A stretch of DNA of 46,192 nt from Parabacteroides sp. (lineage in GTDB: Bacteria; Bacteroidota; Bacteroidia; Bacteroidales; Tannerellaceae), in assembly GCA_022775005.1 (NCBI GenBank), contig JALFJR010000041.1:1-46192 (forward strand), in the 5' to 3' direction. The notes beneath the pieces were generated by a model. That model was not told the DNA's origin, searched no databases, and saw only the letters and a list, made by a program, of their open reading frames with translations. Positions within the stretch are counted from its first letter, which is position 1; each line of letters starts with the position of its first letter. The position numbers and the translations under genes were made by a program. This document shows, in pieces, positions 1-46,192 of this stretch.

Positions 1-1
1 T

Positions 2-1129
2 GATGAACGAGTAATCTCGGTCAATCAGTCTTGGTTCCAACGAAGATTGAACTTCTTGCGTTTTGTCTGGGAACGTTTGGTGATATTCCTTTGTAATAAG
101 CTGAATCGCAAGGATCTGTTTCGGGTCTCTATCGCCAATACGGGTGTGAACTTAGCCGCTCATCCTTTGGTGAAAGAGGCGGATGTCATCCATCTGCATT
201 GGATCAACCAAGGATTCCTCTCTTTGAAAGGGCTTCGCCAACTGATTGCTACAGGCAAGCCCATTGTTTGGACGTTGCATGATATGTGGCCAGCAACGGC
301 GATATGCCATTACCCAGGAGATTGCACAAAATATCTGACAGCTTGTTCTCACTGCGCACTTTCTGTGCCGCATCCATTATGGGATTTAGCCGTCTCTACT
401 TTCCGACAGAAGGGCAGAGTTGCTTTGAACTCGATTACTTTCGTGGGATGCAGTCAGTGGATTGCTCAAAAGGCAAAGCAGGGGAAATGGCTGCAATCAG
501 CATCTTTTACATCCATACCGAATCCAATAGATGTGTCTATTTTTAAACCAGTGGAGAGAGTTGTCGCTCGTCGTCATTTTCATTTGGCAGAAGATAGACT
601 TTTCGTGTTATTTGCTGCTGCTAAATTGTCGGAAATTCGAAAGGGAGCTACCTATTTTGTGGAGGCTTGTCAAGAGCTATACCCTATTTATGGCGATCGC
701 ATGGAAGTGTTGCTGATGGGTAATAGTGCGGGTGAGCTGGAACAGCGTGTACCTTTCAAGGTAAATACGTTAGGTTATCTGTCTGATGCGCAAGAGATGG
801 CGTTGGTGTATAATTGTGCGGATCTGTTTGCGATTCCCTCTTTAGAAGATAACCTTCCCAATACCATCATGGAAGCGATGGCTTGTGGAACGCCTTGTGT
901 GGGTTTCCAAACAGGAGGTATTCCAGAAATGATTGATCATGAGCGAAATGGCTATGTCGCCCATTACCAGAACGCACAAGATTTAGCGAAAGGCATTCAA
1001 TGGGTGATCAATCATCCGAATCCAGAGGCATTACGCGAAGCTTGCGTGGAGAAGGTGCGGACACACTATACGGAGGCAGTGGTGGCGCAACAATACATCA
1101 CGTTGTACGAACAATTATTGAAGCGGTAG
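2..1129 (+). CDS. Glycosyltransferase family 4, 5' end outside the window
   Basis: The frame is open from base 2 through the TAG at 1127-1129, so the true start lies upstream; the TTG at 47 is only an internal codon. The visible part is about 375 residues. The N-terminal half carries IHLHW and WTLHDMWP, which resemble the acceptor-domain loops of WcaC/RfaB-like GT4 enzymes. The C-terminal half has the nucleotide-sugar binding signature (IPSLEDN, then EAMACGTPCV, then GGIPEMI). GT4 enzymes transfer a sugar from a nucleotide donor with retention of configuration, on the cytoplasmic face of the membrane. Seven bases separate it from the GT2 gene downstream, which suggests one polysaccharide or glycan operon. 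The donor and acceptor cannot be read from the sequence. Confidence 0.9.
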   Translation, partial: DERVISVNQSWFQRRLNFLRFVWERLVIFLCNKLNRKDLFRVSIANTGVNLAAHPLVKEADVIHLHWINQGFLSLKGLRQLIATGKPIVWTLHDMWPATAICHYPGDCTKYLTACSHCALSVPHPLWDLAVSTFRQKGRVALNSITFVGCSQWIAQKAKQGKWLQSASFTSIPNPIDVSIFKPVERVVARRHFHLAEDRLFVLFAAAKLSEIRKGATYFVEACQELYPIYGDRMEVLLMGNSAGELEQRVPFKVNTLGYLSDAQEMALVYNCADLFAIPSLEDNLPNTIMEAMACGTPCVGFQTGGIPEMIDHERNGYVAHYQNAQDLAKGIQWVINHPNPEALREACVEKVRTHYTEAVVAQQYITLYEQLLKR

Positions 1130-1136
1130 AGTACAA

Positions 1137-1901
1137 ATGACACATTTACAACCTAAATTTTCTATCATCACCATTACTTATAATGCGGAGCAATGGTTGG
1201 AGCGCACTATCTTGAGCGTGTTGAGCCAGTCTTATACGAACGTGGAATATATTGTGATTGATGGGGCTTCGACAGATCGAACCGTGGAGCTGATCAAGCA
1301 ATATGAGGCGGGCATCAGCTACTGGGTGAGTGAGCCTGATCAAGGACTGTACGATGCGATGAATAAAGGTTTGCGAAAGGCGACGGGGGATTATGTGTGG
1401 TTCTTGAATGCGGGTGACACACTTTATACGGCAGATACCTTGCAAAGTGTGGTGGCATCTCTGAAAAAGAGCGTATCTTTGCCCGACGTGCTGTATGGGG
1501 AGACGCAGATCGTGGATGCACAAGGTAGGGCTTTGGGCATGCGCCGATTGAAAGCGCCTCGTAAGCTGACATGGAAGCGTTTCCGAATGGGTATGTTGGT
1601 CTGCCATCAATCCTTTGTGGTGAAACGGAGCGTAGCGCCGGAATATGATACGACCTATCGCTGGGTGGCTGATTATGAGTGGTGTATTCGTTGCTTGAAA
1701 CAGGCGAAACGAATCAAGCATACCAATCTGATCCTATCCAACTATTTGGAGGAGGGTTTGAGCGCAGCAAATAGAAAGGCCTCTCTGAAAGAGCGTTATG
1801 CGGTGATGTGTCGTTATTATGGCACGTTGCCCACGATGCTCCTTCACGTATGGTTTGCGTTGCGCTTCTATACAGCGAAATGGATCAAAGGCAGAGTATA
1901 A
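1137..1901 (+). CDS. Glycosyltransferase family 2
   Basis: 254 residues, starting at the ATG seven bases after the preceding GT4 stop. The GT-A fold is plain: FSIITITYNAEQWLERTI at the N-terminus, the IDGASTDRT nucleotide-binding motif near residue 45, a DQGLYDAMNKG segment and the acidic motif WFLNAGDTL near residue 96. This matches the WcaA-like GT2 group that adds single sugars, with inversion, to a lipid-linked or surface glycan. There are no membrane spans. It is a likely operon partner of the upstream GT4 and possibly of the YfhO-like gene 25 bases downstream. The substrate is unknown. Confidence 0.92.
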   Translation: MTHLQPKFSIITITYNAEQWLERTILSVLSQSYTNVEYIVIDGASTDRTVELIKQYEAGISYWVSEPDQGLYDAMNKGLRKATGDYVWFLNAGDTLYTADTLQSVVASLKKSVSLPDVLYGETQIVDAQGRALGMRRLKAPRKLTWKRFRMGMLVCHQSFVVKRSVAPEYDTTYRWVADYEWCIRCLKQAKRIKHTNLILSNYLEEGLSAANRKASLKERYAVMCRYYGTLPTMLLHVWFALRFYTAKWIKGRV

Positions 1902-1926
1902 CGAAATAAATAGGATAAAGTAAGAT

Positions 1927-4449
1927 ATGAAAACTCTTTTAGCAAAATGGGGAAAACACCTGTTTGCCATTGTGATCTTCTTGGCGATGACGGTGGTCTA
2001 TTTTTCTCCAGCGGTACTCGACGGTAAGATGATCCGTCAGGGTGATATGGAAAAGGCGGCTGGTATGGGTAGCAGCCAGATGGATCAGTATGCGAAAACG
2101 GCGCAGCCGGGTGAGTTCAGCGCTTGGTCGGATGCGATGTTTGGCGGTATGCCCTATGCCGGGGGGTATGGTAATCCGGCACCCGATTTGCCTGATTATA
2201 ATTTGATTGAGACTCCTTTGAAGGGGATTGGCTACCTAAACGCAGGTATGGTGTTTACCGGATTGATCTGCTTTTACATCTTGATGTGTGTAATGGGCAT
2301 GAGCACTTGGTTAGCTATCGCCGGCTCGATCGCTTTTGCGTTAGCCTCTTACAATATTATTATTATTGAAGCGGGGCATATCACCAAAGCATATGTGATT
2401 GCCTATATGCCGATTACCTTGGCCGGAATGGCGTTGTTGTTCAAACGGAAACTGCTTTGGGGGGCGGTGCTCTTCCTGTTGGGTGTGGCGCTATCGATTG
2501 GTAATGGACACATTCAGATTACTTACTATCTGATGTTGCTTTGTGCGTTTATCTATTTGGGCTATTTAGTCAGCTGTGTTAAGGGAAAGGCCCTGAAAGA
2601 GTTGGGGATTACAACCGCTATCATGGTCGGTTGCGTGGTGTTAGCGGTATTGCCCAATGCGCAAGGTATGTATTCTCAGTGGGATTTGGGTAAGAACTCT
2701 ATTCGTGGCGCTACTGAATTGACCACTACAACCCCCTCTGGCGAGCAGATCTCCTCCGGTTTGGATAAGGATTATGCCTTTGCGTGGAGCTATGGCAAAA
2801 GTGAGTTGCTCACGTTGTTGGTGCCTAATGCTTATGGAGGTGCCTCTGGAGGTGCTTTAGGTGCGGATTCGGAACTGTACAAAGAGTTGAAAGCAAAAGG
2901 GGCTCAATTGGGCAAAGAGGTTAATGCACCGACTTACTGGGGTGACAAGAGCTTTACCTCGGGGCCAGTTTATATGGGAGCGTTGCTCTGTTTCCTGTTT
3001 GTGTTGGGTATGTTTGTCATTTCCAATCCGATGAAATGGTGGCTCTTTGCGGGAGCTCTCTTCTTGACGTTGTTGGCATTAGGCCGTAATTTCGACAGCT
3101 TCAACGACTTTATGTTCCATCACCTGCCGATGTACAACAAGTTCCGTACGGTGGAGATGGCTTTGGTCATCCCGGGCATGGTGTTGCCGATCATTGCCTT
3201 TTGGGGCTTGCGGGATGTATTGTGCGGTCAGGTGGAAGATGCGAAGTTGAAGAAGGGCTTGGTAGCCTCGTTGGTGATCACGGGTGGTCTTTCATTGATC
3301 CTCTGGTTGATGCCGAGCCTTTTCTTGGATTTCCGTTCGGCTTACGATGCGCAATATCAGATGCCGGATTGGTATTACAACGCCTTGTTGATGGATCGAG
3401 AGTCGTTAGCCTCTGCGGATGCGTTACGTTCGTTGTTCTTTATCTTGGCGGGGGCGGTACTGCTTTTCTGGTATTATACCAGCAAGAACCGACCGATGGT
3501 AGCGAACTATGTGATGGTTGGTGTGGCTGTTTTGATGTTGGTTGACCTGTGGACGGTGGATAAGCGTTATCTAAATGAGAAAAATTTCGTGCGTCAACAA
3601 CCGGCTGATGTCTATAAAGAGAGTGTGGCGGATCAGGCGATCTTCGAGGATAAGGATCCCTCTTTCCGTGTCTTGAATCTGAACAATCCCTTCCAAGAGA
3701 CGACCGTTTCATATTATCACCATTCTGTGGGTGGTTACTATGCGGCCAAGTTGCGTCGTTATCAGGAGTTGATCGACCACCGTTTGCAAGGTGAGTTGAA
3801 TGGGATGATTGAGGCCTTGCAAAAGGCGCAAACCGCCAATGACTTGATGGGTGCGTTTGCGGCTTCTCCCTCTCTGAATATGTTGAATACCCGCTATGTG
3901 ATTTATAATCCGGAGCAACCGCCTTTACGTAATCCGTTTGCCTTTGGCAACGCCTGGTTTGTGGATCAGGTGGAGATCGTGGAGAATGCTGATGCGGAGA
4001 TCGCTGCCTTGAATACGTTGAATCCATTGGTGAAAGCAGTTGTGGACAAACGATTTGCTGATCAGTTGAAAGGGTTCACGCCTGCGTTAGATTCCACGGC
4101 AACCATTCTGTTGGAGAGCTATCGCCCCAATCGGTTGGTGTACAAGACGGAGGCGAAGCGTGATCAGTTGGCTGTCTTCTCGGAGATTTACTATGATCCA
4201 GGGTGGAACGTCACGATTGATGGCAAGCCTGCCACTCATTTCCGTGCAGACTGGATCTTACGTTCGATGATTATTCCGGCGGGTGCGCATGAGGTGGTCT
4301 TTGAGTTTAAGCCGCAAGGTTACATCACCGCCTCTTACGTCGCTTCTTTCAGCTCCTTTGCGATCCTGCTATTATTGTTAGCAGCTATTCTATACTCGGT
4401 TGGAAAGGAATTTCGGAAAGGGAATGAGGAGAAAATAATGAAGGCATAA
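1927..4449 (+). CDS. YfhO-like multi-spanning membrane protein
   Basis: 840 residues. The start ATG at 1927 is followed by a positively charged stretch and a first membrane span (HLFAIVIFLAMTVVYF). Many hydrophobic segments follow up to about residue 550, then a large soluble region, and a final span near residue 815. The pattern fits the bacterial YfhO family, a GT-C-like superfamily that in Gram-positives is involved in glycosylating lipoteichoic acid. In Bacteroidales these proteins are common but of unproven function. The C-terminal domain (DPGWNVTIDGKPA) is typical of the family. Its position after two glycosyltransferases supports a role in envelope glycan assembly. It ends just before a repeat array and converges with the next gene. 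Confidence 0.82.
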   Translation: MKTLLAKWGKHLFAIVIFLAMTVVYFSPAVLDGKMIRQGDMEKAAGMGSSQMDQYAKTAQPGEFSAWSDAMFGGMPYAGGYGNPAPDLPDYNLIETPLKGIGYLNAGMVFTGLICFYILMCVMGMSTWLAIAGSIAFALASYNIIIIEAGHITKAYVIAYMPITLAGMALLFKRKLLWGAVLFLLGVALSIGNGHIQITYYLMLLCAFIYLGYLVSCVKGKALKELGITTAIMVGCVVLAVLPNAQGMYSQWDLGKNSIRGATELTTTTPSGEQISSGLDKDYAFAWSYGKSELLTLLVPNAYGGASGGALGADSELYKELKAKGAQLGKEVNAPTYWGDKSFTSGPVYMGALLCFLFVLGMFVISNPMKWWLFAGALFLTLLALGRNFDSFNDFMFHHLPMYNKFRTVEMALVIPGMVLPIIAFWGLRDVLCGQVEDAKLKKGLVASLVITGGLSLILWLMPSLFLDFRSAYDAQYQMPDWYYNALLMDRESLASADALRSLFFILAGAVLLFWYYTSKNRPMVANYVMVGVAVLMLVDLWTVDKRYLNEKNFVRQQPADVYKESVADQAIFEDKDPSFRVLNLNNPFQETTVSYYHHSVGGYYAAKLRRYQELIDHRLQGELNGMIEALQKAQTANDLMGAFAASPSLNMLNTRYVIYNPEQPPLRNPFAFGNAWFVDQVEIVENADAEIAALNTLNPLVKAVVDKRFADQLKGFTPALDSTATILLESYRPNRLVYKTEAKRDQLAVFSEIYYDPGWNVTIDGKPATHFRADWILRSMIIPAGAHEVVFEFKPQGYITASYVASFSSFAILLLLLAAILYSVGKEFRKGNEEKIMKA

Positions 4450-4462
4450 TGCCTAAAAAATC

Positions 4463-4582
4463 ATGGGCAATGCGCGATATTTTATTGCCCATGGTTTTCA
4501 AAAACGTTGCCCATGAAAAAATAAAATGTTGCCCATGCTTTTTTGTTGGGATGCCCATCATTTTTCAAAAAGACGGGCAACG
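4463..4582. repeat. Array A: six 8-bp boxes at an exact 22-bp period
   Basis: Boxes start at 4463, 4485, 4507, 4529, 4551 and 4573, each exactly 22 bases after the last. They read ATGGGCAA, TTGCCCAT (three times), ATGCCCAT and ACGGGCAA, so the outer boxes are inverted relative to the four inner ones. The 14-base spacers are AT-rich and partly alike (GGTTTTCAAAAACG, CATTTTTCAAAAAG). The array fills the gap between two convergent genes. It may act as a terminator-like folded element, but no family is recognised. The same unit recurs at 34051-34170. Confidence 0.85.
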
Positions 4583-4592
4583 TTTTTTGGGG

Positions 4593-5714
4593 TTATAAAT
4601 CCCGCATGAAACAGAGCAGCTTGCTTGTGAGACTTCCCCACGAGAGAGCTGCTTTTTCTTTGGCTATCTGTGTGGGAAGGAGGGCTTGCCAAGAGGGACT
4701 GAAAAGTGTACGGATGCCCTCGGCGATGGATGCCGGAGAGATGGCTTGTGTGACAATACCCGTTTTGGGGAGACCTATACTTTGTGCAAAGTCTCCAACG
4801 GGGGTGCTGACCATCGGTAGATCGAAATGATAGGCAACGGAGACCACTCCACTTTGTGTTGCGGAGCGATAGGGGAGTACCAACGCATCTGCGGCAGAAA
4901 AATAGGTGGGAATATCCTCATCGTGCACATAGCCATTATGCACAAATATGCGATCCTTTGCCAATGAGGTAGCTATCAATGCCTGGTATTTCTCAAAACT
5001 GCCGTAACACTCGCCTGCAATCACTAACTGATAATCTTCCGGCAAGAGATCCATTGCCTCAATCAGTAGATCCAATCCTTTGTAGGCACGAATCAAACCA
5101 AAGAACAGCAAGGTCTTGCGGGCTGGGTCAATTCCTAATCGGGCACATGCCGTCATGCGATCCTGCTTGGTACCGAAATGATTGTATAAAGGATGTGGGT
5201 GTTGCACGAATTGGGCTTTGGGGCAGAGCTGACGTAGGTCGTTTGCCACATTATCGCTCAACACCAGGAATCCGTGGCATTGCTGGAAAAGCAACTTCGC
5301 CATGGGTTTGTCAAAGAAACGAGGCTCATGTGGAATCGCATTGTGAATCAAGGTGATCACCTTGCATTGTCGTTTCAAGCGATTGGCGATGTGTGCGTAG
5401 CCGGGTACAAAGAAAGACATCCAATAACTGATAATCAATACTTCCGGACGGAAAGCCTCTATGGCTTTCACCGTCTGAAAGTAGGAGAGCGGGTTGATGC
5501 TATCCAACACCCGCTCATTAGGTATGGCCATCGCTTGATCGCCCTCCTCCACATACTGCGTCTTGCCGGGAAATAACAAATCGGGATATAATCGTTTGAA
5601 ATTAAATGCTTTTACCTCATGGCCATCTTGGATAAGCTGACTGTAGAGCATACCGCTAAATTGAGCGATACCGCCGCGGTACGGGTATATGGGGGAGAGG
5701 ATAGCGATGCGCAT
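4593..5714 (-). CDS. Glycosyltransferase family 4
   Basis: 373 residues, read from the ATG at 5714 to the stop at 4593. The N-terminus (RIAILSPIYPYRGGIAQFS) is the glycine-rich acceptor loop typical of GT4. The C-terminal domain has LFFGLIRAYKGLDLLIEA and VLPYRSATQSGV, the usual donor-binding region in a retaining GT-B enzyme. It starts five bases after the ahcY stop, so it is the last gene of the long gyrB-led minus-strand run. Its link to ahcY looks positional rather than functional. The substrate is not readable. Confidence 0.9.
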   Translation of the reverse strand: MRIAILSPIYPYRGGIAQFSGMLYSQLIQDGHEVKAFNFKRLYPDLLFPGKTQYVEEGDQAMAIPNERVLDSINPLSYFQTVKAIEAFRPEVLIISYWMSFFVPGYAHIANRLKRQCKVITLIHNAIPHEPRFFDKPMAKLLFQQCHGFLVLSDNVANDLRQLCPKAQFVQHPHPLYNHFGTKQDRMTACARLGIDPARKTLLFFGLIRAYKGLDLLIEAMDLLPEDYQLVIAGECYGSFEKYQALIATSLAKDRIFVHNGYVHDEDIPTYFSAADALVLPYRSATQSGVVSVAYHFDLPMVSTPVGDFAQSIGLPKTGIVTQAISPASIAEGIRTLFSPSWQALLPTQIAKEKAALSWGSLTSKLLCFMRDL

Positions 5715-5719
5715 AGTCT

Positions 5720-7138
5720 TTAATATCTATAATGATCTGCTTTGTATGGACCTTCAATCTTTACGCCAATGTAGTCGGCCTGCTTCTGCGTCAAGGTAGA
5801 GAGCTTCACACCGATACGCTCCAAATGCAGACGAGCCACCTCCTCGTCGAGGTGCTTCGGCAAGCGGTAAACACCGATCTCGTACGGCTTTTGCCAGAGA
5901 TCCATCTGTGCCAGAACCTGATTGGTGAAAGAGTTACTCATCACGAAAGAGGAGTGTCCTGTGGCGCAACCTAAGTTCACCAAACGACCCTCTGCCAACA
6001 AGAAGATGGCATGGCCATCGGGGAAGGTGTACTTATCTACCTGCGGCTTGATGTTCAAGTGCTTAATGCCCGGATAGTTGATCAACTTATCCACTTGAAT
6101 CTCGTTGTCGAAGTGACCGATGTTGCAGACAATGGCTTGATCTTTCATCTGCTCCATGTGCTCGATTGTGATAATGTCGCAGTTTCCTGTGGTCGTCACG
6201 AAGATATTACCCTCTTTCACGGCCTCTTCCATGGTTGTCACCTCAAAGCCCTCCATAGCGGCTTGCAAGGCACAGATCGGGTCAATCTCCGTCACCAACA
6301 CACGTGCGCCATAGGAACGCATGGAGTGTGAGCAACCTTTACCTACATCCCCATAACCAGCGACAACTACCACCTTACCTGCGATCATCACATCCGTTGC
6401 CCGCTTTATGCCATCGGCCAGTGACTCGCGGCAGCCATAGAGGTTGTCGAACTTGGATTTCGTCACAGAGTCGTTTACATTGATGGCTGGTACCAACAGT
6501 TCGCCTCGCTCCATCATCTGATACAAGCGGTGAACACCGGTTGTGGTCTCTTCAGAAACGCCCTTCATCTCGGCTACCGTGCGATGCCAACGTTGGTTAT
6601 CCTCTTGCAAGATACGGTTTAAGGTATCTAAGATGACCTGCTCCTCATGGTTATCACCCTTGCGATTGATGCTTTCCGGGTTCTCTTCTGCTCGATAGCC
6701 CATATGCACTAACAGGGAGGCGTCTCCTCCATCATCCACGATCAAGTGTGGGCCTTTGCCATCGGGGAAACGAAGTGCCATCTCGGTACACCACCAATAT
6801 TCCTCTAAGCTCTCGCCTTTCCATGCGAAGACGGGAACACCGTCGGCTGCGATAGCAGCTGCCGCATGATCTTGTGTGGAGAAAATATTGCAGCTGGCCC
6901 AACGAACGTCTGCGCCTAAAGCGACCAACGTCTCGATCAAGACCGCTGTCTGGATAGTCATGTGTAAAGAACCAGTGATGCGTGCCCCCTTCAACGGTTG
7001 TTGAGCGGCATACTTCTGACGCACAGCCATTAAACCGGGCATCTCATGCTCGGCGATCTCGATCTCCTTACGACCGAACTCAGCCAAACTCATATCTGCC
7101 ACCTTATAGGGCAGATCATTCGGAAATAATTGTGACAT
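5720..7138 (-). CDS. ahcY: Adenosylhomocysteinase (SAH hydrolase)
   Basis: 472 residues, full length for the bacterial form. It hydrolyses S-adenosylhomocysteine to adenosine and homocysteine, relieving product inhibition of methyltransferases and feeding the activated methyl cycle. Signature pieces include [29 protein letters not shown] and the NAD-binding loop [10 protein letters not shown]. The C-terminus ends in KADHYRY, the conserved tail that reaches the neighbouring subunit. The enzyme is a cytoplasmic, NAD-dependent homotetramer. It lies 46 bases downstream of sufE and 5 bases upstream of the GT4 gene, on the same strand. Confidence 0.98.
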
Positions 7139-7184
7139 ATCTAATATAATGTATAAAGCTGATTGTTTGTTTACCTACTCCTGG

Positions 7185-7613
7185 TTATCCCTGCATCTCT
7201 TTCGCCCGAAAAGCCATCGCATAGAGGCGCATCTGTTTCACCATAGCGACCAATCCGTTGGATCGGGTGGGAGAGAGGTGCTCTTTGAGTCCTACCTTCT
7301 CGATGAAGTACAGATCCGCATCGAGAATCTCCTGCGGAGTGTGATCGCTCAATACCTGAATCAACAAGGATACAATGCCTTTGACGATAACGGCATCGCT
7401 CTCTCCTTGGAAGTGGATCTTGCCATCCACGAAGTCTGCCTGCAACCATACACGGCTCTGGCAACCCTCGATGAGGTTACTCTCTGTTTTATAACGTTCA
7501 TCGAGTGGAGGCAGTGAGTTGCCCAAGTCTATTAGTAACGCATACTTGTCCATCCAATCATCAAAGGCGGAAAACTCGTCAATGATGTTATCTTGCAGTT
7601 CGTTGATACTCAT
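7185..7613 (-). CDS. sufE: SufE-type cysteine desulfuration protein
   Basis: 142 residues. SufE accepts persulfide sulfur from the cysteine desulfurase SufS and passes it to the SufBCD scaffold for Fe-S cluster assembly in the cytoplasm. The acceptor cysteine is Cys51 in IEGCQSRVWL, the invariant SufE motif, and the length fits the family. No sufS or sufBCD gene is in the window, so this is a detached family member. It lies 12 bases after the M28 gene and 46 bases before ahcY, apparently in the same transcript. A CsdE-like role is the alternative. Confidence 0.93.
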   Translation of the reverse strand: MSINELQDNIIDEFSAFDDWMDKYALLIDLGNSLPPLDERYKTESNLIEGCQSRVWLQADFVDGKIHFQGESDAVIVKGIVSLLIQVLSDHTPQEILDADLYFIEKVGLKEHLSPTRSNGLVAMVKQMRLYAMAFRAKEMQG

Positions 7614-7625
7614 TTCGTTTTCTTT

Positions 7626-8621
7626 TTATTGATTGTAAATCACCTCCAAGACGGTTTGCCCTACGGCTTGTAACGTCTCTCGGTCGATATTATCCATGTT
7701 GTCTTGTTGGGTGTGCCAGTAGGAAGCGAATCCTGTTTCCGTATCGGGATCATAATTAATAATGTCAATTGATGGGATGCCTCTGCCACTGATCACATAT
7801 TGATGGTCATCGGTGATGGCACCGCCATCTGCATTGATAAAATACTTGCCATACCCTAAGTCGCGCGCCTTGCTCCATACCATCTGCACGATGGGAGCTG
7901 CTGACCGCATACTTTGAAATTCCCGGAAGAAGGTGGCTCCTTTTCCGCCAACCATATCTAAGAGTATGCCAAACTCCGCTTTGTAGTTCTTGACGTGTGG
8001 ATTCTTTGCCCAGAACTGTGAGCCTAAACACCAGGTATCCGGTTGGTAGTCATCGACAAACTCCGGCGTGCCATAATCTTCCGCATCACAGAAGAGGATG
8101 TCCACACCGATATTGGGAGCTTGTTGACCCAACTGCCTGGCGATCTCCAACAACACGCCTACGCCACTGGCGCCATCATCTGCACCCTCTAACGGTTTAC
8201 GCAGGTTGGCGGGATCTGGATCATGATCTGAATAGGGACGACTATCCCAATGGGCAAAGAGCAACACTCGCTTGGATTGTTCCGGATTGTAGGAGCCAAT
8301 TAGGTTGCGAGCCTCCAGCAGTGTCCCGTCATAAGCTTTGAGATTGGCCTCTTGCACATACAGCTGTGCCCCAAAACGGGTCAGTTCGGCAGCCAAGTAG
8401 TCGCCACATTGCTTGTGTGCCTTGCTGTTAGGCACACGAGGACCAAAAGCAACTTGGTTCGCCACATAGGTATAAGCGCTATCGGCCTCGAATGTAGGTG
8501 CCTTCGAGGTTGTTACGGGGGGTTGTGGAGTAGTTGTTGTCGTTGAGCCCTGCTCTGGGCTTCCTGCTGACCCACAAGCCATCAGCAGGAAGAGTGAGCA
8601 AAGAGGGATAAGTTTTACCAT
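7626..8621 (-). CDS. M28-family zinc aminopeptidase / glutaminyl cyclase-like lipoprotein
   Basis: 331 residues. The N-terminus is a lipoprotein signal peptide with lipobox LMAC and acylated Cys16, followed by a Ser/Thr/Pro-rich linker, so the mature protein is envelope-anchored. The catalytic domain shows FAHWDSRPYSDHDP (first zinc histidine), GADDGASGVG (bridging Asp and nearby acid) and DAEDYG. This is the arrangement of M28 peptidases and the related glutaminyl-peptide cyclotransferases. Family members either remove N-terminal residues from peptides or cyclise N-terminal glutamine. The two cannot be separated with certainty here. It sits 22 bases downstream of the first C26-M19 gene, so a shared role in peptide processing is plausible. 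Confidence 0.88.
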   Translation of the reverse strand: MVKLIPLCSLFLLMACGSAGSPEQGSTTTTTPQPPVTTSKAPTFEADSAYTYVANQVAFGPRVPNSKAHKQCGDYLAAELTRFGAQLYVQEANLKAYDGTLLEARNLIGSYNPEQSKRVLLFAHWDSRPYSDHDPDPANLRKPLEGADDGASGVGVLLEIARQLGQQAPNIGVDILFCDAEDYGTPEFVDDYQPDTWCLGSQFWAKNPHVKNYKAEFGILLDMVGGKGATFFREFQSMRSAAPIVQMVWSKARDLGYGKYFINADGGAITDDHQYVISGRGIPSIDIINYDPDTETGFASYWHTQQDNMDNIDRETLQAVGQTVLEVIYNQ

Positions 8622-8643
8622 ATTCAGTCTGATTGTTTACAGT

Positions 8644-10491
8644 TTATTTTACGGTGGCAGCGGCTTGTACCTGCTTCATGACACGCAACAGGTTTCCACC
8701 CCAGATCTTAGCGATCTGCTCCTCGGTGTAACCCTTCTCGATCAGCTTCACGGTTATCTGGATCAAGTCGTTATCTGCTTCGCAGCCGATCAATCCGCCA
8801 CCGCCATCAAAGTCGGAGCCGATACCGACGTGATCGATACCTGCCACCTTCACCATGTGGTCGATATGCTCTACGGCATCTGTCACGCTGGCCTTTGCTT
8901 TGTCTTTGTTAATATAGGCATTCAAGAGGCATACCTGTGCTACGCCACCATTCTGAGCCAATGCTTTCAACTGCTCATCCGTCAGGTTGCGATCGTGATC
9001 GCAAAGCGCTTTTGAGGATGAGTGAGAGCAGATGATCGGTGCCTTTGTGAGGGCGATCACATCCCAGAAGGATTTCTCGCTGGCGTGTGACATATCAATC
9101 ATGATACCTTGTTTGTTCAACTCCTCAACGACTTGACGACCGAAGGGACTCAGTCCGTTCCACTCCTTTTTCGTATGGGTGGAGGAATCGCAAATGTCAT
9201 TGTCGTATGAATGGCAAAGCGTGACGTAGTTCACGCCCATCTTCTTGAAACGAGCGATGTTGGCCAAGTCCTTGCCTATACCATAGCCATTCTCGATGCC
9301 AATGAAGAAGGCTCGTTTACCCTCGTTTTTCAGACGGATCAGATCCTCTTCCGTAACGGCGATACCGCAAAGATCCTTGTTACGCTCAGCCTGCTCATGA
9401 ATGCCTTCGATCAGTCCGTTCACCTTCTCAACCGCCTCTTGCAGGGATGCGTCATCACGTTTGCCTTGTCCAATGAAGGCTGCGAGGAAGACACCATCGA
9501 GGTAGCCCTCTTCCATCTTGGGCAAGTTTACACGATTGCGCTCACGACTGGCGATGTCGAAACCTGCACGCTTGAACCAGAAGGGGGTATCGGTATGGGT
9601 ATCCACGGAGAGGAAGCGGCTGTGCATCTCCTTGGCTTGGTGGAAGGTCTCCGCTTTCCCAACAAGGTGTTTGAAGACCTTCGACATGGTCGTATCGCCT
9701 CCGTTGGTCAGTGCTTCCGGATGCCATTGCACACCGAGAATAGAACGGTTGGGGTAGGCGGTAATGGCCTCGATGATACTATCTGGAGCGAAAGCGATCG
9801 CCTCAAAACCTGGGGCTACATCCTTTACCGCTTGATGGTGGAGGGAATTAATAGCTAATGTGTCTTTCCCGAAGATTTCCACCAAGGGAGTACCCTGCTT
9901 CAAATAAACAGCATGAGATCCATAAGTCGCTGGCAGGGATTGTTGATGCTTGATGTGATTTCCTCGTCTTTGCGCGGGAATATCTTGATAGAGAGTGCCT
10001 CCAAAAGCTACGTTAAGCAATTGGCACCCTCGGCAGATGCCTAAGATCGGGATATTGCGATCGCTGGCCAATTTGATCAGCTTTAATTCATACAGGTCTC
10101 GTTGCGGATCAACGCCGCCCAATTGTTGAATAGGGCTTTCGCCATACCAAAGGGGATTGACATCGGCTCCACCTACCAAAATTAATCCATCGAGTTGAGC
10201 CACCGCATTACGCAGGGTCTGGCCATCGGTGACAGCAGGAAGAATGACAGGTGTACCTCCAGCTTTTACGATAGAATTGATGTATGTAGCACTGACCATG
10301 GAGTAGCCGTTGTCGTTAATACTGGCGGATAAACCAATCAAAGGTGAATGGCTTGCTCTTAAATTGACATCAAGCGAATCGGTCAAGTCATACAGTTGTT
10401 TCAGATCAGGCATTGCCGATCCTTTTGTCTGGGCATTCGCTCCACTTAAGAGGGAAAGTGAAGCGAACAAGGTTAAGAAAATCTTTTTCAT
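8644..10491 (-). CDS. Secreted C26 glutamine amidotransferase fused to M19 dipeptidase
   Basis: 615 residues. A signal peptide (MKKIFLTLFASLSLLSGANA) is followed by a class I amidotransferase-like C26 domain. Its nucleophile is Cys153 in GICRGCQLLN, and His257 and Glu259 in VQWHPEA complete the triad. A second domain begins near residue 290 and is a renal dipeptidase-like M19 metallopeptidase, with HxD at His299/Asp301, a bridging Glu400 in GIENGYGIG, and histidines at His469 and His490. C26 enzymes cleave gamma-glutamyl amides and M19 enzymes cleave dipeptides. One chain could therefore strip gamma-glutamate and then split the remaining dipeptide, for example from glutathione; that pairing is inference. 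It lies 14 bases after its paralogue. Confidence 0.9.
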   Translation of the reverse strand: MKKIFLTLFASLSLLSGANAQTKGSAMPDLKQLYDLTDSLDVNLRASHSPLIGLSASINDNGYSMVSATYINSIVKAGGTPVILPAVTDGQTLRNAVAQLDGLILVGGADVNPLWYGESPIQQLGGVDPQRDLYELKLIKLASDRNIPILGICRGCQLLNVAFGGTLYQDIPAQRRGNHIKHQQSLPATYGSHAVYLKQGTPLVEIFGKDTLAINSLHHQAVKDVAPGFEAIAFAPDSIIEAITAYPNRSILGVQWHPEALTNGGDTTMSKVFKHLVGKAETFHQAKEMHSRFLSVDTHTDTPFWFKRAGFDIASRERNRVNLPKMEEGYLDGVFLAAFIGQGKRDDASLQEAVEKVNGLIEGIHEQAERNKDLCGIAVTEEDLIRLKNEGKRAFFIGIENGYGIGKDLANIARFKKMGVNYVTLCHSYDNDICDSSTHTKKEWNGLSPFGRQVVEELNKQGIMIDMSHASEKSFWDVIALTKAPIICSHSSSKALCDHDRNLTDEQLKALAQNGGVAQVCLLNAYINKDKAKASVTDAVEHIDHMVKVAGIDHVGIGSDFDGGGGLIGCEADNDLIQITVKLIEKGYTEEQIAKIWGGNLLRVMKQVQAAATVK

Positions 10492-10505
10492 TTGTAAACG
10501 GTTTA

Positions 10506-14217
<3,712 letters not shown>

Positions 14218-14258
14218 TTATTATTTCTTAATAATCCTATTATAGCCAATTTGGCTGT

Positions 14259-14266
14259 CAAAAGTA
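14259..14266 (-). promoter_or_regulatory. Probable -7 element of the gyrB promoter
   Basis: On the minus strand this reads TACTTTTG, a match to the Bacteroidetes -7 form TAnnTTTG. It lies about 54 bases before the gyrB ATG. A clear -33 TTTG at the usual spacing is not seen. A perfect 6-bp inverted repeat (AGCCAA, TTGGCT at 14244-14256) falls between it and the start and might be an operator or leader hairpin. Confidence 0.5.
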
Positions 14267-14310
14267 GTGATTATTATCGAGATAGTGAAGTCTTGGCTGT
14301 GAAATATAGC

Positions 14311-14341
14311 AAAAAAGCCGGACTCGCATAAAGTCCGGCTT
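14311..14341 (-). terminator. Rho-independent terminator of rpsT
   Basis: A perfect 10-bp stem (14315-14324 with 14332-14341) and a 7-base loop are followed on the minus strand by six Ts. It lies about 31 bases past the rpsT stop and separates the tRNA-Glu/rpsT unit from gyrB. Confidence 0.92.
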
Positions 14342-14372
14342 ATACTTGATACTCGTAAAATTACGTTTCTGC

Positions 14373-14627
14373 TTAGGCTAAGCTATTCACGTGCTTTGCC
14401 AACTTTGATTTCAAGTTGCCTGCCTTGTTCTTGTGGATAACATGCTTCTTTGCCAATTTATCCAACATAGAGCATACCTTCGGATACAAAGCGGTAGCCT
14501 CATTCTTGTCTTCCGTAGCGCGTAATACACGCATAGCGTTTCTCGCTGTCTTAGCGTAGTATCTATTACGGAGACGTCTTGCATTAGTCTGTCTGATTCT
14601 CTTGATAGATGACTTATGATTTGCCAT
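14373..14627 (-). CDS. rpsT: 30S ribosomal protein S20
   Basis: 84 residues, a typical S20 length and composition: very basic, with [19 protein letters not shown] at the N-terminus. S20 is a primary binder of 16S rRNA helices at the foot of the 30S subunit. It lies 41 bases downstream of the tRNA-Glu gene on the same strand and is followed by a strong terminator. The two are therefore likely one transcript from the promoter at 14792-14823. Confidence 0.97.
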
Positions 14628-14668
14628 TTCTAGATCTTCTCTTTATTATTTTTTATTCCTGTTTATTG

Positions 14669-14740
14669 TAGCCCATAGGGGAATCGAACCCCTCTTTCAA
14701 GAATGAAAATCTTGCGTCCTAGCCGATAGACGAATGGGCC
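14669..14740 (-). tRNA. tRNA-Glu (UUC)
   Basis: 72 bases on the minus strand, with CCA not encoded. The acceptor GGCCCAT pairs with ATGGGCT (first pair G-U), and the discriminator is A. The D stem is GTC/GAC. The anticodon stem CAAGA/TCTTG encloses TTTTCAT with anticodon TTC. The T arm is AGGGG-TTCGATT-CCCCT. Confidence 0.95.
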
Positions 14741-14791
14741 AATGCGACAAATTACTGTCTTTTAGGAAATAGCTTTCCTGTTTTTGCGGTG

Positions 14792-14823
14792 CAAAGATAG
14801 GCCTATTCCCCGAACTTGCAAAA
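14792..14823 (-). promoter_or_regulatory. Promoter of the tRNA-Glu/rpsT unit
   Basis: Minus-strand TTTTG (14819-14823), exactly 19 bases, then TATCTTTG (14792-14799). This is a canonical Bacteroidetes sigma-ABfr promoter, about 50 bases before the mature tRNA. It is back to back with the recO promoter. Confidence 0.8.
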
Positions 14824-14824
14824 C

Positions 14825-14861
14825 TTTTTGAGGAAAAAATCGATTTAAATGCTTACTTTTG
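14825..14861 (+). promoter_or_regulatory. Candidate recO promoter
   Basis: TTTTTG (14825-14830) and TACTTTTG (14854-14861) are separated by 23 bases, slightly longer than the usual 19-21. The ATG of recO follows 28 bases after the -7 element. It diverges from the tRNA-Glu promoter, and the two -33 regions nearly touch. Confidence 0.6.
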
Positions 14862-14889
14862 CCTCCCAAAGCGAAAGCGAACAGGGAAT

Positions 14890-15615
14890 ATGTGGCATAA
14901 AACGCGTGGAATCGTGCTTCATTCGATTCCTTATAACGAAAAATACGCTATTATATATATGTATACGGAGGCTTTTGGGAGAGCCTCCTATCTGGTCAGT
15001 CGCATGCGTGGAAAGCGAGGAGGGCTATCGAAAGCGTTGTTCGCCCCGCTGACAGTTTGGGAACTGGAGGTTGACCATCGGCCTAAACGGGATTTGCATC
15101 GAATTAAAGAAGCGCACGTGTGCTTTCCATTGACTGCTGTAGCTGGAGACCCGGTCAAAAGTATGGTGGCCCTTTTTTTGTCAGAAGTGCTTTTTCGAGT
15201 GGTGCGTGAGCAAGAGCCTGATCTGCGGTTGTTTCAGTATCTGTATGAGTCGATTCATTTGCTGGAGTATGCTGATAAAGGTATCGCTAATTTTCACCTG
15301 GTCTTTCTGCTGGGGTTGTTACAGCCATTGGGGATTTTCCCGAGTGTAGAGTCTTATCATCCGGGTGACTATTTTGATATGTTGAACGGTCTTTTTACGG
15401 ATGCATTGCCTCTTCATAGTCATTTTCTCAACGAGACGGATTCGGCGGCATTTGTCCGTCTGTTGCGTATCGGTTTTGAGAATATGGCGCTCTTTGGTTT
15501 CTCTCGGCAGGATCGTCATGCTATTATTCAGCATATATTGACCTATTATCGTTTGCATTTGCCGGATTTTCCTGAAATCAAATCGTTGTCGATTCTGCAA
15601 AGTCTTTTTGATTAG
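14890..15615 (+). CDS. recO: DNA repair protein RecO
   Basis: 241 residues. The N-terminal OB-fold is recognisable from MWHKTRGIVLHSIPYNEKYAIIYMYTEAFGR, with 'KTRGIVL...Y.E...I..vyT...G' being the RecO pattern; the rest is helical. RecO works with RecR to load RecA onto SSB-coated single-stranded DNA in gap repair. The four-cysteine zinc site of some RecO proteins is not present, as is usual in Bacteroidetes. The start is the ATG just downstream of the divergent promoter pair. It is followed after 90 bases by the patatin gene. Confidence 0.88.
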   Translation: MWHKTRGIVLHSIPYNEKYAIIYMYTEAFGRASYLVSRMRGKRGGLSKALFAPLTVWELEVDHRPKRDLHRIKEAHVCFPLTAVAGDPVKSMVALFLSEVLFRVVREQEPDLRLFQYLYESIHLLEYADKGIANFHLVFLLGLLQPLGIFPSVESYHPGDYFDMLNGLFTDALPLHSHFLNETDSAAFVRLLRIGFENMALFGFSRQDRHAIIQHILTYYRLHLPDFPEIKSLSILQSLFD

Positions 15616-15705
15616 TGTCTATTTGTGAACTTTTCCTGTCAAAATGCGGTTTAAAATAAAAAAAAGAAGCATATTTGCTCCCGAAATGAAGTAGAGAATG
15701 CGCAA

Positions 15706-16545
15706 ATGACCGAACAAACGACACATAGATCTTACTATCTGGGTTTGGCCCTTAGTGGAGGAGGAGCGAAAGGATTCGCTCACTTAGGGGCATTTAAGGC
15801 TCTGGAAGAGTGTGGACTACGTCCTGATATTATTTCTGGAACTAGTGCAGGTGCTTTGATGGGTGCACTTTATGCGGATGGTTATTCGGCCGAGGAGATC
15901 CGGGAGTTGTTTACCGGTCGCGAGTTCTCTGAATTTGCCCAGTTGCAGTTGCCAAAGACGGGTTTGTTTGATAGTAAACGATTTCGCTATTTCTTGCGGC
16001 GCCATTTGCATACGAAAAACATAGAGGATTTAAGGATTCCGATGGTGATCGTGGCAACCGACTTGGATCATGGTGAGAGTCATGAGTTCCGCCAAGGACC
16101 AATTGTGGAGGCGGTAACGGCCTCTTGTAGTATTCCGGTCATTTTTAGTCCGGTCGTGATCAATGGTGTGCATTACGTGGATGGTGGATTATTTCAAAAT
16201 TTCCCGGTTGCTAATATCCGTAAGGAGTGTGAACGGGTGATCGGTGTGAATGTCAGTCCACTGATGCCTCAGAAGTATAAACAGACACTTTTTCATATCG
16301 CTGAGCGATCCTATCATTATATGTTTAGAGCTAACACGTTGGAGGATAGAGAGATGTGCGACGTGCTGATCGAAACAGCAGAGGTCGGACTCTATAAAAC
16401 GTTTGATTTAGAGAATATTGATGTCATTGCTCAGATTGGGTATGAGGCAGCTATGAAAGCATTTGATAAAGTGTTAAATGATAATAAGTATGAAACCTTA
16501 GTGAAGATGATTTCAACCAATCGTCGAAAAGCTTTGCAAGCATGA
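15706..16545 (+). CDS. Patatin-like phospholipase (RssA type)
   Basis: 279 residues with the full patatin signature. The oxyanion loop is SGGGAKGFAHLG (residues 18-29), the nucleophile is Ser47 in GTSAG, and the catalytic Asp159 lies in VDGGLFQNFP. Such enzymes are Ser-Asp dyad acyl hydrolases acting on phospholipid or related esters. There is no signal peptide or outer-membrane barrel, so it resembles the short cytoplasmic RssA/YchK group and not the autotransported PlpD type. The physiological substrate is unknown. It appears to be transcribed alone or with recO. Confidence 0.9.
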   Translation: MTEQTTHRSYYLGLALSGGGAKGFAHLGAFKALEECGLRPDIISGTSAGALMGALYADGYSAEEIRELFTGREFSEFAQLQLPKTGLFDSKRFRYFLRRHLHTKNIEDLRIPMVIVATDLDHGESHEFRQGPIVEAVTASCSIPVIFSPVVINGVHYVDGGLFQNFPVANIRKECERVIGVNVSPLMPQKYKQTLFHIAERSYHYMFRANTLEDREMCDVLIETAEVGLYKTFDLENIDVIAQIGYEAAMKAFDKVLNDNKYETLVKMISTNRRKALQA

Positions 16546-16588
16546 AGACCTTTGCGGAGGAATCAATTCTCTTTAAACACATATAGTT

Positions 16589-18295
16589 ATGAACGCAATG
16601 GAACAAAAAAACAAAATGGTTATTTATCAGGTTTTTCCGCGTTGGTTTGGTAACAATCGACCTTCTCCAGTGAAAAACGGAAGTTTGGCTGAGAATGGAG
16701 TTGGAAAGTTCTCTGCTTTTACGCCCTTAGCGCTCTCGAAGATCAAGGAGTTGGGAATTACGCATGTTTGGTATACGGGAGTGATTGAGCATGCGACGAA
16801 GACTGATTATTCGGCTTATGGCATTCGAAAAGATCATTCGGCAGTTGTCAAAGGAAATGCGGGTTCGCCTTATGCCATCAAAGACTACTACGATATTGAC
16901 CCCGATTTGGCGGATAATGTGCATAATCGCATGGGAGAATTTGAGGATTTGGTGCGTCGTACACATGATGCTGGTCTAAAAGTGATTATCGATTTTGTGC
17001 CTAACCATGTGGCTCGTCAATATTTCTCAGATGTGCGTGAACCCTTCGTGGAGGATTTGGGGCAGCATGATAACGTGTCGAAAGCGTTTGATGTCAATAA
17101 TAATTTCTACTACTTACCGGGGCAGACCCTGGTTTTCCGTTTTGATCCTCAGCGTGAGGAGGATTATGCTTATAGTGAGTTTCCTGCTAAGGTGACAGGA
17201 AATAACCATTTTGATGCTTATCCCAGTCAGAATGATTGGTATGAGACGGTGAAGCTCAATTATGGTGTAGATTATATGCATGGAGGGGTATGCCATTTTG
17301 CGGAGATCCCGAATACATGGCATAAGATGTTGGATATCTTGCGATTTTGGACTAAGAAAGGGATAGATGGTTTCCGTTGTGACATGGCGGAGATGGTGCC
17401 TGTAGAATTTTGGGAATGGGTGATTCCGCAGGTGAAGCAAGATGCCGATGTGGTTTTTATCGCTGAGGTCTATAACCCCGCAGAGTATAGGAATTATATT
17501 CATAGAGGTCATTTTGATTACCTGTATGACAAGGTTGGCTTGTATGATACTGTTCGGGCCGTGATGTGTGGGCAACAGCCTGCTTCTCAGATTAGTAATT
17601 GCTGGAAATCAGTGGGGGATATTCAGTCGCACATGCTCAATTTCTTGGAGAACCATGATGAGCAACGTATCGCTTCTGCGTTTTTTGCCAATGACGCACG
17701 CTTGGGCATCCCTGGCATGATTGTTTCTGCGGCCATGAATACTAATCCGGTGATGATCTATTGCGGTCAAGAATTGGGAGAGCCAGGTATGGATGAGGAA
17801 GGTTTTAGCGGTCGAGATGGTCGGACGACGATCTTCGACTATTGGAGTATCCAGCGTCTGCGCAATTGGAATAATGGAGGTCGGTTTGACGGTGCTCATT
17901 TGGATCCATCTGCGCAACAACTTCGTCGGACTTATCAGCTGTTGCTTAACGCTGTACGTTCGGAGCCGGTGATCGCAAAAGGACAGTTCTATGATTTGAT
18001 GTATGCGAATGCACACAATCCTCGTTTTGACAGTAATCACCAGTATGCGTTCTTGCGAAAATATCAAAATGAGGTACTGTTGGTCGTAGCGAACTTTGAT
18101 CGAGCAGAGCAACGTGTATGGGTGAATATACCGGTGGATGCGTTCAAAACATTGGGATTCGAGGATAACCGTCCGGCTACCGTTGTAGATTTACTTTCTG
18201 GCTCGGCAGCCATCAGCACGCTGACAGATGCGTATCCCTATTATGTGCAGCTTCCCGCTTACTCCGGAAAATTGTTGAAGTTTACTTTCCACTAA
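16589..18295 (+). CDS. GH13 alpha-amylase family glycoside hydrolase
   Basis: 568 residues without a signal peptide, so probably cytoplasmic. GH13 conserved regions are in order: DFVPNH (135-140), GFRCDMAEM with nucleophile Asp265, FIAEVYN with acid/base Glu293, and FLENHDEQR with His356-Asp357. The N-terminus (MVIYQVFPRWFG) is the start of the TIM barrel, and a C-terminal beta domain follows from about residue 480. It likely acts on alpha-1,4-glucans or maltooligosaccharides taken up by the cell, but GH13 subfamilies cannot be told apart by eye. It is single, closed by a terminator. Confidence 0.92.
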   Translation: MNAMEQKNKMVIYQVFPRWFGNNRPSPVKNGSLAENGVGKFSAFTPLALSKIKELGITHVWYTGVIEHATKTDYSAYGIRKDHSAVVKGNAGSPYAIKDYYDIDPDLADNVHNRMGEFEDLVRRTHDAGLKVIIDFVPNHVARQYFSDVREPFVEDLGQHDNVSKAFDVNNNFYYLPGQTLVFRFDPQREEDYAYSEFPAKVTGNNHFDAYPSQNDWYETVKLNYGVDYMHGGVCHFAEIPNTWHKMLDILRFWTKKGIDGFRCDMAEMVPVEFWEWVIPQVKQDADVVFIAEVYNPAEYRNYIHRGHFDYLYDKVGLYDTVRAVMCGQQPASQISNCWKSVGDIQSHMLNFLENHDEQRIASAFFANDARLGIPGMIVSAAMNTNPVMIYCGQELGEPGMDEEGFSGRDGRTTIFDYWSIQRLRNWNNGGRFDGAHLDPSAQQLRRTYQLLLNAVRSEPVIAKGQFYDLMYANAHNPRFDSNHQYAFLRKYQNEVLLVVANFDRAEQRVWVNIPVDAFKTLGFEDNRPATVVDLLSGSAAISTLTDAYPYYVQLPAYSGKLLKFTFH

Positions 18296-18325
18296 TCTCG
18301 ATGGCGGTAATTGTAAAAGCAATTT

Positions 18326-18367
18326 CCCCTATACCTATTTATATATAGGATATAGGGGATTTTTTTT
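18326..18367 (+). terminator. Terminator of the amylase gene
   Basis: An imperfect stem from CCCCTATACCTAT (18326-18338) to ATAGGATATAGGGG (18345-18358, with a bulge) runs into a T tract at 18360-18367. The last T is also the first base of the mtnA -7 element, so terminator and next promoter are directly joined. Confidence 0.75.
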
Positions 18368-18374
18368 ACCTTTG
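18367..18374 (+). promoter_or_regulatory. -7 element of the mtnA promoter
   Basis: TACCTTTG matches the Bacteroidetes -7 form exactly. The mtnA ATG lies 30 bases downstream. The -33 position falls in the terminator stem and shows no clear TTTG. The TTG codon at 18372, which would open a longer frame, lies inside this element and is therefore not a start. Confidence 0.6.
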
Positions 18375-18404
18375 CGGCACTCATTAAGAGGTATAGAGAT
18401 AAGT

Positions 18405-19508
18405 ATGATAGCAGGATTAGCAGATTTACAGACAGTACGTTTTAGCGAGGAGGGTGATGGCGTCGTGATTCTTGATCAGACTCAGCTGCCAGAGCGAGAG
18501 GTCTATGTAACCCTCCGTACAGCAGAGGAGATTTGGGAGGCGATTTATCGGCTCAAGGTGAGAGGGGCACCTGCCATTGGCATTGCTGCTGCTTATGGTT
18601 TATCTGTTTGTGCGGAGCAAATAACAGCTACTGAGAAAGGAATTTTTGCTCAAAAATTGCGGGAGGTGGCTCGTTACTTGTCTGGTTCCAGGCCTACAGC
18701 CGTTAATCTCTCGGCGGCATTGGATCGCATGTTGAGCGTGTTGGATGTGCATCCTGATTCGACCTGCGAGGCGTGGAAAAAAATGTTACGTCACGAGGCA
18801 ACAAAAATTCGAGAGGAAGATGCGATGGCCTGTCGTATGATCGGTGAACGCATGTTGGATCGATTACGTCCGGGTATGGGGATATTGACCCATTGTAATG
18901 CCGGGCATTTGGCCGTTTCTGAATTGGGAACAGCGCTATCTCCGATTTATTTGGGGCAAGAACGTGGTTATGGTTTCAGAGTGTATGCGGATGAAACTCG
19001 CCCTTTGTTGCAAGGAGCTCGCTTGACTGCCTACGAATTGCGCAAGGCTGGTGTGGATGTCACGTTAATTTGTGATAATATGGCTGCAAGTCTGATGCGA
19101 AAAGGATGTGTTGATGCTGTTATTGTAGGTTGCGACAGAGTCGCGGCAAATGGCGACGTGGCTAACAAGATTGGCACGTTCGGGTTGGCGATTTTGGCGC
19201 ATCACTTCGGAATCCCTTTTTATGTGCTCGGCCCTACCTCGACGATCGACATGAGCTGTCCTACAGGAGAGGCTATTGTCATTGAAGAACGGGCAGCAGA
19301 AGAGGTTACGGAGATGTGGTATGCGCACCGAATGGCTCCCGAAGGCATCTCGGTATATAACCCTGCATTTGACGTAACTCCTCATGAGTTGATCACGGCT
19401 GTCATTACGGAGAAGGGGGCGTTTTATGAAAAAATAATCAGTGAAAGTTTTGCTAATCCCGAAACAATCAGTAATTTTGCCGCTCAATTTGAGGATATAA
19501 ATAATTAA
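18405..19508 (+). CDS. mtnA: S-methyl-5-thioribose-1-phosphate isomerase
   Basis: 367 residues from the ATG at 18405. It isomerises methylthioribose-1-phosphate to methylthioribulose-1-phosphate in methionine salvage. Family marks are VRGAPAIGIAAAYG near residue 50, the active-site cysteine in THCNAGHLA, and the catalytic aspartate in VGCDRVAANGDVANKIGT. The fold is that of the eIF2B-alpha relatives. No other salvage gene (mtnK, mtnB, mtnD) is nearby. MtnA relatives that act on other sugar phosphates are the alternative. rpsU follows after 20 bases and may be co-transcribed. Confidence 0.9.
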   Translation: MIAGLADLQTVRFSEEGDGVVILDQTQLPEREVYVTLRTAEEIWEAIYRLKVRGAPAIGIAAAYGLSVCAEQITATEKGIFAQKLREVARYLSGSRPTAVNLSAALDRMLSVLDVHPDSTCEAWKKMLRHEATKIREEDAMACRMIGERMLDRLRPGMGILTHCNAGHLAVSELGTALSPIYLGQERGYGFRVYADETRPLLQGARLTAYELRKAGVDVTLICDNMAASLMRKGCVDAVIVGCDRVAANGDVANKIGTFGLAILAHHFGIPFYVLGPTSTIDMSCPTGEAIVIEERAAEEVTEMWYAHRMAPEGISVYNPAFDVTPHELITAVITEKGAFYEKIISESFANPETISNFAAQFEDINN

Positions 19509-19528
19509 ACAATATAACAATTTAAATT

Positions 19529-19720
19529 ATGATCGTAGTTCCATTAAAAGAAGGCGAGAACATTGAAAAGGCGCTTAAAAAGTTCAAAAGAAAGTTTGAA
19601 AAGACTGGTGTTGTTAAAGAGTTGAGAAACCGTCAGGCTTTTGAAAAACCGTCTGTTACAAAAAGAAAGCAAACTATGCGTGCGATTTACGTACAGCAAT
19701 TGCAGCAGGTTGAAGAATAA
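19529..19720 (+). CDS. rpsU: 30S ribosomal protein S21
   Basis: 63 residues, basic, beginning MIVVPLKEGENIEKALKKFK, the S21 signature. In Bacteroidetes S21 sits near the 3' end of 16S rRNA, in a pocket that hides the anti-Shine-Dalgarno, which fits the scarcity of Shine-Dalgarno sequences here. A short terminator follows at 19723-19745. Confidence 0.96.
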   Translation: MIVVPLKEGENIEKALKKFKRKFEKTGVVKELRNRQAFEKPSVTKRKQTMRAIYVQQLQQVEE

Positions 19721-19722
19721 TT

Positions 19723-19745
19723 AAGCGTCGGACGCTTGTTTTTTT
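19723..19745 (+). terminator. Terminator after rpsU
   Basis: AAGCG-TCGGA-CGCTT hairpin (19723-19737) followed by GTTTTTTT. The stem is short, but the T tract is good and it sits 2 bases past the rpsU stop. Confidence 0.7.
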
Positions 19746-19794
19746 GAATTCTTATTTCTATTTTCGTTGCACGAAATCTTGATGCGACGAGAAG

Positions 19795-20703
19795 ATGCTG
19801 ATCGAAGACTTTATTCACTATCTGCAGTATGAGCGGGGTTATTCCCCTTGTACGTTGGAGGCTTACTCGAAAGATTTGTCTCAATTTGCGGAATATGTGA
19901 AGGCTTATCGAGAAGGTAGATTCGATCCGGCAGAGATCGATGCGGATTTAGTGCGTAATTGGATCGTCTTTTTGATGGACGAGAAGCATTCGCCTCGTAC
20001 GGTTGGCCGGAAATTGAGTTCTTTGAAATCCTTTTTCAAGTTTCTCCGGAAAATGGGGAGGATCTCTGTGGATCCGACACGACTTGTTCAAGCCCCTAAG
20101 TGCGCAAAGTCTTTGCCCAGTTTTGTGAAAGACAGGGATATGGAATCGCTCTTGGATGGCAAGAACTTCGGGGAGGACTTTGAGAGCATGAGGGATCGAT
20201 TGATTTTGGAGTTGCTTTACGACACAGGGATGCGTCGTTCGGAATTAGTTGGTATCCGTGAAACGGATGTTGATTACGAGGCGATGATGATCAGAGTGAC
20301 GGGAAAACGTAACAAGCAGCGGTTGATTCCTTTTGCGGAAAGTTTAAAGAACTTGATGCTCGCATTCGAGAAGGTGCGTGACCAGCAGGAGATGGGGCAC
20401 AGTGAGTGGCTCTTGCCCGGTAAGGGCGGACGCCCACTTTCCACGGCGGTTGTTTATAAGGTGGTACGAAAGTACTTGTCAAGCATACCGCTGTTGGCGA
20501 AGCGAAGCCCACATGTGTTGCGGCACTCATTTGCGACGAGTATGCTAAACAATGGTGCGGAACTGACGGCTGTGAAAGACCTTTTAGGGCATAGCAGCCT
20601 GGCTTCCACCAGCGTTTACACACATACAACCTTTGAAGAATTAAAAAAAATGTATCATGCTCATCCAAGAGCAAAAAAAGAAGGAGGTTTTTATGGAAAT
20701 TAG
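19795..20703 (+). CDS. xerC: Tyrosine recombinase, XerC/XerD type
   Basis: 302 residues, the normal Xer size. An N-terminal SAM-like core-binding domain (residues 1-90) is followed by the catalytic domain with Arg147 in TGMRRSEL, His240 and Arg243 in HVLRHSFAT, His266 in LLGHSSLAS and nucleophile Tyr275 in TSVYTHT. Xer enzymes resolve chromosome dimers at dif. No dif site or mobile-element neighbour is seen, and the position between rpsU and hpf suggests a resident chromosomal gene. XerC versus XerD cannot be decided from this window. Its 3' end overlaps hpf by 11 bases. Confidence 0.88.
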   Translation: MLIEDFIHYLQYERGYSPCTLEAYSKDLSQFAEYVKAYREGRFDPAEIDADLVRNWIVFLMDEKHSPRTVGRKLSSLKSFFKFLRKMGRISVDPTRLVQAPKCAKSLPSFVKDRDMESLLDGKNFGEDFESMRDRLILELLYDTGMRRSELVGIRETDVDYEAMMIRVTGKRNKQRLIPFAESLKNLMLAFEKVRDQQEMGHSEWLLPGKGGRPLSTAVVYKVVRKYLSSIPLLAKRSPHVLRHSFATSMLNNGAELTAVKDLLGHSSLASTSVYTHTTFEELKKMYHAHPRAKKEGGFYGN

Positions 20704-20992
20704 AGTTCAAGCTATCCATTTCGATGCGTCAGAGCAACTGCATGCGTTTATTCAAAAGAAGGTGTCCAAGTTGGACCAGTACTTCGATGGAATTCTCAAG
20801 GCTGAGATAACCTTGAAGGTGGTAAAGCCTGAAACCGCTAATAATAAACAAGCTGGCGTAAAGTTGCTGGTAAGAAATGGCGAATGTTTCGCCGAGAAGA
20901 TCAATGACAGTTTCGAGGGAGCTATCGACGAATGCGTGGAGGCTCTGGAGAAACAGTTGATGAAATTCAAGGAAAAAAGCAGAGCCAAATAA
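20693..20992 (+). CDS. hpf: Ribosome hibernation promoting factor (short HPF)
   Basis: 99 residues (MEIRVQAIHFDASEQLHAFI onward), the short HPF/YfiA class. It binds the decoding centre of idle ribosomes and protects them in stationary phase. The start is fixed at the ATG at 20693 by a strong AAGGAGG ending five bases upstream, which is rare in this phylum and in this window. The ATG overlaps the end of xerC, so the ribosome binding site lies inside the upstream gene. A frame from 20657 would add 12 residues and ignore this site. A terminator follows at 21040-21071. Confidence 0.93.
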   Translation: MEIRVQAIHFDASEQLHAFIQKKVSKLDQYFDGILKAEITLKVVKPETANNKQAGVKLLVRNGECFAEKINDSFEGAIDECVEALEKQLMKFKEKSRAK

Positions 20993-21009
20993 AAAAAACG
21001 GCAGAGAAG

Positions 21010-21040
21010 TTTGGTATATAAGAAATAATGTCTAAATTTG
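21010..21040 (+). promoter_or_regulatory. Promoter of the tRNA-tuf-rpo block
   Basis: TTTG (21010-21013), exactly 19 bases, TAAATTTG (21033-21040): a canonical Bacteroidetes promoter. Transcription would begin near 21047, about 35 bases before tRNA-Thr. Its -7 element overlaps the first base of the hpf terminator stem. Confidence 0.8.
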
Positions 21041-21071
21041 CAGCCGTTTCGAGATAGGAACGGCTGCTTTT
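21040..21071 (+). terminator. Terminator of hpf, overlapping the tRNA-tuf promoter
   Basis: A perfect 9-bp stem GCAGCCGTT/AACGGCTGC with a 10-base loop is followed by TTTT. Transcripts begun at the overlapping promoter would start inside the left arm and could not form the full hairpin. It should therefore stop only readthrough from hpf. Confidence 0.8.
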
Positions 21072-21081
21072 AGAAGCAAAT

Positions 21082-21155
21082 GCCTCTTTAGCTCAGTTGG
21101 CCAGAGCACGTGATTTGTAATCTCGGGGTCGTTGGTTCGAATCCGACAAGAGGCT
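21082..21155 (+). tRNA. tRNA-Thr (UGU)
   Basis: 74 bases. The acceptor GCCTCTT pairs with AAGAGGC, and the discriminator is T. The anticodon loop TTTGTAA has anticodon TGT. The T arm is GTTGG-TTCGAAT-CCGAC. CCA is not encoded. It is first of three tRNA genes before tuf. Confidence 0.95.
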
Positions 21156-21166
21156 CGAAAATGAAA

Positions 21167-21249
21167 GGGCAGTTACCAGAGTGGCCAAATGGGGCTGACT
21201 GTAACTCAGCTGGCTTACGCCTTCGGTGGTTCGAATCCATCACTGCCCA
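21167..21249 (+). tRNA. tRNA-Tyr (GUA)
   Basis: 83 bases, class II with an extra long variable arm (CTGGCTTACGCC region). The acceptor GGGCAGT pairs with ACTGCCC, the discriminator is A and the anticodon is GTA in CTGTAAC. CCA is not encoded. Confidence 0.95.
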
Positions 21250-21269
21250 CGGATTTAATCCGAAATAAT

Positions 21270-21341
<72 letters not shown>

Positions 21342-21388
21342 CAATTTTTATATGCATGATCATTAATCAAATAAAGAGCAATTAAGTT

Positions 21389-22576
21389 ATGGCAAAAGAG
21401 AAATTTGACAGATCGAAACCGCACGTAAATATCGGTACGATTGGTCACGTTGACCACGGTAAAACTACTTTGACCGCTGCTATCACAACAGTTTTGGCAA
21501 AGAAAGGTCTTTCAGAGTTGCGTTCTTTCGATTCTATCGATAACGCTCCTGAGGAGAAGGAGAGAGGTATTACGATTAACACATCTCACGTAGAGTATCA
21601 GACTGCAAGTCGTCACTACGCTCACGTTGACTGTCCGGGTCACGCCGACTATGTCAAGAACATGGTAACAGGTGCCGCTCAGATGGATGGTGCTATCATC
21701 GTAGTTGCTGCAACTGATGGTCCGATGCCTCAGACTCGTGAGCACATCTTGTTGGCTCGTCAGGTGAACGTTCCGAAGTTGGTTGTTTTCATGAACAAGT
21801 GCGATATGGTGGACGATGAGGAGATGCTTGAGTTGGTAGAGATGGAGATGCGTGAGCTTCTTTCTTTCTACGGCTTTGATGGCGATAATACTCCTATCAT
21901 CCGTGGTTCTGCACTGGGTGCTTTGAATGGCGATCCGAAATGGGAGGAGAAGGTTATGGAATTGATGGATGCAGTTGATACATGGATTCCTCTGCCTCCG
22001 CGTGATATCGATAAGCCTTTCTTGATGCCGGTTGAGGACGTGTTCTCTATCACAGGTCGTGGTACTGTAGCAACAGGTCGTATTGAGGCTGGTATCGTTA
22101 AGGTTGGTGACGAGGTTCAGATTATCGGTTTAGGTGCTGAGGGCAAGAAGTCAGTCGTTACAGGTGTTGAGATGTTCCGTAAGTTGCTCGACCAAGGTGA
22201 GGCTGGTGATAATGTAGGTTTGTTGCTCCGTGGTATCGATAAGAACGAGGTTAAGCGCGGTATGGTTATCTGCCACCCGGGTCAGATCAAGCCTCACTCT
22301 CACTTCAAGGCTGAGGTCTATATCTTGAAGAAGGAGGAGGGTGGTCGTCACACTCCGTTCCACAACCACTATCGTCCGCAGTTCTACATCCGTACATTGG
22401 ATGTAACGGGTGAGATCACTTTGCCGGAGGGTACTGAGATGGTAATGCCGGGTGATAATGTAACAATCGATGTTGAGTTGATTTATCCGGTAGCATGTAA
22501 CGTTGGTTTGCGCTTCGCTATCCGTGAGGGTGGCCGTACGGTAGGTGCAGGTCAGATTACAGAGTTGGAGAACTAA
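21389..22576 (+). CDS. tuf: Elongation factor Tu
   Basis: 395 residues. EF-Tu brings aminoacyl-tRNA to the ribosome as a GTP complex. G1 is GHVDHGKT near residue 19, G2 lies in [13 protein letters not shown]3 in [12 protein letters not shown] and G4 in NKCDMVDD. Domains 2 and 3 are complete. The coding sequence uses a narrow codon set, as expected for a very highly expressed gene. It is placed after three tRNA genes, as in the thrU-tyrU-glyT-thrT-tufB locus of enterobacteria, but with no tRNA-Gly. A hairpin lies between it and tRNA-Trp. Confidence 0.98.
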
Positions 22577-22597
22577 TCAGATCTCATAAAATAGATG

Positions 22598-22629
22598 ATA
22601 GCCGGCCTTTTTCGAGGCTGGCTATTTCT
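22598..22629 (+). terminator. Hairpin between tuf and tRNA-Trp, partial terminator
   Basis: An 11-bp stem (22598-22608 with 22615-22625, one G-U pair) and a 6-base loop are followed only by a weak TTCT tail. It may reduce transcription from tuf into secE-nusG, or mark the processing site before tRNA-Trp. Confidence 0.6.
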
Positions 22630-22702
22630 ACGGAAGTAGCTCAGTCGGTAGAGCACTGGTCTCCAAAACCAGGTGTCGGGAGTTCGAGCCTCTCCTTCCG
22701 TG
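22630..22702 (+). tRNA. tRNA-Trp (CCA)
   Basis: 73 bases. The acceptor ACGGAAG pairs with CTTCCGT and the discriminator is G. The anticodon stem CTGGT/ACCAG encloses CTCCAAA with anticodon CCA. It sits 18 bases before secE, the usual Bacteroidetes arrangement. Confidence 0.95.
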
Positions 22703-22720
22703 CTAAAATCTACAGATTCG

Positions 22721-22915
22721 ATGAAGAAGATTATTGAATACATAAAGGAATCTTATAACGAACTTGTTTATAAAGTTTCTTGGCCAACGAGAACAGAGCT
22801 CTCAAGTAGTGCGGTTGTTGTTATGATTGCTTCCCTTATCATCGCCGCAGGGATCTTTGTTGTTGATGGTGCTTTTGAGGCTGTTATGCGTTTCTTCTAT
22901 AATCAAATTTTTTAA
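22721..22915 (+). CDS. secE: Preprotein translocase subunit SecE
   Basis: 64 residues, the short single-span form: MKKIIEYIKESYNELVYKVSWPTRTEL is the amphipathic clamp helix with the conserved VSWPTR, followed by one membrane span (VVVMIASLIIAAGIFVV). SecE holds the SecYEG channel together. The ATG at 22721 is chosen because a longer frame would run into tRNA-Trp. nusG follows after 12 bases. Confidence 0.95.
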   Translation: MKKIIEYIKESYNELVYKVSWPTRTELSSSAVVVMIASLIIAAGIFVVDGAFEAVMRFFYNQIF

Positions 22916-22927
22916 TCAGTCGGAGGT

Positions 22928-23470
22928 ATGTCAGAGGTCCAGAAGAAATTCTATGTTCTACGTGCCATCAGTGGCAAGGAGAATAAGGTCCGCGAGTACT
23001 TGGAGGCTGAGATGAAAAATACGGATTTGAAGGATTACGTAGCACAAGTCTTGATTCCAACTGAGAAGGTCTATTCCGTGCGTAATGGCAAGAAGGTGAT
23101 GAAAGAACGCTCTTATTTGCCGGGTTATGTGTTGGTAGAGGCCGCTTTGGTCGGAGAGGTCGCTCATCGGTTGCGTAACATTCCCAATGTGATTGGTTTC
23201 TTGGGAGGACAGGATAATCCCATTCCTCTTCGTCCTGCGGAGGTGAATCGTATCTTGGGTACGGTTGACGAAATGCAGGATCAGGGCAATGAGCCGGAGA
23301 TCAGTTTCATCGTTGGCGAGAGTGTTCGTATTGCTTTTGGTCCGTTTAGCGGATTCACGGGCATTATCGAGGAGATCAACGCCGAGAAAAAGAAGCTGAA
23401 GGTGATGGTGAAAGTCTTCGGACGTAAGACCCCCCTTGAGCTGGGTTATACACAAGTGGAGAAGGAGTGA
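22928..23470 (+). CDS. nusG: Transcription termination/antitermination factor NusG
   Basis: 180 residues: an NGN domain (KFYVLRAISGKENKVREYL at the start, then RSYLPGYVLVEA) and a C-terminal KOW domain (GPFSGFTGIIEEIN). NusG clamps RNA polymerase and links it to Rho or the leading ribosome. A GGAGG lies three bases before the ATG. It is co-transcribed with secE and the L11 operon. A 7-bp hairpin (23468-23474 with 23487-23493) overlaps its stop and lies ahead of rplK; it could be a leader site for L1 autoregulation, which is only inference. Confidence 0.96.
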   Translation: MSEVQKKFYVLRAISGKENKVREYLEAEMKNTDLKDYVAQVLIPTEKVYSVRNGKKVMKERSYLPGYVLVEAALVGEVAHRLRNIPNVIGFLGGQDNPIPLRPAEVNRILGTVDEMQDQGNEPEISFIVGESVRIAFGPFSGFTGIIEEINAEKKKLKVMVKVFGRKTPLELGYTQVEKE

Positions 23471-23539
23471 TGCTCTGGTTACGAAAAGCATCATGAGTTC
23501 TTTAAGTTATCGATGTTATATATCTAAAAATTAGAAACA

Positions 23540-23983
23540 ATGGCAAAAGAAGTTGCTGGACAAATCAAATTGCAGATTAAAGGAGGAGCAGCAAACCCTT
23601 CTCCCCCAGTAGGCCCTGCTTTGGGTTCTAAGGGTATTAACATTATGGAGTTTTGCAAGCAATTTAATGCCAAGACCCAAGACAAGGCTGGTAAGATTTT
23701 ACCTGTGGTAATTACTTACTATGTCGATAAGTCTTTCGACTTTGTCGTTAAAACACCTCCTGTAGCAATCCAGTTGTTGGAGGCTACTAAGAAGAAGAGC
23801 GGTTCTGCTCAGCCTAATCGTACCAAGATCGCTGAGATTACTTGGGATCAGGTTAAGGCAATCGCTGAGGACAAGTTGGTCGATTTGAACTGCTTTACTG
23901 TAGAGTCAGCTATGAGAATGGTTGCCGGTACAGCTCGAAGCATGGGTATCACTGTTAAAGGGACATTCCCGGGTAATAATTAA
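23540..23983 (+). CDS. rplK: 50S ribosomal protein L11
   Basis: 147 residues, of which the N-terminal [23 protein letters not shown] is the proline-rich region that faces the GTPase-associated centre and thiostrepton site. It is the first gene of the rplKAJL group, 15 bases from rplA. Confidence 0.98.
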
Positions 23984-23998
23984 TAAACTTCAATTGAG

Positions 23999-24697
23999 AT
24001 GAGTAAACTTACAAAAAATCAGAAGTTGGCTTTGGGCAAGATTGAAGCTGGGAAAGCGTACACATTGAAAGAAGCTTCAGCTTTGGTGAAAGAGATCACC
24101 ACTACAAAGTTTGATGCTTCTGTGGATGTAGATGTCCGTTTAGGTGTTGACCCCCGTAAAGCCAATCAAATGGTGAGAGGCGTGGTTTCCTTGCCTCACG
24201 GTACGGGTAAGCAGGTTAGGGTTCTTGCATTATGTACTCCTGATAAGGAAGCTGAAGCTACTGCGGCTGGAGCTGACTATGTAGGCTTAGACGAGTATAT
24301 TAACAAGATTAAAGGTGGTTGGACTGACGTTGACGTTATCATTACTATGCCTTCTATCATGGGTAAGATTGGTGCCTTGGGTCGTGTATTGGGTCCTCGT
24401 GGCTTGATGCCTAACCCTAAGAGTGGTACGGTTACCAATGAGATTGGCAATGCGGTGAAAGAGGTTAAACAGGGTAAGATCGATTTCAAGGTGGATAAGA
24501 GCGGTATCGTTCATACTTCCATCGGTAAGGTATCTTTTACTCCGGACCAGATTCGTGGCAATGCGAAGGAGTTTATCCAGACATTGATCAAGTTGAAGCC
24601 AACCGCTGCTAAGGGTACGTATATTAAGAGTATTTATCTTTCAAGTACTATGAGTGCGGGTATTAAGATTGACCCGAAGTCAGTTGATGAAATTTAA
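23999..24697 (+). CDS. rplA: 50S ribosomal protein L1
   Basis: 232 residues. It forms the L1 stalk with 23S rRNA and helps release E-site tRNA. The family signature is in [21 protein letters not shown]. In other bacteria L1 represses its own operon by binding the leader mRNA. It starts 15 bases after rplK and ends 13 bases before rplJ. Confidence 0.98.
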
Positions 24698-24710
24698 AAA
24701 CAATTGAACA

Positions 24711-25241
24711 ATGAGAAAGGAAGATAAAGGCGTTATTATAGGTCAACTGACCGAGGTATTAAAGGAATATCCTAACTTCTATTTGACTGATATCGAAGCA
24801 ATGGATGCTGAGAAAACCAGTCAATTGAGAAGAGAGTGTTTCAAGCGTGAGGTTAAGTTAGTTGTTGTAAAGAATAACTTGCTTAAGAAGGCGTTGGATA
24901 ACTTGGAGGGAGACTACTCTGAGTTGACTGGCGCTCTGAAGGGAAATACGGCTGTGATGTTCTCACAGGTTGCTAATGCTCCCGCTCGCCTGATTAAAGA
25001 CTTTACGAAGGATGCGAAGAAGGATCAGCCTGCTAAGCCGGTTTTCAAGGCTGCTTATGTACAGGAGAGTTTCTACGTAGGTGCTGAGAATTTGGAGGCC
25101 TTGGTAAATATCAAGAGCAAGAACGAGCTTATCGCAGACGTCATCGCATTGTTGGAGTCTCCGGCAAAGAACGTTATTTCTGCTTTGCAGTCATCAGGAC
25201 AAACTATCCATGGTCTGTTGAAGACTCTGGAAGAAAGATAA
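24711..25241 (+). CDS. rplJ: 50S ribosomal protein L10
   Basis: 176 residues. L10 anchors the L7/L12 dimers to the ribosome through its C-terminal helix. The N-terminal rRNA-binding part (KVVVKNNLLKKAL type, here VKLVVVKNNLLKKAL) is clear. It precedes rplL by 50 bases, a gap which in other bacteria is part of L10-mediated control. Confidence 0.97.
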   Translation: MRKEDKGVIIGQLTEVLKEYPNFYLTDIEAMDAEKTSQLRRECFKREVKLVVVKNNLLKKALDNLEGDYSELTGALKGNTAVMFSQVANAPARLIKDFTKDAKKDQPAKPVFKAAYVQESFYVGAENLEALVNIKSKNELIADVIALLESPAKNVISALQSSGQTIHGLLKTLEER

Positions 25242-25291
25242 TATACAATTAAACAATTTCATTTTAGAATAAACATTTAAAACATACAAAA

Positions 25292-25669
25292 ATGGCAGAT
25301 TTGAAAGCTTTTGCAGAACAATTAGTAAACTTGACCGTTAAAGAGGTTAGTGAGTTGGCTACTATCCTTAAAGAGGAGTACGGTATCGAACCTGCTGCTG
25401 CAGCTGTTGCTGTTGCTGGTCCCGCAGTTGGTGGTGCTGCCGCTGCTGCTGAAGAGAAAACATCTTTTGATGTTGTTTTGAAGTCAGCTGGTGCTGCGAA
25501 ATTACAGGTTGTAAAGGCTGTTAAGGAGCAATGCGGCCTTGGTTTGAAAGAGGCTAAGGACTTGGTTGACGGCGCACCCAGTACTTTGAAAGAGGGTCTT
25601 TCTAAGGATGACGCTGAGGCATTGAAGAAAGCATTAGAGGAAGCTGGCGCTGAGGTTGAGCTTAAATAG
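25292..25669 (+). CDS. rplL: 50S ribosomal protein L7/L12
   Basis: 125 residues: an N-terminal dimerisation domain, an alanine-rich hinge ([20 protein letters not shown]) and the compact C-terminal domain with [20 protein letters not shown] that recruits translation factors. It is acidic as expected. A strong hairpin with T tract separates it from rpoB. Confidence 0.98.
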
Positions 25670-25696
25670 TATTTATAACCTGGTTTCCAGGTGATT

Positions 25697-25734
25697 GGTT
25701 AAGAGTCTCCGAAAAGAAGACTCTTAACCTTTTT
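25697..25734 (+). terminator. Attenuator between rplL and rpoB
   Basis: A perfect 12-bp stem (25697-25708 with 25718-25729), a 9-base loop and TTTTT. No TAnnTTTG promoter is evident between it and rpoB. It most likely acts as a partial terminator that sets the ratio of ribosomal protein to polymerase, as the rplL-rpoB attenuator does in E. coli. Confidence 0.85.
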
Positions 25735-25774
25735 GTGTCTATAATTTCAATAAGTTCAATTAATTACCTACTAG

Positions 25775-28700
25775 ATGTCTTCAACAGCTGAAAACCAAAG
25801 AATAAATTTTGCTTCGATTAAGAACCAATTTCCCTATCCGGACTTTCTCGAAGTGCAATTGAAGTCGTTTCAAGACTTTCTACAACTTGACACCCCTCCC
25901 GAGAAACGAAAGAAAGAGGGATTGTACAAGGTGTTTGCGGAGAATTTCCCGATCGCAGACACACGTAACAATTTCGTGTTAGAGTTCTTAGATTACTATA
26001 TCGATCCGCCTCGCTATACGATTGACGAGTGTATCTCACGAGGTCTGACCTATAGCGTTCCTTTAAAGGCTAAGTTGAAACTGTATTGTACGGATCCCGA
26101 TCATGAGGATTTCGATACAGTGATTCAAGACGTTTATTTAGGCCCTATCCCTTACATGACTGAGAGGGGAACATTCGTGATTAATGGTGCCGAGCGTGTT
26201 GTGGTTTCTCAGTTACATCGTTCACCGGGCGTTTTCTTCGGACAGAGCACCCATGCGAACGGAACGAAGTTGTATTCCGCACGTATCATTCCCTTCAAAG
26301 GTTCCTGGATCGAGTTTGCGACAGACATTAATAACGTGATGTACGCATACATCGACCGTAAAAAGAAATTACCGGTAACGACCCTGTTGCGTGCTATCGG
26401 GTTTGAGAGCGATAAAGACATTCTTGAGATCTTTAACTTGGCAGAGGAGGTTAAGGTTACACGTGAGAACTTGGAAAAGTATGTTGGCCGTAAGCTGGCT
26501 GCTCGTGTGTTGAAGACATGGACGGAGGACTTTGTCGATGAGGATACGGGTGAGGTAGTTTCTATTGAACGTAATGAAGTAATTATTGACCGTGAGTCCG
26601 TATTGGACGAGGATAGCATTGATGCGATCTTGGAATCTGGTACGGAGAATATCTTGCTCCATCGTGAGGACCAAAACCTGGCCGACTATGCTATTATTTA
26701 CAATACACTGCAGAAGGACACGAGTAACTCTGAGAAAGAGGCCGTTCTGTATATTTATCGTCAGTTGAGAAACGCTGAGCCTGCTGATGACGCCAGTGCG
26801 CGAGAGGTCATTACGAACTTGTTCTTCTCTGAGAAACGTTATGACTTGGGTGATGTTGGTCGTTACCGTATCAATAAGAAGTTGGGACTTACGACCAGTG
26901 ATGATATTCGTGTGTTGACGAAAGAGGATATTATCGAGATCATTAAGTACTTGATTGAGTTGATTAACTCGAAGGCGATTGTGGATGATATCGACCACTT
27001 GAGTAACCGTCGTGTACGTACGGTCGGTGAGCAGCTCTACAACCAGTTTGGTATTGGTTTGGCTCGTATGTCTCGTACGGTTCGTGAGCGCATGAACGTG
27101 CGCGATAATGAGGTGTTCACGCCGATTGATTTGATCAATGCGAAGACGATTTCGTCTGTGGTTAATTCATTCTTCGGTACGAATGCCTTGTCTCAGTTTA
27201 TGGATCAGACCAACCCGTTGGCTGAGATTACTCATAAGCGTCGTCTGTCAGCCTTAGGTCCTGGTGGTTTGTCACGTGACCGTGCCGGATTCGAGGTGCG
27301 AGACGTACACTATACACACTATGGTCGTTTGTGTCCGATTGAGACGCCTGAGGGTCCGAATATCGGTTTGATTTCCTCTTTGTGCGTCTATGCGAAGATC
27401 AACGACTTGGGCTTTATCTCCACGCCCTATCGTAAGGTGAAGGATGCTCAAGTTGATTTCTCACCGGAGGGATTGCAATATTATACGGCTGAGGAAGAGG
27501 AGGAAATGACAGTTGCTCAGGGTAACGCTCCTCTGGATGACGAGGGACATTTTGTTCGTGATAGAGTCAAGGCTCGTTATGGTGCAGACTTCCCTGTGGT
27601 ACCTCCTTCTGAGGTTGATTTGATGGACGTGGCACCGCAGCAGATCGCTTCTATCGCCGCTTCTTTGATTCCTTTCTTGGAGCATGATGATGCGAACCGT
27701 GCTTTGATGGGATCTAACATGATGCGCCAGGCTGTTCCTTTGATTCGTACCGATGCGCCGATCGTGGGTACTGGTATTGAGGCTCAGGTGGCACGCGACT
27801 CACGCACGCAGATCATGGCTGAGCGTGAGGGCGAGGTTGTCTTTGTGGACGCTACTTGCATTAAGATTAAATATGACCGCACGGAGGACGAGGAGTTCGT
27901 TAGCTTCGAGGATGCGGTGAAGACATACAATATCCCGAAATGGCGTAAGACCAACCAGAGCACTACGGTTGACTTGCGACCGATCTGCCATCGTGGTCAG
28001 CGTGTGAAGGCAGGTGATATTTTGACTGAGGGTTACTCTACGCAGAACGGTGAGTTGGCTTTGGGTCGAAATGTGAAGGTGGCTTACATGCCGTGGAAGG
28101 GTTATAACTATGAGGATGCGATCGTGTTGAACGAGCGCATGGTAAGAGAGGACTTCTTCACTTCCGTTCATGTGGATGAGTACATCTTGGAGGTGCGCGA
28201 GACGAAGCGTGGTATGGAGGAGTTGACCTCTGATATTCCGAATGTCAGCGAGGACGCAACGAAGGATTTGGATGAGCGTGGTATCGTACGTGTGGGTGCA
28301 CGTATTGAGCCGGGTGACATCTTGATCGGTAAGATCACGCCGAAGGGTGAGTCTGATCCCTCTCCGGAGGAGAAGTTGTTGCGTGCGATCTTTGGTGATA
28401 AGGCGGGTGATGTGAAGGATGCTTCGCTGAAGGCTACTCCCTCTTTGCGTGGTGTGGTTATCGGTTCCGCTTTGTTCTCTAAGGCTATCAAGAAGCGCAA
28501 GTCCAGAATGGCTGACAAGGCCATCCTCCCGAAGATTGATGAGGAGTATTCGGAGAAGATGGCAGCCTTGAAGAATCTGCTGGTGGATAAGTTGATGACG
28601 TTGACCAGCGGTAAGACCTCTCAAGGTGTGAAGGACTATATGAACACCGAGATCATTCCAAAGGGCGTGAAGTTCACTCGCAAGGCTTTTGAGGACTTGG

Positions 28701-29587
28701 ACTACAATGCGATCCAGGTTAGTAAGTGGACGGCAGATGCACAGAAGAATGAGTTGATTAAGCAGGTAATCATGAATTACCTGAAGAAATATAAGGAGCT
28801 GGATGCTGAGTTGAGACGTAAGAAATTCGACTTGACGATTGGTGATGAGCTGCCTACCGGTATCGTACAGATGGCCAAGGTGTACATCGCTAAGAAGCGT
28901 AAGATCCAGGTTGGTGATAAGATGGCTGGTCGTCACGGTAATAAGGGTATCGTTTCCAAGATTGTTCGTCAAGAGGATATGCCTTTCTTGGCGGATGGTA
29001 CACCGGTCGATATCTGTTTGAACCCGTTGGGTGTGCCCTCTCGTATGAACTTGGGTCAGATCTTCGAGGCCGTGTTAGGTTGGGCTGGCCGTGAGTTGAA
29101 CGTGAAGTTCGCTACCCCGATTTTCGATGGTGCCTCTTTGGATGACTTGAATGAGTGGACAGACAAGGCCGGTGTACCTCGCTACGGTAAGACCTACTTG
29201 TATGATGGTGGTACCGGTGAGCGTTTTGACCAGACAGCGACTGTCGGTGTGACCTACTTCTTGAAGTTGGGCCACATGGTCGATGATAAGATGCACGCTC
29301 GTTCTATCGGTCCGTACTCTTTGATTACGCAACAGCCGTTGGGTGGTAAGGCTCAGTTCGGTGGTCAGCGTTTCGGAGAGATGGAGGTCTGGGCATTGGA
29401 GGCATTCGGTGCTGCCCATGTCCTGCAGGAGATCTTGACGATTAAGTCTGATGATGTGGTTGGACGTTCTAAGGCTTACGAGGCGATCGTGAAGGGTGAT
29501 CCGATGCCACAACCGGGCATTCCTGAGTCTTTGAATGTGTTGCTGCATGAGCTGAAAGGACTCGGCTTGAGTTTCACTTTGGATTAA
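25775..29587 (+). CDS. rpoB: DNA-directed RNA polymerase subunit beta
   Basis: 1270 residues, the usual Bacteroidetes length. The rifamycin region reads [19 protein letters not shown] then [16 protein letters not shown]. The positions equivalent to E. coli D516, H526 and S531 are the wild-type residues, so no common rifampicin-resistance change is visible. The C-terminal active-site parts ([31 protein letters not shown]) are intact. Codon use shifts along the gene to a very narrow set. It follows the attenuator after 40 bases and precedes rpoC by 87 bases. Confidence 0.99.
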
Positions 29588-29674
29588 TTTCAACAACAAT
29601 ACGAGGTAGAAGGGTCTTCAAAAGCCCCTCTACTTCATCAATATAGATAACTCTTTATATTATAAATAGAATAT

Positions 29675-32600
29675 ATGGCCTTTAGAAAAGAAAACAAGAT
29701 AAAGAGTAACTTTTCAAAAATCACGATCGGCCTGGCTTCTCCGGAGGAGATCCTGGAGAATTCCAGTGGCGAGGTTTTGAAGCCGGAAACGATTAACTAT
29801 CGTACGTACAAGCCTGAACGCGATGGTTTGTTCTGCGAGCGCATCTTCGGTCCTGTCAAGGATTACGAGTGCCATTGCGGTAAATACAAGCGTATTCGTT
29901 ACAAGGGTATTGTCTGCGATCGTTGTGGCGTTGAAGTTACGGAAAAGAAGGTGCGTCGCGAGCGCATGGGACACATTCATTTGGTCGTTCCTGTCGCTCA
30001 CATTTGGTATTTCCGTTCTTTGCCTAACAAAATTGGTTATTTGTTAGGTTTGCCGACCAAGAAATTGGACTCTATCATCTATTATGAGCGCTACGTGGTT
30101 ATCCAGGCTGGTGCAGCTGAGACGGTGGCTGATCTCGATCTCTTGTCTGAGGAGGAGTACCTGGACGTGCTCGATAGCCTGCCCAAGGAGAACCAGCTGT
30201 TGGAGGATACTGATCCCAACAAGTTCATCGCCAAGATTGGTGCTGAGGCTGTTTATGATCTGTTGGCTCGCTTGGATCTGGACTCTCTCTCTTACGAGTT
30301 GCGTCACCGTGCCAATACGGATAGCTCACAGCAACGTAAGAACGAGGCGTTGAAACGTTTGCAGGTAGTGGAGTCTTTCCGTGCCTCTCGCGGACGTAAC
30401 AAGCCGGAGTGGATGATCATGAAGGTGATCCCCGTTATCCCGCCTGAGCTTCGTCCGTTGGTTCCGCTGGATGGTGGCCGTTTCGCTACTTCTGATTTGA
30501 ATGATTTGTATCGTCGGGTGATTATCCGTAATAATCGTCTGAAACGATTGATTGATATTAAAGCTCCGGAGGTCATCTTGCGTAACGAGAAGCGTATGTT
30601 GCAAGAGGCTGTGGATTCTTTGTTCGATAACTCTCGTAAGTCGAGTGCGGTGAAGACGGATGCAAACCGTCCGTTGAAGTCCCTCTCTGATAGCTTGAAG
30701 GGTAAGCAGGGACGTTTCCGTCAGAACTTGTTGGGTAAGCGTGTCGATTATTCCGCACGTTCCGTTATCGTCGTGGGTCCGGAGTTGAAGATGCACGAGT
30801 GCGGTTTGCCGAAGAACATGGCGGCTGAGCTCTACAAGCCGTTCATCATCCGTAAGCTCATCGAGCGTGGTATCGTGAAGACGGTGAAATCGGCGAAGAA
30901 GATCGTTGATCGCAAGGAGCCGGTGGTTTGGGACATCTTGGAGTATGTGATGAAGGGTCATCCGGTGTTGTTGAACCGTGCCCCGACGTTGCACCGCTTG
31001 GGTATCCAGGCCTTCCAGCCGAAGCTGATCGAGGGTAAGGCTATTCAGTTGCACCCGTTGGCTTGTACCGCTTTCAACGCCGACTTCGATGGTGACCAGA
31101 TGGCCGTTCACTTGCCTTTGGGTAATGAGGCTGTTTTGGAGGCCCAGATGTTGATGTTGGCTTCTCATAATATCTTGAACCCAGCGAATGGTGCGCCGAT
31201 TACTGTGCCTTCACAGGATATGGTGCTTGGTTTGTACTACATCACGAAGCCGCGTAAGGGTACGTTGGGCGAGGGCTTGACTTTCTACAGCAACGAGGAG
31301 GCAACGATCGCATACAACGAGAAGAAGGTAGATATTCACGCTCCGATCCACGTGTATGTGGAGGATCTCGACGAGAATGGCCAGTTGGTTAAAAAGATGG
31401 TCGAGACCACGGTAGGTCGTTTGATGGTGAACGAGTATGTGCCGAAAGAGGTAGGTTACGTGAACGAGGTATTGGGCAAGAAGGCCTTGCGTGATATTAT
31501 CGGTCGGGTGATCAAGGCTTGTGGTGTGGCTCGTACCGCACAATTCTTGGATGACATCAAGAACTTGGGTTACTACATGGCCTTCAAGGGTGGTTTGTCA
31601 TTCAACTTGGCCGACGTATTGATCCCCGAGGAGAAAGAGGCTTTGGTACAGAAGGGTTACAACGCTGTTGAGGAGACGATGAACAACTACAACATGGGTT
31701 TCATCACTAACAACGAGCGTTACAACCAGATTATCGATACATGGACACACGTCAACAGCGAGCTGTCTAACGTTTTGATTAAGAAGCTGAAGGAAGATAA
31801 CGACGGATTCAACTCTATCTTCATGATGATGGATTCCGGTGCCCGTGGTTCTAAGGCGCAGATTTGTCAGCTTTCAGGTATGCGTGGTTTGATGGCTAAG
31901 CCGCAGAAGAGTGGTGCCGAGGGTGCGCAGATCATTGAGAACCCGATCTTGTCTAACTTTAAGGAGGGTCTTTCCGTGTTGGAGTACTTTATCTCTACCC
32001 ACGGTGCTCGAAAAGGTTTGGCGGATACCGCGTTGAAGACGGCCGATGCCGGTTACTTGACTCGTCGTTTGGTGGACGTTTCTCACGACGTGATTGTCAA
32101 CGAGGAGGATTGCGGAACTTTACGTGGTTTGGTTTGCACCGAGTTGAAGAACAACGAGGATGTGATCGCTACCCTGTATGAGCGTATCTTAGGTCGTGTC
32201 TCTGTGCATGACATCATCCACCCGATCACAGGCGAGATTATCGTTCGTTCCGGTGAGGAGATTCGTGAGGATGCAGCGCAGAAGATCGAGGAGTCTCCGA
32301 TCGAGAGCGTAGAGATCCGTTCCGTATTGACTTGCGAGTCGAAGAAGGGTGTTTGTGCGAAGTGCTATGGCCGTAACTTGGCTACGAACCGCATGGTTCA
32401 GAAGGGCGAGGTTGTCGGTGTCATCGCTGCCCAGTCTATCGGTGAGCCGGGTACGCAGTTGACCTTGCGTACGTTCCACGTCGGAGGTATCGCGTCAAAC
32501 ATCGCTACAGAGAATAGCTTGACTTCTAAATATGAGGGTACGTTGGAGATCGATGAGTTACGTACAGTAGAGGCCGTCGATGAGGTTTCAGGCAAAAAGC

Positions 32601-33967
32601 ACTTCGTCGTAGTAAGCCGTCTGGCTGAGTTGCGCATCGTGGATCCGAATACGAAGATTGTCTTATTGACCCACAACATTCCTTACGGTTCTAAGCTGTT
32701 CTTCGAGAACGGTGCGACGGTAAAGAAGGGCGACACGATCATCGAGTGGGATCCGTTCAACGCCGTGATTGTATCGGAGGTTTCCGGTAAGATCCAGTAT
32801 GAGAGCATGGAGGAGAACGTCACTTACAAGGTCGAGAGTGATGAGACGACCGGTTTGACCGAGCGTATCATCATCGAGTCTAAGGATAAGACGAAAGCGC
32901 CGGCTGCTCACATCATGGATGAGAATGGTAACTTCTTGAAGAACTACTCTTTGCCGTTGGGCGCTCACATCATGAAAGAGGAGGGTGAAATGGTGAAGGC
33001 TGGTGAGGTCTTGGTGAAGATTCCGCGTGCGGTAGGTAAGGCAGGTGATATCACCGGTGGTCTGCCCCGTGTCACTGAGTTGTTTGAGGCACGTAACCCA
33101 TCTAACCCCGCTGTGGTGGCTGAGATCGACGGTGAGGTAGGCTTCGGCAAGATCAAGCGTGGTAACCGCGAGATCACCGTTACCTCTAAGTTGGGCGAGG
33201 TGAAGAAGTATATGGTGCCCCTGTCCAAGCAATTGTTGGTACAGGAGAACGACTATATCCGTGCCGGTATGCCGTTGTCTGATGGTGCGATCACACCTTC
33301 TGATATTTTGGCGATCAAGGGTCCGACGGCAGTTCAAGAGTATATCGTGAACGAGGTGCAGGATGTCTATCGTTTGCAGGGTGTGAAGATCAATGACAAG
33401 CACTTTGAGGTCATCGTTCGTCAGATGATGCGCAAGGTAGAGGTTGTTGATCCGGGAGACACTCGCTTCTTGGAGCAGCAGGTAGTTGATAAGCTGGAGG
33501 TGATGGACGAGAACGATCGCGTATGGGGTAAGAAAGTGGTTACCGATCCGGGAGATTCTCAGACGTTGCAGGCCGGTCAGATCGTGACAGCACGTAAGTT
33601 GCGTGATGAGAACAGTATGCTGAAACGCCGCGACCTGAAGTTGGTTGAAGTACGTGATGCGATCCCCGCGACAGCCAACCAGATCCTGCAGGGTATCACA
33701 CGTGCCGCCTTGCAGACCAATAGCTTCATGTCGGCAGCCTCTTTCCAGGAGACTACGAAAGTGCTCAACGAGGCGGCTATCAACGGAAAGGTCGATCGCT
33801 TGGAGGGCTTGAAGGAGAATGTGATCTGTGGTCACTTGATTCCTGCAGGTACCGGTCAGCGTGAGTTCGATAAGTTGATCGTAGGCGCGAGAGAGGATTT
33901 CGATCGTATTTACAACAATCGCCGTGCCGTTGTCGATTTCAACGCCATGGATCGTGATGACGATTAA
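29675..33967 (+). CDS. rpoC: DNA-directed RNA polymerase subunit beta'
   Basis: 1430 residues. The N-terminal zinc ribbon is [10 protein letters not shown] then VCDRCGVEV. The catalytic magnesium loop is [13 protein letters not shown] near residue 470. The second zinc site is [15 protein letters not shown]. Bridge and trigger helices are in the usual order. The gene is complete and closes the transcription block with a strong terminator. Long open frames on the opposite strand are by-products of its codon bias. Confidence 0.99.
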
Positions 33968-33993
33968 AAACATCGGATCTCTATATAGAGAAG

Positions 33994-34024
33994 GAGCTCG
34001 GTAGGTTTACCGGGCTCTTTTTTT
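33994..34024 (+). terminator. Terminator of rpoC
   Basis: A 10-bp stem with one G-U pair (33994-34003 with 34008-34017), a GGTT loop and seven Ts. It is followed immediately by the repeat arrays. Confidence 0.93.
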
Positions 34025-34050
34025 ATCCAGCAGGATCGCTTAAAAATCCG

Positions 34051-34170
34051 TTGCCCATAAGCGCAAAATTCGTTGCCCATATAAATGAAAAACATTGCCC
34101 ATGGTTTTCTAAAAATACGGGCAACGTTTTCAAAAAGGATGGGCAATGTTTTCCGAAACCATGGGCAACG
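34051..34170. repeat. Array B: six 8-bp boxes at an exact 22-bp period, dyad-symmetric
   Basis: Boxes start at 34051, 34073, 34095, 34117, 34139 and 34161. The first three read TTGCCCAT. The last three read ACGGGCAA, ATGGGCAA, ATGGGCAA, so the array is a dyad of three forward and three inverted boxes. The 14-base spacers are AT-rich and share TTTTC and AAAA runs. The box and the period are the same as in array A, 29.6 kb away. It could fold as one long interrupted hairpin. Confidence 0.88.
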
Positions 34171-34197
34171 AAAAGCGATCGAAAGGCCTATAAAAAA

Positions 34198-34329
34198 TCA
34201 TGCCTACGGAAAATAAATCTCGTAGGCACGCGAAGGGTACTCGCATTATTATGCGAAGAAATTTCTGTTACTATGCGGCGAGATTTCCGTAGGCACGTGA
34301 TTCTATTTCCGTAGTAATGGAAATTTTTC
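34198..34329. repeat. Array C: six degenerate 22-bp tandem units
   Basis: Units start at 34198, 34220, 34242, 34264, 34286 and 34308. Most begin TCNGTAG or a variant (TCGTAGGCACG, TCTGTTACTATGCG, TCCGTAGGCACG, TCCGTAGTAATG) and end in a T- or A-rich half. The first unit has the box inverted (GCCTACGGA). The box differs from arrays A and B, but the 22-base period and the count of six are the same. There is no coding potential of note. Confidence 0.7.
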
Positions 34330-34489
34330 AAGCTGCTCAGAATGTTAAATTTCCAAAAATGCAAGCAACCCTATCGGGCAGATTGTATTTCAATGGAAAC
34401 TTTGAAGTAGGAAAGTTTGGTGGTCTCGACGATACCGACTACTTTTGCCCTTGTGTAGCGGTGGCTACATGTAACATGATGTGACATAA

Positions 34490-34703
34490 CGTAGAAGCGT
34501 TCCGATATTATCTTGGTCTGAAATCTGCAAAATTTCACTATGCGGGATAATGGAAGAGTAGCCTCTACGCTTGTTTTGCTATATATGCTTTCCTTTTAAG
34601 GGAGGTCTCTATATCCCATTGCAAGCGTGGAGCTATTGTTCATTATTGCATAGTGGGCATTGCAGAGCCTCAGACCGATGATGAACGATAGTTCCGCGCT
34701 TTG
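34490..34703. repeat. Inverted pair of about 85-bp hairpin-forming repeats
   Basis: 34490-34573 and 34622-34703 are diverged inverted copies of one another. When the first is reverse-complemented, both share CAAGCGT, GCATAGTG, TTGCAGA and TCAGACC in order. The second copy also folds on itself: 34623-34643 pairs with 34681-34701 over 21 bp, with three G-U pairs and no mismatches. The layout recalls paired REP/BIME elements or a structured RNA. No family is recognised. About 48 bases separate the copies. Confidence 0.7.
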
Positions 34704-34780
34704 TTGTTTTCTCATATAACGCCAGCTCCTTCCACGTTTATGCCGATCAACCATGAATTAATCATTAAAATTCAAACGAT

Positions 34781-35989
34781 ATGAAGCGATTTATGCTATT
34801 GCTGGCTTTCCTGATCAGTGTCGGGACCAGCGTTTGGGGACAAGAGGAACCCTCTACTTCAAGAGAGGTTGATTTAAGTGTGACAGAGGGGCAGGGGGAA
34901 ACAGGGACTCAAGGGCAAACACTTGCTGCTGCTCTGGGTGATGAAGCCAATTCTATTACTGAATTGAAGATTATTGGTCCATTGACTGCGGAAGATTTTG
35001 TCACGTTGAAGAACATGGCAAGACTACAAGTTCTGGATATGAGTGGGGTGACGGCATTGCCGGAAATCGTATTCCGCATGGATGGCATTGATCAACAAAA
35101 TTTTATGGGTATTCCGGCCAATACTTTTGTTGATAAATGGACATTAAAAAGAGTTGTATTCCCTACTTGTATGGAGTTAATTGCTCCATATGCATTTGCA
35201 GGATGCGGTGGACTTGAGAGCATTGATGTCCCAAATGATTCAAATCTCAAAAGTATAGGTGAGCAGGCATTTAGTAAATGTTCAAGCTTGGAAAACTTGG
35301 ATTTGTCATCTATCTCTTCTTTATATTCTATTGGAACTCATGCGTTCTATCTATGTGACAATCTGAGAAAAGTTGATTTGTCTGATTGCTCTGCGTTGTC
35401 TTTTATTGGATGGAATGCATTTTATAGTTGTGTGTCTTTACTTTCTGTTGATTTCTCAAATTGCTCCTCATTAACAACTATTGAGAAGCAAACTTTCGAT
35501 GGATGTTCTGCTTTAGAAACAGTCGTTTTGACAAATTGCTCTGGTCTGACGACAATAGAGCAAAGTGCATTTAGATTTACAAATTTAAGTGGATTTGATT
35601 TTTCAGAATTATCATCTTTAAAGACTATTGGTCATGGCGCTTTTCGGGAAACACACTTTCATGGAGAATTGGTTTTGAACAAGCATTTGCAAAATATAAC
35701 AAGTGAAGCATTTGCATATTGCTCAGGAATTACTTTTCTCAAATTTGAATCAGAGTCTGAATTAAAAACTCTGTCTTCAGAAGCGTTTGCTTCTTGTTAT
35801 GCATTGAAATCAGTGGATTTCTCTAATTGTAATTATTTGGAGACTATCGAAAATGAAGCATTTAAGAATTGTTGTTCACTTTCCTCTATTACAATTAATA
35901 ATAATAGATACATTTCTAATGATGGAGTTCTTTTTGTTGTATTTAGAAGCGTAGAACAACCAAAAACAATCAGAAATATCCAAACATAA
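34781..35989 (+). CDS. BspA-like leucine-rich repeat surface protein, cut by the transposon
   Basis: 402 residues as read. A signal peptide (MKRFMLLLAFLISVGTSVWG) is followed, after a Ser/Thr/Gly-rich stretch, by about ten LRR_5-type repeats of the form 'L..I...AF..C..L..VDFSNC', as in BspA/TpLRR adhesins of Bacteroidetes. The repeats stop at NDGVLF, where family members usually continue with more repeats. The last 17 residues (VVFRSVEQ...) come from the transposon, whose left inverted repeat begins at 35939. The gene is thus a 5' fragment, and the rest should lie beyond the right end of the element, outside the window. A secretion sorting tail is absent, so surface display is doubtful. Confidence 0.88.
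   Translation: MKRFMLLLAFLISVGTSVWGQEEPSTSREVDLSVTEGQGETGTQGQTLAAALGDEANSITELKIIGPLTAEDFVTLKNMARLQVLDMSGVTALPEIVFRMDGIDQQNFMGIPANTFVDKWTLKRVVFPTCMELIAPYAFAGCGGLESIDVPNDSNLKSIGEQAFSKCSSLENLDLSSISSLYSIGTHAFYLCDNLRKVDLSDCSALSFIGWNAFYSCVSLLSVDFSNCSSLTTIEKQTFDGCSALETVVLTNCSGLTTIEQSAFRFTNLSGFDFSELSSLKTIGHGAFRETHFHGELVLNKHLQNITSEAFAYCSGITFLKFESESELKTLSSEAFASCYALKSVDFSNCNYLETIENEAFKNCCSLSSITINNNRYISNDGVLFVVFRSVEQPKTIRNIQT
35939..35951 (+). repeat. Left terminal inverted repeat of the transposon
   Basis: GTATTTAGAAGCG, matching the inverted right end at 11 of 13 positions. It falls exactly where the LRR protein loses similarity to its family (after NDGVLF). Confidence 0.7.
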
Positions 35990-36126
35990 ACATTTAATTA
36001 TCAGTACATTCTAAAAATTAACACTTTTCGGCTGCTTTTTGATGCTTCCCAAATTTCCACATATTTTTGAGACGTATTTCTGACGTGGAGAATTTGCGGG
36101 GCTTGTTTTTTGTCACACCGTGCAGA

Positions 36127-36243
36127 CAGTTGACAAGGGTTTACAACCGTTTACGACAAGCGACAATATCCGCCCCGACATTCAGTGACGGTCACATCGT
36201 GTAGAAAGGCGACAACCGTTGACTGCCGTTTACATCCGTTCAC
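36127..36243 (+). promoter_or_regulatory. Two clusters of three 10-bp-phased repeats flanking a palindrome
   Basis: 8-bp boxes at 36127 (CAGTTGAC), 36137 (GGGTTTAC) and 36147 (CCGTTTAC), and again at 36216 (CCGTTGAC), 36226 (CCGTTTAC) and 36236 (CCGTTCAC). They are spaced exactly 10 bases within each cluster and all in one orientation. A perfect palindrome GTGAC-G-GTCAC lies between them at 36185-36195. One-turn phasing puts all boxes on one face of the helix. They lie between the left end and the multi-HTH gene and are probable arm-type sites for Int/Xis or operators for the multi-HTH protein. The rest of 35990-36294 shows nothing else. Confidence 0.65.
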
Positions 36244-36294
36244 CACTTCAGGAATATAGGATTGAAGAAATGAACCAGTAAACGATAAAGCAGT

Positions 36295-37230
36295 ATGAAA
36301 GCAACCCGAAAATGCAGTTTTTGCGGCAAGTCCTTTGTAACCCGCAGCGGAATGCAAAGGTATTGCAGCGAGGCTTGTCAGGCGGAAGCCCGGCGAGCCA
36401 GAATGACACAGAAGAACAACCTCTTCAAAGCCGTCCGGCCAATCATGGAGATACAGCATCAGGAGTATCTCACCTTTTCCAAAGCAGCCATACTCATGGG
36501 CTGTTCCCGACAGTACATCTATAAACTTGTAGCCATGGGCAAGCTGAAAGCCTCACGCATCAGCAACCGCATGGCATTCATCCGCAGAGCCGACATCGAG
36601 CGGATGCTGGAGAGCAATCCCTACCACCGCATCCTGCCCGGCAGCACTTCCACACCGAAAAAATCCGCTTCATCTTCCTTCCCGGCGAAAAAAGAAAAAA
36701 GGGAAAAGGTAACCGATGAAGTGCCGGACTTCTATTCCGGTGAAGAGGTGATGTCCCTTTATAAGGTCAAACAGTCATGGCTCTATACCACCGCCAAACG
36801 CAATCGCATTTCCATCTGCCGTATCGCTGGAAAGAACTATTACAGCAAGAAGCATGTTGACGAGTTCTTCGGTACGGCTGTTGATATGGACAGTATCACC
36901 GACTGGCTCCTGACCGAAGAAGCGGAAGAGCAGTTCGGCATGAAGCCTGCCGCACTCCGGGCATACGCCTACCGGCACAGGATACCGACCAAAAGAGAAT
37001 ACGGCCGCACCTATTACTCCAAGTCCCATCTGGACGAACTCCGCAGAACCGACCTTGTGAACGACGAGCGTTATTACACCGTGGAACAGGTCCGGCAGAT
37101 TTACGGACTTTCCTCAGCCAACATCTGCCATATCGTCAAGGTTAGGCACATCGAAAAGATAAAGGTCGGCGTGAAGAACCTGCTTCTACGCTCCGACGTG
37201 GAGCGTGTCATGGCTGAAAGGAACAAATAA
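36295..37230 (+). CDS. Zinc finger plus four excisionase-type HTH domains, transposon DNA-binding protein
   Basis: 311 residues. The N-terminus is a small zinc finger (Cys7, Cys10, Cys24, Cys28). Four HTH_17/MerR-like modules follow, at about 58-105, 146-191, 204-250 and 260-307. Each has the pattern 'T..EA....G.S...Y.......I....R...Y.. .D....'. Such modules occur singly in Xis proteins; four in one chain suggest binding to several adjacent half-sites. It is the first gene of the element, just downstream of clustered 10-bp-phased repeats. A role like the Tn4555 targeting protein TnpA is plausible by position only. The start ATG at 36295 has no strong ribosome binding site. Confidence 0.75.
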   Translation: MKATRKCSFCGKSFVTRSGMQRYCSEACQAEARRARMTQKNNLFKAVRPIMEIQHQEYLTFSKAAILMGCSRQYIYKLVAMGKLKASRISNRMAFIRRADIERMLESNPYHRILPGSTSTPKKSASSSFPAKKEKREKVTDEVPDFYSGEEVMSLYKVKQSWLYTTAKRNRISICRIAGKNYYSKKHVDEFFGTAVDMDSITDWLLTEEAEEQFGMKPAALRAYAYRHRIPTKREYGRTYYSKSHLDELRRTDLVNDERYYTVEQVRQIYGLSSANICHIVKVRHIEKIKVGVKNLLLRSDVERVMAERNK

Positions 37231-37275
37231 CCGCAAGCAACCGCCATTACTCGAAAATTATTTTAAAATGATTGT

Positions 37276-37291
37276 CGTGGAGATATTCACG
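37276..37291. repeat. Palindromic site ahead of int, paired with 39703-39718
   Basis: CGTGGAGATATTCACG is a near palindrome. It matches the reverse complement of the site at 39703-39718 at 15 of 16 positions, and both are followed by GC. The two copies lie 95 and 70 bases before the int and Xis-like starts, which suggests a shared regulator or recombination-directionality site. Confidence 0.6.
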
Positions 37292-37370
37292 GCTGTTTCA
37301 CGTTGTTCCTTTGCCACCGTGAACACGGAGACACCTCCGGAAATGTACAACCAGTTAAAACATCATCAAT

Positions 37371-38489
37371 ATGAGTAAATGCAAGACAGTAACCTTGCGC
37401 AAGCGCAAGATCAAGAACGGTACACAGTATTCGCTGTGTCTGGACTATTATCCCGGCTACCGTGACAACACCACCATGAAAGTGATAACACGTGAAGCTC
37501 TGGGTATTTACATTTTTGCCAAACCTGCCAACCAGCAGGAGCGTGACTTCAACGCACGCATGATGAAGAAGGCAGAGATACTCCGCAACAGGCGTTACGA
37601 AGCCATCTTCAACGAGAACAACGGCTTCTTTGACAAGGCCAGGATGAAAGGGGATTTCCTCGCCTACTTCAAGGAACTGGCAGACAGAAGGAATATCAAG
37701 TGGCAGCACGTCTACAAACACTTTGAACGGTTTGTAAATGGCAAATGCACCTTTGAAGAGGTGGACGTGGACTTGTGCCGCAAGTTCATGGAGTACCTGC
37801 TGAACGCTCCCCAGACCATACATACCAACCAAAAGCTGCATATCAATTCTGCGGCGGGCTACTGGTCGGCTTTCCGTGCCGTCCTGCACACGGCCTACCG
37901 TGACAGGAAGATAAAGGAGAATCCCAACGGCTTTCTGGACCGTATCGAGAGTATTCCCACCATGAGAGAGCATCTGAGCCAGGAGGAACTGATACGGCTT
38001 GCCGAAACGCCATGCGAGGAAGAGGTTCTGAAAAGAGCTTTCCTTTTCGCCTGCCTGACGGGATTGCGGAAGAGCGACATCAGGCAGCTTACCTGGCAGC
38101 AGATACAGCCGTATACCAACGGCAAGATGTTCGTGACCACCCGTATGCAGAAGACGAAGCAGATTGTACACAACCCCATCAGTGATGAAGCCTACGGACT
38201 GCTCGGGGAACGGCATGAAGGACTTATCTTTGAGGGCTTCAAGGACAAGATGCTGCAGGGGCCCCTGAAGCGTTGGCTGTCGGCGGCAGGCATAACCAAG
38301 AAGATAACCTTCCATTGTACCCGGCATTCATTCGGAAGCCTGCACGTGGAAATGGGCACGGACATGGCTGTCATACAAGCCTGTCTGGGACACAAGAACA
38401 TTACCACCACACAAATCTATTCCAAGATGGCTGCACAACAGATGTGCGAGGTGGTGGACAAGATAACCCTGAAACACAAGGAAGCATAG
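37371..38489 (+). CDS. int: Tyrosine integrase of the transposon
   Basis: 372 residues. The N-terminal part holds an arm-type DNA-binding region and a SAM-like domain (about 85-180). The catalytic domain has Arg233 in TGLRKSDIR, His315 and Arg318 in HCTRHSFG, His341 in LGHKNITTTQ and the nucleophile Tyr350. It is complete for strand exchange. It would excise the element to a circle and integrate it, with the Xis-like protein controlling direction. The gene stands alone, 140 bases after the HTH gene and ahead of two hairpins. It differs clearly from the chromosomal Xer enzyme at 19795. Confidence 0.92.
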   Translation: MSKCKTVTLRKRKIKNGTQYSLCLDYYPGYRDNTTMKVITREALGIYIFAKPANQQERDFNARMMKKAEILRNRRYEAIFNENNGFFDKARMKGDFLAYFKELADRRNIKWQHVYKHFERFVNGKCTFEEVDVDLCRKFMEYLLNAPQTIHTNQKLHINSAAGYWSAFRAVLHTAYRDRKIKENPNGFLDRIESIPTMREHLSQEELIRLAETPCEEEVLKRAFLFACLTGLRKSDIRQLTWQQIQPYTNGKMFVTTRMQKTKQIVHNPISDEAYGLLGERHEGLIFEGFKDKMLQGPLKRWLSAAGITKKITFHCTRHSFGSLHVEMGTDMAVIQACLGHKNITTTQIYSKMAAQQMCEVVDKITLKHKEA

Positions 38490-38547
38490 GCCTTGTTTCA
38501 GGATATTCAGGGGGAGCGGTTATTGCGTGCAGGCTTTAACCGCTCCC
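38468..38547. terminator. Two successive hairpins after int
   Basis: Hairpin 1 pairs 38468-38481 with 38491-38502 (two-base bulge) across the int stop codon. Hairpin 2 is a perfect 11-bp stem, 38512-38522 with 38537-38547. Neither has a T tract, so termination is not certain; they may instead stabilise the transcript or be protein sites. Confidence 0.5.
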
Positions 38548-38731
38548 TCAGTTTCTGATGGCACCATTCCTTAAAAAGTCATTATAGTATGATATTTTGG
38601 TATGATTCCGGACTTTTGGTGAAAAACATTGAAAAAGAAACCGCCAACCAAGGCTAATGAGCAATAATTGGAAGAATACCATTAAATTTGCAAAGACCTG
38701 ACAGTTACAAGTAATAACCGAAAAAAACGAT

Positions 38732-39562
38732 ATGGAACCAACGATAAAGGACAAATACATCATTCTGGGATTCATCGGCGTTGCCATCTGCCTGATTTCC
38801 TTTTTTATCACGCTGATTGTCTCCGCAAGTTTCAATCAGGACAATTTTGTAAGGCTGATAGTCTTTGTATGCAGCAACATTCTCGGTTGGCTGCTCTATC
38901 TCTCTTTCCAGACGGTCATTTTCGACTCATACGAGATCTGGAAACTCAAGTCCAGCAAGAAAAAGGCATCTGCCGGAATCATAAGGGCTCAGGAAGAACA
39001 GCTACAGGATGCAAATGAACCTGCAGCTCCAACACCAATGCCGACAAACAGGGAAGCAACCCCGGATATAAAACCGGTAGAGATTGCCATTGCCCCGGAA
39101 CTGCACGAAAAGAATCGTGCCAGCTATGAGGACAGACAGAAGCAGGAAGAGGCGGAACGGATCCGCATGGTCATGGAGTACATCCACTTCGTCATGCCCC
39201 GTATTGCCGACAAGGAGACCGTCAACCATATCTGTGCCGAGGTCAACAAGTGGATGTGCCTTCACAGCTACAAGCCCAAGCCGATAACAGGACGGCTGAC
39301 CAGGGAGATTACCAACATTCCGCTCCGCCATTTCGTGTGGAACATCTCCGAGCGTTTCATGTACAAGAAATACTACAACGGGGACAACCGTGCCAATTTT
39401 ATCAAGACCCTTTTTCCACGTGAGTTTGCCGACACGGATATAGCGACCATAAAGAACTTCAAGGTCGATCCGTCAAAGACGCTTATTCCCATTGACGAAC
39501 CCGAAAACGGCAGTCTGGACTTCCATTATCCCGAAGATTATGCACGGAAAGTGAACAGTTGA
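38732..39562 (+). CDS. Unknown transposon protein with two N-terminal membrane spans
   Basis: 276 residues, not recognised. Two hydrophobic segments (about 9-30 and 43-63) form a membrane hairpin. They are followed by a charged, Pro/Ala-rich linker (about 75-135) and a soluble domain with MVMEYIHFVMPRIADKETVNHICAEV and an aromatic/basic stretch (RHFVWNISERFMYKKYYNG). The soluble part would face the cytoplasm. Similar position, between int and xis, is held in Tn4555 by a small accessory gene (tnpC), but I cannot claim homology. It is preceded by 242 bases without a gene that hold only the int hairpins. Confidence 0.6.
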   Translation: MEPTIKDKYIILGFIGVAICLISFFITLIVSASFNQDNFVRLIVFVCSNILGWLLYLSFQTVIFDSYEIWKLKSSKKKASAGIIRAQEEQLQDANEPAAPTPMPTNREATPDIKPVEIAIAPELHEKNRASYEDRQKQEEAERIRMVMEYIHFVMPRIADKETVNHICAEVNKWMCLHSYKPKPITGRLTREITNIPLRHFVWNISERFMYKKYYNGDNRANFIKTLFPREFADTDIATIKNFKVDPSKTLIPIDEPENGSLDFHYPEDYARKVNS

Positions 39563-39702
39563 CCGTTTCCCGGGGATATAACAACAATAACGACAAGTAT
39601 CAGGCAACACGTAACAGCCTGTATCTCATTGTTTCCCGAATAGCTTTGCCCGTCATTCACGGTTGGGCATCGTTATTTGGGAATTATTTTGCAATGACAT
39701 CC

Positions 39703-39718
39703 CGTGAATATCTTCACG
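39703..39718. repeat. Palindromic site ahead of the Xis-like gene
   Basis: CGTGAATATCTTCACG has perfect 6-bp arms (CGTGAA/TTCACG). It is the inverted partner of 37276-37291. The GTG at 39704, which would lengthen the next gene, lies inside this palindrome and is unlikely to be its start. Confidence 0.6.
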
Positions 39719-39772
39719 GCCATATCATTGCGGTCCTTTGCGCCAAGCCTTACAAAAGAGGCGAGTACGCAA

Positions 39773-40147
39773 ATGGAAAAAACAGTGATTACATTCAACG
39801 ACCTACCGGAGGTCGTAGCCCAGCTTCGGGACGAAGTGATGAGCTTGAGAAGCCTGCTTACCGAGCAGCGCAGTGTGAACAATGCAAAGGCGGTGGACAC
39901 CCATGTCCCCATGTCCGTGGATGAAGCGGCGGAATATCTCGGTATTCCCAAGGGAACGCTCTACATGAAACTGTCGGACGGAAGCATTCCGGCCACCAAG
40001 CCCGGCAAACGCTATTGCCTTTACCGTGACGAACTGGACAGATGGCTGGAATCCTCCCGCAAGAATCCCGTACCCCTGTCCGATGAGGAACTCAGCGAGT
40101 CCATGTCCTCCTCCCATCGCCGCAAGCCCGGCCAACGTAACTGGTAA
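39773..40147 (+). CDS. Excisionase-like HTH protein
   Basis: 124 residues from the ATG at 39773 (MEKTVITFNDLPEVV...). A coiled-coil N-terminus (about 10-35) precedes an HTH_17 module from about residue 46: MSVDEAAEYLGIPKGTLYMK, then the wing and the YRDELDRWL end helix. The family covers phage and transposon Xis proteins and regulators that bend DNA at att sites. It precedes the ATPase by 5 bases, so it heads the mobilisation/replication operon. It could be a transcriptional regulator of that operon and not a true excisionase. Confidence 0.8.
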   Translation: MEKTVITFNDLPEVVAQLRDEVMSLRSLLTEQRSVNNAKAVDTHVPMSVDEAAEYLGIPKGTLYMKLSDGSIPATKPGKRYCLYRDELDRWLESSRKNPVPLSDEELSESMSSSHRRKPGQRNW

Positions 40148-40152
40148 AAGCC

Positions 40153-41307
40153 ATGGAAGAGGACAAGAACTATATCAGCATGATCCATGGCGACCTGACA
40201 AGGGCAGCCCAGATGCAGAACGGTATGCCGGAAAATATCGGCGTGATGAGCATAAAGACCGCCAACCGGACCATACTCGAAGCATCGCAGCTGCCCACGC
40301 CCCGTGCGTTGTGGGACAGTTTCTGGTACGAGGGGGAACTGTCCTGCCTCTTTGCGGATTCCAACGTGGGGAAATCCATCCTTGCCGTGCAGATAGCCGA
40401 CCGTATCGCCCGGACTGACAACGTGCTTTATCTGGACTTTGAACTCTCTGAAAAGCAGTTCCAGCTCCGCTATACCGACGAGTACGGAAAGCCTTACACC
40501 TTTCCCGAAAGGCTGTACCGGGTATCGCTTGACAGCGACGCCCTTCTGGATGCCGACTTTGAAGGGACAATCATCGGCAGCATCGAACAGATGGCACAGC
40601 AGACCCGCTGCAGGATCTTCATCGTTGACAACCTTACTTACCTGTGCTGTGCCATGGAGAAAGGCGATGCGGCGGGACGGCTGATGATACAGCTCAACAA
40701 TCTCAAAAAGAGATACGGGCTTTCCATCCTTGTCCTGGCACACACCCCAAAGCGTTCACTGGACTGTCCCATCACGTCCAACGACCTTGCCGGAAGCAAG
40801 CGGCTCTACAATTTCTTTGACAGCGTGTTTGTCATCGGGAAAAGCGCACTGGACGGGGGACTCCGCTATGTGAAGCAGCTTAAGGTCCGTTACGGGACAT
40901 TCTCGTATGATGCCGACAATGTGATTGTCTATGAGATTGAGAAAACGGATGCCTTCCTGCAATTCGTGTTCAGGGGCTATTCAACCGAAAAGGAACACCT
41001 GAAGAAACCGGGTGACAACGAATCGGGACAAAGGGATTGCCTTATCCTGCAACTGTCCCAATCCGGGAAGTCAGTCCGGGAGATAGCCTCGCAGGTCAAT
41101 TGCGGCAAGTCCACCGTCAGCCGGATAATCCAGCGCAGCAAGGAGGACAGGAACGCAGCTGTCCCTGCTGTCCCGCTGTCCCGTCCCAAGGAGAACGGGA
41201 CAATGGGACAGGTGGGACAGCATGGGACAGATGGGACAAGCGGGACAGCAGGAGAAGCAAGGCAGGCGGAGCTGTTTGCAGGACATGAAAAGGAGGACAA
41301 ACCATGA
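40153..41307 (+). CDS. RepA-like P-loop ATPase (AAA_25)
   Basis: 384 residues. The RecA-fold core has Walker A DSNVGKS (69-75), Walker B CRIFIVDNLTYL and a LVLAHTPKR segment, as in plasmid RepA helicases and mobile-element AAA_25 proteins. A C-terminal helix-turn-helix (SVREIASQVNCGKSTVSRII) follows near residue 305. The last 50 residues are low complexity (GTMGQVGQHGTDGTSGT) because they are encoded by a run of GGGACA hexamers. The role is probably replication of the excised circle. The stop overlaps the ATG at 41304, but the true start of the next gene is more likely 41487. Confidence 0.85.
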   Translation: MEEDKNYISMIHGDLTRAAQMQNGMPENIGVMSIKTANRTILEASQLPTPRALWDSFWYEGELSCLFADSNVGKSILAVQIADRIARTDNVLYLDFELSEKQFQLRYTDEYGKPYTFPERLYRVSLDSDALLDADFEGTIIGSIEQMAQQTRCRIFIVDNLTYLCCAMEKGDAAGRLMIQLNNLKKRYGLSILVLAHTPKRSLDCPITSNDLAGSKRLYNFFDSVFVIGKSALDGGLRYVKQLKVRYGTFSYDADNVIVYEIEKTDAFLQFVFRGYSTEKEHLKKPGDNESGQRDCLILQLSQSGKSVREIASQVNCGKSTVSRIIQRSKEDRNAAVPAVPLSRPKENGTMGQVGQHGTDGTSGTAGEARQAELFAGHEKEDKP

Positions 41308-41456
41308 AAAAGCAGCCTGCACACGGCTGTATGCCAGCCGACCGTATCATTTGCAGAACATGGGAGCATACAAACCGGGCCCTGATTTTCCAGAGTGTCC
41401 CGGGGTGTCCCAAGTGTCCCACTGTCCCAGCCTTTAGGGGACGGGACAGCGGGACA
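41160..41456. repeat. Cluster of GGGACA/TGTCCC hexamers, candidate replication origin
   Basis: TGTCCC at 41160, 41169, 41177 (and CGTCCC at 41182). GGGACA at 41197, 41205, 41214, 41224, 41233, 41242. TGTCCC at 41396, 41406, 41415, 41423. GGGACA at 41443 and 41451. That is 16 copies in 297 bases, in alternating orientation blocks, mostly 8-10 bases apart. The cluster covers the ATPase tail and the leader of the primase-like gene. It looks like iterons beside a replication gene pair. Confidence 0.7.
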
Positions 41457-41486
41457 ACAGTAGAAAACCAAACATCAAAAAAAGTC

Positions 41487-42599
41487 ATGAGCAACTATTC
41501 ATTACAGAAATATAAAGGAACGTCAACACGGCATACCTGTCCGAATTGTGGGGACAGACGTTCCTTTGCCTACTATGTGGACGAAAGCGGTACGCCCCTT
41601 CACCCGTCAGTCGGCAGATGCAACCACGAAAGCGGTTGCGGGTATCATTATACGCCCAGACAGTATTTTCACGACCACCCCGAATGCCGGACCGCCGGTG
41701 ATTTCTCTTCCGGCAGACAATGTATGGCGCAGAAGCCCAAGCAACCGCTGCAACAGACAGCCATCGGTTACATACCGCCGCACTATGTGGAGAAATCGCA
41801 GAGCGTGCATAGCAACTTCTGCCGTTTCCTTTCAGTACTGCTTGATTCCTATTACGGCAGCAAGGCAAAGGAAGTGCTGGAACGGTTGATGGAGGATTAC
41901 CGTCTGGGAGCTACCCGTGACGGTGCGGTCATCTTCTGGCAGATTGACCGGGAGAACAAGGTGCGGACTGGCAAGGTGATGCAGTACAATCCCGGGGACG
42001 GACACCGTGTAAAGGACGGACATGCATCGGCAGTGAACTGGATACACAGCATACTGAAAAGGCAGCGGGTGCTGGCGGAGGAATGGCAGCTTTCCCAATG
42101 CCTTTTCGGGGAACACCTGCTGAGTGTCTATCCTGACAAGGTGGCGGTTCTGGTGGAATCCGAGAAGAGTGCCGTTATCGGTTCCGCCCTCTTCCCCGAT
42201 TATGTATGGCTGGCGGCAGGAGGCAAAAGCCAGTTGCGGGAGGAAAAGCTCCGTGTACTGAGCGGACGGACCCTACTTCTCTTTCCAGATGCCGATGCCT
42301 ATGCCGAATGGAAAGAGCGTGCCGACGGCATGACCTTCTGCAAGGTGATGGTGTCTGACCTCATAGAGAAGAACGCAACGCCGGAGCAGAAGGCGGCACA
42401 TATCGACATAGCCGACTGGATAATTTACCAGATACGGGACAGCAGGATAAATTGTACAGCTGACCATCTGGTGGAAGCGGAAAGAATCCTGCTAAGAATG
42501 ACAGGAAAGAACCCCGCCCTTCAAAAGCTGATAGATGATCTGGGGCTTGTGCTGGTCAGTGCATCCCTAATCGGCAGCGGTGACGGAAACCCTCCTTAA
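41487..42599 (+). CDS. Zinc-finger/Toprim primase-like protein (DUF6371 type)
   Basis: 370 residues from the ATG at 41487. The frame extends back to 41304 but that part is repeat-encoded and unlike a protein domain. A zinc site (Cys18, Cys21, Cys45, Cys51) resembles the CHC2-type finger of primases. A Toprim-like segment follows: VAVLVESEKSAVIGSAL, then LLLFPDADAY, giving the Glu and DxD acids. These are widespread in Bacteroides mobilizable elements beside RepA-like ATPases. The gene pair probably primes replication of the excised or transferred strand. Primase activity is inferred from the motifs. Confidence 0.8.
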   Translation: MSNYSLQKYKGTSTRHTCPNCGDRRSFAYYVDESGTPLHPSVGRCNHESGCGYHYTPRQYFHDHPECRTAGDFSSGRQCMAQKPKQPLQQTAIGYIPPHYVEKSQSVHSNFCRFLSVLLDSYYGSKAKEVLERLMEDYRLGATRDGAVIFWQIDRENKVRTGKVMQYNPGDGHRVKDGHASAVNWIHSILKRQRVLAEEWQLSQCLFGEHLLSVYPDKVAVLVESEKSAVIGSALFPDYVWLAAGGKSQLREEKLRVLSGRTLLLFPDADAYAEWKERADGMTFCKVMVSDLIEKNATPEQKAAHIDIADWIIYQIRDSRINCTADHLVEAERILLRMTGKNPALQKLIDDLGLVLVSASLIGSGDGNPP

Positions 42600-42830
42600 C
42601 GGAGGAGAGCGGAAACCGGAGGTTGTAGTGTCGGACAATGGCTTGCCATTGATATAGCCCACTATAACTACACGCTTCGCTTACGTAGTTGTGGGCTCTC
42701 CCGAGAGGATTAGGGTTTTACCCTAATAACCCACTCAGGGCGTTTCTCCCCTGAGAACCCAGAGCAAAGAGTGACCCTCTCTTTGCAATCTCCGCTTATG
42801 GGTTGCACCCCTAAGAACCCCATGCGTTTA
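42600..42830. other. Hairpin cluster upstream of mob, candidate oriT
   Basis: Six inverted repeats in about 170 bases: AGCCCAC/GTGGGCT (42656-42696, interrupted), CTCTC/GAGAG (42696-42707), ATTAGGGT/ACCCTAAT (42709-42727), CTCAGGG/CCCTGAG (42734-42755), CAAAGAG/CTCTTTG (42765-42785) and ATGGGTT/AACCCCAT (about 42798-42823). A repeated phrase CCCTRAKAACCC occurs at 42721, 42749 and 42809. There is no gene in 42600-42880. Position ahead of a MobV relaxase gene is where oriT usually lies. Confidence 0.65.
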
Positions 42831-42880
42831 CGGACAGCGGAAAAGCTAACAATAAAGTACAAACCAAAAAACAAGTATCT

Positions 42881-44284
42881 ATGGCAACAAAATCAAGCAT
42901 ACATATCAAGCCCTGCAACATCGCATCGAGCGAGGCTCACAACAGGAGGACTGCCGAATACATGCGCCACATCGGAGAGTCCAGAATCTATGTCGTTCCT
43001 GAACTATCCACCGATAACGAACAGTGGATAAATCCCGACTTCGGCAGTCCGGATTTGCGGACGCATTATGACAATATCAGACAGATGGTAAAGGAAAAGA
43101 CCGGACGTGCCATGCAGGAAAAGGAGCGTGAACGCAAAGGCAAGAACGGTAAAATAGTCAAGATTGCGGGATGCTCCCCCATACGTGAAGGAGTGCTGCT
43201 TGTCAGGTCGGACACCACACTGGCAGACGTGCGTAAATTCGGTGAGGAGTGTCAAAGACGCTGGGGAATCACACCGCTGCAAATCTTCCTGCACAAGGAT
43301 GAAGGGCATTGGCTGAACGGTCAGCCGGAAGCGGAAGACAGGGAAAGCTTCAAAGTCGGGGACAGATGGTTCAAGCCGAACTATCATGCCCATATCGTTT
43401 TCGACTGGATGAACCACGAAACAGGAAAGAGCCGAAAGCTCAATGACGATGACATGATGCAGATGCAGACCCTTGCATCCGACATCCTGCTGATGGAACG
43501 CGGGCAGTCAAAGGTTGTCACTGGTAAGGAGCATCTGGAACGGAACGACTTTATCATTGAGAAGCAGAAAGCTGAACTGCAACGCATGGATGCAGCCAAA
43601 CGGCACAAAGAAGAACAGATAAATCTTGCCGAGCAGGAACTGAAACAGGTGAAATCAGAAATACGCACTGACAAGTTAAAGAAGACAGCCACCACGGCAG
43701 CGACAGCCATAACTAGTGGAGTTGCTTCTCTTTTCGGGAGTGGAAAACTGAAAGAACTGGAACGTGCCAACGAAAAACTGCAAGACGAGGTTTCAAAACG
43801 GAACACCAATATTGAAAAATTGCAGAGCCAAGTACAGCAGATGCAGAAACAGCATGATACGCAAATCCACAATCTCAGAGAAATGCACAGGCAGGAACTT
43901 GACATGAAAGAAAAAGAACTGTCACGGCTCGCCAGAATCATAGACAAGGCTTTTAGGTGGTTTCCGATGTTCAGGGAAATGCTGCGCATGGAAAAGTTTT
44001 GTGCCATGCTGGGATTCTCTAAAGAAATGACTGAAAGTCTTATAGTCAAAAAAGAAGCCCTGAAATGTAGCGGTAAAATCTATTCCGAGCAACACAGGCG
44101 GAACTTTGATATAAAGGATGATATTTTAAGGGTGGAAAATGACCCTGACGATGAAAGCAGGCTGAACCTGACAATAAACAGGAAGCCGATTGCCGACTGG
44201 TTCAGGGAGCAATGGCACAGGCTTAGATATGGAGCAAGAGTGCCGCAACAGGAAGAAAGAAAAAGTAGAGGATTCAAATTATAA
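42881..44284 (+). CDS. mob: MobV-family relaxase (Mob/Pre)
   Basis: 467 residues. The N-terminal Mob_Pre domain (1 to about 200) has FLHKDEGHW (138-144) and the metal-binding NYHAHIVFDW with His169, His171 and Asp175. This is the MobV motif III. The C-terminal half (about 220-350) is a long coiled coil rich in Glu, Lys and Gln, followed by a small folded end. The relaxase nicks one strand at oriT and pilots it through a helper conjugation channel. Tn4555 encodes a related MobA. It lies directly downstream of the hairpin cluster and converges with cfxA across a shared terminator. Confidence 0.92.
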   Translation: MATKSSIHIKPCNIASSEAHNRRTAEYMRHIGESRIYVVPELSTDNEQWINPDFGSPDLRTHYDNIRQMVKEKTGRAMQEKERERKGKNGKIVKIAGCSPIREGVLLVRSDTTLADVRKFGEECQRRWGITPLQIFLHKDEGHWLNGQPEAEDRESFKVGDRWFKPNYHAHIVFDWMNHETGKSRKLNDDDMMQMQTLASDILLMERGQSKVVTGKEHLERNDFIIEKQKAELQRMDAAKRHKEEQINLAEQELKQVKSEIRTDKLKKTATTAATAITSGVASLFGSGKLKELERANEKLQDEVSKRNTNIEKLQSQVQQMQKQHDTQIHNLREMHRQELDMKEKELSRLARIIDKAFRWFPMFREMLRMEKFCAMLGFSKEMTESLIVKKEALKCSGKIYSEQHRRNFDIKDDILRVENDPDDESRLNLTINRKPIADWFREQWHRLRYGARVPQQEERKSRGFKL

Positions 44285-44296
44285 TAGAAGCAATTT

Positions 44297-44352
44297 GATT
44301 AGTAATCTAAAAGCACTCCGATAACGATTAGAGTGCTTTTAGATTACTAATC
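44297..44352. terminator. Bidirectional terminator between mob and cfxA
   Basis: A perfect 22-bp inverted repeat (44297-44318 with 44331-44352) and a 12-base loop. The inner arms carry A and T runs that could serve as U tracts on either strand. It separates the convergent mob and cfxA genes. Confidence 0.88.
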
Positions 44353-44376
44353 ATTAATTATCAAAGCAAGTGCAGT

Positions 44377-45342
44377 TTAAGATTTTACTGAAGTTTGCAT
44401 TAATAAAGAATATACTACAGCTGATATATGCGCAACATATTGTGACGCTTGTGATTCATTTCCCTTGAAATCCTTAACAAATACCGCTAAGGTATAACTG
44501 ATATTATTAGGCAGACATATATAGGCAACATCATTGTGAGCTGCAAGAACACCATTTTCATTAACATAACCTGAACCTGTCTTATGCGCTATAACAACCC
44601 CTTCTTTATCAAGAAGTGGAGCTGCTATCCTATCTACACCTGTTTTGCATTCTTTTAACGTATTCTTAATGAAACTTTGTTTCTCATCATCGATAAGACC
44701 TTCAGTAAACAAACGATTCATCAACATTGCAGCACCAAGAGGAGATGTATAGTTAGAGTAAGCCTTGTTATGGTCAGCCGACATTTCCTCTTCCGTATAA
44801 GCTATCTGAAAACTTGAACGAGGAATGAGTGTGGCTATAAAACTATCTGTTTGAGCGACATTAACCATATCCTTAAACATAAGGTTGCTTGCATTGTTGT
44901 CACTCTGAGTAAGAGTATAACGCAGCAAATCTCTCACTGTCAATGATATGACTGGCCCTGAATAATCTTTCAGCATAGGACTCCAAGTCTTTGGGTCAAG
45001 TTTATCCCTATTTATATTTACTAAGGTATCAAGTGAAATTCCTTTATTGTCAAAGTCATTACAAAGAGCTAATGCCTGATGAACCTTAAACACACTCATC
45101 ATAGGATAAACACTCTTATTATTGACCTTAACCGTATCTCTGTTATTAACAATAACCGCCACACCAATTTCGCCAGGACAAGCTGAGACAATTTGAGAAA
45201 TGCTATCAGTCAAAACATTTGTTAAAGGAGGATTTGCGCTATCTTTTGTCGCTGATTTATGGAACAATGAAAATACCAAGATGAAAATGCAAACTAAAGC
45301 TATACACAAAACTACGATTTGTTTTTTTCTGTTTTTTCCCAT
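44377..45342 (-). CDS. cfxA: CfxA class A beta-lactamase
   Basis: 321 residues, the exact CfxA length. The N-terminus is a membrane-type signal (about 8-26, IVVLCIALVCIFILVFSLF). The active-site serine is Ser83 with Lys86 in SVFK, followed by SDN (147-149) and KTG (254-256); EEEM near 184-187 supplies the omega-loop glutamate. The enzyme hydrolyses penicillins and many cephalosporins in the periplasm and is the known cargo of Tn4555. Residue 295 is Glu. By rough alignment this is the position that separates CfxA2-like variants (Glu) from the original CfxA (Lys), but the exact allele needs a comparison. The gene is AT-rich compared with the rest of the element, a sign of separate origin. Confidence 0.96.
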   Translation of the reverse strand: MGKNRKKQIVVLCIALVCIFILVFSLFHKSATKDSANPPLTNVLTDSISQIVSACPGEIGVAVIVNNRDTVKVNNKSVYPMMSVFKVHQALALCNDFDNKGISLDTLVNINRDKLDPKTWSPMLKDYSGPVISLTVRDLLRYTLTQSDNNASNLMFKDMVNVAQTDSFIATLIPRSSFQIAYTEEEMSADHNKAYSNYTSPLGAAMLMNRLFTEGLIDDEKQSFIKNTLKECKTGVDRIAAPLLDKEGVVIAHKTGSGYVNENGVLAAHNDVAYICLPNNISYTLAVFVKDFKGNESQASQYVAHISAVVYSLLMQTSVKS

Positions 45343-45389
45343 GTTTATATTATTTATATTTGTTTGACGAGAATATCTTTATTTGCCGA

Positions 45390-45397
45390 CAAAGGTA
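45390..45397 (-). promoter_or_regulatory. -7 element of the cfxA promoter
   Basis: Minus-strand TACCTTTG, an exact match to the Bacteroidetes -7 form, 47 bases before the cfxA ATG. The -33 region is only T-rich (TTTTTCC) and has no clear TTTG. Confidence 0.6.
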
Positions 45398-45507
45398 CAT
45401 AACTTTACGGAAAAATATGTTTCTAAAATATATAAATAGACAGCTGTGGGGAAAAATTAGATAATTAAAAAGGCTAAATGACTGAAAATAATCACTTAGC
45501 CTTTTAA

Positions 45508-45807
45508 TCCGTACCCAGACCCGTACTTCGTAATTGCTGCGCCCATCATTCAAGACTGTCAAATCGGGTCTTTCCTGTCAAGCCAATGATGCCTATGCGT
45601 ATGCCAAACACATGGATTACGGATTTCTCGTTCCGTGAACAAACACTTTATCCGCAACTCTGCTATGTGGTGTATTGGCTTAACTCCATTTCTATGGGCA
45701 ACACTTTTGTTGCAGATTTCAAGCAGCTTTTATCGAAATACCCATCAGTAAGAACCCGTTTATTAGGCTTTCCTCATAATTGGGAACAAGAGCCTTTGTG
45801 GAGATAA
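45508..45807 (+). pseudogene. 5'-truncated Abi_2 family abortive-infection protein
   Basis: The frame is open from 45508 to the stop at 45805-45807. It encodes VLRNCCAHHSRLSNRVFPVKP, then TWITDF, LYPQLCYVVYWLNSI, LLSKYPSVRTRLLGFP and HNWEQEPLW. This is the C-terminal third of Abi_2 (AbiD/AbiF-like) proteins, which carry the HEPN-type RN-x3-H motif (here RNCCAH) and the HHSRLWNR signature. The usual Trp is Ser here. The N-terminal two thirds are missing upstream, where the sequence turns into the AT-rich cfxA promoter side. A later ATG at 45586 would leave out the conserved motif. It is a remnant of a phage-defence gene and probably inactive. Confidence 0.75.
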
Positions 45808-45974
45808 AATAATTGCCCTGTTTCTTAAAAAGCACTGGGGCAAACCAGCTCCGTCTTTAATTGTTTCCAATAAATGGATTGTTTCAAGCCCCTATAGAAA
45901 GAGAACAAAAATTCCTGTGTGAAAATTAATCTACGACAAGGAGCAAGCAAGGAGCAATATCAAACAAAAATCAA

Positions 45975-45982
45975 TACCTTTG
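45975..45982 (+). promoter_or_regulatory. Possible outward-facing promoter near the right end
   Basis: TACCTTTG matches the -7 form and points out of the element. No open frame of note follows before the end, and no -33 TTTG is seen at the right distance. Confidence 0.35.
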
Positions 45983-46179
45983 CAGTACATATGAGATAGA
46001 CCAAAACAAAAGTGGAATATCGGAAACGAATAGCAAGGAAAAGAGAAGAAACGACCCAAGTTGATGTCCTTTTTGAGTTAATAATCAATAAAAGCGTTAA
46101 ATCTTCACCTTTTAGAATGTGCAATTAAAAATAACAACCATATTTCTGACTTATTATCTATAAAATATTGAGTAATAAT

Positions 46180-46192
46180 CGGTTGTAAATAC
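46180..46192 (-). repeat. Right terminal inverted repeat of the transposon
   Basis: The reverse complement is GTATTTACAACCG, matching the left end at 11 of 13 positions. It is formed by the last 13 bases of the window. Confidence 0.65.

Follow-up and report, generated by a model that had tools for sequence, protein, structure and literature searches.

A dispersed intergenic element with phased 22-bp units, mostly six, downstream of rpoC and elsewhere in Parabacteroides genomes

Iterons, of plasmids and phages, are short boxes in several copies with a spacing near 22 bp; those of plasmids often have this period and number 5–7. The BrickBuilt MITE of Porphyromonas gingivalis is intergenic, is found in 19 copies in one strain, and is made of short tandem 23-nt units (PMC4596501). 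In these elements, direct repeats range in number from 1 to 22.8; a leader and a tail, both non-repetitive, and terminal repeats of IS5-like type are also present (PMC4596501). The available part of the same article also mentions 22-nt tandem repeats in P. gingivalis W83 (PMC4596501). Direct repeats of TAACTGA form many sets between genes, each with a few copies of the short word, and lie mostly just upstream of start codons in the genome described (abstract of PMC4679880). In the literature searched, which leaves most subscription journals outside its coverage, we found no description of the element reported here.

The array downstream of rpoC and its genome-wide family

The window is the whole stretch of DNA analysed, 46,192 nucleotides from Parabacteroides sp. 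(contig JALFJR010000041.1). The RpoC protein of this genome has 93% identity, over the best segment, to RpoC of Parabacteroides bouchesdurhonensis. The array begins 83 bp after the rpoC ORF, which ends at 33967, and spans 34051–34168; its six boxes, TTGCCC[A/G]T, are spaced by exactly 22 bp. Three forward (F) boxes are followed by three inverted (R) boxes, giving the order FFFRRR. Five of the six are exact matches to TTGCCCAT, and that at 34117 is a common variant. A sister array, with two variant boxes, is at 4463–4580. The features are listed below.

29675..33967, + strand: rpoC gene, upstream of the array
33994..34024, + strand: terminator-like hairpin and T-run between rpoC and the array, read by eye
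34051..34058, + strand: box 1, forward, TTGCCCAT, from the word count in the window
34073..34080, + strand: box 2, forward, TTGCCCAT, from the word count in the window
34095..34102, + strand: box 3, forward, TTGCCCAT, from the word count in the window
34117..34124, - strand: box 4, inverted, ACGGGCAA, the A/G variant, which reads TTGCCCGT on its own strand
34139..34146, - strand: box 5, inverted, exact TTGCCCAT word
34161..34168, - strand: box 6, inverted, exact TTGCCCAT word
34043..34176, unstranded: the complete rpoC element, composed of six 22-bp units and ending in an 8-bp half-spacer on each side
4455..4588, unstranded: sister element, boxes at 4463 (-), 4485 (+), 4507 (+), 4529 (+), 4551 (+) and 4573 (-), order RFFFFR

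Note that element ends were set by the fading of flank conservation (85 arrays) and, in some copies, by the point where homology stops. The original prediction placed an array downstream of rpoC, with the same box, 22-bp period and six units recurring 29.6 kb away. Both statements are borne out. It also described a perfect three-plus-three dyad. This holds for box order but not for sequence, since the two halves pair at only 40 of 59 positions. The window's genome is referred to as G000, and two sister species as G043 and G050 (the latter 84% complete); L-numbers are locus labels of fetched stretches or contigs. The array at rpoC has the order FFFRRR in all three species, and the spacers differ. 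The sister element is between convergent ORFs and has an orthologue in G043 at L247.

Further along the window, at 34200–34331, there seems to be a second and degenerate 22-bp array. Its word is approximately GTAGTAAC or GTTACTAC, in both orientations, and it is apparently in the same gap as the rpoC array. The degenerate array is clearer in G043 (L248, 4163–4294); at 34200–34331 it did not pass a strict three-unit test. A search of Rfam 15, with positions 33900–34400 of the window only, gave best matches far under gathering scores.

Within the window, TTGCCCAT occurs 12 times; 100 shuffles gave 1.95 on average and never more than 5. Genome-wide, there are 300 box words, against 121 for a reversed-pattern control. 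For exact boxes paired 22 bp apart, the equivalent numbers are 30 and 0. With up to 2 mismatches allowed at this spacing, we found 142 forward pairs (control, 2), 39 forward-inverted places (control, 1) and 8 inverted-forward places (control, 2). Note that the last two patterns match both strands, and each place was counted once. Forward and inverted boxes share a single 22-bp grid; orientation is variable and register is constant. In the fetched stretches, arrays with at least three good boxes number 41 in G000, 40 in G043 and 20 in G050. The expectation of a genome-wide family was correct. An exact-pair search in 40 relatives found no match because both element-bearing sister species were outside that set; a wider search of the genus revealed them.

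We counted units in 98 arrays, with three of 101 set aside at contig ends. Arrays with fewer than three good boxes were left out, as were loci with a single F-R pair. There were 67 arrays with six units, 18 with seven, six with five, five with four, and one each with three and eight. In a few cases, among them L117 and L126, the count is low because a 1-bp indel divides the array. The distribution is narrow, and 85 of the 98 arrays have six or seven units. We conclude that six is a strong mode, with exceptions, and not a law. Hence, of the predicted constancy, the recurrence of six stands but its invariance does not. Among the six-unit arrays (orthologues included), 42 have the order FFFFFR and six are of the FFFRRR, rpoC, type. 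The last box is inverted in 85 of 101 arrays. Most arrays have F first and R last; RFFFFR and FFFFFF forms also occur, and all units are alike. The single-pair loci, all in G000 (L130, L131, L134 and L139), are minimal two-box forms between genes.

Copying and conservation in place

Spacers were compared across 12 FFFFFR arrays of G000. Those at the same position have a mean identity of 0.62, compared with 0.52 for other spacers, and none of 2000 within-array shuffles produced same-position likeness as good. One group of arrays (L125, L132, L141, L213, L230 and L253) is 85–94% identical at unrelated loci, and homology stops ~6–8 bp beyond the end boxes. For a second group (L114, L271–L273, L211, L212, L233 and L243), likeness extends into part of the left flank. 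Across 85 arrays, flank conservation fades ~8 bp beyond the end boxes. Judged from these patterns, the arrays are copies of one ~134-bp element with six whole 22-bp units. Since spacers are position-specific, and homology spans whole copies, six was inherited from one ancestral element. A counting mechanism is then unnecessary. The spacers also rule out a CRISPR array, where they should be unrelated and unique; here, spacers of different arrays are homologous by position.

The original prediction had proposed a mechanism that fixes six units. The 67 six-unit arrays fit such a mechanism. Conversely, 31 of the 98 arrays differ from six (even if a few low counts result from 1-bp indel splits), four fetched loci have only a single F-R pair, and position-specific spacers show copying from a single ancestor. 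Furthermore, array L232 of G043 is without one whole 22-bp unit found in its orthologue L138. We consider a mechanism of this type extremely improbable, and the claim was dropped.

To compare copies in place, orthologous arrays were matched by both flanks, with the arrays themselves masked. This gave 37 pairs, which are non-independent as three-way comparisons of the same locus are included. At box positions 1–6 and 8, only 41 of 1533 sites (2.7%) were changed. The figure was 18.7% for box position 7 (A/G), 11.5% for spacers and 14.0% for flanks 8–60 bp outside. Pairing required array recognition in both species, a possible source of bias, but neutral evolution simulated under this requirement would give 11–13% box change. 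Among spacer positions, the middle and the outermost ones are more variable than the A- and T-tracts next to boxes. Indels were less frequent inside arrays (17 events, 3.8 per kb) than in flanks (45 events, 11.7 per kb). Orientation was unchanged in 219 of 219 boxes aligned without gaps, boxes cut by alignment gaps being excluded. In an earlier ortholog comparison, which dropped species-identical arrays and mixed in doubtful pairs, orientation was opposite for 4 of 260 boxes, and the lost unit accounts for one of these (L138/L232); the 37-pair set replaced this comparison.

We conclude that many copies occupy the same sites in three species, with boxes, spacing and orientation kept, while spacers and the A/G position drift. 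Running counter to strict upkeep of the grid are the 17 indel events within arrays and the pair differing by a whole unit. With words and spacing preserved at the same sites from species to species, these intergenic repeats are not just remnants of mobile DNA in decay.

The copies are discrete and dispersed, with shared ends, as for a MITE. Mu and Tn7 have several transposase binding sites at each end. By analogy, the arrays might be MITE-like non-autonomous elements, with 22-bp units as sites for a trans-acting transposase, and forward first and inverted last units as terminal repeats. The closely similar copies at unrelated loci, with homology ending just outside the end boxes, and the usual inversion of the last box, are consistent with this. 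Conserved boxes could also serve a transposase. The conservation of boxes in place in three species counts against the MITE-like explanation. We also scanned 85 arrays for target-site duplication and found no clear one. The strongest signal, a 3-mer, overlapped the end of the element itself (11 compared with 4.2 expected). Small excesses of 4- and 5-mers, at offsets 12–13 and 8, involve 3–4 arrays and are perhaps orthologues counted repeatedly. Two array-less sites in G043, judged from match coordinates, were not clean empty sites.

We scanned the 77 proteins adjoining G000 arrays against Pfam (E 1e-5; proteins >900 aa were cut to 900). Matches to some family were found for 64, and 13 had none. 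There was one PDDEXK_2 match ("nuclease family transposase", L272:4161-5057) and, among the 77 with 13 matchless, no IS, DDE or integrase family. A ClpB neighbour cross-matches TniB via its AAA domain. On balance, the MITE-like explanation is doubtful. Separately, one neighbour (L144:3383-3823) is an HU-HIG DNA-binding protein.

For mobilisation by RAYT, as for REP sequences, we looked for Y1_Tnp (PF01797). There was no match in any of the three element-bearing genomes (G050 being 84% complete), and the family was present in two of 12 genomes searched (G056 and G089). This, together with the lack of excess pairing between F-R neighbours described below, led us to reject a RAYT-mobilised REP. 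The genomes G056 and G089 have five Y1_Tnp genes; 22-bp recurrences are near two of these (17 at L330 of G056 and 10 at L329 of G089). By eye, some Y1_Tnp genes in these genomes have apparent palindromic flanks of their own.

The spacing and copy number of the arrays resemble those of plasmid iterons. Hence, we also considered iteron-like chromosomal sites, decoy or accessory, that titrate a plasmid or phage initiator. Four viral contigs have three boxes at 22 bp (L333–L336), of which L336 is a simple repeat. In L333 and L334, the ORF that contains the three copies of TTGCCC[A/G]T at 22 bp is next to a gene for DnaB helicase. However, the spacers are unlike those of the arrays and the box-holding ORFs match no Pfam family. 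One array (L136) had no match among 72,556 plasmid and 50,697 phage records. The arrays adjoin ordinary genes, and no replication initiator family was found among the 77 neighbours, 13 of which lack any family match. We regard titration of an initiator as unlikely, and treat L333 and L334 as a lead toward iterons only.

Base pairing, gene context and proposed role

The predicted structure of RNA from the + strand of the rpoC array is one long hairpin with interruptions (-47.5 kcal/mol, z -5.4). When both strands of four arrays were folded, the structures were better than shuffles (z -1.9 to -6.3; -5.4 and -6.3 for rpoC), and the final F-R pair is able to form a long stem followed by a T-tract. 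The arrays might, on this basis, be RNA elements: hairpin terminators or stabilisers of mRNA 3' ends. Pairing in these hairpins, however, gives no sign of coadaptation. For 75 distinct F-R neighbours, we counted 930 paired positions, compared with a mean of 943 for shuffled partners; 982 of 1000 shuffles were at least as good. In the rpoC dyad of the three species, the number of paired positions (of 59) is 40, 45 and 38 when both halves come from the same species, and 38–44 for mixed-species halves. Furthermore, a three-plus-three dyad is impossible for FFFFFR, the commonest six-unit order (42 of 67). We conclude that base pairing between boxes is not under selection. Hence, the long hairpin anticipated from the rpoC array is foldable, and predicted transcript structures do beat shuffles, but neither carries a sign of selection on pairing.

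The terminator-like hairpin with a T-run, already upstream of the rpoC array, is also present by eye in G043 and G050; the hairpin at 33994..34024 is absent from the list given by a consensus scan. Its position, by eye in three species, weakens the case for the array as the rpoC terminator. An intrinsic terminator also fits poorly with arrays in divergent gaps and with unselected pairing. Taken together, we judge an RNA element quite improbable.

We determined the orientation of genes flanking arrays using mechanical ORF calls. With a second ORF caller (n = 33), 13 gaps with arrays were convergent, 12 tandem and 8 divergent. In the same stretches, other gaps were 31 convergent, 139 tandem and 27 divergent; for those of at least 100 bp, the numbers were 9, 39 and 13. 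The first ORF calls put arrays in 16 convergent, 13 tandem and 10 divergent gaps (39 rows with both neighbours called, in which array L122 was counted twice and the four single-pair loci were included). Thus, arrays are in excess between convergent genes, with no exclusive role at gene ends. Since 8 of 33 arrays are between divergent ORFs, a single gene-end role cannot fit all.

Words and two-turn spacing are conserved, the sequence in between drifts freely, and pairing is unconstrained. A row of protein sites has these properties. We therefore favour, with modest confidence, a reading in which the arrays offer phased sites to a DNA-binding protein that recognises specific sequence, and were retained after multiplying by copying. 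The site for the protein would be the TTGCCC[A/G]T box, with A- and T-tracts on its flanks. A spacing of 22 bp, or two helical turns, would place the sites on one face of the DNA. Judging from this spacing, binding would probably be cooperative, with the protein forming either a wrapped complex or a short filament. Because arrays are over-represented between convergent genes, the most likely effect would be architectural, with arrays acting between transcription units as a roadblock or boundary. The element has spread by copying, and its retention would have followed. A 134-bp duplex with six sites should be easy bait for a sequence-specific chromosomal protein in Bacteroidales.

The wider 22-bp pattern and known systems

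A sequence model of the array matched 38 of 123 family genomes, with stricter filters. E-values below 1e-30 occurred only in G000, G043 and G050, and the next best was 1e-12. Among 20 weaker regions, in genomes of other species and genera of the family (L288–L307), 18 have a best period of 22 bp with other words, such as GATGCGCATC, CTTGCTTATG and GATTACCGATC, although the model itself favours this period. We therefore sampled nine genomes of the family in 40 stretches, each of 20 kb and chosen regardless of arrays. ORFs were masked, as a whole-locus period count at 80 rpoC loci had been swamped by the 3-bp periodicity of coding DNA. A cluster was called when an 8-mer recurred at p and 2p, on either strand, with p = 14–40.

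In ~62 kb of noncoding DNA, 14 of 23 clusters were at exactly 22 (two of these, adjacent in G084, may be one), and nine were at the other 26 periods combined. Genomes picked for weak model hits contributed three (G089), three (G056), two (G084) and none (G014 and G023); those picked for long contigs contributed one (G016), none (G013), two (G019) and three (G022). Many of the sampled units appear palindromic, and words vary from array to array. An E. coli control gave no clusters at any period (7 kb noncoding). Similarly, 15 genomes from other families of the order gave none at 22 and one at 21 (22.5 kb). A set of 80 rpoC loci from named records, almost entirely Bacteroidota outside the genus, gave two clusters at 22 and five at other periods (33 kb). 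For 27 rpoC loci of the window's genus, there were none at 22 and two at 23 (8 kb). These data, from small samples, are suggestive of a 22-bp periodicity with varying words across the family. Other 22-bp recurrences, with unrelated words, are also present in G000 (L112:1345, L123:6776 and L132:2602); examples are GAGCCGGCTC and GAACCCCATAGTTC, with order F F R R for the latter.

Tentatively, we suggest that the TTGCCC element could be one dialect of an undescribed family-wide system, in Parabacteroides and related genera, of intergenic and mostly palindromic 22-bp units with differing words on a constant grid. Varying words and a constant grid are what we would expect if fast-evolving DNA-binding proteins, with a fixed two-turn footprint, organise chromosomes. 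HU-like proteins are expanded in Bacteroidota, and are one guess for the binding proteins. If the changing words and 22-bp grid prove general, a chromosome-binding system would have been missed by sequence searches, because the words change between genomes.

Among elements already described, those closest to ours are BrickBuilt, REP/BIME, iterons and MITEs, and the first three fail a tested feature. Unlike iterons, the array is dispersed over the chromosome, and is found in both orientations; of the 77 neighbours, the 64 with Pfam matches include no initiator family. Like the TAACTGA repeats, it occurs between genes as many sets, each repeating a short word a few times (PMC4679880). Those repeats use a different heptamer, and the abstract gives no 22-bp grid (PMC4679880). 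For the tandem repeats of P. gingivalis W83, only the 22-nt unit length is comparable, since the available part of the article gives neither location nor structure (PMC4596501). Like REP/BIME sequences and their RAYT (Y1_Tnp) partners, ours are short, extragenic, multi-copy elements between genes (PMC3733652). They differ in the exact 22-bp grid, the non-palindromic box, and the lack of a Y1_Tnp match in the three element-bearing genomes. The likeness to BrickBuilt is in the intergenic location and the short tandem units with conserved and variable positions (PMC4596501). Conversely, compared with BrickBuilt as described in that part of the article, the units here are 22 bp, mostly six in number, and in both orientations on one grid; no leader or tail was seen, and flank conservation fades ~8 bp outside the end boxes. 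Hence, we do not assign the arrays to BrickBuilt.
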